From NCBI RefSeq assembly GCF_963675165.1, contig NC_087390.1:5197250-5261249 (forward strand): DNA of 64,000 nt, read 5' to 3'. Of this stretch, positions 1-64,000 are shown piece by piece (the first letter of the stretch is position 1; every line of letters starts with the position of its first letter). The notes beneath the pieces are model-generated. The model was not told the DNA's origin. It did not search any database and saw only the letters and a list, made by a program, of their open reading frames with translations. Both the position numbers and the translations under genes were made by a program. The DNA is from Halichondria panicea. Its lineage: Eukaryota; Porifera; Demospongiae; Suberitida; Halichondriidae.

Positions 1-80
1 GGTATGAACCACTTGGTTATAACAAGGGAGGTATGAACCACTTGAAACAAGTACCACACCACACACCACTGTCCTCTCAC

Positions 81-3000
81 CTCCTGAAGTTGGACACAGT
101 TTCCACCGAGCTCTGATAGAGTCAGAGAGGGCCACACCGGGTTGTCCGCCAATGCCTGGAGGAAATAATCACACACATAAATTATACTATCAATTACAAA
201 TGTGTGTACGTATAGCGCAACTTTTTGGGAGTTATATTAATATCACAATGACATTATAAGTTGTGATATGCCTACACTCAAGTTGGGAGCATTCTCAAAG
301 ACGCTATTCTTATCATAATAATGAGACATGTACAGTGAAGCCTAACAATAGATGGCCACAGGCCGGACAGACGAACACAAACAAGTCTGTCAACAAGCTT
401 CCTCTCTCGTCTCTATTGACTACTATCAGTCACGGATCAGGGCGTGGGTCATTCACCCAGGTTTCTTGGTTGGGGAATGGGCACACTCAATACGGCTTCT
501 TCCTTCCACAAAATACTTCTAGGAAATCAATGCTTTTAGTGGTTGCCTTCAGATGAACTAGTGCTTAGCTACAAAACGAGTTCAATTCATATACAAAATC
601 TGTGCGTACTTGCACATGTGTACATGTATATCCATGGTAATGAAAGGGCTTGTATTGTCTACATGTAACCAAGCAGAATGATATAATTAATTGAGAAAAA
701 AGCATTCAAAAGTTAACTGGACTACACTGTATGTAGGCTGTGATTACACAAACATACAAAATATCAACATGCCACCGATTAGTTAGAGCAACAATAAAAT
801 TCCTATACAGTAGTGTACCTCCCACACACGCCCACGCACCTACTCCCACACACGCACGTACACACTCCCACACACGCGCACACACAGAAACCCTCCATCA
901 GGAAGTGGGTCATACCAGCTACGAGATCAACAGCCCGTGGAGAGGGGCTTCTCTGGGTGTTAGCTAACCATACTCTGTCACACAAAGAGGAGGGAGTCAT
1001 CTTCAAATTAACCACACTCTTTTGAGGACCTGGCAGACGGACAAGTCCAACCAACACTAGTAAGAGCTCGGAAAATTTATTTGAAAGATATTATTATGGC
1101 AGGCATCCAAGTAAAGAAGTAAACACAAACGAAGGCATGAAAGTGTTCCACATTAGTGTGAGCTAAGTAGGTCAGTGACGTTTAGCCTGGAAAGAATTAA
1201 ACTACTCGTGTCTTATATTTATTATTAATAAGTTACACATACACACACTAACTTGGACAATACAGATATGACATTTCTTGGCTGGACAATACTTTACGAT
1301 ACTATTTAGACTGTTGCAAAGGTGATAGGTTTTATAGATATGACTCCAATAATGGTGCATTAGATAAATAGTCAACACAAAGATTTTCTCACTCTAATTA
1401 AACTAACCGGAAAATTTAGGGGAAGAAAAGCAGTGGGAGCAAATTGAATGACAGTAATGACATATCCCCCGAAGCTTATAATTCTTATTTTATGGGTACG
1501 ATACTAAACTTGGAACCTGGCCAACGACAACACGGAACATGCATGTACACATGCATGCGGGTGATTGTACGGACTCTTGCGGTGATGATTAAACAAGAAC
1601 TTGGCTGCCCCAAATTTATTGTTTACTACAAATTAAAGCGATAATCTTACACTAGCAGATGCGCTTACTTCTACTTCCAAAACTGAATATCAGAGGACGC
1701 CATTAATAACGAGACAGAGATCTTGGAAGGGATGTTTATTTATTACAGATTGTCTGAAGTGGGCAGGAGAGTATTTAATAGGAAGGAGGCTACCACAAGA
1801 GATGACACACAAGCCATTCAAATAATTATTAAAGTCAATTTTAAATATTAAACACACGGATTTCGAATGGGAGACTCTTTCGAATTTCGAGTTTTTTTAC
1901 GGTTGCAAACGAACGACTCGCAAAGGAGAGAGCATGAGCATGCTATAAACGCAGTCAAGCAGGCTCGTACAGTGTCATCCGCAATTAGACATAATTCACA
2001 CAAGTAGAGTTGGAATGAGTTCTACTTAATTAGTTATTAGTCTTGAGCATATTTCAATCATTGCGAGCGTAAATACAAGCAGACAAAACAATCATTATCT
2101 TCAATCACTTGAACGTATTATTCTAACTATACATTGTCCGGTCAACTCTGGATTGTATAGACTACATCACTACAATAGCCTCTCAATTTGCATGTGACTT
2201 TTGCGCTAGTCTAGATACCGTGAGTGCCATACAGGATGTCCTAGCTGTCAGCTGTACCACAAGCAGACAGATTGTGGTGATGGGTCAGTGATGTGACTGA
2301 GACTAGTGATTCACACAATTCCTTGGGACTAGTGAACACAAAGCATCTTTGTTATACGTATGAATGGAAGGTAAAATAGTTAAAGCTATGATTGTCTATA
2401 GCAAGAAACAAATCAACTGCTCTAGTGTAGTAGATTACTAGTTTGTAGTTTACTAGTATAATACTAGTATAATGGTTATAACAAGGGCAAATATTTACAA
2501 GAGTGGTGACTATACAAGGACTTGCTAACTGCATGTACCAATAGTAGAATCCCTCCTCGACCACTCCTTAAGAAAGGCTACAGCTGTGATATTAATACCA
2601 GCCACCCCAGGTCCCAAATGAACACTGTGTGTGCAAAACAACCTCTCAATAGGCCACCTCTATAATTATGGCGGCCAAAATTTTGTTTCCCAAAGTGTAA
2701 AGTGTTCCACTGTACCAAATGGGATGTAGGGAAGTATACTAAATTAACCACTTTGTCATTATCCACTTGAGAAGTGTAGTAAACAAAATGACAGAACAGA
2801 TGTGGTGAGTGTCCTGGTGACCAACAAAGCAGCCACTACAGATAACCCCACCACACAGCCATAACATGGCAGTGAGGTGATTCCAAGATGGCACTAAACA
2901 GATGGTCATGAGAGAAAGAGATGCAAACATGTACATGCTTACTAGAGATTCAATGTGGTATAGACATTCATTTTACAAAAAGATAAAAGCAAGCGAGTTC

Positions 3001-4988
3001 TCTAGCATCAAAACCATACTAAAAAAAGCCTAGCATTTTGGTGGAATCAACTATATTGTTACCAAAGGTTGTGTTCTTGCACATGTGTTTAAATGCTATT
3101 TACACATCCGGCTTCCTCCATACAACACGACAGGATCATCCATTAACACTGTGTGAACGAAACCCCAGCTGGCTTGTTCGAGCCGACTCGACAATACATA
3201 TCGATCACGGTCAAACACAAGCAAGAAACTGAAATCCCACAAACACTAACCACCGCTTCCCTTCCCAGAAGACTGGTAGTAAATAACAGTATGTGAGTGG
3301 GTGTACGGGTGGCATTGTGTGGGTGTATGGATAGGACACACCTATAAGCTGGACAAGGGAAGTGAGTGGGTGTACTGGCTCTAAGAGGAACAACGAGTGG
3401 AAGTAAGGGTGGTATTGAGTGGGCGTAATGGTGACCCCACCTTGAGTCTGGGGTTGAACAATGGAGGGCAGTGTACTGGGAGAGGTAGAGGTACTATTGT
3501 TGTCGAGGCATTGCTAACCAGTTTAGTATTGTGGAATAAACAACCACACATTTGAGTTAGTGGAGGAGTCAACTTAAGCCACTTAATTCACTGTACAGGA
3601 AAACCTGTATAAGGTAAGCTATACAGAACATAAGCAACTGCAGAGTGACCACTAACCTAGTATGCAGGGAAATTGCTCTAAAGTGAGCTGCACAACGCGA
3701 CAAGTACAAGCAACAGTGTCTGGTTATTATTGTACACAGGGAAACATGCTCTCCAAGATGGTTGCGTGTGTGTGTACTGACAGTAGGCTATTAGTGAGAA
3801 GGTCTATTCAGGTCTGTTTAATGGTTGCTATGAGAGATGCAACCACACTGTATTCAAGCAACTTTAGCACTTAAAATATTCACACTGTTCTAGACAACAA
3901 TCAATTGGCTATTCCTCGCATAATGGTTACTATAATTATTGGTCCAAAACCAAAAGTGCACTTAGATCAATTTTCTAAGTTAATACGGTCACTAATGAGA
4001 TTTTAAAGTGCTAGGGAAATTACGGAATGGGCTCAGCCAGAAACAATTCATAAACTTAGACCTAAGTCAAAACATAAATACATTCATAGAGACTGGGTTA
4101 GAGTTAGACAACTGTGAATTATTATAGTGAGGTTACTGAGAAACATACACTAAGTTACGAGACAAGAAGTCGATCAGTCTAACCACAATAAGACTATCAG
4201 CACTTCCAATCAGCTAACAGTTTCAAAAATTGAGAAGACCTAGGAACAAAGCAAAAGGGAATTGAATTAAGTGTTGGGAATTTCTGGGGCTGGTGCACTT
4301 GGAAGAGTTGATCAGGCAGCTTATCTCGGGTAGAGACTAATGTTTAGACTTAAGAACGTTACAACTCTAAGACTTTGAGATACACGGTTGGAAATATACA
4401 CACGAGAAAGTAATCTGGACGCAAACCCTTCAAAAATCACAGAATTAGAACCAGCTCAGAATCGCGTTATAGAAACGAATGAAATTTGATACCACCATAT
4501 CTGAGCTCAATCAGCTGTTCTATTATAATACAGTGTGTGCAAGGATAACTCACGTCACTCAGTCTCCCATGCTGGACCTACAGAAAGAGGAAAGAAGCAA
4601 ACTATAGTATTATTAGTTCAGGATAACTTTTTAATAGCCTTGTATAATTATTAATAAGCTCTGACAATCTTGGTTGTATGCATACACACTGAAATGCAAG
4701 CAGGACCCTTGCTGCATATTAAAAGCAAGCCCATATAATTAATGCTCAGCTAAAATTAACATGTGCTTGTGCTAATACCATAAATACAGATGTAAACAAT
4801 AATTATGCGGCCCTCACCCTGTCAACGCAAGCAAGATGACACTTTGCAAAAGCCACAGCATCTTCTTCACTCTCAAATAGCTGAGATAAGCTTGGAGCTG
4901 ATGGAGCTGTGCACATCTCTTGCACCACACAGCAATTACAACTTCTGTGGAGCAGCAGCACAATGGCCAGCAGTAGAAGCAGCTTCAT
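81..4988 (-). CDS. Gene A: 5' part of an RTK-family paralogue (partial, runs off left edge)
   Basis: Two exons are supported on the minus strand. Exon 1 is 4988-4818 (57 codons, phase 0): it starts MKLLLLLAIVLLLH, a signal peptide, followed by a short Cys-containing module ending KCHLACVDR before a GTGAGG donor. Two in-frame ATGs lie upstream (5033, 5003); 4988 gives the best signal peptide. A later exon at 155-81 (25 codons, phase 0) reads ALADNPVWPSLTLSELGG, NCVQLQE, with a pyrimidine-rich acceptor and a GTGAGA donor. It is clearly homologous to the exons at 8282-8356 (gene B) and 62854-62780 (gene D). Exon 1 resembles the first module of genes B and C. The intervening 4.6 kb may hold further small exons that I could not identify. 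The rest of the gene, including any FN3, TM or kinase part, is outside the window, so whether it is a true kinase is unknown. Confidence 0.72.
156..4817. other. Presumed intron(s) of gene A; low-complexity stretches only
   Basis: No convincing exon was found between the two gene A exons. The stretch contains AC-rich low-complexity sequence near 820-890 and degenerate GTGAGTGGGTGTA-like short repeats near 3295-3440. Small open frames here show no family resemblance and no consistent splice borders. Confidence 0.4.
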
Positions 4989-5764
4989 TTGGAGAAGATA
5001 CATTTGCAGTCTACTCTTCTTGCATGCAGACACAGATTGGAGAAGTCAGTCTGATCAGCTAGGATCTAGCAGATTTAGCAAGAGTATAGTAGATAATAGA
5101 GCTCTAGCTGCTGCTGCACAGATTACAAGTCCTTTGTGGTATTGTGGACAATTATAACCGGAAATGCACATCGCCAAGCCACAACCACCGAGTTCATAAG
5201 TAGACAAGGTATGTACTGCATCAGGCCGGATGTCCGAGTTTTGTTGGATATGGGACTTCTCTGGTCTTGAGAATAGAGATAACGTCTTCACGTCCAGGTA
5301 GAGATGCATTTTAGCTATCTAAAATTCGTTAGCAGTCAAAGCAGTTAGCTTTTTGTAGTCGCAAACTCTTGTCAATTACTGAATGCCATGTGGCTGTGTA
5401 CTGCACATGCGCAATAGCCTAATCGTCTCCTCAGCCCCACCCCCTTTCCTTTTGCAATGAGAATTACTGAGTCATGTTATAATTATGGCCATACATAATA
5501 CTTACAGCCTTGGCCTCACTGGGGTGAGTTGGTAGTGTAGGAATTATCAATACAGAGACAAAAAATGTGTGTTATGTGGTCATGACTTATCATCTGCAAC
5601 TATTAAATTAATTCCTATTCACAAACTGGGCTGTCAATTTCTTCTGAGCGTAGATAATTGTTTATTTTATGTGCTACTGTGCAAAGTAAATTCCTCGTCC
5701 ATAAGCGGGTATATGCAATGACACTGAGTTGTAGTCAGGTTATATTTATAATTGGCCTGCATGA

Positions 5765-5987
5765 CAGTGGCAGATTTATAGGAGGGGGTTCTTTGGGTTC
5801 AATTGAACCCCCTCTCAGACAGAAGTGAGTGGGAGGCTTAAGCAACTAGTTAGTAAGTTGTTCCAGCTTTCACATACACTTATCACTTACCTGTAGTTCC
5901 TGTAATCCCTGCTAAGCTTTATTTATGCAAAAATTCACGCTGCGCAGGCTGTATTGCTCTAGAATCCCCCCTTTAGATCTGCCACTG
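5765..5987. mobile_element. hAT-like MITE, 223 bp
   Basis: The element has terminal inverted repeats CAGTGGCAGAT and ATCTGCCACTG. It is flanked on both sides by CATGA (5760-5764 and 5988-5992), consistent with a target-site duplication of at least 5 bp. The inside shows G-rich then C-rich arms (AGGAGGGGG, CCCCCC) typical of the CAGTGGC-type non-autonomous hAT elements of marine invertebrates. No coding capacity. Confidence 0.75.
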
Positions 5988-6229
5988 CATGATATAATCT
6001 TATTTTCTCGTCTATAAAATTACTATATTTATTCAGGTTGACAGCCCCAATTCTTTTATTAAAATGGGAAAGGCGTTTACTAAGTATTAACCGCTCAAAT
6101 AAATGGCATTATTATTAAAACTTTTATTTGGACCCATGCATATATCTCATAATTGGGCGGTTTTCACAGACCTATATAATTATTATAGTTGGTCTCGAAC
6201 TTGAAAGCATCTATTGCTAGTATTATGAA

Positions 6230-6267
6230 GCTGATGCCGTGATCTTTATAAAGATCACGGCATTAGC
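6230..6267. repeat. Near-perfect palindrome upstream of gene B
   Basis: Two 15-base arms, ATGCCGTGATCTTTA and its exact complement, abut at 6234-6263 with no spacer. The symmetry extends outward as AGCTG against TAGCT with one mismatch. It lies about 330 bases before the gene B start codon. Confidence 0.75.
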
Positions 6268-6492
6268 TAAGTTTGTTCTATCTTATCAGCCGGAACTGTT
6301 TCTATTTTTCAAGCCGACCACAACGTTTTCAGTCACTGTTTGGTGTGTGCATACGGTGGATGCTTATAGATGAATGCTAAGGTGGGGTTTGTGGCGTGTG
6401 TGTTTGCTATGTACTCCCACTCATTCACTTCCCGTGGGTAGCTTCGCAGCCAAGCCTGAGTGGGTGTTGTGGTCACTCAATTTTACCACAAA

Positions 6493-6499
6493 TATAAAT
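6493..6499 (+). promoter_or_regulatory. Possible TATA box of gene B
   Basis: TATAAAT lies about 100 bases upstream of the gene B ATG, which leaves room for a short 5' UTR. This rests only on motif and position. Confidence 0.35.
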
Positions 6500-6594
6500 C
6501 TGTCTGCTCAGATCTGCACTCTCAGTCTCAGCTTGTCAGCCCAGTAGTTTACAAGAAAAGCAAGCAGTTAGAGTGTTGAGAAATTGCAAGAAGT

Positions 6595-9500
6595 ATGAAT
6601 AAGCTCTCACTTATCTCTCTGCTAATGCTGCAGGCTTTATTGCAAGTCTCAGTGGGACAAGAAGCTGCAGTTTGCAGTGTGCAGCCACAGTGCATTGTGC
6701 CCCAGCCAGCTGCTCAGTTGAGAGAAACTAACTTGGATGATGTTGTCAGAGATGTGCAGTGCGAAATGGGATGCATTGAAGAGGTAGGTTTCTGCTAAGT
6801 ATTTTAGTCTCAAAAATGTTATATCTGGCAAACTGACATGTTAAAATGAAAGAAAGAATGTCCTGTTAATGCTTGTGCCATATTTAAAATCTACATTGGG
6901 GGTCCAAGAAACAGCGCTAAGCCAGTACAGACTACGTTTTCCTACAGCTTGAGCGCAAGTAGAGTACTTAATATGTAATCTTTTCTCTCTCCCACGCACA
7001 CACAAAACCACCTCCACTTGACAACCTACCTCACTCCTGGACATGGCGTCAACAATTCAGCATGGTGTTACTCTACCCGTAAGTGTGGCATGTGTTTCCA
7101 TGTTGTGGTCTGTTTTCTCATACCACAATAATTTTTATAGGTCTATCATAATTATTAGCTCATTGTGGTTAACGGGATCCCTTTTTATGCGTAAAGAGAT
7201 TATACACTGTAGTCTATAAATCTGGCTATTGCCTAATACCATGCAATATCTGCTCCAATATTATTGGTCTGTTTTCCCGGAGCCTGTCACATATGTGTCC
7301 TATTTTGGCCCTTAGACTTTTAGCTAGCCGGCCTACAGTTATATACTGCTTGTGTGTATTACATAATTTATAGCTGATTTCTTATTCACTATAATTATAT
7401 GGTACACCTAAACACTTGAGTACCAAATTGGGAGATTTCATTACCTTTCAACATGTTTGGCTTTTGTCCTTATGATAGGTTGACAATGTTTACGTCTTTA
7501 TGTGTTTCAAGTGGTTTTAGAGCAATCCATTGTTTACATCGTGAGCTTATTTGTGTTTAGTTGGTGCTTCCACATTAGTCTATAGAGCTGTCTGTGTGAA
7601 AATCTACAAGTCAGAAGTCTATATAGGTATAATTATTATTATGACTTGGGTAAGTTTATTATTAATTATAAGCATGTGCTAGAAAGGAAATACATGCATG
7701 CAATTACAGATTAATTTATTGCATGTTTGCGGCCAGATTTTAACTTTGCTTTATTGCTCATACGTAGATTTGTGTTTGCTTTGTGTGATACTAGGGCTGA
7801 CAATAGCTATGGATACATTAAAACCCACTTCCAGCTTGCTACAATGGTAATCTCATTTTGTGGTGTGTGTCCTGCTATATAGACAAGTGTGAGTGTTGAT
7901 GAGATTATAATGCTACACTTGGCAACGGTCTTTTGAAGCCTTGTAATGTCTCAAAGCAACTCTTAGCTAACACGGAAACGACCTAGTTTCCAAGAGATCT
8001 AAGTGCCCTGCACTTTGTCGTGTAATAGCCTGCATCATATATGTAGGTGAACGTTATTTTACCCTCTACACAACCCCTAAGCCCTACATGCATAGTTATT
8101 ATTATACTGTATTGCAATCGCTACAAGTACTTCTAAAATTTTAGGCTTGATTTTGTTGATAGTAGAAAGATCCATTACTTCAATAGCAACCAGCTAACTC
8201 TGCATTCAGTGCATTGGGCTACAGAGCTATGTACCTACCTAAGTGATTATAACTTAAATGCCTTCATGATTTTTTCCTTAGCCTGTGAACAAAGACTCTC
8301 CCTGGCCTAGTCTGGATTTTGATGCTCTGAAAACTGACTGTCCTCTGTACCAGAAGGTCAGTACACATCACTAAGTGGCCATTATTTTTATTAAAATTCT
8401 CTCCACTGCAACTAATGCATGTGTGCATGCTCTGTATGCATGCATGCATGGGTGTCTAGCTGAAGTAACTACATACTAAAATCTTGAGTTATAGCAAACT
8501 TTCAGCATCCCATTTTTTACTCTTGTTCATGCATGCAGATGTATGAATGCAAGATGGGCTGCAAGAGTCACTACGAAACACCCACCCTCACTGTGAACAG
8601 GTGCAGGGATTACTGCGTAAGTATCCCTTGTAGTTTGTACATGCACGTAGTTTAAATTTTAAATGAGAGCTATACAAGAAATTTCTCTTTCTCATAGTTT
8701 TCTGAATGTGAAAATGATGCCTGTAATGGACGACCATGCACCAACATGCCATGTGGAAGAATGTGTGTAAGTTTTCCCCGCTATAGTTGTTAAGTAGGCC
8801 TTTCAAAATCACTGCATTGTTGATGTTTTTGCTTTTAGTAGAAGAAGCACTGAATTTACTTTTTTTCTGCAGAGAAAGACTTTTTGCAGATTCGGATGCA
8901 TGATGTCCGATTTCTTGAATGGTTTAAACAAGAGTGAGTTCATCATTTCTATAAACTTTTCGTGTTTGTGTTAAACTAAAATGGAGTGGTTAAAGTTTAA
9001 TTTTCATTTGTTAAACTAACTAATCTTATCCTGCGTAAACTTTCAGAATGGTCAGACCTACATGTACATACTATTATATAGGATACCAATGCTGTCTGCT
9101 ATAATGATAATTTGTTTTGGTTCGCTTTGTTTTGTTAGCCCTTGAAACAACTAATTATACGCCCACAAAAGTTTTGCTTTCGTAAATCACTTCATTGTCT
9201 ATCACGAGAGTGCATATAGTTTCCATGTATGTCGTATTTGCCACTTAGCCCTTCAGTGATTTTTTGCACCCATTAAAGCTACCGATAAGTAAAACAATTA
9301 ACTAGGTGATATACATCTGTGAAGTTTGATAGCGATAGAGGGCACGGTGATTTGCACTTGCACCAGTCAAAGCTTGTGTATCATGCATATAACTACCTGA
9401 GTCAGTGAACAACCTCTCTATATATCTTTCATACATTCCCATGAACATTTCAGGGGGCCTTTATAGACACACAGTTGACTTTGCATATATTCCAACGTCC

Positions 9501-12500
9501 TGAAAGATTCTATACAAAGCTAGTTGGCTCTTACGTATATTTATGGGCTAGATTTGGCTATAAGTTGTTAAATAGTTAGTAAAGAGAATTATTGCAAATC
9601 CTTTGATGCAGTTCACTCACCTCCTCTCAGCTCACCACGCCCACCTGCTCCTCTCCTCACCTCCCGTCGTCACTGAGACCACATCCACTAACAGCACACA
9701 GAGACGTCTCTACAGCGTCCATCCTTCACTCAACTCTTCATCATCTCCTACCGAGGAACTGCCAAATGTCGCCTTTGTTATTAAGATGTCTTCTGGCAAG
9801 AATCTTGTTAGCTATATCTGGCAGGCAAGTTCTACTATGAAGCCAGTGTGCTGTACACGTATAACATAATTCATTGCTGATCAAACTAGCTTTGCACTAT
9901 ATATCTGTTTGTCTAGTATACTTAGCCTGTCTTTGTTCACTAACTAGATCTAAGCTACATCGTTATTATAGCTTGTCAATAAGCTGTAGCTACTCTGTAC
10001 TGCATCAAGTCTCTTATATACTGAACTTCATCCGGGACTGGCACATAATTATATAGATTCAAGTTCAAGTGGTTTCAATTAGGAGACGTTTGCGAAATGC
10101 ATGTAGGGGTATTTACTCCACGGTTGCATCACGACCCACTCGTGTGTGGGACTTTGGTCCGTAGTTTCCTGATAGAGTATAAATTCCCTGCACTTTCATC
10201 ATTCATAAACTTTCTTATTAACATGCATATGGCAATTAAAATGTTGTCGCATGAGGTAAGTGTAACTGCATGCAGTACAGGAACAATTTTCTTACAATAG
10301 TTGTAGGGATTCTTATTCGGACCATTTATAGTAATGGATGCCCTCTTGCCTTTGTTCGGAGTTTCCCTGGATGTGCATGTCCTTGTGACTTGCAATACAG
10401 CACATGCATGCTCAAGCAAGCCACTCATATACCGGTAGTTATTTTGCACTAGCAAGCCATTACATATTTCGGCACTGTACATACCAGATTGCACAAGTCA
10501 TCTTAAAGAGACATTAGAAAGTGAAAATGCTATTACATCAATACCATGCAATGCTACACCTTGCAAGGATATATGCAGACCTAGATTTCATGGTCCTTTT
10601 TAATTGTAGTCTGCTGCATGCATGTTGTGTATTAAGAGCATGCATGCAAGGGATCCTGAAAATCCCACTACTGTACCTTTGTTTGTCTTGCACAGAGGAA
10701 CCTGTCGGCTCTAGTGGACCTATCAGCGTTTGCATGTCAGAGGGTTTCTCTCTCCTACAGTGCAGTCTCCACTCACACTCCTCTAGACCGACTCTCCGAT
10801 CTCCCGTTCTCACCAGAGACAACTGTCTGTGTGCCAGGACGTAAGTGAAAGCGTACAACTATTATTTCTAACTCTGATATCCTAGATGCTCGAGTAGCTA
10901 TAGCTGGTCTAGGTAAGTATTATTTTGTGCGCTTCTAAAGAAGATAAATCAGAACAAAATGTCCAATAATTGAGTAAGGAAGTGAATACAACCTTAGGAC
11001 GATGTATCTTCAGGGCTAATAGCTATAGCACTATGCAATACAGAAACAAGCATGCATGTTGTCACATGGAGAGTGATTTCATTATTACTGTACATAGCAT
11101 TATGGTTACAGAGGAAAGAAGCCTTGTAGATGTTGTACACAGTCGGTCATGCAAGTGCTAGCCAGCAATTCCCCCACCCTGTCAGTTTCAACAATAGCAC
11201 AGATTAGCTTGTGATTTCAATGCTATTTGGTAGACACACACGTTAGGTATTAAGTGTTTAATAGCAATCACTAAATCCAAGCCAATAGATTAATTAATAC
11301 GAATATGTAGGTTCAAAGGTGTCTGCATGCATGTCCTCATCAATATCCCAACCAATTTCAATGTGCTTATTACAACAACGTTTTTTTGTTTCACAGTGGG
11401 TGGTCGTCCTGGTAAAGTCCCTGAGGGCAGTGTGTCTGTGGGTTACACGGAGGATTTGAGAAGAGACTTCTTTGGCTATGCAGTTGCCAACGTCAGCTGG
11501 AGCAAGCCACAAGAAGGTCCTTAGAACATCTGATTTACGTACAGCGAAACCCTAAAATTTGGATTGCCCGAAATACGGAATCTCATAATTATAAGTTGCC
11601 TAGGCGCATACATACGAATTTAATCACAACTCTTGAAATGAATTATAGGCCTCAATAATTTCCTCACAAACCCAATTTCTACCTGTTACACAAAGTAATG
11701 TTTCTAATTGTCTGGAAATGCACTGAAGTATAATAGCTCAAATGCAAACAAGAGAGTTGTTGATTTGTCTAGTTTTCCTTGTGTTAGAATGCAAACAAGT
11801 GCATATGGCGATTCGTTGCTTCAACAATTGAAAACTATTTTACTTCCCCCGTGCAGGTTCTGAGTATGTGACTTCTTATACTCTAAGAATTCACCCGGAT
11901 AGAGAAAGCTGCGGAGGAGAGAGTGTGGTCTACAATTACAAGAATATTGACAAGGTAGTTTTATAATACGTACAAATATGTTGCTATAGTATCGTCGCTC
12001 AATTGTAACATACCATTCTTAGCCTTAGCATTTCTAGTACTCGTACACGCAACAGACTCAGTCTGCACATTATATTATAATGCCTTAGGGCAATGTACTC
12101 AATTTGCATGGCTGCAATATAATTTAACTGCATTTCACTTCATTTGTTCGAAAACTCAGGAGGTGACGAGGTTCACAGTTGAAGCGAAGGAGCCGACAGG
12201 TCTACTCAAATTTGGCTGCCATTATATTTTCGAGGTGACAACATTTTCCGTTTCCTGTCAACAATCTAGGATCTCAACCTTCAACTATGCAATTATTTTA
12301 ACTGGTCTGATCACTTTTTTCTCTATAGGTGATTGCTTTGCCTCCACCGGAAGTGATCGGGACTTACCTCAACTCACTGGTGTCAGGTAAAAGTTGCATA
12401 GTATGCTTATTTAAAACAGAAGACTGTGTAATTTTTCTCAAAATCAAGGCCTATTTTTGACTGAACTAGAAGATGCACTCATTAGCGTTACTGTACTCTG

Positions 12501-15500
12501 CTATTGAGGCCTGGTCTCGAACATTGGCCTCCTGGGTGTAAATTGTTGATATAAAGACTTCTCTCATTTGTATTATACAGCTCAAGGTCCGACACCACAA
12601 ATTGTTGTCAGTTGTGATAGAATCTGGAATGCAACGAGTGGTCATTTCAATATTTCCGTCACATGGGGTCTGGAGCCAATTAGTGCGCCTACAACCCACA
12701 TCACTCAGTTCACTGTATCTCCCATGTTGCTTTACAACGGGCTGACCACAACAACACACACCCCACTCACTCAAACACCTCGGGTAGGTGTTACCGTGTT
12801 CCTTTGATCGACTAAAACTAATACTTTAAACGTATAGGAGTATTTAGTTTCTCTCTAATTTGTAACACATGGGCCAGTTCCCTTTGAGGGTTACATAACT
12901 ATTTTACAGTAGTGGGATCTTATAATGACAGTTAAATCCAGAGCTTGCGTTACTCTGATTCTCTGGTGGAAATATTTGTGACATTCCTCACTCAGATGCT
13001 TAGTTTGATATACATACGTACATTTATTTACTGTATGTGTGTCAGTTCTAGCAACCATCTTAATTCTCATCATACTGTCTCACAACAATTGTGGTAGCTA
13101 TGTACGTAGATGGACTGCATTGATTGATTGACTATTACGTAACTTGTTTCTGCTCTCAGAATGGGGAGACTCAATTCCACACAATACTGTCCGGATACAC
13201 ACCTCAACCAGGCAAAGAGTACAAGATTGAGGTAACAATAATTATTAATGACATAATAGTTTAGCTGACAAATATGACATCACTAGCTAGTCCGTGTACT
13301 GAGTTCTAGATTGCTCCATTTAGATGTAGTTTACATAATTATGACACCGTTAAGAATTACGCCTCTGCATGTGGAAATTGCTTAATTTTTTCTTATTGAT
13401 CCAATATAAGGGGTAGCTTTGGCTAGGTAGGCTACACCAGGGTCTTGTGTATTATTGTGACAAAGAGGGCATTTTGTGACAACTTGATTTGGCTATACCT
13501 GTAATGTGTGGGATCACGCTTGGCATGACCCACACTGCCAAAGACTACATACACTTACTGTTAATGGCACTTCTTTACTAAAGTAGTGTTCTTTGCTGAA
13601 TCAAGTCTATTGTCAATATACATGCACAAACAGACACTACACAGCTATACACAGATCTTGTACACTCAACGTTTTTATTAATTAATTGTACCCCCTCTCC
13701 CCTCTAGATTGACTCTAGTCAAGACTCCGCCTACTTTTGGCGTCCTCAGCCCACCCCCGGCTCGTGTACAGTGGTTGCCGATCCACGACCGGCAGATATT
13801 CCATCTGATATCTCCGTGAGTGGATCGTCCTTCGATCAAACGAGGAGCACGGTCCAATTCAGATTGTCATGGAGACAGCCTCTCGCTTCATATGGGGGTG
13901 TGGCTAGATACGAAGTACAGGTGGTTACAGAAGTGGGTGTGGCTAGTGGAGACTCGGAAAGCGGACCACAACAAACTGATGTACAAAGTTTTACGGTGAG
14001 TGATAATTAGCCAGCAACATAATTGTTTTTATCCCCCACCCCCGCCAGTTGCACTCTGTATGATTTGGTAAAGATCATCATACAAATATGTGATTTCATA
14101 ACAGCATAGTTGGCAATGATCATTGTTTTCACTATTTCATTTCAGGCTGGCACTTACACGGCTTCTGTTACATCAACACTACCCACCAATCAGAACGCCC
14201 ACTGTGCTTATGTTCAGGTTAGTTGTGATAATTATAATTATGCCTGCAGGTGTATGCATCGAAACCATGACCATTGCACTATAGACACATGCAGTCAGTT
14301 AAGTGTTTCCTAAAATAGATTGCATTATATAAGCAAGTTTTACTGAAAAATGCATCTCAGCGTCCTTCCTGTATTTGCATAAAAATATGAAGCTACTACT
14401 CATGCATGTATTAGTATGTGCAGTGTAATCCCCCCCCCCACCTCCTCAGATGCGTACGGTGAACAATTTCTCTGTAGTTGGTGAGTGGAGTGAGCCGTTG
14501 GTGCTTCCTCTCGATGACCAATGTCTTGCTGACACGACAGACAACACTGGAAAAAGTGAGGGCTTGGACTAACCTGCAGTTGTATTATACCAGGAGCCCA
14601 TAACCACTTAGTGACTCTGCATAATTATATGGAATTGTGGTCATAACCACTTACGAAACATGATCCCCGTAGTCAGCCACTTCTTCTCTTATCTGATTAT
14701 AGTGACATTTTATGAATTCATTATCATAATTATAAGATGTATAGATGACTATCACAGTGGAACCCATTATAATGGATACCTTTGGAGAACAAATTTTAAG
14801 AATGGTGGTCTTTGTTGAGGGGTTAGGACCTGGTTGCATTGTCTATTGTATCACAGTTGGCCTTTCTTTATGGGTGTATGGTCATTGAGAGGCATATAGA
14901 TTGTACTTGCAAAAAACTGATTTCCATAAGTACATATTTTTATTCAATTAAAAGCTTGTACAGTGACAATGCTCACCATTCACCGAAACCCACCCGTCCA
15001 TCATGTACTGGTGTTTGTTTTGGGTAATTGCCAAATAGATCATTGTTGACTGGCTGCACCTTGCAATAATTAAATCGTGTTTTTCATTCAGTTTCTCTCT
15101 TTTACGAGACTGAGGAAAGTGGGAACGTCAAGCTCCTGGAACTCGGTTGCCATAGCGACTCGGCCTTGTTTGGTGGTGACACACAAAGTAATGTGACTGA
15201 GACAATCAGAGAAATTAAAGAAAGGTGTGTCGTAGTAATTGCATAAATGGCTGCTGTGTTCTATCTCATGCACAAGTATTGAATGCTCTGCATGCATTGT
15301 GACATTAGCAGAATTCCTGCCCATAATTGTGAAGCAACAACGGATGTTATTGTACAGAGCATAATGATTTGGTTTTGCAGAGGTTTCTACGAACCCTTTT
15401 TCTCTTTATAACACCCACTGTTAGTTCCCAAGGGTGACCGCTATAGAGAGGTTTCACTGTACGTACGAAGGCACCATAATTATAGTTAGTCCGATAGTAA

Positions 15501-15691
15501 TACACATACGTCTGTGCTGATTTCATCGCTATCACTTAATCATACATACATACAGTGTTGACATGATGACAACCAACAGTGAGCAACAGAAGAATCAACT
15601 GGCTGCATTTGAACAGAAATTAAATCGAGTGGAACAAAAATTGGATGCTCTTCTCGAGCTGGTTGCCGTGCACGTCCATGGTAACACGTAG
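6595..15691 (+). CDS. Gene B: secreted FN3 protein, kinase-less paralogue of the neighbouring RTKs
   Basis: Exons: 6595-6783, (7062-7079 candidate 18-nt microexon), 8282-8356, 8539-8616, 8698-8766, 8873-8933, 9631-9824, 10696-10840, (10886-10912 candidate 27-nt microexon), 11397-11516, 11857-11954, 12160-12234, 12329-12386, 12581-12783, 13160-13231, 13708-13995, 14146-14217, 14450-14555, 15092-15224, 15556-15691. Frames join throughout, giving about 723 residues, or 738 with both microexons. The order is a signal peptide (MNKLSLISLLMLQALLQ), a Cys-rich region of five small exons, four FN3 domains (for example FRLSWRQPL and YEVQVV in exon 13708-13995), then a tail ending in a coiled coil (QQKNQLAAFEQKLNRVEQKL) and a TAG stop. 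There is no hydrophobic membrane segment. The FN3 exon pattern matches gene D, and the tail exon starts at the same phase-1 junction where C and D have their TM exon. It may act as a secreted ligand-binding or decoy partner (inference). Confidence 0.85.
9825..10695 (+). other. GC-AG intron in gene B
   Basis: The exon ends ATCTGGCAG and is followed by GCAAGT instead of GTAAGT. The paralogous exons of C and D end at the same place in the FN3 domain (YYVL and YYWL) with normal GT donors. CAG|GCAAGT is the standard context of the rare GC-AG introns, and the next exon joins in frame (phase 0). Confidence 0.75.
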
Positions 15692-17045
15692 AATGCCAGC
15701 TACGTACAAGTACAAAAGTTCATGTCCATTTTTACACATCTTCAATTGGTTTTCACTTTTCGGAACATTCACTTTGTTAATTTCACACCAAGCATACAGT
15801 CATGTATTTGAAACTGAATATTATAGGAATTACGCGTAGTTAGAGATCTTGCAGGTCTTATTTATTTTCTATCAACTTCTTGAATCATGCATTCCCATTC
15901 ATTATGGGAATGGATTATGTGCCCATATGCATTTACCGTCACATAGTGTCGAGATAATTACATCATTCATCGCATTATTATGTGTTCTCGTTATATTATT
16001 CATGCACCGCTGCTTTTGCCATTGTACTAATGATGCACATACCTACATATTGTATATTATTATTGTATCATTATTATAACTAAATTTGTGGTTAATTATA
16101 AATGTATGACGATCACTGTCGCTGTCTCCTGGAAACCAATATAGCTAAGCAGATATTCCCAGCATAGTTAGTTAGTTCCTTTATCATTTTACAATTTTAC
16201 TGGGTGTAGTGTTTATTGCTACTGCAACTGATGCAGATCGACAGCAATGGCTTCTGTTTTTCAAGGGAGAAGCCTTGCGATATGTGTCAGGATTCTTAGT
16301 GGTATCTTAGTGGTATCTATTGACCTATAACATCTTGGATTGTGACTTCATTGACAGATCATGTAGGTGCGCACAGTGAAGCGGGTCAATGTGGGCCAAT
16401 GAGTTTTGTTCTCCTCTGTCGAATAAGGTTGTCTGGATAGCTACCGAATTAAGTACAATAAATGTTCATTATAGAGAGTACAGTGGAACCCCTCTTAACG
16501 GCCAGGCTAAACATCCGGTATATCCAGGAATGAAACAACAACACCAATATTAAAGGCCACCTAGATAGTCTACCACTGTAAATAATTATCGAGGGGTTCC
16601 AGTACAGTATACGTACTAAGTATAATTGTCCCATTTTCCTATGATCCGGGATTCCCTGCATGGTAGATCTAGAGGTTTCAGCGAAAGCATCTGTGACATA
16701 TCTATGGTATCCATTGATGTATTGTGACCATGCCACTTAGAGAGTTTGTTCAATGGTTAGATAAGATCCTAGCAACAAACAAATTGAATTTCCTGTTTCT
16801 GATGTCCACCTATAATTATAGTCTACATCCTATGAATACAGGTAGTACAACTACATCGTAGATGAATTGTGCAACTGCTCTGCTCTGAGATCCTGAGAGT
16901 ATAACTGGTTGGCATACAAACCATTTATTATATATAGTTTTTTTTGTTTCAGGACTAGATATAATTAGCTAGAACAAGACTGCAAGCAAAATCTAGTTCT
17001 ACTGCACTGGAAGCCTAGCTGGTTTAAACAAGGAGCTGAACTAAA
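15692..17045. other. Intergenic region between genes B and C
   Basis: This holds the 3' UTR of B and the promoter of C. I see no kinase, TM or FN3 remnant here that would suggest that B once continued into a kinase. No other gene is recognisable. Confidence 0.5.
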
Positions 17046-20000
17046 ATGAAACTGTATCTGCTGTGTGTAGCTGTCTTGGTGCTGCAATTCTGCTGGTGCC
17101 AGGGTGGATCTATGGACTACGATATGGACGATATATTCACCACGCAGTCACCTACAACTCCATGTATGGGAAGCAGTGAGTCTGGATCTGGATCAGGACT
17201 GTCACTGACAACAGACTGCATGACTGGCTCAACTACTACGGAGGATGTCCCGGGCACAATGGAACCAGAAGGTATGCATGTCAGATGAGAGGTCTTACTT
17301 ATTCGTATCAATTTTATGTGGAATGGTCTGCGTAAAAATGTGTTTTGCCCTGTGACCTGGTATGGAACATTATTATCAGAACTAATACTAGTTTGTCCGG
17401 GTAGTTATAGTCTGGGATAAATTAAGATTAAGATTACTTGCACCATTGAAGAGTTAGAGGGATAGGAAACGGTTGGTATCTCGAGTAACATCCGCGCTAC
17501 GCTGCGGTTTAATCGAGGCCATCACAACAATATCTATTTCTACACTCAGTGCATAATAAACTACAAGTAACTGTGCTTAGTCCGTGCAACTCACTTATAT
17601 TTCAAGGTCTATAACTATTGTAGCAGTCATAACCAGCACGCTTACACATTATATGTTCCAATAGCTCTAAAACAGCCTTGGGAACATATAACTTTATTGG
17701 AAAGTCTCTTTTTACTGGGTGTGGTCAGTCATTAGCAAGTACTACACGTGGCTCATGGACTAGGCGTGTTATAAGTTGCTGAAAAAGATGATGTCTCGAG
17801 GAAACACAGCTTTAATTGGGAGTTACCCGGCAAAAATGTGCTTAATAGCCTTGTAACGCAGAGAATTTTCGAGGCTCCACTGCAGATTCAATGTAAAATC
17901 ATCATGTGCACCACTCCGTTTCCTATCCCTCTAACTCTTCAATCTATGCTTGCACAAAGCTTGGAGTGTTTACAAGCAATTGCAAGCTTGAACGAGGATG
18001 TGGTGGCTTATACATACATAATTATATACATGTGGTGGCTTATACATACATGTACAGCTACAGCTATGAATAAATAATTAGGCAATAAGCTATAAGCCTG
18101 TGCACCTCTTTGATTAACCTGGTTTCACTATTGTAGCCATTAATTTTAGTTAATTCTGTACTGTTCAATCATAACAGCACTATCAATGTAATTATTACGT
18201 GTTATTCTTCAGAGTGTGTCCCTCCGTCTCTCCCGGGCCTTCCATCACTGACGAGGGAGGACGCTGTATGGAGGGCTCAGTGCTACGCTGGATGTGCATC
18301 AATTGTACGTAAAAAGCTAGCTAGCACACACGATTTTAGTTTCTTAGGTCAGTACTACATGCATGTCACTAGTAGATCACCAAAGCCTTTTTCATAAAGG
18401 TGATGTAGCCCATCATCGACCAGTTTACTTGTGCAAAAAACTAGCGTAAAACATACTAATGAAGCATTTTAACTTCTTACCATTTCTAGTACCTCGGTGA
18501 AGCCGGCTTCAGTCAACCCACCCTGCAGACTCTGGTGAGTTAACTGGTTGAACTGTCTGATTGGTTGATTTGTTGTGCGGTTGAGCCTATTACCGTACGT
18601 GTACTATAATCATAGTACCTCAATAGAGAGGTGCATGGTCACTTTAACAATGTGAGCACGGTAGGGGAGTAATTTTTATGAGATAAAAATAATTATTCTG
18701 GGCAAGCTGTATAACCTCTACGAAAATTTCGAATTTCCCCAAAAATTGTTTTGGTGTGGTTTACTGGAATGTGTGAAATACAGTGCATGTGATGAAGTTA
18801 TAATCAGCAAACAGATCACCGCGTTAAACAAATTATTTACCCCACGAAAATTACCCGCTATTTGGTACTGACTGTTTAACAGGTTTCACTATTCAGTATT
18901 TTCTCGCTGCGTAATTAATTACATTTGAAGTCTCTTAAAATATATGGTATCTCGGGGAAACACATTCGATAATTGCCTGCATAAACAACAACAATGAAGG
19001 CTTACTACCCAATCAAGTGCTACGTACAAGCTTCAAATTGTATTAATGACTGCAAGGGCCATATAGAAACCATTGGAATGGTGTTGGTATCTATTTGTTA
19101 ATTAGTAATCGAATTATATAAATGTAAACATTTACTTGTATTGTCTAGTGCTACGCCTGCATGGTGTACAAGAGGACACTCAATGCATGTCAGATACAGT
19201 CGTTTCATGTTGTGCCGTACCAGATGAATTATAGTGACACATGTGTCTGTATTGACTGCTGCAATTTGACAACTCGGCACTATTAATGCTAGTTTATAGG
19301 CTCTAGTTTCTGTAATAAAGTTCAATTGAAGTGGGATGCAAATAGTAAATCTGCAATACAGGGAGATGGCTAAACACCATCTAATTCTTCCATTGATGGT
19401 AATTTCAGTGAATTGTTGGGGGTGCATGAGTGTGAGGTCACACAGTGTCATTATAGGATGTGGTCTGTTGCTGCCCTGTAGCATTATGGCTTTGTTGTCA
19501 AGCGTGGGTGGGACACCAGTCGCCTTGTCTGTATAAGTGTACACTCAGGTACTTTGAAGAAATTATGTTGCACTACATATTGCTCCTCTGTCTGGTGAAA
19601 TTGTGAAATACGTTCATACTATCAAGCCATGCAATCGTAATATCTAGCCAAGCTTTATTCACTGTGCTTCTGACCACAAAATTTACTTTAATACAAACCT
19701 AAACGAAAATACTGAAGGTTCCACTGCTCATATGGTTGAAGGAATTACGCACATTTCTCTTTATTACAGGGCTACCCTGGTTACCCACTGTGGAGTTTAG
19801 TGACCAAGTCGTATATTCTGAGTGAGGATATCACCAATGACTGTCTAGAGGGAGGAGCGGCAGATCTCAATGGATGTAATGCTGACTGCTTTCGTTTGAG
19901 TAATGCTTACAGACAGGTATTGTTGAACAATATACCTCTCGATCAATAACCTTCATGGTATCCAACACACTAAGCTACATATATATTAGCTCAAACTTGC

Positions 20001-23000
20001 TTGATGATGAATGTCTGTATCCGCATGATAATTTTATCAATCACTTATTCTTAGATTCTGGATTGTGAAAGAGGTTGTTTGCAGAACTTTAATGATCCTC
20101 AAGACCCCATCACATGTGGCAGTAGTTGTGTAAGTTGATAATTTTGATGTAGATATCAAGTACTGTATTTAAAGCTTGCAGGTTGTACTACCTGATTATT
20201 TCTCGATTGGGAGTTATTATAAGTGTTTACATCTTCTCTAATCCTTCCCTATAATATTATTATATTAAGCTTTTATTGCCTGGAAATAACTACATAATTA
20301 ATATTAATTGTTCAATCAATTTCAATTTGCTTTGTCGTGAACTATGTACAGAGAAGCGACTGCAGACAGAATGAACAGAACGGTTGTGGTGGCACAAAGG
20401 GCTGCTTCAGTGACGTTGTCCAACCGTGCGGCCTTCGTTGCGTGAGTCTTAAGCAGTTTATTTTGACCTCTTAGTCTCTAAAATTCTGCTTTGCTTTTGC
20501 ACTCATGCATTTCTGGAGCATATTTCCTGGTGTGTTTGTAAGATTTTGCTTTTGCTCACAGTATAATTATTATTATGCATAATTATACGTATAAAGGTAA
20601 ACATTCTTGACTATATATACGTATGATTTTACAGAATCTCGGAGACTGTCAAGCCGGATGTACATATGCTGCCAATTTTTTTGAAAGTAAGAAATGAACA
20701 TTCTATACGTATCAATGTACACATTATTACTCTACAAACAATTACTCTAATTGAAATCTGTCGGGTTAGTTAGTTAGTGAGCATATTTAATATTCTACAG
20801 GCTCATACCGTGAAGAAGCTGTTCCTGTGGAGCCTCCCACCATCACTATTCTACCAGGCTCCAGCATGATCTACTACATTGATCTAAACAACACGACTCT
20901 CCCTGTGACCAATGAGAGATTGGGCTATTCAACGCTGATCATCAAAGTGGAGAATTTGTCAGATAACTCGTCATCTTATTATGTACTGGTGAGTTTTATA
21001 AACTGTGCAGAAATTTAAGTTATTTACTGCAAGCTAGCAATTGTCAGTCTCTGTGCGTGTACGTGTAGCAGTTAGGCTGCATCATTATTGCATTAATTAG
21101 TCCCCTTCTATTATTACCAGATGGCATAACTCACTATAGTCGAGCGTAACCATGCTTGTGCTTTGTACATAATAATAATAGAACTATTGTTTCCGTCATA
21201 CACACATTTTTAAGCTCATTGCCATTTATATAATTTAACACAGGATGAAGGTTTTCAATTCAACTTGGGATCCTTTTCCAACCAGAAAGTCAACATATCG
21301 TATGCTGTGGTAGCCACTAATACCGAAGTGTCTCCATTTTCTCGACCCACTGAACTAACAGTTGGAGAAGGTAAGATCTTTGTAATCTTTTAACTGTCAG
21401 TAAAGAAAACCCTCAAGCTATTAATGACTGGTGTAGATAAAGATAAACACTAATTAATATAGCATAGCATTGTATGTTGTTCAAGATAGATGAATCTTTA
21501 ATCTGTTTTTAAGAGGTAATAATTATGATTGATTGTCAGTGTCTGGTTAGAAGTTGTGTCAATTGCTTAAAATGTCAATAGCTAGTAGTGCACAATAAGT
21601 TCCCAAGCTGCCAAGAGTGAAGCACGTCAGAAAAGATGCTGTGCTAGGGGCGTTGGTTCCTATGGTGCTTCAGTATTCTGTCTAGGAATGCACTCTATAC
21701 CTTTGGCTCAGAGCTAAAGTCTATTTGTGTTGAGGTTGACCTTTGTAATGTTGTCATAGCTTGTCATACTTCAAAGTTTAATATACCATTAGATTTCTTG
21801 TTAAAAAAAGCGCTTCTATATGTGCTATATATAGAGCTGAAGCTTCAACCAGCTAAAAGTTAGTATTTTCCATGTAGAAGTCCCTGGCATACTTGTTATA
21901 TTGACCACATAACTTCCGGGACCGAACTCAACGCAAATTGACTTTAGTTTAAATTTGTTGGGAGGCATTGTGCATGTGACTCACTATGACTAAGTATAGT
22001 GGGTGCATGTGCTTTAATTAGAGCTTAATTATTAGTGCGTATAGTCTATATAGATCGTGTGTTACTTCATGTTCTTATATCAGAGTAAAGCTGCGTACTG
22101 CTTTGCTTTGAAGCCTTGTTCTACACTTAATAGTATGTTGTGTTAGTTAGAGCTCTTTGTTGATGAAAGTGCTTAAAACAAGCCATTTCGTGTAGTTAAC
22201 GAGGCAGTACACAGTGGGTGGTAGTTTTATGACCACTAACAGTGTACTTTTCCTTGTATGGTCAAATTTCCACAAAAAAGTATTAACGCTAAAATTAAAT
22301 AAGATCAAGATGTCTGTATAGGCATAACCTGATTTGTATGTTCTCCATTGTTGTATACGTATATGTCATGTGTGTGCGTGTATATGTGGGTGCATGTGTG
22401 TGTGTGTGTGGGGGGGGTAGGTTCCATGGTAATCGCACAATATACACAGCAACGCTTATCGCATATTAGACAAGTGCGATAACATCTGAACAACAACATA
22501 ATTATTATACTGGGCCTAAAACCTTTTACCTTAGCGTCTACAAATTCAGAGCATACACAACATCTTTATTAATGGTTATTACTAAGTTCCTAACCGGGCG
22601 GCAGCTCTACAGTCACTTAATGTGATTCTTTGCACGCTTCAATAAATAAATGCAGGATTCATCGAGTCTACCCACTTTTTGCACATGCATGCAGTTCGTG
22701 AATTAACAGCTCCATACTGATATGCCCTGTTTCATGTGCATGTAGTATTCTACACTAATGTGCATGTAGCTGCTCCCCACTAGTGGTGACTCCATTGTAA
22801 TGTGAAGCCCCTTAAAGAAGGGAAACCTTGTGTAGCAGACATCTGTTTGTGGTAGAGAGACGTCAACAGGAAATGCTTGTCCTAATTTTTGTGGTTCTAA
22901 ACAAGTATGTGTTTAGCCTTGCCCCTACCCCCACTTCCCCCCTCCTTATTAATGGTTTCTTGCACTCTAGGCCTGCGAAAGAGGCTACTATAAATTGTGA

Positions 23001-26000
23001 TTCATTACTGTATTGCTAACGAAATCCCTCACTACATACGTCATTTGAAACTCACTGATAGCAGATATAATATATATCTCCTTTCTATACTATTTCATAT
23101 CCACTTACGTGACTAATAATTATAATCATCTGTGTGTCTCCCTCCTCTTCAGCTGTGCTAACAGAGTTCCCTGGGCAGCTGCAAACCTTTCAATACGAAG
23201 TGCTTGAAGATCCTGAAACTTTCAGATACTTCATGGTACAACTAACCTGGAGCCTGCCATGCAGTACGTTTTTAGTGTATCGACAATAATAGTATAGCTT
23301 TTTATTAGTATGTGTGATTTATAATGTCTGTTTCCAAAGATGCGGAATATATTGAGGGTTATCGGATTTCTCTCTCTGGGTTTTCAGTCTTCTGCGGGTC
23401 ATTTCAGGCGGATGTTTTGAGCGGCGTAAGTGAAGTTTTATTCTCATGGGTGCATTGATATGCAAACGATATAGTGTCAAGGTCATTTTCGTTTTCATTT
23501 CAAATTCTAATGAATGTACCTAGACTCCTGAGTTTCCTGAGAATTCGACGAGCTTCACCATACGCAACACTGAGACCTTTGACCCCGATAACATCATTGC
23601 CCCAATCTCAGCCTGCTCCTACACTGCTAGGGTGAGTTGAAAGTTTACTAAGCAGTCTTATATAGACATCTGGGATTTCATGATTCATTTTCTAGTCAAA
23701 AAAGCCATAATTATATCAAGATATTTACTGTTGGTTGTTCTGTGATGAACTAATTTATGGCTTCTGAGCATACAATTTACCATGTTACCGAACTTCCGGA
23801 GAAGATAAGAGAAAATTCTGTAATAGTACTATATACTTACAGGTAGAACTGCATTGATTCACTGCTGTATTTATGGCATGCTTGATGCTTGTACAGATTG
23901 TAGTTCTACCAGATGGCCCTGACTCCGGGGAGCCTGCTTCAATCAACATCAACTCAGGAATATGTAAGTTTCTATTCATTTTATTTCTTGATGTATAGCT
24001 AAGCTCAGTCGTAGCTATTTTAGCAGTACACGTATAGTGTCTTCACTACTGAGCTGTGTTAATGTGTGGCCGTGATAGTGTACTTAGTACAACTTACTCA
24101 TATCACAACTAAACTATTGCTAGCCTACTTTGCTAGCTATAATCACGTTTCTCTCCATGTACTGTAGATCGTCAGCCAACCATGGCAGACTTCAGCCTGA
24201 ACTGTTCCAGCAGAGTCAACCCTCAAACAGGACGATCATACGACCTCACAGTTGAGCTCGTTTTCTGTCCTGCTTTCACTCAAATATTCCAGGATCAGGC
24301 AATCGAAAATTTCCAGATTGCCTCCGTTGTCTATAATAAGAACAACCCTCCGACTCCCCTTCCTGGAGGTATCATATTTCTAAATTTAGGGCGTGTCAAT
24401 GGAAGTTTGCAACAGTTTCACACCTTCTTCGAAAGTGCTCCACTACCTTCAGACCAGCAGTACAGAATTTCAGTAAGTCGAGTGACATACAATTTTCCAT
24501 TCCATGTTTTCGAGCTTACCTGTTTTAAATTACACGAGTTATTAGTGTCGTCAACTATACTTACACAAGTACAAAAAAACATTTTGTGGTAGAATAAGGT
24601 TAATTAATTGGAAGAGCATGCATGTACCACTGAAATAAAAAAAAGTTCGCAAACAATATTGCATGTGGGCTGGTATAGTCTTTGCATGCTCCAACCAGTT
24701 AAGGGTGGGGCTCAATCTTTGAGATCTTTACCAATTGGGTACGCGTACTTTTTGGTGGGCAGGGTTCATCTTGTAGAGTCTAAAATAGTTATTATAATCA
24801 CACACCGTGTTGTGGTATTCCTATAAAGACTTCACCGTAGTAGCTACGGCAATGTATTTAATGCAGTCAGTGTACTTGTTATTTTCCTCATAGGCTGATC
24901 TGAGGTACCAGAGAGGACTACCGCGTGATCTCTCTAATGATGTTATCTTTGCAACATGCTTTCTACCAGACGTGGGTCCGGTGTCACCAGGCAATGTAAC
25001 ACTTGTTAACAGTACCATAGTTGGTCTGCCCAGCGAAAGCTTTGGAACAGGGCAAAGAAATATATTTACTCAGATCAGAGTCGTTTGGTCTCCGCCCGAG
25101 AGCCTGGGCTCAGGAGTGACATCGTACCAGGTCCGAGTTGAAAGAGAACCAATTGAGATTGACGATATGAGTGTGTCTAATGACAAAGTAGCTGATAATG
25201 GGCAGCTGTCTCTGCAAGAGGAGTACTCTTTTAGTGACGTTCCTGCTGGCATCATCACTCTGTATGTACAGGTAAGTTAAATATCTTAAGTCGCCATTTT
25301 TAGCGTCTGGGTCACGCTTGTGTGTATGTCGTAACATGTTGCAGTACAATTATGACTGTATGATTTAGATTCAACTAATAATGGATGTGTATAATGCCAT
25401 AAAACTTAGATGCCCCTGCAGGCTCTCATGACGACTCTTGATATAATATATTTCTTGAATTTTGAATTCTCTATACTATCAAAATTAGTAGGACTCATGT
25501 TCACTTGTTGTACATACGCATTTACTTATTGTACTCATAATAATATAATAATAGGTTCGAGCCTCCAATGACCCAGCTCGAGTTGTCGGACTGTGGAGCG
25601 TTCCAGTTGAACTCAACGTGACAGTGTTCAACCCTCCATCCCCTGGCACCATGAAAGAAAATGATTACAATATCACCACTTTTTCTTACAGGTGAGCGCT
25701 GGAAATTAAAAGTTGTGAATTCCTGAAAATTTAGACAAATGTCTGCTAGCACCCTAGCTCGTACAGTAAAACAGTAGATGCATGTGTAATTCCAATATCT
25801 TTGTGCAGTATCGACCACCAATCAATGAACCAGCTGTCGGTGATGATGGAGGTCGAGTTTATATCCCCTATTATTGAGTTTGGGGTGGTCAACCAGTACC
25901 AGTTCTATGGTGGACCCGTGGAGCTGGAAGCACAAGACAATAGTCCATCAAGAGTCACTAGTTTCACTCCGGTACGTTTATAGCTCACTACAAAGGGGAA

Positions 26001-29000
26001 ACACCTTTAATTGGAAAATTAACTTTCAATGAAGAGAAATTGCTTACATTCCAACATACGTAGCTATAATTATAGCTTCAATTCTGTTTCTTCAGAAAGT
26101 GTCTGACAGTCGACAGCCTCAGACTGAACCCTCTATATTCTCTGTTCCAATTCCAGAACTAGGAAAAAGCGCCAGTGCTTTCGTACAGGTGAAAATACTT
26201 AGTCAAGTATATACCAATTGTCCATTTATCTTTTAAGTGTGCAGCATGGTACCTATACCTACCAATGGGTTGTTATTGAGATGTTCAATTGTAATTATCT
26301 CACAATTAAGTACCCTATGGTTCATCATGTCTATATATCCGCTTTTAATCATACTAGTACATACACTATAGTTCAATCACTTGCCCCCCATTATTATTTA
26401 GATGCGAGCCGTGACTATTTTTGAAGGTAGCACCCTCATGCGCACTGGAAACTGGAGCCTACCGGAAACAGTCTCAATTTTTATCACCCCTCCCCCTGGC
26501 GACGTCTCCATCAATAGAGATAATATTGTCTTCACTGCTGTATTTTTTGGAAGCCAACTAAGACTAACCGTTAGCTTGGAGGTCGAGTGGACGAGTCCCA
26601 ATGTAACCTTGAGTAGTATCCAGCGGAAGAAGCGACAATCTGATGCCATGGAAACAATGTTTAGATTAGCTCTCGGAACTGAGCCGATCGAAATGTTTGG
26701 AGAAATACCAGTGGACACTGCTACGCAGACATTCGATGTAAGTGGAACCGAATTATTGCATGGCCTAAAACCTCTAGTTTACTTGGCATACCCACTCTAA
26801 CCTAATTTCTGCTATTATGGTCATAGATTCTGATTGTACTAGCTGTTAGCCTATAGCTAGTTTGAGCATCACTACGTATTTAAGGGCTTAGGTGATTTTT
26901 TGACTGAGTTGTTATGGTCTAATCAACTTCTGTCATGCACCTAATATTGTAGGGGAGCAGTGTCAGTGGTATGGTGGATGCTAACCTGTTCTTTGATAAT
27001 GAAGAAGATCCTACGAACTCAACACTGTATCTACAGGTAAGTTTAAAGATACCTGCATGCAGAAGTACCATAATTATAGCGATTATAATTATAACTAAAA
27101 GTAGATACAGTGAATCTACTGAACAAGGGTATGATTAACAGCTTCAGTTTTGACCTCTTTCAATCATCGTTTTTTCATATCATTGCCTGTGTTGTGTATA
27201 ATTATTACTGGAAAATAAATCTCATAATCATTTCGGACAGTCTTTTATCAAATTTTCCATTGTAAAAGCAAAGTATTCGACCCTTAACCTATTATCCACA
27301 ACATCATCTCCTTCTCTGTACCGGTATCCTGCAGATTCAGACCCAGACTCCCCTGTCCATGGATGGTGGTGCCTGGAGTGACCCAATCGCTATCAACGTG
27401 TCCAATGTCAACTTCGTACAACGTGCGTAGCACTATAATCATAGTACCTCTTGTGAAAAAATAATGTGTGATTATATTCTTTTGTGTGCTACCATAAATA
27501 ATTCCAGTAGCTCAAAGTAGCACTTTAATTGATTCCTCAAGCTATTGTTTTTCACATTTAAGAGACAGTTAAACTTCATTCTATGCTTTTAATTCAAGTG
27601 GCCTAGGTCTGAATGATACTAATGAAATTAAATTTGGCGTTAACTCTACAGCTGGCTTGTCTGTGGGTGCAGTGGTTGCAATCGCTGTTGCAATTCCATT
27701 CGTATTGATCCTAGTGTTACTGTTAGTGCTGATACTGGTTCCCGTGGGATTGATCATCAGGAGAAAGAAGAGATACCAATATGTTGTGAGTGTCACATAA
27801 CAACATAATTATTAACAACAGGAGATGAAGAATTGTTTGCATGTATGGATCAAAATATACATCAAAGCTAGCTTCGGGAGCTAAAAATCTCACTCCCTTT
27901 ATATACACATACAATTAATGCTAATTTGACCTAAGCTCTATGCCATGCTGTTATTGAAGCTACGAAGAAGAGTTAACCAATTCCCTCATTTTGTCTTTTC
28001 TCGAATGCAGACTGAAGATTTTACTGACAACAACATGATGAATCTGGCCAATGAGCAGAAAATGACTTCATTCTTTGCCGGGGAGATAGAGGGAAAAGAA
28101 CCACTACTGGATGAGTGGGAGGTGAGCATATGAAAACTGCCTGGGTATAGACTGCTCAATTTGCTACTTTTTCTCGTACACGTAACAGTGAGATTATTAA
28201 ACAAACGCTTATACTACACTCACAATTCAATTTCTGTGTGAAATGCGGCCCTTTACACACTGTGTATGCAAGTAACTTCGGTTAGCATAAATTACAACTT
28301 CTACATGTATACATGTAGTTCCTCAATTGACATAGTGACCCACATCATCTTTGCTATAGATTGACACTGGTGAGGTTATAGTGGAAGATCATCTCGGAGA
28401 GGGAGCCTTTGGTTTGGTGTTCAAGGGAGTTGTTCGTGGACCACTCAGAAACTCTAAACTCAGTCCAAAACTCAAGCAATCTATTGCCATTCCTGTAGCC
28501 ATCAAGTTGCTCAAAGGTGAGCTGAACCACTGTATATAATACTGAACTACGACGGCACAACGTATGTACATGTGTACGTGATTGCATAGAATAGTCTCGT
28601 TTTTGCTGATATAGTTTATATGACCAGTTTGTGAGCTAACTTTGAATATTGGAGCGTCTAGGTTATGAGTATACATACTAAAATGTGAGTGTTTTCACCT
28701 AAATTAACCCATACACCATTATCATTTAACCGCTGAATAATTTTCGACATGTACATCGATCATTTCACTATAATTATAATTATAGTTTATTTTTCATGCA
28801 GACACTGCTTCACGTAAAGAGAGGAAGGACTTTCTTGATGAGATTGAGACAATGAAGAAGATATCAGACGGTTTCAATCCTCATGTAGTGAACATGGTTG
28901 GCTGTGTGACCCTACAGGAGCCGCTGTGCCTCATTACTGAGTTCGTACCTCACGGAGATCTCCTGGACTACCTCAGGAACCAACGAAAGAAGGTGAGTAG

Positions 29001-29815
29001 GAGTTACTTTTTGCTACGTAGGTTTTTCAGACCCTGCTATTGCATCTAAATTAATGAGGAGACTGGTTAATTTTTGATCAATATAATTATGCATGCCTAC
29101 ATACTTTAGGCTGCTTCCAAGAGGAGAAGTGATTATATTCTGCGTCAGGAACTCGAAAACCAAAAGAAAGCTTACGATGAACTCAGACGCAAAGTGGAGA
29201 TACTCCAATCAGGCCAGGAGGATGACCCCTCTCGCTCAACCGGGGGCAGTGGCTATGCCGAGATCGTGCAGCTGAGGGATATGGAGCAACTGGGGGAGCT
29301 TTCGAAAAACCAAATGATGGAAAGTCAGGGAGTGGAAGGAATAAGAAATCAGGTACGTATTAATTTTGCCTTTATAGCCATTAAAATGTCATAACTTGTG
29401 CGCAGTGAATCTATATCTCTCTAGTATCCTGATTGAGTGTCTTCTTTACATGAACAAAATATATTAAAAATGGCTGAAATGCTATTTTCTTTGGCCATTA
29501 GTATTTTCTCATGAGTGGTATTGAGCATTATGTTATTTTCATGCAGGTCATACAAGAAGAGGAGGCTGGTCTGCATACTATTGTGGAGGAGAACACTTTT
29601 GCCGATAACGACTCTGACGGGATGCCTTCTTCTCCTGCCCCTTACCTGGTGAGTGTTTCCACAAATCATTGCATGCCTACACACATTACAGAAAACAAAC
29701 TGGAATCCACTTTAACCATTATTTATCGGATAGAGTCTTCTTCTCAGTATTATAATGTATAATTATGCCTCGAGGCGTAGCCGCACGAGGGATACGGTAA
29801 AGCTGACTGTGTGTG

Positions 29816-29862
<47 letters not shown>

Positions 29863-32800
29863 GTGTGTATTCCAGCTATAACTGCTCAACGGTTGCAATG
29901 CGACGAAAACTAACAGCTTCTATAGGCTTCTAGCCACGTTCTCTTGGATTTTGATTCGTGGATTAGCAAACTAAAGCTTCTTTCTCGAGTTATGGCTAGT
30001 TTGACTCACATTGAAGGCTGTTGCAGTCTCTTCAGAATCTTTCATAGCATCATCTGTCCGCACAAACTTTCTATTCAACATATGAGTTAGCCTTGCACTA
30101 AAGCGCTAGCTTTTTGTTAGCTACAATACTCAGAAAATATCTGTTAAAACAGCTAGCTAGCAGTAGCCATTTGTGAAATTGATCTCTTTGGACACACCCT
30201 TTAATTATTCCTGTGGATGTAATGCGCATGCGCGCTCATTCCCCATGATATCCAAGATCCAGATCCAGATTCTCCTGGCAGAATCATCTTTGTCTTGAGG
30301 GCCTGGTAAGCCACAAAACACTACCATATAACAATATAGATAACAATATGCATGTACACAGGTCTTTTCTTCTTAGATATTATATACACTGAACTACAGA
30401 TCCTGGAAGAATCAATTTTCTTCTTTCTTGAGGTCCTGGTAAGCCACATAATACAATAAATAACAACAATAGATGCATGTAAATAAGTCTTTTCTTCTCA
30501 GTGACTTTATATAGATAAGCTAACTTTAATATAAAATTCATTATAGATAACACTCTAATACTTTTGAGCGAAAGCAAAAACATGGCGAGAGGCATTAGCA
30601 CAGCGCCAGCTTGAACACTAGTTATATCAGTAAATTGCCTACAAATATTTGGCTTACAAATATTTACGGCACAAATGTATGTGTGCAAAAAACATATTGT
30701 ATTAGAACGTTAGTGGTCCTTCTGTACACTATACCCTCCCTACATCTTCCCTTCATCCTCACCTCAGGAAGCCAGCAATGAGTACTCTCACCTTGACCCC
30801 CCCCAGAAGGGAGTGGAGGCAACCAACGAGAAACAGGATGAGGAGGAAGACCCGTACATGGAACTAGGGGAGCTGGAGGCTAACGACCTCATGCAGTTTG
30901 CCTACCAGATCGCCACTGGAATGGTGAGAGATAGTTGAGTTAAAACGGCTGGGCTTCCATATGTATATGTCGTCACCACTTAAGTTATGGGTAAAATCAA
31001 ACTCCTTGTCAGGTTCCGTTGCATGCATAGCATACCTTAACACGCAACTGTAATGAATGTGCCCTAGCTGCATGCATGCATGCATGCATGGTATATTACA
31101 TGTGAATCTTCAACTCACAATTTAACGTACGAGCACAGTGGAAAATGTTTCGGGATTCTTATCAATTCCTTTCTCTCGATATACACATGCAGGAATATCT
31201 TGCCAGTCTAAACATAGTGCATCGCGACCTGGCCTGTCGTAACATCCTGGTTGGTGAGGACAAGAATCTTAAGATCACTGACTTTGGTCTCTCCCGAGAG
31301 GTAGAGGAAGTGTACGTGAAGAAGACACGAGGTCGCCTGCCCCTCAAGTGGATGGCTCTTGAATCTATCAATGAAAGAGAGTTCTCCACCTCCTCTGATG
31401 TGTGGTCCTTTGGAGTGGTCCTTTGGGAGATTGGAACACTGGGTAAGTACAGTTTATTTCCTTGCCAATTTGCCAGCATCTATATATCTAGCGTGTCAGT
31501 GGAACAACCTGCATGTATACCAACGTTAGCACGTACGTATATAGTGGCACACTGTATGTCTTTGATATTTGGGCATAAATCCAAACTCTTTTAGCGTTTT
31601 TATACTGTGGTCGCAATGTACAAAAGTGTTTGCCTTATCTAAAGACAACACGATCAAAATTAATGTCTACATGATTAATGCCTATATAGTACCACTCTTA
31701 TTTGAAAGCACCGCCAAATGCATATAAGTTGAGCTTGTATTCACTAAATGCACTGACTCATTACTGTAGGTGGCTTCCCCTACCCAACCATCAGCAACAC
31801 TGATCTCCTCATGATGCTAAAGCAAGGCTATCGTCTCGAAAAGCCAGACAACTGCGCCCCTCAAGTGTGAGTTATATACAAGTAACGTAACGCATGAAGT
31901 AGTGCAACTGCCACCTATAAAATGAAAGCACCGCAGGTGCTGATGCCTCGGTGAAGATGCCAAAGCTACATAACATAAAGCTACTAATAATTTTGCTGCA
32001 TGCAAAAACTCACAGAATGGGTAATGATCGACCATTATTATTGTTAAAAACGATCTATGCCAAAAGTTCAAGTCTAAAATTAATGGCTGCATTAGCAGAG
32101 CCTTGCAGCTCTCTTCTCACTCTTGCAGCTACCAATAGCTAGCGTTTTAGTGCAGAGCTAACTACTAAGTAGAGTAGCAACACTCGGTAAACAAGTTTGG
32201 CTACGTGCTCTTCTGAAAAAACTGCAATGGCATTCCAAGTAAGCAAAACTAGGTATAACTCGAGAACAAAGCATTATTTTGCAAATCCACGAATTAAAAT
32301 CCAAGTAAACATGACTAGAAGCCTATAGAAACTCTTACTTGCACTTGATTCATCCTTGAGCAGCTGTAGCAGTCTACACAGACAGACAGACAGACAGACA
32401 CACAAACACACTACCGTATACCTCACTTGCGCATGCGCACCGAGGCATAATAATCGATGTGGCTATAGAACATGCTAGAACATACATCAATAGATTATGC
32501 TATACCATTGAATTGTGTACACTGCAATCACTTTTTGTTTGTACAAGTAGCAATATCATAAACAACTATAATTATGTGCAATTCTCGTATCCTATAGATA
32601 TTACTATTAGGAACTCTCTGCACATACAGGTATGAAGTGATGCTTGAGTGCTGGAACGAGCATCCTATCGATCGTCCCACCTTCACAAAATTGCGCAGCA
32701 AGTTCAGCGATATGCTCCTAGCAACCACAAGTGATACGTACATGATCCTCGAAGTTGATGACCAGAAGGTCTACTACACGGTGGCAGATGATGATGAAAA

Positions 32801-33380
32801 AAGAGAAAGAAGTGATAGCAGCAGTTCTTCAGATAGTGACTCGAGTATCAAGAAATCGAAAAGCAAGGAGATTAAAAAGCCAGTGTGGTCAAAGCCAGTC
32901 AATCCTTATGTTGATACACCTGCCAGTCGATTGGAGCCAATTACTGAGTACGCTCAGGACGATGATAATGTGGTGACCGTCGAACAACACGATACTTCTT
33001 CTTCGGACGAGGACGAATATGACAGAAGGGGAATTGAGAGTGCATATGTGGATCAACCTGCAATGCGTTCCGTTCCAAATATGTCAGATTCTAATTCCAA
33101 TGAACCTCAAAATGGGCATGTTTTAAGTTCCGAGGATGGTGATCGCCATATGAGTACCGGAGTCCCGATTTCTCTGCTCACTGACAATAAACCCACCCAG
33201 CACACGCCGGTCACACACCACAGCAAGTCAAACCCCTACGTTGATTCCCCAGGCACTGGACAGCTGTTGCCTGACCCGCCGAAATACGAGAATGAGATTG
33301 TTATCGATTCTTCTCGAATGAAACCTCTGAGTGAGGAGTTGGGCCTAATGGATGGTGGGGACACTGGTACCGTACTATAA
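17046..33380 (+). CDS. Gene C: FN3 receptor tyrosine kinase with split kinase domain
   Basis: Exons: 17046-17271, 18213-18304, 18490-18534, 19770-19916, 20055-20129, 20352-20441, 20635-20686, 20801-20988, 21244-21370, 23153-23263, 23340-23425, 23524-23631, 23897-23963, 24168-24472, 24894-25271, 25555-25691, 25809-25971, 26096-26188, 26402-26737, 26953-27036, 27335-27422, 27652-27785, 28011-28121, 28360-28516, 28802-28992, 29110-29352, 29547-29648, 30768-30923, 31193-31442, 31770-31866, 32630-33380. Frames join for about 1729 residues. The order is: signal peptide, S/G/T-rich linker, Cys-rich region, about six FN3 domains, a TM near residue 1005-1030 followed by RRKKR, kinase from about residue 1081 ([43 protein letters not shown]) with an insert of about 150 residues, and an acidic Tyr-rich tail ending TGTVL. 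All catalytic motifs are intact, so an active receptor kinase is expected. RKKR at 26624-26635 is a candidate furin site. The ligand is unknown. Confidence 0.92.
27652..27785 (+). other. Gene C transmembrane exon
   Basis: This phase-1 exon encodes a long hydrophobic run ([20 protein letters not shown], followed by [15 protein letters not shown]) ended by the stop-transfer cluster RRKKRYQY. This fixes gene C as a type I single-pass receptor with its kinase inside the cell. Confidence 0.93.
29763..30125 (+). repeat. Interspersed repeat in gene C intron, copy 1 (contains CTGT microsatellite)
   Basis: It begins near AATTATGCCTCGAGGCG, with a GATACGGTA motif and then a (GTCT)n tract at about 29815-29865. 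The following sequence matches 32108-32455 in reverse orientation (shared GCTTCTAG, TTGGATTTT, CACTAAA blocks). Non-coding; probably a MITE or SINE family. Confidence 0.6.
31919..32081 (+). repeat. Interspersed repeat, copy 1 (also at 46773-46970)
   Basis: AAAATGAAAGCACCGCAGGT, then GTGCTGATGCC, TTTTGCTGCATGCA and GCCAAAAGTTCAAGTCTAAA, in the same order as at 46773-46970. It lies in the intron before the last exon of gene C. Confidence 0.6.
32108..32455 (-). repeat. Interspersed repeat in gene C intron, copy 2, inverted
   Basis: This is the reverse-orientation partner of 29763-30125. It contains a CAGA tract (about 32377-32400), then a TACCGTATACCTC motif and CGAGGCATAATAAT at its end. The two copies flank the C-lobe kinase exons. 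Confidence 0.6.
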
Positions 33381-33961
33381 ACTAATTTGGATTCAAAAAC
33401 TGATGAACTATAAGTCAAACTTTACTCATTTTAAACAAATTTTGTATTGATATCTTACTGCTGCGCTATGTAATAAAACATTTAGAAGTTTACTTTCACT
33501 GTATCCCTATTGCATCTATAATATATTATCTTGGTTAGTCTAATCTGGTGAGAAAGCAATATCGTGCATACAGTAAACACATAATTGCATTCTGCTATGT
33601 AGATTTAGTGGGAATGGATTAATACACAACTCAAGAGAGAGAGCACCGTCTGATTATATAGACTACATCTCTATAGTTACGTATCTCTAACAAAAGTCAC
33701 AGTTATTAAATTCTACATAATTATGCATGTGTGTATATGTATGATGTGATTGAATAAAGGCAACCACTATATAAAGTACATTAAAATAACAGTTTATATA
33801 GAATCTACATACTGATGGCTCCATAACAATCTCAAAGTAACAAATACTCATTACATGCATAAATAGGTGGCAGTGATGATTGTGTGCAACTCTCAGTATC
33901 TGCTTTTCTTAATTCGTATACAACATTAACTTGACTTCGCTCATAATTATTGCAAGGAAAT
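33381..33961. other. Gene C 3' UTR and spacer before E1
   Basis: An AATAAA at 33472-33477, 92 bases after the gene C stop, is a likely polyadenylation signal. Nothing else coding is seen before the E1 start codon. Confidence 0.5.
33472..33477 (+). terminator. Likely polyadenylation signal of gene C
   Basis: AATAAA lies 92 bases downstream of the stop codon, in AT-rich sequence. Confidence 0.5.
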
Positions 33962-35988
33962 ATGAAAGGAAACCAATCATATGGAGTATCACCAAATAAA
34001 GGTAGAAATGAACAACGTGCACAAGAAGGCATTTATGATGAAGTCGAGATGCCAGAGCTTCACACGTATAAGAAGACATCTAAAAGTGAACATGTACAAA
34101 GCTCTCGCCAAGAAAAATGGCACTGTGGACACAATGTGCTTTGGGGGATAATGGCAACTATCGTGGTGGTGCTGATTGCCATTCTTGCATCCATTACTCT
34201 GATTGTAGCATCAATGGACTTTCAAGCCCTCAGGGACTTTCAAGGTAAGTCATTTGGAGTAAAATGAATGGATGTAATTGATGCAGTGCTGCAGTTGCAT
34301 GCCCCGAGCTACATGAAGTCGAGAATGGATCAACCACTATCACTCCTGGTCTAGTACATCGTGGGATTGGATCAAAAGTGGATTACTCGTGCGACCAAGG
34401 CTATGTTCTTGTCGGAATTGCCACAAGGCATTGTGTTTACCGATACTACACGGAAATGTTAGGATTTTGGAATGGCAGTGCTCCGTCCTGTCGAGGTAAG
34501 GTGCTTGTCATTATTATATATATATCCCAACACAAAATTATACAGTACGATGCCCACTACTGGACCCAGTGGATCATGGAAGCATGATCCTTAGCTCAAG
34601 GAACATTGCCCCTGTGATTGCAACGTACTCTTGTCAGAATGGTTATCTCCTCATCGGCCCTAAGCAGAGAGAATGTGTATACTCCAGTGGCAAGGAAATT
34701 GGACAATGGAGTGGAATCATGCCATCATGTAAGTTTACAGTCGGTGTTGCAACCATCATTGGATGCTGCATGTGCATGAATGCATAGTTTATGGTGTTGA
34801 TGCATATGCATGCAGTCACTCCATTCATATAGGTCGGATTGGGAGCTTAATTGACTGCAACCAGTCAAATTGCAGGCTCACGACTGTTGATTGCCGCTAT
34901 CGTCAAGGTTACTGTAGCATTAGCTGCAATAGTTCAATGCCTTTTTCCTGTCACCAGGCATCTTTTGATTGTCCACAGAGAGGAAGTGGTTGCTACATAA
35001 ACTGTACGAGTGAATATCAATATGAATGTCTCGGGACTAATACACTATGTGGAGAAAGTGGTGACTGCATTGTCGATTGCCTTGGTCGCTATTCTTGCCA
35101 ATACTCCAACTTTTCCTGTTCTATAAATGGACAGTCTAGAATGAACTGTGCTGGTCAGCAAGCATGTCAATATTCACGATTTACTTGCTCTGAAGGTAAG
35201 CAAGCACTAGTTATCTTTACATGTTATGTGACTGTGATGTAATCTAGGTAAAAATATACACAGGTTATTCTGGAAAGAGCAGCCTAGTACACTGTAGTGG
35301 TTCATCTTCATGTAATAGTGCTACTTTGAGTAACACTCAACAAATAAAGTGCAGTGGCTCTTCGTCATGTTACTATGCCAGTTTGAGTAACGCTCACCAA
35401 CTGGAGTGCAGTGGCTTTTTTTCATGTTACTATGCCGGTTTGCTAAATGCTGAAGAATTGCTAAATTGCAGTGGATCATCATCATGCCAAAGTGTGAATA
35501 ACATTTCTACAGAACAACTACATTGCAGCGGTAATTCCGCTTGTATTAACAGCAGAGGAGATCTGAGTGCTACTTCAATGAACTGCAGTGGATCATCATC
35601 ATGCAGAAGCTCAACGTTCGAAATTGGCCAGGTGAATTGCAATGGGGCATCATCATGTTCATCAAGTACAATAAACTGTCCTTCAAATAGCATGGCATGC
35701 GATGTGAGCTGTTCTGGTATCAACTCATGTCAATCTTTAAACATTTATTGCCCTAACGACGCAGACTGCAATGTACATTGCAACAACAGAGGATCATGTA
35801 ACAATGCTCGCATATATTGTCCAACTGGAAACTACTTCTGCAATATACATTGTTCTAATCCACTGTCCTGTGCGAGCTTGCAAATCACCAACTCACAAAA
35901 CGTCAACCTACGTTGCTGTGGAGATCGGTCATGTGTTGGGGCAAACGTGTCACCAACGAGCACAACGAACTGTATATACACTATATAA
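33962..35988 (+). CDS. Gene E1: type II membrane protein with two CCP domains and Cys-repeat ectodomain
   Basis: Exons: 33962-34244, 34295-34495, 34546-34728, 34833-35195, 35264-35988, all phase-1 junctions, 584 residues. There is no N-terminal signal peptide. About 60 cytosolic residues with EGIYDEVEMPELHTYKK precede one TM (WGIMATIVVVLIAILASITL), so the C-terminus should be outside the cell. Exons 2 and 3 each encode a CCP/sushi domain with four cysteines and the closing W..G...P.C pattern. Exon 4 is a Cys-rich region (DCRYRQGYCSISC). Exon 5 is a run of roughly 19-residue units around CSGSSSC, which may fold as a disulfide-stapled solenoid (inference). IYDEV is a plausible phosphotyrosine SH2 site. 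E2 is its tandem copy. Function unknown; a recognition or adhesion receptor is likely. Confidence 0.85.
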
Positions 35989-38533
35989 ATACCACGTAGG
36001 TTATTAGATACCGGACTGAAACTGAAACAATAGTTGTAGAGGTATTCGTTATATATAGAACATATAGATCTATCATCATTGATTTTCGTGACTGTGTTAC
36101 GGAACATAAATGTGACACCCACTTTTATTTGATTAAGTAGATGAACCAACAGCTTATCATGACTCATGAGATGCTATAATTGATTGAGTAAGGTGTGGCT
36201 AATATGAGACTAGTATCGATACCGTATAGCGCTTTATTTTGCTGAAGAGCTAATAAACTAAACATTTTGCGGATTGTAGTTTTGAGGATAGAGGTTCAAA
36301 TAAGCACATCCGTACAGTACAGAGGCGGAAATAAACAATGATTCGAGGCGCTAAAATATCGAGGTTCCAGGTTATCCCGCTCATACATTTTACTAAGCCT
36401 CTTCTCTCGACAGCAGACAAATCGCCGATTGCACAATATCTCATTTCTATCTGGTGATGCAAAACGGTTTTACGCCATGGTGATACCACCACTTTGTAGT
36501 GGTTACATTCTCAGTATACTAGGACACTCCTCTGACCTTGGGAGAGCAGGTGTTTTTTTTTTAACCAACGATTAGGGCTTGATAAATTATAATTGGAATA
36601 ATTTAGGGCGAATTAGGAGCCCATTTTTGGTAAAGATCATTACATTAGATTTTGCATAATGACGTGCTCATGGCAAAAATGGCTAAAGGTAATGCGTCTT
36701 AATTTTGTCTGTGTCACATCTCGTAGGCACAAATAAACAGGCACAAGTAAACAGGGCCTATCTTACGCCCGGAAAGCTATGGTCTATTTGAAAGATGATA
36801 AAAACAATAGACTAGTCTAGCTAAATTAACACACCGCCCCTTCAAAAGAAAGTACACTCGCTCCAAGAAGAAGGGAACAATTCCAGTCACTATTAGAAAA
36901 ATAGCGGTAGATCATTCTCTATGAGAACAAAACCTGAAATGCGAAATTTCTCATACAAATTTCAAAAAGGCTAGTATAGCATTGTATCAATAATTTTAGG
37001 TGAGCATATGAAACTCCTAGGCACGTGACAGCAGGCTAGCTAGTACCATCAATATGAGTATAGGAAATGTATATAGGCATAACTCGGTCCGAGCATGTGC
37101 ATGCATAAAGTGTAGTCATACAATTGCAGGTTTGTATTCTGAGATTCTGAAACAGAGCAGCACATGCACCTGCAAAGGGATTGCGGGGGTGGGGGCAATG
37201 AGTACATGACAAATAATATTGTTTAGGTTATGCGAAAGAAAACAGCTAGACTGTCTATATTAAAACCAAATGATTATTACACGAGCAGATAGTAGTCAAA
37301 ACATTTGCGACATCCGAGAGTACTACTGTAGTTTTCCTTACATTTTCCACAGTCCACGGTTCATTGAGTCCACACAACGCTGGCTAAAATTATGCTCGGT
37401 GATAATTAAATCGTCAAATATGCGAACAATAATAATTATGGGTCCTATAGTGGGGACTTGTTGCCCATGCACCTTTTGCTCACCCAACCCAACAGGAGAT
37501 GTCTCATGTAATCAATCACGCATGTGAAGTTCACAAATAAAATCACCCAGTATACTAATAAACCATAATATAATTATCGCATCTTCTCACAATAGAGATG
37601 AATATAAATAATCACATTCTACCATCTCACTGTCTTGTATATCCAAACGTAGGGAATTTCTTCCTCTTTGTGAATAATGTGAAATTCTGTTGCTTACCTA
37701 CTATAGCTTTCCATTGAGGCAGTATACCCAAACTTTCCCGAATTTGTATATCACTAAGTTTACAGTGTTTAAATGAACAGCATACATAATAAGAGTACAA
37801 AAAGAAACTATTATAATTATTCAAAGAGGTCCACAATTGCTTATAGGCTGCCACCAGCTTTTAACTAAAATGACATCTGTATAATTATATTCATCTTACA
37901 ATTAATGTGCACTTATAATAAATGCTTTACCATGCACAGTATAGCCTCGGATATAAATAGTTTACTTTCACTATCGATATTGCAATGAAGTGCATCTGTT
38001 TTGGCTAATTTAATGCCCAATAGTGGGGTAAATTTAATATGGTGAAGGAACTGAACTGTACCATCTGCCAAGAAAACAGTGTTTCAGAATGTGCAAACAA
38101 ACAACATGTGGTATAGGACATGCACGGCATACAGTAATAGTCAGAGTACATACATATACGGATGCGAGAATATAACTCTGTCTGGTATTACATAATTATA
38201 GCATCATCTAGACTATAATAATGTATAATTAGAAAGTGCATGAAATAACATTAATTTTATGTAGTCATTGCGACTCTCCACTCCCTCTAACGTCATGGAA
38301 ATGTTAGCAAATTACATAGCTATATTTAAAACCTCATTAGACATATAACGTCAGGACTCCCAACCCCCTTCCTCCAAATGTGCTGAGATTATAAACACAC
38401 TCTTAATTATGGACATGGAGGTGTGTTCTTCTTATAGCTATTATAAAAAGTGCATGACAATGATTTAATTAGTGCAGTTTCAAGATCAGTTTTTTCTTAT
38501 GCACTTAATTGACTTGACTAACAGCTAAAAGAC
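35989..38533. other. Spacer between E1 and E2
   Basis: About 2.5 kb with no recognisable gene. The part near 37100-37500 is similar to 41010-41400 downstream of E2 (shared GACTTGTTGCCCATGCACCT and AACAATAATAATTATG), so the duplication unit includes 3' flanking DNA. The TACCGTATAGCGCTTTATTTT sequence near 36221 resembles a decayed end of the 59936-60166 MITE family. Confidence 0.5.
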
Positions 38534-40755
38534 ATGAAACGAAACCATGGTTTCAAAACAGATCAAGGCACAAATGATCAGAGCCGGCAACAAGAAATAT
38601 ATGAAGAAATCGACATGCCGGAGCTTCACACGTATGAGAAGACACCTAAAAGTGAACATGGAATTGTGCAAAACTCTCGGGAGCAACAATGCAAATTTTG
38701 CTACCGAATGTTTTGGGGGATTATGGCAACTATTGTGGTAATTATTGCCATTCTTGCATCTATTACTCTGATTATAGCATCAGTGGACTTTCAAGCCTTC
38801 AAGGAATTTCAAGGTAAGTCACATCTTAAGTAAAGAAAAAAATAATGTTATTGCAGTTGCATGCCCGGAGCTACCTGAATTCGAGAATAGATCAATCACT
38901 ATCACTCCTGGGCTAGTACATCGTGGGATTGGATCTACAGTGAATTATTCATGCAACCAAGGCTATTTCTTCGTGGGAATAGCCACAAGGCATTGTGTTT
39001 ATTACCAAGATTACTACACTTCACAGGGAGTAGATTTAGGTTTGTGGAACAGGAGCTCCAACTTGTAGAGGTAAGATTACGCAAGTGTAATTATCTTGGT
39101 GCTATTAACCTTAATTATTTATAGTGCAATGCCCAACACTTGACTCAGTGGATCATGGAAGTGTGATCCTCAGCTCAAGGAACATTGCCCCTGTGATTGC
39201 AACGTACTCTTGTCAGAATGGTTATCTCCTTATCGGCCCTAAGCAGAGAGAATGTGTATACTCCAGTGGTGAGGAAATTGGACAATGGAGTGGAATCATG
39301 ACATCATGTAAGTTTAGGCAGTAATCTGTGATGTTGCAACAAGCATTGATTCAATGAGAATACTGCATGTGAACATATAATTACAGTACAAAATAACCAT
39401 AATTATGTTCATATATATAGGTGAGATTGGGAGCTTAATTGATTGCAACCAGAAAAATTGTAAACTCACGACTGTTGATTGCCGCTATCGTCAAGGTTAC
39501 TGTAGCATTAGCTGCAATAGTTCAATGCCTTTTGCCTGTCACCAAGCATCTTTTGATTGTCCACAGAGAGGATTCCGAAGTGGTTGCTACATAAACTGTG
39601 CAAGTAAATATCAATATGAATGTCTTGGGACTAATACACTATGTGGAGAAAGTGGTGACTGCATTGTCGTTTGCCTTGGTCACTCTTCTTGCCAATACTC
39701 CAACGTTTCCTGTTCAAGAAATGGACAGTCTAGAATTAACTGTGCTGGCCAGCAAACGTGTCAATATTCACAATTCACTTGCTCTGAAGGTAAGCATGCA
39801 TGAGCTCTCTTTACATGTCATGTGAGTGATGTAATCCAGATATATATACACAGGTTATTCTGGAAGGAGCAGCCTAGTACACTGTCGTGGTTCATCTTCA
39901 TGTAATAGTGCTACTTTGAGTAACGCTCAGCATGTGGAGTGTAGAGGTTACTTTTCATGTAATAGTGCTACTTTGAGTAACGCTCAGCATTTGGAGTGTA
40001 GAGGTTCATCTTCATGTAATAGTGCTACTTTGAGTAACGCTCAGCATTTGGAGTGTAGAGGTTCATCTTCATGTAATAGTGCAACTTTGAGTAACGCTCA
40101 GCATTTGGAGTGTAGAGGTTCATCTTCATGTAATAGTGCTACTTTGAGTAACGCTCACCAACTGGAATGCAGTGGCTCTTCGTCATGTTACGCAGCCAGG
40201 TTGCTCAATGCTGAAGAATTGCTAAATTGTAGTGGATCATCATCATGCCAAAGTGTGAATAACATTTCTACAGAACAACTACATTGTAGCGGTAATTCTG
40301 CTTGTAGTTACAGCAGAAGAGCACTGAGTGCTACTTCAATGAACTGCAGTGGATCATCATCATGCAGAAGCTCAACCTTCGAAATTGGCCAGGTGAATTG
40401 CAATGGGGCATCATCATGTTCATCAGGTACAATAAACTGTCCTTCGAGTAGCATGTCATGTGATGTGAGCTGTTCTGGTCTCTACTCATGTAATTCTTTA
40501 ACAATTAATTGCGCTAACAACGCAGACTGCAATGTACATTGCAACAGCAGAGGATCATGTAGTTATGCTCGCATATATTGTCCAACTGGAAATTACCTCT
40601 GCAATATACATTGTGCTAATCCACTGTCTTGTGTGAGCTTGCAAATCACCAGCACACGTATATATAAAGTCAACCTACGTTGCTGTGGAGATCGGTCATG
40701 TGTTGGGACAAACGTGTCACCAACGAGCACAACGAACTGTATATACACTGTATAA
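38534..40755 (+). CDS. Gene E2: tandem paralogue of E1 with expanded repeats and a frameshift in CCP1
   Basis: Exons: 38534-38813, 38857-39070, 39125-39307, 39421-39789, 39854-40755, in the same order and phases as E1. The cytosolic tail has QEIYEEIDMPELHTYEK; YEEI is the optimal Src-family SH2 site. TM, CCP2, the Cys-rich exon and the repeat exon are open. Exon 2 differs: after TTGTGG it has 23 bases to the donor where E1 has 25, which puts TAG in frame at 39066-39068 and changes the exit phase. Reading the shifted frame recovers the expected APTCRG. So E2 is either a young pseudogene, rescued by another splice site (a weak TTTAG|GTTTGT at 39036-39045 would restore phase but lose a CCP cysteine), or affected by a sequence error. 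The repeat exon is 177 bases longer than in E1 through added 57-base units. Confidence 0.75.
39901..40157 (+). repeat. 57-bp coding tandem repeat in E2
   Basis: TGTAATAGTGCTACTTTGAG recurs at 39901, 39958, 40015, 40072 and 40129, an exact 57-base period (19 codons: ATLSNAQHLECRGSSSCNS). The copies are almost identical. E1 has three equivalent units, E2 six. Each unit adds two cysteines. Confidence 0.92.
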
Positions 40756-42211
40756 ATACCACATAGGTTATTAGACACCGGACTGAAACTAAAAAACTAT
40801 GATATTTGATTAAATAGTATGTAGTTAACATATAGATCTATCATTCATTGATTTTCATGACTCAGTGTTAGTGATACCCACTAAATTAAGTAGATGCATT
40901 GCTGGCATTCACCAACAGCTTATCATGAGATACATTTATATCATTGAACAGGTGGAAGTGTATATAGTCATACAATTGAGCAGCAAGTTTTTTAAGGTTT
41001 TGGATCATCCAAAATAGAGGAACACATGCACCGGCAAAGGGATAGCGGGGGGGCCCAACAAGTACACGGCTTGTTTATGCAAAGCCTTCTGTGATGGTGA
41101 TGCGAAAAAAGACAGTACAAACATAGTCCCTCAAATATTATGAGCAAGCAGATAGTAGTCCGTCGGAACATTCGAGACATTGATTAGATCCGAGAGTGCT
41201 GCTGTATAGATTTCCTTGCATTGTCCACAGCCCACCCAATCAATGAGTCCACACAACACAACACAAGGCTACTTGGTGATATTTAAATCGCCCAACTTTC
41301 AATCGAACAATAATAATTATGTGAGTCTTATAGTGGAGACTTGTTGCCCATGCACCTTTGCTCACCCGACCTAAGAGTGTTAATAATACCAGACTCTGCT
41401 TGACACTGCACACCAGCCAAATCAACAAACAAATCACGACCGTAACGGAAACCCATAAAACTATTATGTTTACAAGAAGAAGCTGTTTCCCCTTGTATAA
41501 TTATGCCACCATAATTATATGGCAGCATGCATCATTTCCTGTGAAAGTGTATTTCAAGAATTACATGATTGGTCAACCGTAGTGAGTTGACAATTCCCTT
41601 TGTAGTTGGTATTGTGATATTGATAATCGTATTGGTCTGTCAAATGGTTCGAGCAGATCCTAGAATCTAAAGTATTTTCCTCTGAAAACTACTTCCCCTC
41701 CTCGAGTGAGGTGTCATGCCCACAACAAATTTCTGTTCACTCGCTCGCCCGCCTCCTTATTGTCAAAGCAAATACTGCTAATTTTAGTCTGAGATGAACA
41801 TTGAAGACACATCCTTAAATACTAAGGCCGCTGATGCAGTTGGAGCTCTGTTCTCTTAGATTATGGTATGTGAGAAATAAAGGTCAATATTATTAATGAC
41901 GTGTGTTATAGGGCAAATGTGTCACCACTGAGCAAACTGTTACCACTTATGTATAATTATATACATAATTATTATCAGACAGTTAGCTAGCATGAACTGA
42001 ACAAAAGAAACTAATAGATATAGCTTAACAAACATTTTTATAATTATTATGTATCTATAACATGTGTGTAAGAATTTTCTATTCGAAATTCTGCACGGTT
42101 ATGGTATCAATAAATTATTTCCCATCATCATTAACCAATAAAAACATAGGTTAAATAACTGTCGTGTCGATCAGCCAGTATAATGTGATTTGTAAAATAA
42201 GACTGCCTGTC
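40756..42211. other. Spacer between E2 and F1 (tail to tail)
   Basis: The start repeats the 3' flank of E1. No coding region is supported. It holds the 3' ends of E2 (plus) and F1 (minus). Confidence 0.45.
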
Positions 42212-45200
42212 TTAATTCTGCCAATCATAGTCAAAAATGGGTCCACAAGTTTGCTGAGGCTGCCCAGGTAGGGAAGAAGGCATTTCCATTGACATCAGCT
42301 TCTTGGCTTGGATTTGCATGCTTGACATAATAGGAATAGAGTCTTTAATAGCATCTGGTTGTCCATCGAAAGCTGCTTGAAGTGACCTTAATAGAGATCG
42401 ATACACGTCGTGAAAAGTTTTTGCTTCTTGGTATAAATGAGAATTTTTGAGGATATTCTTTGATGACGGGTTGTCTTGCATCGGCCATACGCCTTCAGGT
42501 GTAAACTCAATCTCAGCACCTCGGAAATCATAAAAGTACTGCTCGTGATCATGCAATACTCGTAGGTGATGTTTGCATGCCAGCATTTCAAATTTGAAGA
42601 AATGAGCAAGTTCGGAACTCTTTAAATAAGTAGGGTCTCTCTGTTCAGTTCCTTCCCCCTCCTCGATTATCACGTTAATAGCTTCAATCGCATCTTCAAT
42701 GCTGCTCACAGTTCTGAGTTTAATACCATCTTCATGCGCTGTCCAAGGCCAGGTCATTTGCTTGGCATCTTTGTCAAAGAAAGTGTCTCTTTCTTCCTCA
42801 TACAGTTCAATCATGCACTGTTTAATGTTCTTATAAAATGTTCCAATTGTAAGCATATGAGACTTTACTTCTTTCTCCTTGTTAGATAAAGTATCTTCGT
42901 AAACAAGTTCATTTGGGAATTCTATCATCATGAACACATCAGCAATATATTTGGGAGATGCTTTCTGTAGTGTTACATTGAGACCAGGTAACACTCCTCC
43001 CGGTATCTTCCCAGGGTAAGATGGGGCAGCCTGTGCACTGTCTATTACTGGCCGTCCACCGATAGCAATGAGCAGGTTGGCCGCTTGTACCATGTGAAGC
43101 ATTTCTTGCATTACAACTGAGCGTATGATTTCGTATGCCTCTTGATTGTACCCGTCCTTGATAGAGTAGAGAGCAGTTAAGTATGGAGGAATAGTGGAAA
43201 ATTCCAATTGTAGAGCTGTTTGTAAGTTCTCTTTCAGCTGTCTTTTTGAGCAGTGAGAGCTTGTGTACCAACTAGGAAGAGAATTGCTATCGTCATTAGA
43301 TAGTTTTAGAACTGTGGAAAGCAGAGCTTCAATATACGAATCTGTTAAATGATCTCGATTCTTTAACACATCAATGGTACGTCTAATGAACAAATCATTT
43401 TTGCATTCTTTGCAATCACTGAGAGTTTGGGTATGTGATTGTGCTGTGACCATGGCAACTTTAGAAAAGGATTGTGCTATTTCTGATTCTGCAAGCGTTG
43501 GCAGTGAATCTCCTAAACCATCCAAAAGCATGGCTACATACTCGTTTTTAGGGTAACTCTTGATCCAAGACAGCGATTTCTCTATCACCAGTCTTGTATT
43601 GTCCTTTCTCAACTTCTCACGATAAAATAAATAGGATCTATTGCAGAAACTGCTTGCTTCATATTGCTTCTCAATCATAGTATCCCAATTTAGAGGGTGG
43701 TCTTCAGTTCTCAACCATTCTTTGATCATTTCTTTTTTTGTTGGTGAGAGATCTCTAGACGCTGGCATGTAGCCTGGGTGGTTGATATCCATAGACATTG
43801 AGAAAAGAATCATATCGATATTTCGTGGTCTTGTTACAGCTTCATAATCGCCGAGTTTCAGAACGCTACTCATTGCTGGATACAGTTTCTGGTACTGAAA
43901 AAATATTGGCTTTACATGCGTGTCCCAGAAATATGGTTTCTTGTATTTCATATGGCTCCACACAAGGAATGACAATGTGTTTCCTACATTTACTGAACAC
44001 TGCTGGCTACAATTCATCTTCTCACATTGCTCACAAATACAGTAGTTAAATACGAACACCTGGCCGTCAGTATCTTTTCTTGGAGTTCCAACATCGCCTG
44101 CTACGAAATAAAATACGGCAATACCATCTTCACCTGTTGTCTGTGTGCGGGTATACTCAAGGTCAGAGTTTGTAGCATCGCCATTGGGGCTAACGTCACA
44201 GAGGGATAGGGACAGCTTCTCACTCGGCTGAACGCCATAGTGTCTCACTTTTATTCTAGCTTCAGCAGAGTCTCCTTTTTCGAGCCTGTAATTTGTATAG
44301 TCCATTGGGGCTACTAAGTACAGATCCTCACGGAGAATAATATAAACACAGTTTGAAGTGGACAAAGTGTTATTGCTTTTATCGCAGATTGTGTATCGAT
44401 CACCTTGCTTCAAAGTATTTTCAATAGGCTCTGCCTTAAAAAACACTGCAACAACTTTCCGTTTTTGAATAAACTTCAATTGCTGATCAGTAAGTTCAAA
44501 ATCTTGAATGCCCGATGTCATTTTGTACCAGTCTTTTTCCATGTAAGGAAGCTCACCAACAAGTTCAACTGTAACTTGATCATCCACAAGAATACATACA
44601 AACAGTCGGTAGAGGTGACAAAGTTCTCCGTTGGTATCGATCGGTATAGAGTTGCTAAAATCAATTGCCAATGTTGACCCAAACACATCAAAGTAGGTCG
44701 TAGTAGTGAAACTGAAAATAAGTTCACACAATGGGCTCCAAGATGGAACAGGTAAAGGAAAATTATTAATGGCCTTCATAACTCTGTTCTCGGGAAATGA
44801 TAAGGACTCACCAGCTGACGAAATACCGATACTGCCAACTATTTTGCCGTAGAGAAACCAAGGCTCTTCTGGTATCTTGTTGTAATTATATAGTGTTAAC
44901 ATTATTGAGAGAGTGTATCCATTTTCCTTGTCCTTGTGTGTGCGTTCTTTCAATGATTTGAGAGCATTGGAAGTCAACTGTTTAGACCATTGAACATTGA
45001 CAAGTTTTGAAACACTGTGGGCTGCTAGGCATACGGTTTTAGTGTGAGCACATTGCTTATCTGGATCTGTAGAGTTGGCTTGACGAAACCAGACATCCCG
45101 CTCGAGTACGGAAGGAACAAAATCTCCAATAAAAGCATCATTGCTTAGCATACTCCAATTTACACCCAACTTCATCCCATAAACACTGGGAGTCATTTCT

Positions 45201-46155
45201 TGATCTGGATCAAGCGCAGTTAATTTTGGAAGAGAGGACTCGGGATTAATTACGATCGATTCACCAATGATTTCATCTTCAATAGCTAAACCATTTTCTA
45301 GTACTACAGAAGTGACTTTGCAGTCTATCAGTGTAAAAGCGTTTGTCCCTCCTGGGTTAAATTTTTCCACAATTTCTCCTTCTTTTTTGTTTGTTGGTCC
45401 ATTGTTCAAAGTGGCTATATCTGCTCTGAATCGACCCAAAAAGTTAATCCTTGGTTTTTCTAAGAAGGATGCACTTGCTAGTTGAAACCTGTAATTTAAG
45501 CATAACAAAGATGAGTATTTGCCAGGCTTCTGTGTGACCATGGTCTATATATTAGTGGCTTCTCTCTATGCATGCAGACATTATACTAAGAAACAGATGT
45601 ACCATCGAATAATTACATCTACCCGGCTTTTCCTGCGGTTGCAATTAAGGCTCCCAAGCTGATGCTCAAAGAATTACCTGGCCAATGGTATACTACAGTA
45701 TAGACAAATGAAGCAGTCTAAAAAGTGTTGCGATATGTACTGTGTAAAAACCACTGACATTGTGATCATGCATTTGGAGCAGCTCACTCCTGTTAAAGAT
45801 CTACATACATTATATTTTGCTTACAAGTTAAAGCAACAGCTTGAAGCTATTAACTTTCCATGTCTTCCTTCACTAGATGTGGTCAGTCATTAGCATGTAC
45901 TATACACTATTGCTGAAATAAATCCTGCTTTGAGGCAACACAACTTTCTTCTTTCGAGCGATTAGCCACTAGCCTAATCTACTGTCCATATCGCATTTGC
46001 ATGTGAGGTGTAGATTTATAATAGATCATAACTACAGAAGACTCAGTGTATAACAGATATAGTTTCTAGCTATTGATACCTCCAAAGCCACAATCATTAG
46101 CAATAATAACTTACCAGATAATGAATAAATAGAGCCAGGGAGTGCTTGTCTTCAT
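42212..46155 (-). CDS. Gene F1: secreted VioB/RebD-like protein (ferritin-like iminophenyl-pyruvate dimer synthase family)
   Basis: There are two exons: 46155-46115 (signal peptide, phase 2) and 45488-42212. The join gives 1105 residues starting MKTSTPWLYLFIIW, with FQLASA just before the family's N-terminal motif FLEKPRINFLGRFRAD (compare PRIHFRG near the start of VioB). The ferritin-like domain (Pfam Ferritin-like, VioB type) has LEFSTIPPYLTALYSI, then QEMLHM and NLLIAIGGRPV; E776, E809 and H812 fit the E...ExxH metal-ligand pattern. Length matches bacterial VioB (about 1000 residues), so it looks complete. In bacteria VioB/RebD/StaD join two amino-acid-derived imines on the way to violacein or indolocarbazoles. 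No VioA-like oxidase is visible here, so substrate and activity are unknown. The open frame extends past the acceptor to 45541, but there a stop lies directly upstream and the signal-peptide join is better supported. Confidence 0.88.
42900..43230 (-). other. F1 ferritin-like domain core
   Basis: This part encodes LEFSTIPPYLTALYSIKDG, VVMQEMLHMVQAANLLIAIG and PSYPGKIPGGVLPGLNVTLQ in order. These are the signature blocks of the VioB-type ferritin-like domain; E776 and the E809-x-x-H812 pair are the likely metal ligands. Confidence 0.85.
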
Positions 46156-46279
46156 AGTGCACCTCGAACATCAAGCATGCAAAAGGCAACAGTAGCTAGT
46201 CCAGTGAACGTGATGCGCATGCACAATAAGATTACAATCACAGCAACCGTACGTTCTGGCAAGCTAAAAGACGGAATAA

Positions 46280-46531
46280 GGACAAAGGGTCAGAGAGATC
46301 GAGCGGGGAGTCTTCACACCCCTAGTCCTCTCAACCTGGGGAGGAATGGGCAAGGAAGCAGCAACCTTCTACAATAGGCTCGCTGACATGATAGCATCAA
46401 AGGAGACAGAAACTGAATCCCCCCTATACCCAGCTGTAATGGGATGGCTTAGATGCAGGGCTGAGGCTATCATTTGTATCCATTCGCTCCTCAATCGTGT
46501 GCATTCGAGGAAGCCACTCGTCTCTGCATAA
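46280..46531 (+). pseudogene. Transposon-derived ORF fragment
   Basis: One frame reads REIERGVFTPLVLSTWGGMG, then KEAATFYNRLADMIASK and SPLYPAVMGWLRCR, ending in a stop at 46529-46531. The F.PL..S..GGMG.....FY.RLA....K pattern with a following W(I/L)RC(R/K) block is one I associate with the 3' parts of invertebrate retroelement or recombinase ORFs. No start or upstream catalytic part is seen, so it is a remnant. Element class is uncertain. Confidence 0.5.
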
Positions 46532-46772
46532 ACCAGTCTACACGGACAATATCACTCTTGTATCTCAGGAGAGGCGTGTTCCCCCTGAATATGTAATCAT
46601 GCAATCGAACTATGACACTTTCTTTGTTTATTTCCTCATTTTCAACTTTTGACTGTTTTTATTGTTACAGTAACGCATGTATACAATTATTACGGATTAT
46701 AAATAATTATTATCACATTGGTTGTTCGCCTATCCGTTATAAAAGCAAAAACTCGGCCTGGGATTGAGGCTA

Positions 46773-46970
46773 GTAAAATGAAAACACCGCGGGTGCTGAT
46801 GCCCGCGGTGAAGGTGTCAAAGCTAAAGCTATAGCAATACACATATTATATCATGATGAACATTTTGCATAAATTTTGCTGCATGCACAGAACCAGAATC
46901 GCAAAGAGTAGGTATAATGATATCGAATGATTGTTTTATGAACGATCGATGCCAAAAGTCCAAGTCTAAA
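46773..46970 (+). repeat. Interspersed repeat, copy 2 (also at 31919-32081)
   Basis: Shares AAAATGAAA.CACCGC.GGTG, TTTTGCTGCATGCA and GCCAAAAGTCCAAGTCTAAA in order with the gene C intron copy. It contains a small palindrome around ACCGCGGGTGCTGATGCCCG. Confidence 0.6.
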
Positions 46971-47684
46971 GAACACGTATAGGTAACAGTATTTTGGAAT
47001 CCTTCATTTGATTTCAGGGTGTTTTTATACAAACAGCTGTGGTGTGTATACAAATAAAGAGCTCTATAATTATGGTTGTGCAACATTTAAACAAATCGAA
47101 GTTAATAGCTTTACTTATACATGTATAGGCCTGTTCATATTATACTCTATACAGAGTTCATAATTATGCATAAGTTGTTCATTTCTACAGTATTAACGTT
47201 AACGTTATAATTATATACATCAAATATCTTGAAAGTTGGCATAGTTGTCAAAGGAGTCCAAGTAGACCAGAGTAGCATCAAACAGATCCTTGTAGTTGTC
47301 CTGAGGGGAGTGGCACATTGATGCTCATACAAAGTGTGTGGTGGAGCATACATTGTTGTTATGCATGATGAGGAACTGAGTCAATTGATGAAAAAAATTC
47401 CCCCTATATACCGTGAGTCGTAGGGGCTGTGTCCCTTGCTTGTTTTCAGCGCTTAGTTTTGAGGACCCCCGAGATATTATATATGCATGGCGTGGATACT
47501 TCAAGGCTGCCAAAAACAAATTCCAGCCATTGTTCGAAAAAGGAAAGGGATTTCATGAGGGTATTGGATGTGGCTGGGCGGTTACCAAAGGGGAAAGAAG
47601 GAACCAAAAATGGGTCAGTATTGATCATTGTAACCTCCTCACTATCCCGTTTATAGACAGAGATAGGCAAGTGTGTATAGATAT

Positions 47685-47727
47685 GGGGCGAGCATGATGT
47701 AATTGGGTATTACATCATGCTCGCCCC
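47685..47727. repeat. Perfect 19-bp hairpin
   Basis: GGGGCGAGCATGATGTAAT is followed by a 5-base loop and its exact complement. It lies about 145 bases beyond the F2 stop codon on the F2 transcript side. It could be a tiny MITE or an RNA hairpin in the F2 3' region. Confidence 0.85.
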
Positions 47728-47872
47728 AAACATGCATGCTTTGCACTCTTATACTAGACTAGATGTTTTGACCTGGTAACTGTCATGTCTATGCAGATCA
47801 CATGTGTATAATTCATAGCTAAATTAAAAATTACTGGAGGTATAATCATAGTAAAATTCATGCGCATTCCTC

Positions 47873-50800
47873 TTATTTCTGCCAATCATAATCAAAAATA
47901 GGTCCACAAGTTTGCTTAGGCTCCCCAGGTAAGGAAGAAGGCATTTCCATTGCCATCAGCTTCTTGGCTTGGATTTGCATGCTTGACATAATAGGAACAG
48001 ACTCTTTAATAGCATCTGATCGCCCATTGAAAGCTGCTTGAAGTAACCTTAATAGAGATCGATACAAGTCATGAAATATTTTTGCTTCATGGTATACGTG
48101 AGAATTTTTGGGGATATTCTTTGATGACGGGTTGTCTTGCATCGGCCATATGCCTTCAGGTGTAAACTCAATCTCAGCACCTTGGAAATCGTAAAAGTAC
48201 TGCCCGTCATCATGCAATATTCGTAGGTGATGCTTGCATGCCAGCATTTCAAATTTAAAGAAATGAGCAAGTTCAGAACTCTTTAAATAAGTAGGGTCTC
48301 TCTGTTCAGTTCCTTCCCCCTCCTCGATTATCACGTTAATGGCTTCAATCGCATCTTCAATGCTGCTCACAGTTCTGAGTTTAATACCATCTTCGTGCGC
48401 TGTCCAAGGCCAAGTCATTTGCTTGGCATCTTTGTCAAAGAAAGTGTCTCTTTCTTCCTCATACAGTTCAATCATGCACTGTTTAATGTTCTTATAAAAT
48501 GTTCCAATTGTAAGCATATGAGACTTTACTTCTTTCTCCATGTTAGATAAATCGTTTTCATAAACAAGTTCATTTGGGAATTCTATCATCATGAACACAT
48601 CAGCAATATACTTCGGAGATGCTTTCTGAAGTGTTACATTGAGACCAGGTAACACTCCTCCCGGTATCTTCCCGGGGTAAGATGGGGCAGCCTGTGCACT
48701 GTCTATTACTGGCCGTCCACCGATAGCAATGAGCAGGTTGGCCGCTTGTACCATGTGAAGCATTTCTTGCATTACAACTGAGCGTATGATTTCGTACGCC
48801 TCTTGATTGTACCCGTCCTTGATAGAGTAGAGAGCAGTTAAGTATGGAGGAATAGTGGAAAATTCCAATTGTAGAGCTGTTTGTAAGTTCTCCTTTAGCT
48901 GTCTTTTTGAGCAGTGAGAGCTTGTGTACCAACTAGGAAAAGAATTGCTATCGTCATTAGATAGTTTTAGAACTGTAGAAAGCAGAGCTTCAATATACGA
49001 ATCCGTTAAATGATCTCGATTCTTTAACACATCAATAGTACGTTCAATTATGAACAAATCATTTTTGCAATCACTGAGAGTTTGCGTATGTGATTGTGCT
49101 GTGACCATGGCAACTCTAGAAAAGGATTGCGCTATCTCTGATTCTGCAAGCGTTGGCAGTGAATCTCCTAAACCATCCAAAAGCATGGCTACATACTCAT
49201 TTTTAGGGTAACTCTTGATCCAAGACAGCGATTTCTCTATCACCAGTCTTGTATTGTCCTTTCTCAACTTCTCGCGATAAAATAAATAGGATCTATTACA
49301 GAAACTGCTTGCTTCATATTGCTTCTCAATCATAGTATCCCAATTTAGAGGGTGGTCTTCAGTTCTCAACCACTCTTTGATCATTTCTTTTTTTGTAGGT
49401 GAGAGATCTCTAGACGCTGGCATGTAGCCTGGGTTGTTGATATCCATAGACATTGAGAAAAGAATCATATCGATATTTTGTGGTTTTGTTACAGCTTCAT
49501 AATCGCCGAGTTTCAGAACGCTACTCATTGCTGGATACAGTTTCTGGTACTGAAGAAAAATTGGTTTTATGTGTGTGTCCCAGAAATATGGTTTCTTGTA
49601 TTTCATATGGCTCCACACAAGGAATGACAATGTGTTTCCTACATTTACTGAACACTGCTGGCTACAAATCATCTTCTCACATTGCTCACAAATACAATAG
49701 TTAAATATGAACACCTGGCCGTCAATATATTTTCTTGGAGTTCCAACATCACCTGCTAAGAAATAAAATACGGCAATACCATCTTCATCTGTTGTCTGTG
49801 TGCGGGTGTACTCAAGGTCCGAGTTTGTAGCATCGCCATTGGGGCTAACGTCACAGAGGGATAGGGAGAATTTCTCACTCGGCTGAACGCCATAGTGTCT
49901 CACTTTTATTCTAGCTTTAGCAGAGTCTCCTTTTTCAAGCATATAATTTGTATAGTCCATTGGGGTTACTAAGTACGGATCCTCACTGAGAATAATATAA
50001 ACACAGTTTGAAGTGGACAAAGTGTTATTGTTCTTATCGCAGATTGGGTATTGATCACCTTGCTTCAATTTATATTCAACAGGCTTTGCCTTGAAAAACA
50101 CTGCAACAACTTTTCGTTTTTGAACAAACTTCAATTGCTGATCAGTAAGTTCAAAATCTTGAATGCCCGATGTCATTTTGTACCAGTCTTTTTCCATGTA
50201 AGGAAGCTCACCAACAAGTTCAACTGTAACTTGATCATCCACAAGAAGGCATACAAACAGTCGGTAGAGATGACAAAATTCTCCGTTGGTATCGATCGGT
50301 ATGGAGTTGCTAAAATCAATTGCCAATGTTGACCCAAACACATCAAAGTAGGTGGTAGCAGCAAAACTGAAAATGAGTTCACACAATGGGCTCCAAGATG
50401 GAACAGGTAAAGGAAAATTATTAATGGCCTTCATAACTCTGTTCTCAGGAAATGATAAGGACTCACCAGCTGACGAAATACCGATACTGCCAACTATGCT
50501 GCCGTAAAGAAACCAAGGCTCTTTTAATACCTTGTTGTAATTATATAGTGTTAACATTATTGAGAGAGTGTATCCATTTTCTTTGTCCTTGTGTGTGCGT
50601 TCTTTCAAAGATTTGAGAGCATTGGAAGTCAACTGTTTAGACCATTGAACATTGACAAGTTGTGAAACGCTGTGTGCTGCTGAGCACTCGATTTTCTTGT
50701 AAGCATTCTTGTTAGTACAATACTTATCTGGATCCGTGGAGTTGGCTCGACGAAACCAGTTATCACGTTCGAGTACGGAAGGAACAAAATCTCCAATAAA

Positions 50801-51897
50801 AGCATTATTGCTTAGCATACTCCAATTTACACCCAACTTCATCCCATAAATACTAGAAGTAAGTTGTTGATCTGGATCAAGCGCAGTTATCTTCGGAAGA
50901 GAGGACCCGGGATTAATCACAATCGATTCACCAACGATTTCATCTTCAATAGCTAAACCATTTTCTAGCACTACAGAAGTGACTTTAGAGTCTATCATTG
51001 TGAAAGTGTTTGTTCCTCCTGGGTTAAATTTTTCCACAATTTCTCCTCCTTCCATGATGTTCTCATAGTTTGTTGGTCCATTGTTCAAAGTGGCTACATC
51101 TGCTCTGAATCGACCCACAAAGTTTATCCTTGGTTTTTCTAAGAAGGATGCACTTGCTAGTTGAAACCTGTAATTTAAGCATAACAAACATGAGTACTTG
51201 CCAGGCTTCTGTGTGACCATGCGTGGTCTATATATTAGTGGCTTCTCTCTATGCATGCAGACATGGTCTAACCATATACTAAGAAACAGATGTACTATCG
51301 AATAATTACATCTACCCGGCTTTTCCTGCAGTTGCAATTAATGCTGCCAAGCTGATGCTCAAAGAATTACCTGGCCAATGGTATAGTATAGTAATCTTGA
51401 CAAAGAAAGCAGTCTAAAAAGTGTTGAAACTTTTCTTGACATAATTTAATATACTGTGCAAGAACCACTGACATTGTGCTCGTGCATTTGGAGTAGCTCA
51501 CTTCTGTTAAAGATTTACTACATACATTGTAGTTTGCTTCCAAGTTAAAGCAGCAGCTTGAAGCTATTAACTTTCCTGCCTTCACTATAGATGTGGTTAG
51601 ACATTAGCATGACTACTATATACACGTGAATATAAATTGCTGAAAAAAATCATGTTTTGAGGTTCAACACAACTTTCTTCTTTCGAGCGATTAGCCACTA
51701 GCCTGATCTATATATATATATTATACTGCTTTGAATGTGAGGTGTAGATCATATAGATCATAACTACAGAATTACGACTCAGAGTTGACTAGTGTATAGT
51801 AGATCTAGCTATTGATACCTCCAAAGCTATAATCATTGGCAATAATAACTTACCAGCAAATGAATAAACAGAGCCACCAGTGAGTGCTTGTCTTCAT
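47873..51897 (-). CDS. Gene F2: tandem paralogue of F1, secreted VioB/RebD-like protein
   Basis: Exons are 51897-51854 (signal peptide MKTSTHWWLCLFIC, phase 2) and 51167-47873; the join gives 1112 residues. The exon 2 acceptor (AAATTACAG|GTTTCAACT) and signal-exon donor (GCTG|GTAAGT) are conserved with F1. The protein is very similar to F1 along its whole length, with differences concentrated near the N-terminal third (for example EGGEIVEKFNPGGTNTF). The ferritin-like blocks LEFSTIPPYL, QEMLHM and AIGGRPV are unchanged, so the same chemistry is expected. The long upstream extension of the open frame (to 51337) reads through the intron and is not present in F1. The shared 5' flank shows that promoter, intron and coding parts were duplicated together. 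Confidence 0.88.
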
Positions 51898-52383
51898 AGT
51901 GTACCTCGAACATACTAGTAGCAAAGGCAACAGATGACAGACGTGAACGTGATGCGCATGCGCAATAAGATACATTGGGCCAGACCTTTTCTCAGAGGGG
52001 GGAGGGGGAAGAGGAGAAACAAAAACGTTATGAGGCCATGCAAAAGTCGGAAATTGTCAGCTTTACAATTAAAGGCACTAAAAGAAAAGAAAATTATAAA
52101 TTTGTATGGTTTTTTGGTCATGAATTATGACTAAAATTAATTAGTAAAAATTATGCACTTCTGCTTATTGAGGAAGTTAGGGGTGTGTTTTCAATTAAAA
52201 TTCTATGAATATCATTATCATCAAATGCCTCAACCTGCTTGCGGAATAATAGCCTGAGAAACTACAAATTGACTTTGCAGGCCAGATGGAACAAAGTTAT
52301 TGAGTTTTTATGTCTAAATAGTCTGTCTCCATGTTGTTATTTTCTTCTAATTTTTTTCTGCAGACTCCTCCAAGTCTCCATCG

Positions 52384-52543
52384 CTGTCTCTGCTAAGGAA
52401 GTAAGGCCATACCAATGACCATCATGAGAGAATACACTGTGTACTACTGCAACTCTTCTCTCTGTCTCTGCTAAGGAAGTAAGGCCATACCAATGACCAT
52501 CATGAGAGAATACACTGTGTACTACTGCAACTCTTCTCTCTGT
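52384..52543. repeat. 78-bp tandem duplication
   Basis: CTCTGCTAAGGAAGTAAGGC followed by the same sequence through ACTGCAACTCTTCTCT occurs twice with a 78-base offset (CTAAGGAAGT at 52393 and 52471), with almost no differences. Confidence 0.9.
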
Positions 52544-52835
52544 CTTTAGCCCCGCCCCCCTTTCTGTTTGTAAATCAAAAATATGTTAGCTCTGAACTGG
52601 CTCATTTCATGACCTATAATCCTTATTCCAATGTGTTTAAAGATTGTCTTACTTTGTATTGATCTTATTATATATAGTGTAGTCCTTGTGTCTCTTGCAG
52701 ATTTATTTCGAAACCAGACTGCTAGACCTATATGAACACACGCAGGGTTTTTGGCATGCTCTAGCTTCATAAATGTTTGCAATCACAGGCTGTCAGCCTG
52801 TTTTTTTTGTTATGCACAACAAGTGGCTATTGGTT

Positions 52836-52936
52836 TGTGCATTATACACGCACTTTTATTTGAGTGACGCACATTGATGTCTGATGGAATCGTTGCAAGA
52901 ATTTACCGTTAATAGGATGATCACAAATATCCCTAG
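52836..52936 (+). repeat. Direct repeat flanking the TIR element, left copy
   Basis: TGTGCATTATACACGCACTT through GATGTCTGATGGAATC, CAAGAATTTACCGTTAATAG and CCCTAGGC matches 53756-53860 in the same orientation. It is also a diverged relative of the inner terminal repeat. Confidence 0.8.
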
Positions 52937-52958
52937 GCATAAGACCACTGGGACATGA

Positions 52959-53464
52959 TAGAGTAAGTCGCCGAACTCCGTCAGGCATCAAAGTGCGTCA
53001 GGTAAAAGGGCGTGTAACGCACAAACAAAACAAGACTGATTCAAACTAATTACACACACTAACAGATGGCCATGGGCCTATTATCCATCAGCGAAAACTT
53101 GGATAGGCCAAGTCGCTTCCAGTCCGAGCAGTGATAACTAAAAAAACTACCGAATTTTTCGATTTTTGTCAGAACGTACCAATCCCCGTTTTTGCCAAAC
53201 TACACTGACACAAGCTGAATACAATCTAGATAGAGTGCAGTACAGAGTGGAGCAATTCCCAAAATCAGGCGACCCTGCAAAGCGGAGCTACACTGGAGGT
53301 TGTAAAGTGCTGAGTCAGCAATATTCTAGCTATAAGCGCTAATACATAGCGTTTATAACTATAGGCTAGTTATTGTTAATATAATAATTATGTTTTGTTT
53401 GTGCGTTACACGCCCTTTTACCTGACGCACTTTGATGTCTGACAGAGTTCGGCGACTTACTCTA
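52959..53464. mobile_element. Non-autonomous TIR element, about 506 bp
   Basis: The two ends form an inverted repeat of about 74 bases: TAGAGTAAGTCGCCGAACTC through GCACAAACAAAACA on the left, and its complement (53391-53464) on the right with only a few mismatches. No coding capacity inside. Confidence 0.8.
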
Positions 53465-53755
53465 CTGTAATTGTTTGGAATGAGGGATCAGTGAACAAAC
53501 AATTTACTGTTAATAGATTCTTGTTTCAGCCTGCATTCTAAGCACGCTCTGTATCGCTGTGGTGTTCTTCAGTGCCAGTTATACATAGGAATTGCCTTTT
53601 ATCAATGTGTTTCCTATATAGTATAAGCATGTGTTTTGACTAGTTGATTGGCCGTAAAACTACTGGTATACACTATAATTATACTGATTTTTGGCTATCC
53701 AAGTTTTCGCTAGAGTTCTTTCATCGCCATCTGTTAGAATGTATGATTTATAGTC

Positions 53756-53860
53756 TGTGCATTATACACGCACTTTTATTTGAGTGACGCACGTTGATGT
53801 CTGATGGAATCATTGCAAGAATTTACCGTTAATAGGATAATCACAAAATTGAAATATCCC
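53756..53860 (+). repeat. Direct repeat flanking the TIR element, right copy
   Basis: Partner of 52836-52936; differs at a few positions only. Confidence 0.8.
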
Positions 53861-54610
53861 TAGGCCCTAGCTATATATAGCTGAGTATCAATTAACAGTG
53901 CATATGCATGTATGTATGGACGTTCACGTGCAGGGCAATAATACATGCATCTCTGCTCAGCTTATAATTATGCAATTTCAACGTTTGTGCTGCTGAGATA
54001 TTTTACTTTCAGGTAAGAGTATATTGTGGCAGATCATATAGATTTATATAGAGGTTATATATAGCTGCTTGATTTGTGGAGTAGATCTATCTATAATTAT
54101 GTTGTATAATAATTTCCTATTCACAAAATTGGTATGTTACACACGCAGTTTGTTAGTTGGAAAAACATTTGCCATGTAACAATTTGATATACGTATAGGA
54201 TTGCCAGGGGAAACCACAGCAGGCACCAAAAAGCGTGGAAACAAGAAATCTTGCGAGAGCATAACTTCAATGAATCCGTTACAGCATCATTCACATGAGC
54301 TACTATATAGTACTGATACATTACATTATAGCATCACATAAAGGAATTATTGTAAAACTATAATTATAAACATTACTGTGTTCCATGTCCAAAACCAGCT
54401 TTCATATCCACCACACATTTTTACACAATCACTTCCATGTCACCATGCATATAGATGAACTGTGTATATGCATGTAGCTATAGTATTTACTGCATAATTA
54501 TATAATTATTCTGAGGTGATAAAAATGAGAGCACAAGTGCTTGATGATGATTATATATGAGGCCAAAATCAGTTTGTTTGTTGGGGTGATAGTCATTCAA
54601 AAATTAAAGG

Positions 54611-57600
54611 TCAGTGGAATTTGTTTGCATGAGCACTGTCTATTTGTATTTCCTCATCAATCACATGATTGTCACATGAAACAGTTCCATTCAAATTATC
54701 TGCCGAGTAACTCTCACTGAGTTGCGATAAATTCTGCTTCAATATCTCGCTTTTCTCGCTTGACACCGGTGATGGTGAAGTTGGACTAACGCTTCCTGTA
54801 CACTCCGAATCAATCTTGGAAATTCCGTCACATTCGCTTCCCGTCGACCCATTTTCGATGTCATACGTTTCCACGACGATAGTCTGTGTCGTGTATGTAG
54901 TTGATTGAGTGTACTGTCCCAGACACTGCACTTGATCACTGTCTTCTTGCTCGTCCTCTACTATGCTCGGTAGAATGCTGTTAGAGAATGAGTGGCCTTC
55001 GTCTCCTGGAGAGAAATTAAAGTATAAAACTCAGAATTTGGGACAGTTAAAACAACAATTACCGTTAAAAAACTAATGTTCGAATAACAATATCTGATAT
55101 ACCTGCATGACTGTACTATGATAAAGCATGCAATACATGAATACGGTTTTGGCAGAAGGCACTACGGTAACCATTGAAACCCATGCATGCAATAACAACA
55201 CTTGTTTATACCCTTATGAGCGCATATTTTCGCAGAGCAATAATTTTCATACAATTTGACAATGCTACAGTCAATGTTGTTACTGATATACGTACACAGT
55301 GACATAAACTTACCAACTTTATCTCTTCGTTGCCAATAGTTACCAGTACCTCCATCTCTTCCTTTACTGCTTCCACTGTGCTCTGGAGTAGACGTTGACA
55401 GGACCACGTTGTAGTAGACTAGTGTGGGGTCAATTTCTAGAGTGAGAAGTTGTGTTGGTAGCACTCGGGATTGAAGTGACACCAGGGACTCTCTGAGATC
55501 AGTGAATGAAGGTCTTTCAAGACTCTCTTCAGCCCAGCATAGGCTCATCAGATTGTACCTGGATGCACAGTCGTAACATGAATTATCATAAATAATTATG
55601 GAAACCTATAGTAAGACGAATAAGTCAGCTGTGCAATAGTTACCAGTACCTCCAGTAGTATAAAGTTGCAAAGTCCATTAATGGAGCTAGCTAGCAAATT
55701 AACAACGTTTTGGTAACTTACAGATGTTGTGCAGTGTTGGGTGGTCTCTCTAACCTCTCCCCCATTTCCAGGTGAGCCACAAGGTCCTTGTGTCCAACAG
55801 TAGAGTAGGGGAAGCCACCTGTACAGGAAGGATTAGGTCGTAAGGATGGTTACTGTAATATGACATTCTCAAGATAACATATAAGCTTTTCTAAAAAAAT
55901 TGGCACTGGAAATTCAATGCATGAAGTACTTTCTAAACACATACCGAGAGTTGCTATCTCCCACACGGTCACTCCGTACCCCCAAACATCAGTAGCACTG
56001 TTAAACTGCGCCTCCTCCAAAGACTCCAGTGCCATCCATCTCATAGGCAGTCTACCGTCATCTGTTCTGTGGTAGGCTCGAGGTTTAGCCTTTTGTTTAG
56101 AGCAGCCGCTGAGACCAAAGTCTGAAATTTTTATGAGGAGTTTATTATCAAGGTACATGTTTCGACAAGCTAGATCGCCATGGACAACACCAATGGAACT
56201 CAGAAATTCCTGCAGTAAATGAGAAGATAATTAGTAAGTTCAAGCAGTAGATATACTGTAAGAGCACAACATTAATTTGAAACTACACGTACAGCAGCTG
56301 ATGTACAGCTAGATGCATGGATTGCATACTTTTTGTACGTTAAAATGTAGTCACGTACAATTCAATATAGGCACCAAAACTGTTGCATGCATGGCAAAAA
56401 ACACACAGCGTGTTTATAAAATCGAAGCGAATGTGCTTACCATTCCGACAGCAATCTGCTCAGCAAATTGGACCAATGTGTGGCTGGTTACCTCCACACC
56501 TTTGGTACCCTCTACCAACAGTGCTCTCTGATTCTGAAGGAACGTTAGGAGATCACCCCTCAATGGTAACTCTGAAACCATGGAAATGACAGGTCTGATT
56601 CAAACTTTCATGGCAATGAAGGATAGCTAGTTTAGTTTAGTGGAAGGTTGTTTGGATTATGAAACCCATGCCACGATAATTACTTAGGGATTTTCTGCAG
56701 CTGCGTATATATAAAGTGATCCTTAACTCTCATCTATTGTAATAAGTGGCAATTTTCAAGTTTACAATACCAATTAAGATAGGATGATGTCATAGTAGGC
56801 TCATTTTTTACTCCTGTAATATACATACCTGATACCAAGCAACACGGATCTCTGGTAGTCACACAGCCAATCATCTTCACCACATGATCTCCAGCTGTGC
56901 CAGCACAGTAACTCTGGTACGAGACAAGCTTGGTCTGCTCTATGTGGTCCATGAATGACTGTCTCTCTAACTCTCCACTCGAACCTGCAGAGTTTAGAAG
57001 GAGTTTCAATTTTAGCCACAATGCCTTGGGATTACAAATAAATTATAAATGCATGTGGTGTTAAATTTTAAAAGTGTTGTGCAATCAATGTGCTGAGTCC
57101 ACAATACTTGATATAAACATTATTAACTGCAGTTGAAAACACTTCACCCACCTTTTAGTACTTTAATGGCCATACCCCCATCAACTCCGTCAATCTCCTC
57201 AGGCCCTCTCCTAACCACCCCTTGATATACATCACCAAATGCCCCGTGGCCGAGCTTTGTTTGCAAGACAACACTCCCGGGATGCAGCTCCCATGTGTCA
57301 ACATTCAGTAATGGAATATGATCAACGTTGTCTCTTTTGTGAAGCTTGCTGTCCAAATTTTTGGCATGATAGTCACCCTAATAATTATAAGAAGGAGAGA
57401 AAAAAAATCCAGATGAGTAAATGCGAAGTTTTGTACGTGTGAAGGTACATTTACTACAATTCGTGCATGCAGATGTGCATGTACGTCTTGTTGAGTGTAT
57501 ACATATAGATACCAAACTTACGCTCGATTCCAAATACCCTGCTGCTCTCTTGCTGATTCTTCTATTCCTTAAACAAGCAAGTGCAACGCAAATGACCATT

Positions 57601-60600
57601 ATCACTACTGCAACTAGCATGACCACACTGATGCCAATAATTATGTAGAGAACATCCATTGACAAGGCTGCAAATGGAAATTGAATATGAATTGCACAAT
57701 CCATCAGCTCCAATGAGTACACATGCAGCATGCAACAAACGCATACATAATTGCATATGCACAATTGCATCTAGGAGTAAGCGACTAAAAGCTACATGAG
57801 AAGTAATTGAAATAGTAAAATATTTCTTCTCTATATATACCTGCAGGTGGCTGAGGGGGTGGTTCGGTAGTGACAAGTACACGTAGCTCTCCTATCTCAA
57901 TGCAGGCTGGGGTACTCCAGTTACTCACTGCACGATGAATATTGATGGAGCGTACCTGCAATCAAAAGTTGTCATGAGACATACGTATATACCATGCAGT
58001 GTACTATAATAGTGTTGTCAATTATTACGAAAGATATATATATACTGTCTCTAAAGCAAATCATGCATTGGTGATAATTCATGACATTAATCAAATATAA
58101 TTATATTATGCAGTTGATCCAATCAGGTCTCCAGACAATAATTACGATATGCAAGCCACTTATCATTGTATCCATGTTAGTGTATGCTTACCTGCAAGTA
58201 GACACAGTTGTTCTCTTTATATTCAGGTATCTCCATCACGAGTGGTACTCTCACAGCTGCTAAAGATATCTGTGGAAAACACAGTACATTATTAAACCAT
58301 CTAATGACGCTGATTTTGTCCAATAACGGTCGACCATACACACAAAGTGTAGTTAAAGCACAAATGTACCAACAGATATAAAATTAGGATGTATAAATTT
58401 AAACCAAGACATATCACTCGTACATGTACGTACATTGATCATCTTTTGAGTGAACAGCTCTCCAAAATCATCGTCTTCCTCAAAAGCTTGATCCTCTGTT
58501 ACCCTCACTTCATACGACATCACACTTGAAGATGGTTGCCTCCACCCCACCCACACTCTCACAACTCCAACACCTCTCGAAACATTCATGACAGTTACAT
58601 CATCAGAACTAACAATGATATCATCAATAATTGCGGATGGGAAGGGCAAAGCATCGAAGGTACAACTCTCCTCATCGGGGGTGATGATAGAGGTCACGTA
58701 GTCTGTCACTGTAGTCATCTGTCGCATGAAAATGAATAGTGATATAATCACGCCAGAATGTAGTAGCCTCAAACTAATTTCATTGAAATAATGACAGCAG
58801 CTATACGTAATTTAAAGCTGTTAAATAACTGCTTCGAAAAACGGCTAGGCATCTAGTACGTGTTAAAACTTATAGTATACACTTATCTGATACTAATGCG
58901 ATTAAACAAACTCACAGTGATTCTGTAGTAGGCCCCGGAGTTTCGGCTGAAGGGAAGCCCTCTGGTTGTGTAAGAGTACTGAGAACCATTAGTCTGCAAT
59001 AAATACATCGTAAAGAGATCGATACTCTAACTTTCCAATCAAAAATGCAAGGAATGTATAGCACAGGTGTATTTGTGCACTAAAAAAAGTCCAAAAATAC
59101 CTTAGGTTGAATGTTTGCAATATAGATATAATTTCTCGTACTCGGAATTAGAGACGTCTCTACTCTGAATTGCTGGATTGCATCTGTCAAAACATCATGT
59201 TCTGGAATGGACCAGGAAATATGGAATCGAAACAGGCCCTCTCGTTCACTCCACTCTCGCTCGCATTGAAAGTTAAGTGGAACGGGAATAGTATATTTCT
59301 CTGTGGATGAGATGGAGCAATTGCAGTATAATGTGATAATTATAGTTAAGCGTGTATAATATTACACATGTATGTACTTTTAATAAAAGCTAGCAATAAA
59401 AACTATACATGATATCCACTAGTATAGTAAAACATCCCCATGGTATGTCAAGTAATTTAAAGTATATACCTTGCACATCCACAAGGAAGGTACTCCCTGG
59501 TGGAATGTACTCTCCAGATAGAGCATGGGAGGAGACTGAGATACGATAGTAGCAGCCACCCACCGGTCCCTCCAGAGGAGATTTCAGAGCTTCTATCACT
59601 GCTGACGACTCAGTCTGGAGAATGAAGTTTATAGGACACAGAAGTAAAAAATAAAAAGATAGAGCTAATCAGAATAATTATGTGCTTCAATTTCGAAATT
59701 GACTGCTAAAGCCGAAACATCTGATTTGTGGTTACCCTACCTTGGGAACTACAATGGTTTGCCCTAAAGTTCCACAGAGTGCGGTTGAATCGTCCAGTGT
59801 GACCGTGTAGTGGCTCAGACTATACGAGGCCTCTGCATGTAGAGTGTGTAATAAATTATTATACTAGCTCAGCAAAGGTAATGTACATATATACAGTGAA
59901 TGCTGAATAATTATCTTCAGGTTCACAGTAGTAAGTACCGTATAGCGCGAAATTTTCGAGGGGCTTAATTTTCGTGGATTTCGTGGGTTAGCAATCCTAC
60001 ACGAAAATTAAGTCCACGAAAATCGTTCTTTACCTGCCTATAACGTGCAAGATTTAAAGGCGTGGCTTCCGGTAAGCAGTCATTCCGCGAACATTGTGCA
60101 ACGAAAATACTTTTAGAGGCCAATCCACGAAATATAAGTGCCTCGAAAATTTCGCGCTATACGGTATATAGAACTGGAGTATTATAAATAAAAGAATTGG
60201 AAAACCATTGTTAATCAATTTGGCTATCCTGTCTATAAAGTCACATTATCAAGGTTACAAGCATGTAATAAAAGTCATACAGTCCCTTATAATAATTATT
60301 TTATTACACGGTTGCGTATAGCCTCGAGGCATGATTTAGTAATTGGTCGTCGTGATATAAACACAGTCATAATAATTTATAACATGAGAATCTTATGCAT
60401 TATGCATTCGTGCTTGTGCCATTATATTTCTCGGTCTAATGGTATATAAGCTATTATATAATATACACAGCAAATTGTATCCCATACACACCTGGTGGAT
60501 GTCTCCACGTCACTTCAATTCTGGCATGCTTCCAGAACAGAGGTCTTAAGTCAGGACTGACTCTAGTCACGATGAAATTGGGATCTGGATTCTGTGGAAG

Positions 60601-63394
60601 TCTATTAGTTGGTTCAGGAGCAAGATCTATGAAATGTGAATCAAAATAATTGCAGTGTATAGCCATAAGAAGTTATAATACGTATTATATTCTTTTGGAG
60701 GTGATGTGATTATGTTAATAAGCAAATCACTCACAGCCATAAACGTCAATGATAGAAGGACGACTCCAGCTTGAGGATAGTCCATTCTTGTTGATGGCCT
60801 TGTACTGCACATAGACCTCCTCATCACATGCATATGACGCAAGGTCTAGGGGATCATTCAAGGTATGCTGTGGAACGATTCAATGGTATGAGAGGTGGAT
60901 AAAGATTTTCGTCAACAAAGTATACTCCAGCATTAAACATTGAATTGTCTATATGCCATGTCGGCTATATACAGATATTTCGATTCTTTAACATACTTAA
61001 TGATGAAGATTATTACAGAAACATCACATATATATACATGTGCACAGATGCTCTAAATTAACGGGTGAGTAGTGGTCACACTGACTCTCTTACCAGCCAG
61101 TAGTAGCTAACAGCACTTCTAGTCCCCGTACGAAGTACTCGAAACAAGAAGTTGGTTGCCGTGGGAATTCCAATTTGCCCACTCGTAACTTCTTGTGTGG
61201 TATTGCTGGCGCTAACTCTGTACACACTAGGACGAGGATCGTTTGGTATGGTAAGGTGTGGTGCCTCAAGGGGAGATAGGGGCAGCACTGCATTAGGGAA
61301 AGGGGGAGGGAATATAAAAAAAACACCTTGTTTCAAAGATAAGAATTCTGACTCTTGGTAAAACCAACAACGCCTAGCTTTAATTACAAGGGAATTGAAC
61401 AAAGCCATCCAATAATAATAATAGGCTAGACTGTGGGCGATATCAACATAACAATAGCCACTGTAATTAGGTTAAGAAGGTTCCCACCGTAGGATATTGC
61501 AGTACACACATAATGGCTGTGTAAACACGTTTACGCCCTAATGGCAAATTTAATAAGCTACTGTGCACAGTATGATAAACAATAAACAAAATTACATGCA
61601 TGCGATTTAAAGTGTTGAAACCAACAGCTTAACTTAAAGTATACGGAGGAATTGAATGAAATACATCCATTAATAATTATAGGCTAGACTGTGGGCGGCA
61701 TATCAGCATAACAACTGGTTCAACCTCGATCTGTGGGATATGGGATATCGTGCAAAGTACACACCTAATGACTGTGTAAACACGTTTACGCCCTAATGGC
61801 AATTTAATAAGCTACTAAGCTATACTTTGCGATTAAAATGTTGACAGTCAGGTACTTAGTAGGTCTTACTGTCAGGTTGGGGAGAGCTCCATTGCATCTC
61901 ATCCTCGTAGAGTTGACAACCAACTCGGCACATTTCTTTGTTCTGTATAAAAATTATAGCAGACATAAATTATGAAGGTGCACATTAAGACATTCAGCTG
62001 TTCATTGTCTTTTACCAGCTAAAATCACTGTACAAAATTGATCTATGCATGTACTTACACAAACTCTCAGGCACTGAGTTCCATCTTGTGTGCAGTTGAA
62101 GTGTCCTCCACAATCAAGAACACAACTATGCGACTGCCAACAGATAATTATATCCAATACTTATTAATGATTGATCACTGTGTATACATAATCTCAACAT
62201 ATGAAAACATTGGACATAATGGTTGCCAGAAAGTTAGTGATTCAGTAGCATTTGGCAGGAAGCAAATATTTATTACTCTTCTATTGAAAGGTATGCATGC
62301 AAATCGCTCTATGTGTACAACCAGCAGCAGCATTGTGTTCTCATTCCGGTAATTAGCAGTTGATAAAGCAAAAAATTCAACCCAAGAGTGCACAGAAATC
62401 AGTAATGCCCTTCAATCCAACCACAGGACAATGGGTGCATAACTGTAACTTAATAGCTTACACATAGTGAAGAGCATTGTGAGCTAGTTGTCTCCGGCAA
62501 CAGACTATAATATTCTGTGCACCCTTCTCTGCACCCTTGGATCTGATGACAGAAAACAGTAAAACTCAATTAACACCTATCTTATAGTGACTACCGGATC
62601 ATTGGGTCCCTGAGGCCTAATTGTGTGGGACACACTAAAGAGTACAGTCATAATACAGAGGAGGTGTTTATAATCATGATGGTATAATACTACGAAAATT
62701 GAATGAACTAAAACGATATAGTAGCAGTATTACAATTATAGTGAACCATGTTGTATATGCATGTAAGGTGGTTGCTCACCTTTTGATACACAGTGCAATC
62801 TTGCTCGATTACATCATCAGGAATCGCAGGCCACAATGGGTATGTGTTGTCCAGCTATAATTATAGAGAATCAATAGTCCATTCACGCAGACCATAATGC
62901 AATGTGCATGCATGTCAATGTACGGTCATTGGAAACAGGCAATTGAGATATCACAGTGCTATTATGGCTTCTATTATGATTACAAAGTTTGTGTACGCAC
63001 AGTAAATTCAATTAGGAATTGATATGCCCACAGGCAATACAAAAGAGGTGGATGTGCCTAGACTATGCAGATACAATACCTTGTTAGCAACCAACGACTC
63101 TATTACTTAAGACACAACCATAAATAGTATAGGTAGTCCCATGGAATTGTACTAGTAAGTTGTATAAATTATCAAAGGCGTATCGCTCTTGAACATTCTT
63201 AGAGAAAGTCAAAGTGTACATGCAGATTACATGAGTTCGTAAGTCATTAAGAGTTACATGGGAGCATAGTTACATTTTAACACATAATTAACGATCGAAA
63301 CTCTACACCTCACATATTCAAAATAATACCTCCATAGAGACTCACTGATTATTACCTGTGGGATCCAATTATTAAAGCCCCGCAAAAATTTTAG
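54611..63394 (-). CDS. Gene D: FN3 receptor tyrosine kinase with HGD catalytic-loop variant (5' end incomplete)
   Basis: Exons (high to low): 63394-63356 (tentative), 62854-62780, 62542-62462, 62133-62059, 61942-61870, 61287-61094, 60867-60735, 60626-60492, 59832-59741, 59614-59470, 59300-59101, 58993-58916, 58718-58434, 58269-58192, 57955-57841, 57667-57522, 57377-57152, 56984-56829, 56571-56441, 56209-55945, 55818-55722, 55558-55314, 55005-54611. Frames join for about 1139 residues plus the tentative exon. The order is Cys-rich region (LDNTYPLWPAIPDDV, then C-rich exons), four FN3 domains, TM (VLYIIIGISVVMLVAVVIMV), kinase (GHGAFGDVYQG, AIKVLK, HGDLACRN, DFGLS, MRWMALES, DVWGYGVTVWEI) and a Ser/acidic tail. 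There is no long kinase insert, unlike gene C. The HRD arginine is glycine. The signal-peptide exon was not found; it may lie in 63395-64000 or beyond the window. Confidence 0.9.
55480..57300 (-). other. Gene D tyrosine kinase domain
   Basis: Encoded by six exons. The glycine loop is GHGAFGDVY and the ATP lysine is in AIKVLK. The catalytic loop reads VVHGDLACRN (Arg of HRD replaced by Gly, catalytic Asp kept). DFGLSGC and an activation segment with AYHRTDDGRLPMRWM follow. The segment between helices D and E is short, so the split-kinase layout of gene C is absent. Confidence 0.88.
57522..57667 (-). other. Gene D transmembrane exon
   Basis: This phase-1 exon encodes DVLYIIIGISVVMLVAVVIM and VICVALACL followed by RNRRISKR, a hydrophobic helix with a basic stop-transfer end. 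It sits at the same splice position as the TM exon of gene C and the tail exon of gene B. Confidence 0.93.
59936..60166. mobile_element. MITE with 25-bp inverted ends inside a gene D intron
   Basis: The ends are TACCGTATAGCGCGAAATTT, TCGAGG and the complement CCTCGAAAATTTCGCGCTAT, ACGGTA. Internal arms ACGAAAATTAAGTCCACGAA and CACGAAAATTAAGCCCC-like sequence form further inverted repeats, so the whole element can fold. A TA at each border suggests TA target duplication. Confidence 0.85.
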
Positions 63395-64000
63395 CTATTT
63401 ACAATTCATACTAGATTCCAATCAGATCCTGGTGGTTCTGTGTTTACAAACAAACCAGGGTGATGGATCAAACCACAAAAGTGAAGCCAGGTTATTACAT
63501 ACCCCAGAACACCTACCCTTAAAACATTCCCTAATAGTTCGTAAACACCCATGGATTGATGTAAACATGTATTGTCTATACACTGTACATATTATGTGTT
63601 CACAGCGACTGCCATTTGCCAACATGCAACTCTGATAAGGCAACTAAATGATATACTCTGCTCCTTAATTGAAATTAAAGTGTACACATCGGATATATGG
63701 AATCTACAACTGACAGTATTACCGTTCACATCTAAATACTAAACATCGAATAAAGGATAATAATGATAATACCATTCAACTATAGTCAATAAGTGGCCGT
63801 GCATATTAATTGGCTAGAGGATGAATTTTGACCTGCAAACAAAATGTACAACATGGGAAAAACAACGTGTGAATTACTAGTGAACATTTTTCACCTCTGC
63901 TAATTGAAGCACTCATCTTGAGACTACAATTGTCACTATGAGTGCCTTTCCTTTACACTAGCAGTGAAACTTGTCGTTAATAATAGCCACAAACAATGGC
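63395..64000. other. Right edge: upstream intron or flank of gene D
   Basis: The missing first exons of gene D should be near here or beyond the edge. A minus-strand frame near 63500 (ECFKGRCSG before GTATGT) faintly resembles the CxxxC element of the first module, but no good acceptor or signal peptide supports it. Confidence 0.3.

Follow-up and report, generated by a model that had tools for sequence, protein, structure and literature searches.

A family of fused ferritin-like proteins with bacterial relatives in the genome of Halichondria panicea

Tandem genes and their ferritin-like domain

The window analysed here, a stretch of 64,000 nucleotides from Halichondria panicea, contains two tandem genes, F1 and F2, each made up of a short predicted signal-peptide exon and one exon of 3.3 kb. 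The encoded proteins are 92% identical and internal stops are absent. The features are, in positions of the window:

46115..46155, minus strand: F1 exon 1 (predicted), start codon and likely signal peptide (MKTSTPWLYLFII...), GTAAGT donor, frame preserved across the join
42212..45488, minus strand: F1 exon 2, remainder of the 1,105-aa protein including the stop codon, single open frame
43703..45463, minus strand: beta-rich N-terminal part of F1 (P0001 residues 28-614), counterpart of a bacterial 'hypothetical protein' (hhalign)
42581..43225, minus strand: ferritin-like domain PF12902 of F1 (P0001 residues 774-988), Pfam E 1.9e-56, candidate ligands E781, E814, H817, E875, E964 and H981
51854..51897, minus strand: F2 exon 1 (predicted), start codon and likely signal peptide (MKTSTHWWLCLFIC...)
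47873..51167, minus strand: F2 exon 2, remainder of the 1,112-aa protein including the stop codon, single open frame
48242..48886, minus strand: ferritin-like domain PF12902 of F2 (P0002 residues 818-1032), Pfam E 2.9e-56

The introns comprise 626 bp in F1 and 686 bp in F2 and both read GTAAGT...CTTAAATTACAG; translation of the joined exons would start with MKTSTPWLYLFIIWFQLASASFLEKPRINF (F1) and MKTSTHWWLCLFICWFQLASASFLEKPRINF (F2). The joins were picked by the junction common to the copies of the gene and then checked for frame; an automatic score put other joins above the chosen ones, and the join chosen for F1 was outside the four that were listed.

PF12902 was the sole Pfam match at E ≤ 1 in both proteins, with 191.9 bits for F1 and 191.2 bits for F2 over profile positions 1-219 of 221, the membership threshold being the Pfam gathering cut-off of 22.3 bits. 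The initial annotation of the locus, which had proposed this search, had claimed both ends of the family and an intact E...ExxH pattern for F1 and F2, and indeed both proteins carry the N-terminal PRINF block as well as the ferritin-like pattern. It had also described flanking animal receptor genes: one flank has a tyrosine-kinase domain (31106-31594, E 3.5e-37), and the opposite flank no more than a kinase tail under the Pfam cut-off (55162-55605, E 0.0059).

Six candidate ligands of the diiron type, whose roles were assigned by sequence pattern, are identical in all 27 sequences compared (8/8 animal, 15/15 bacterial and 4/4 VioB/RebD), in agreement with the intact metal-ligand pattern described before. 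The predicted structure matched 3hl1_A with a Z score of 26.6 and an rmsd of 2.5 over 264 residues at 25% identity; outside the ferritin domain the model is weak, and a fold search with the N-terminal half gave only beta-sandwich matches of the strength of a common arrangement. Judging from the conserved ligands, the metal site would be intact and occupied and the enzyme active as a diiron-type oxidase.

Bacterial relatives and distance from VioB/RebD

The nearest relatives found are pairs of adjacent bacterial genes, annotated as 'hypothetical protein' and 'ferritin-like protein', which encode a beta-rich protein of ~600 aa and a ferritin-like PF12902 protein of ~350 aa. The N-terminal half of F1 aligned with ten bacterial N proteins over 540 columns (probability 100, E 9.8e-84, hhalign), and the ferritin part was 33-37% identical to full-length bacterial relatives (blastp, E 1e-41 to 1e-54); the best identity of a prokaryote sequence to the animal proteins was ~38%. 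Several pairs lie next to the ebo cluster for metabolite export or next to an oxidase of the LodA/GoxA type, a partnership that is frequent, not universal: an ebo gene was absent beside four of the ten pairs whose neighbourhood was seen. Since both parts are also fused in two Streptomyces sequences, two separate adjacent genes are not strictly defining for this family.

VioB-type enzymes serve the synthesis of the purple pigment violacein, and F1 and F2 had initially been labelled VioB/RebD-type bisindole enzymes. This assignment was not upheld: with TIGR04492, the VioB equivalog model, they scored 13.1 and 8 bits against a curated cut-off of 1,250. The motifs GGEHHLF, WGHYN and CG[DG]G, chosen after inspection of the alignment, are present in all four VioB/RebD members compared, in 0/8 animal sequences and in 0/15 bacterial pair or fused sequences. 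In the phylogeny, which had been suggested together with the label and took in animal, bacterial and VioB/RebD sequences, the animal proteins did group with the bacterial ferritin-like pairs but lay far from VioB/RebD, at ~2 substitutions per site, the animal clade being set apart with a support of 1.0 (FastTree). Membership in VioB/RebD was rejected on the cut-off, the three absent motifs and the trees. The alignment between the animal proteins and VioB/RebD is collinear and spans 812 columns (probability 96.6, E 6.5e-10), and the N-terminal part of ~600 aa is conserved and common to both. By these comparisons they are distant cousins of the violacein-pathway enzymes, and the name 'VioB/RebD bisindole enzyme' is too narrow.

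Copies, signal exon and origin of the gene

A genome-wide search with PF12902 revealed eight intact copies on five contigs and, in addition, short decayed pieces; the gene described before as duplicated is thus present in a larger number. All eight matches exceed the cut-off and, therefore, the match of F1 and F2 is not due to chance. Every copy is a single fused frame. Six whole-length copy pairs yielded a dN/dS value, ranging from 0.16 to 0.33, and purifying selection acts on these comparable pairs; in five of the six, dN/dS was lower for the ferritin half than for the other part. Seven cysteine columns are occupied in 8/8 animal copies vs 0/15 bacterial sequences, and an eighth in 8/8 vs 1/15. 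The GC content of the five copies measured (0.40-0.41) is similar to that of the window.

A phase-2 W-FQL exon junction was readable in five of the eight copies (F1, F2, L010, L011 and L013). A convincing exon 1 was not found in the DNA fetched around L009, L012 and L014; one candidate for L012, MQGDRSLLLLLAW, was discarded, the near-copy L014 giving it no support. Secretion of the F1/F2 family by way of a 5' signal-peptide exon is probable in at least five copies, and the signal peptide named in the initial annotation fits this likely, recurring exon.

In the ferritin tree the animal copies were placed among bacterial sequences, beside two from Streptomyces (L025/L027, 0.939); a separate tree of the ferritin half put them beside the fused Streptomyces form (0.965), in the N tree they fell next to Azospirillum L070 (0.354), and in the concatenated tree next to the whole set of 15 bacterial sequences. 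The trees disagree on the donor of the animal gene, and supports near the root are unreliable because the FastTree SH-like values were read after re-rooting. A bacterial origin with horizontal transfer and gene fusion is well supported by the sequence comparisons, although the route may have led through another eukaryote or older descent. The family is of bacterial type, and the horizontal acquisition that had been proposed is probable. Relatives of F1 and F2 were not found in viral_contigs (pattern-based scan) or in phages, and carriage by a virus or phage was dropped on this result. Among the literature matches listed, titles and abstract openings reported no such animal gene, and in the main text of PMC4784904 on prokaryotic genes in Amphimedon the terms ferritin, VioB, violacein and iminophenyl are absent.

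Possible function and comparison with known systems

The reading which we prefer, with a probability of about 0.4, is that a bacterial gene was domesticated as a family of secreted diiron oxidases with an extracellular substrate that is probably aromatic or derived from an amino acid. The bacterial pair would have entered an ancestor of the animal, and its ~600-aa beta-rich and ~350-aa PF12902 parts would have merged into a single polypeptide, joined by a long linker. At least five of the copies would owe a signal peptide to an added 5' exon; conserved cysteines would have been gained and duplication would have distributed the gene across five contigs. The ferritin-like half would hold a two-metal site activating oxygen or peroxide and the beta-rich half is taken to form the substrate pocket. 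This substrate, thought of as a small molecule, would be oxidised or coupled outside the cell, possibly for chemical defence or the control of microbes. This proposal is drawn by analogy with VioB/RebD and from the ebo and LodA/GoxA neighbourhoods in bacteria; we know of no biochemistry for the bacterial pair and, therefore, the reaction is an analogy.

Amine-oxidase genes are present elsewhere in the genome. The search for VioA/RebO-like oxidases, which the initial annotation had advised, led to one that is L-amino-acid-oxidase-like, L078, outside the window and, by eye, with no visible signal peptide. The genome, which has masked stretches, gave no match to LodA_C in a search whose positive control matched, and none to EboE in a search run without one. 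Counted against the preferred reading were these two missing partners, the doubtful exon 1 in 3/8 copies, the ebo-free neighbourhood of 4/10 pairs, the disagreement of the trees on the donor and the weak model outside the ferritin domain.

A true VioB/RebD function, in which two imines of aromatic pyruvates, supplied by an amino-acid oxidase, are coupled as part of a bisindole or pigment pathway of the host, would account for the collinear homology, the common candidate ligands and the presence of L078, but it is improbable in view of the TIGR04492 score, the missing motifs and the long branch. Moreover, L078 has no visible signal peptide whereas the F proteins are apparently secreted, and RebD and StaD are described, in the accessible part of PMC10851217, as heme-containing imine-coupling synthases, while there is no pointer to heme in the F proteins. 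A secreted protein that oxidises extracellular iron or binds it, as a store or to withhold it from microbes, and acts on no metabolite would agree with the ferritin-like fold, the full ligand set and the likely secretion signal; we regard it as rather unlikely, as it leaves the conserved N-terminal part common to VioB/RebD unexplained and metabolite genes neighbour the bacterial pair in several loci.

The animal-specific cysteines and a beta-sandwich region resembling common extracellular domains could also speak for a non-catalytic binding or structural protein secreted on a retained scaffold, which is very improbable given that all six candidate ligands are kept in every copy and that the ferritin half is the part with the lower dN/dS in 5/6 pairs. 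That the assembly contains contaminating bacterial or symbiont DNA, to which a bacterial family might point, was rejected with near certainty: the copies sit on five large contigs (6.5 to 18 Mb) and have an intron in common, the five measured resemble the window in GC content, a kinase exon lies nearby, and the best identity to a prokaryote sequence is ~38%.

This looks like a clear case of an enzyme of bacterial specialised-metabolism type that underwent fusion, acquired an export signal and multiplied in an animal. Eight proteins become available for expression from a branch of the family whose chemistry we did not find described, and it can be tested whether such animals produce part of their own defensive chemistry; the recurrent link of the bacterial pair to ebo export or LodA/GoxA-type oxidases could reveal the substrate. 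In a bolder and improbable version, a bacterial metabolite-oxidising pair would have become a secreted, host-encoded oxidative-coupling enzyme, and some dimeric aromatic or indole compounds that are usually credited to microbial symbionts would be finished extracellularly by the animal.

Among known systems, the bacterial pair (Chromobacterium, Azospirillum, Mycetohabitans, Aureibacter, Gloeothece, Caulobacter) is homologous in both parts over near-full length and has the same six candidate ligands; it consists of two genes in which no signal peptide was noticed, whereas the animal version, present in eight copies, is fused into a single chain and has additional cysteines and a likely signal peptide. 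The fused Streptomyces form (L020, L021) likewise carries both parts in one chain, but its linker measures 44 residues between two marker motifs vs 131-187 in the animal copies, and its sister relation to the animals is not consistent across three trees. Collinear homology and candidate ligands are common to the VioB/RebD/StaD synthases, from which the animal proteins differ by their failure in TIGR04492, the lack of the three motifs and the long branch between them. Caulobacter CC_0557 (PDB 3hl1) has the same ferritin-like fold but covers the ferritin part alone (residues 743-1086 of the animal model). Finally, the PF12902 genes near lodA/lodB of Gymnopus luxurians, likened here by their description in the available part of PMC4417212, also place this domain in a eukaryote genome beside a gene of amino-acid-oxidase type; they are fungal and LodA-linked, whereas in this animal the ferritin-like part is found without a LodA_C match.

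Gene models and the family in the animal genome

The window corresponds to C14:5197250-5261249 of the animal genome assembly (G000; 131.5 Mb, 39 contigs), in which the two tandem genes were each modelled from two exons:

46115-46155, minus strand, F1 exon 1 (predicted splice join)
42212-45488, minus strand, F1 exon 2 (predicted; joined F1 protein 1,105 aa)
51854-51897, minus strand, F2 exon 1 (predicted splice join)
47873-51167, minus strand, F2 exon 2 (predicted; joined F2 protein 1,112 aa)

These models are predictions from DNA and an automatic score placed other joins above the chosen ones, which were preferred because five of eight copies (F1, F2 and the animal copies L010, L011 and L013) share one phase-2 W-FQL junction. 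Both introns begin with GTAAGT and end with CTTAAATTACAG, and the first base of the F2 start codon (51897) coincides with the end coordinate of the initial annotation. PF12902 was the sole Pfam family at E <= 1 in F1 (1.9e-56) and F2 (2.9e-56), confirming the ferritin-like domain proposed there. Next to F1 exon 1, on its upstream side, short open frames that overlap one another (46129-46531, plus strand) resemble, by eye, a mobile-element remnant; the upstream sequence of F2 differs from that of F1. The window also contains two genes resembling each other, rich in cysteine and serine and with repeats of the CSGSSSC type, at 34733-35988 and 39381-40755 (plus strand). They show weak similarity to Pfam DUF7640, with E-values of 1.3e-5 and 0.0065 that both miss the cut-off.

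The duplication first noted for two genes proved to be larger. A profile search of the genome gave eight PF12902 matches, all over the cut-off, on contigs C14 (two), C6 (one), C11 (two), C3 (two) and C1 (one), with uninterrupted frames 1,051-1,154 aa long and 44-92% identity to F1. A protein search recovered these eight copies, spread over ten rows, and, in addition, seven short matches to F1 on C6 (C6:2273522 and C6:4427052-4492625), one of them with stops, which are probably decayed copies. Five close pairs had dS values of 0.10-0.24 and whole-length dN/dS of 0.25-0.33; F1 against the C11a copy gave 0.16 at a dS of 1.80, and F1 against C1 and C3a was saturated. The ferritin half had a lower dN/dS than the beta-rich N half in five of the six pairs giving values. 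The GC content of the five copies measured (0.396-0.409) was like that of the window.

Bacterial relatives and their neighbourhoods

A single scan of prokaryote genomes found 14 loci, with best segments 27-38% identical. Among plasmids, 165 records matched F1, eight of them with a query coverage of 80% or more; used on its own as query, the N half matched eight records. Rhizobium accounted for 114 of the 165, and the five Rhizobium rows among the matches listed matched the ferritin half only. No relatives were found in phages and viral contigs. Whole-genome searches with the animal alignment, which scored no more than two candidates in each genome and gave mostly rows of the ferritin half, matched 13 of 398 genomes in the phylum of genome G001 and 11 of 396 in that of G003. 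Full-length bacterial relatives encode the halves in two neighbouring genes, a 'hypothetical protein' (N protein) and a 'ferritin-like protein', except in two Streptomyces in which both are fused. A ferritin-domain tree built from 57 sequences placed the animal proteins among bacterial ones. The horizontal acquisition from bacteria suggested earlier, with fusion and expansion of the animal genes, is well supported.

The ebo survey used 13 pairs, ten of which were viewed (L016, L017 and L054 were left out). For four of the 13, annotations or model matches place an ebo cluster next to the pair: Aureibacter L029, Mycetohabitans L032, Mycetohabitans L071 and C. haemolyticum L015, the last with EboE at 455 bits (cut-off 250) and an EboA domain over the cut-off; these four include both Betaproteobacteria and Bacteroidota. 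Partial ebo genes or look-alikes accompany the pair in Gloeothece L031 and, as judged from reading frames only, in C. subtsugae L019. The stretches viewed of Azospirillum L030, L069 and L070 and of Caulobacter L023 showed none, for L023 again from reading frames only. Both the fused Streptomyces gene L020 and the Actinomadura ferritin-like gene L022 have LodA/GoxA-like proteins next to them, with GoxA-model scores of 386 and 209 bits that stay under the cut-off of 750, and another is annotated near L032. PF12902 genes near fungal lodA/lodB are described in PMC4417212; the main text of the ebo papers PMC6282210 and PMC5133447 mentions neither ferritin nor VioB. Together, these neighbourhoods point to amino-acid-derived small molecules that may be handled at or beyond the membrane.

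Candidate metal site, probable secretion and candidate oxidase partners

Six residues (E781, E814, H817, E875, E964 and H981 in F1 numbering) are identical in 8/8 animal, 15/15 bacterial and 4/4 VioB/RebD proteins. The metal-ligand pattern reported before is intact in every animal copy; assigned by pattern rather than geometry, the set would be what a diiron ferritin-like bundle needs, and the proteins are likely enzymes. AlphaFold2 on 17 rows gave a pLDDT of 62.1 and a pTM of 0.40, with the ferritin part best (many blocks at 80-94, some loops below 50) and 3hl1_A as closest solved structure (Z 26.6, rmsd 2.5, 264 aligned). The N half modelled alone (pLDDT 64.3, pTM 0.57) matched solely common beta-sandwich structures. 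Cysteines average 17.1 per animal protein, 5.8 per protein of the bacterial set and 12 per VioB/RebD protein; seven cysteine columns are found in 8/8 animal and 0/15 bacterial proteins, an eighth in 8/8 and 1/15. This gain would fit the secretory pathway, and secretion is probable.

PF01593 had 40 matches in the animal genome, 15 of them nearly whole in one frame and 13 of these without stops. Eight of the 15 were fetched and three compared to PDB: L078 was like L-amino-acid oxidases, L072 like monoamine oxidases and L073 like polyamine oxidases. By eye, L072 and L073 start with hydrophobic, signal-like stretches, L078 does not. With respect to the VioA/RebO-like oxidase considered in the initial annotation, L078 would be a candidate, but PF01593 also matches 14/14 control genomes and, therefore, the presence of this family alone means little. 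Single-frame amine-oxidase clusters (~500 aa, several with signal-like starts) lie at C16:5192884-5200007, C7:3694772-3722328 and C10:1525360-1529549. Neither LodA_C (working control) nor EboE (without control) matched the assembly, in which masked stretches leave absence unproven.

Relationship to VioB and RebD

Profile comparisons, with E-values from single comparisons of shallow alignments, matched the animal alignment to ten bacterial N proteins (probability 100, E 9.8e-84, 540 columns) and to four VioB/RebD proteins (96.6, E 6.5e-10, 812 columns), and the N proteins to VioB/RebD (99.4, E 1.4e-21). All three groups form one superfamily in which the animal protein belongs with the bacterial pair. 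The VioB reference was a 998-aa frame among flavoprotein-like frames of a C. subtsugae locus, which we take to be vio given the frame's 37-41% identity to annotated VioB-type proteins; RebD-type references came from plasmids of Pseudonocardia, Nocardiopsis and Streptomyces clavuligerus. The C. subtsugae genome has both VioB and the pair and, therefore, these are separate lines. Some public PF12902 records in sponges and fungi are auto-named 'iminophenyl-pyruvate dimer synthase domain'; the animal genes may already be in public records, and paper listings contained no published report describing them.

Neither the initial assignment of F1 and F2 as VioB/RebD-type bisindole enzymes nor a specific bisindole function is supported. 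On TIGR04492 (cut-off 1,250 bits) F1 scored 13.1 and F2 8 bits, and two bacterial pair proteins likewise just 18 bits. When 27 concatenated sequences were analysed with FastTree, the animal proteins formed one clade (support 1.0), and a branch of 2.13 substitutions parted VioB/RebD from the pair, fused and animal group. Among motifs chosen after viewing the alignment, three are present in 4/4 VioB/RebD but missing in 8/8 animal and 15/15 bacterial proteins, whereas a [TS]xNN block is found in 8/8 animal, 15/15 bacterial and 0/4 VioB/RebD proteins.
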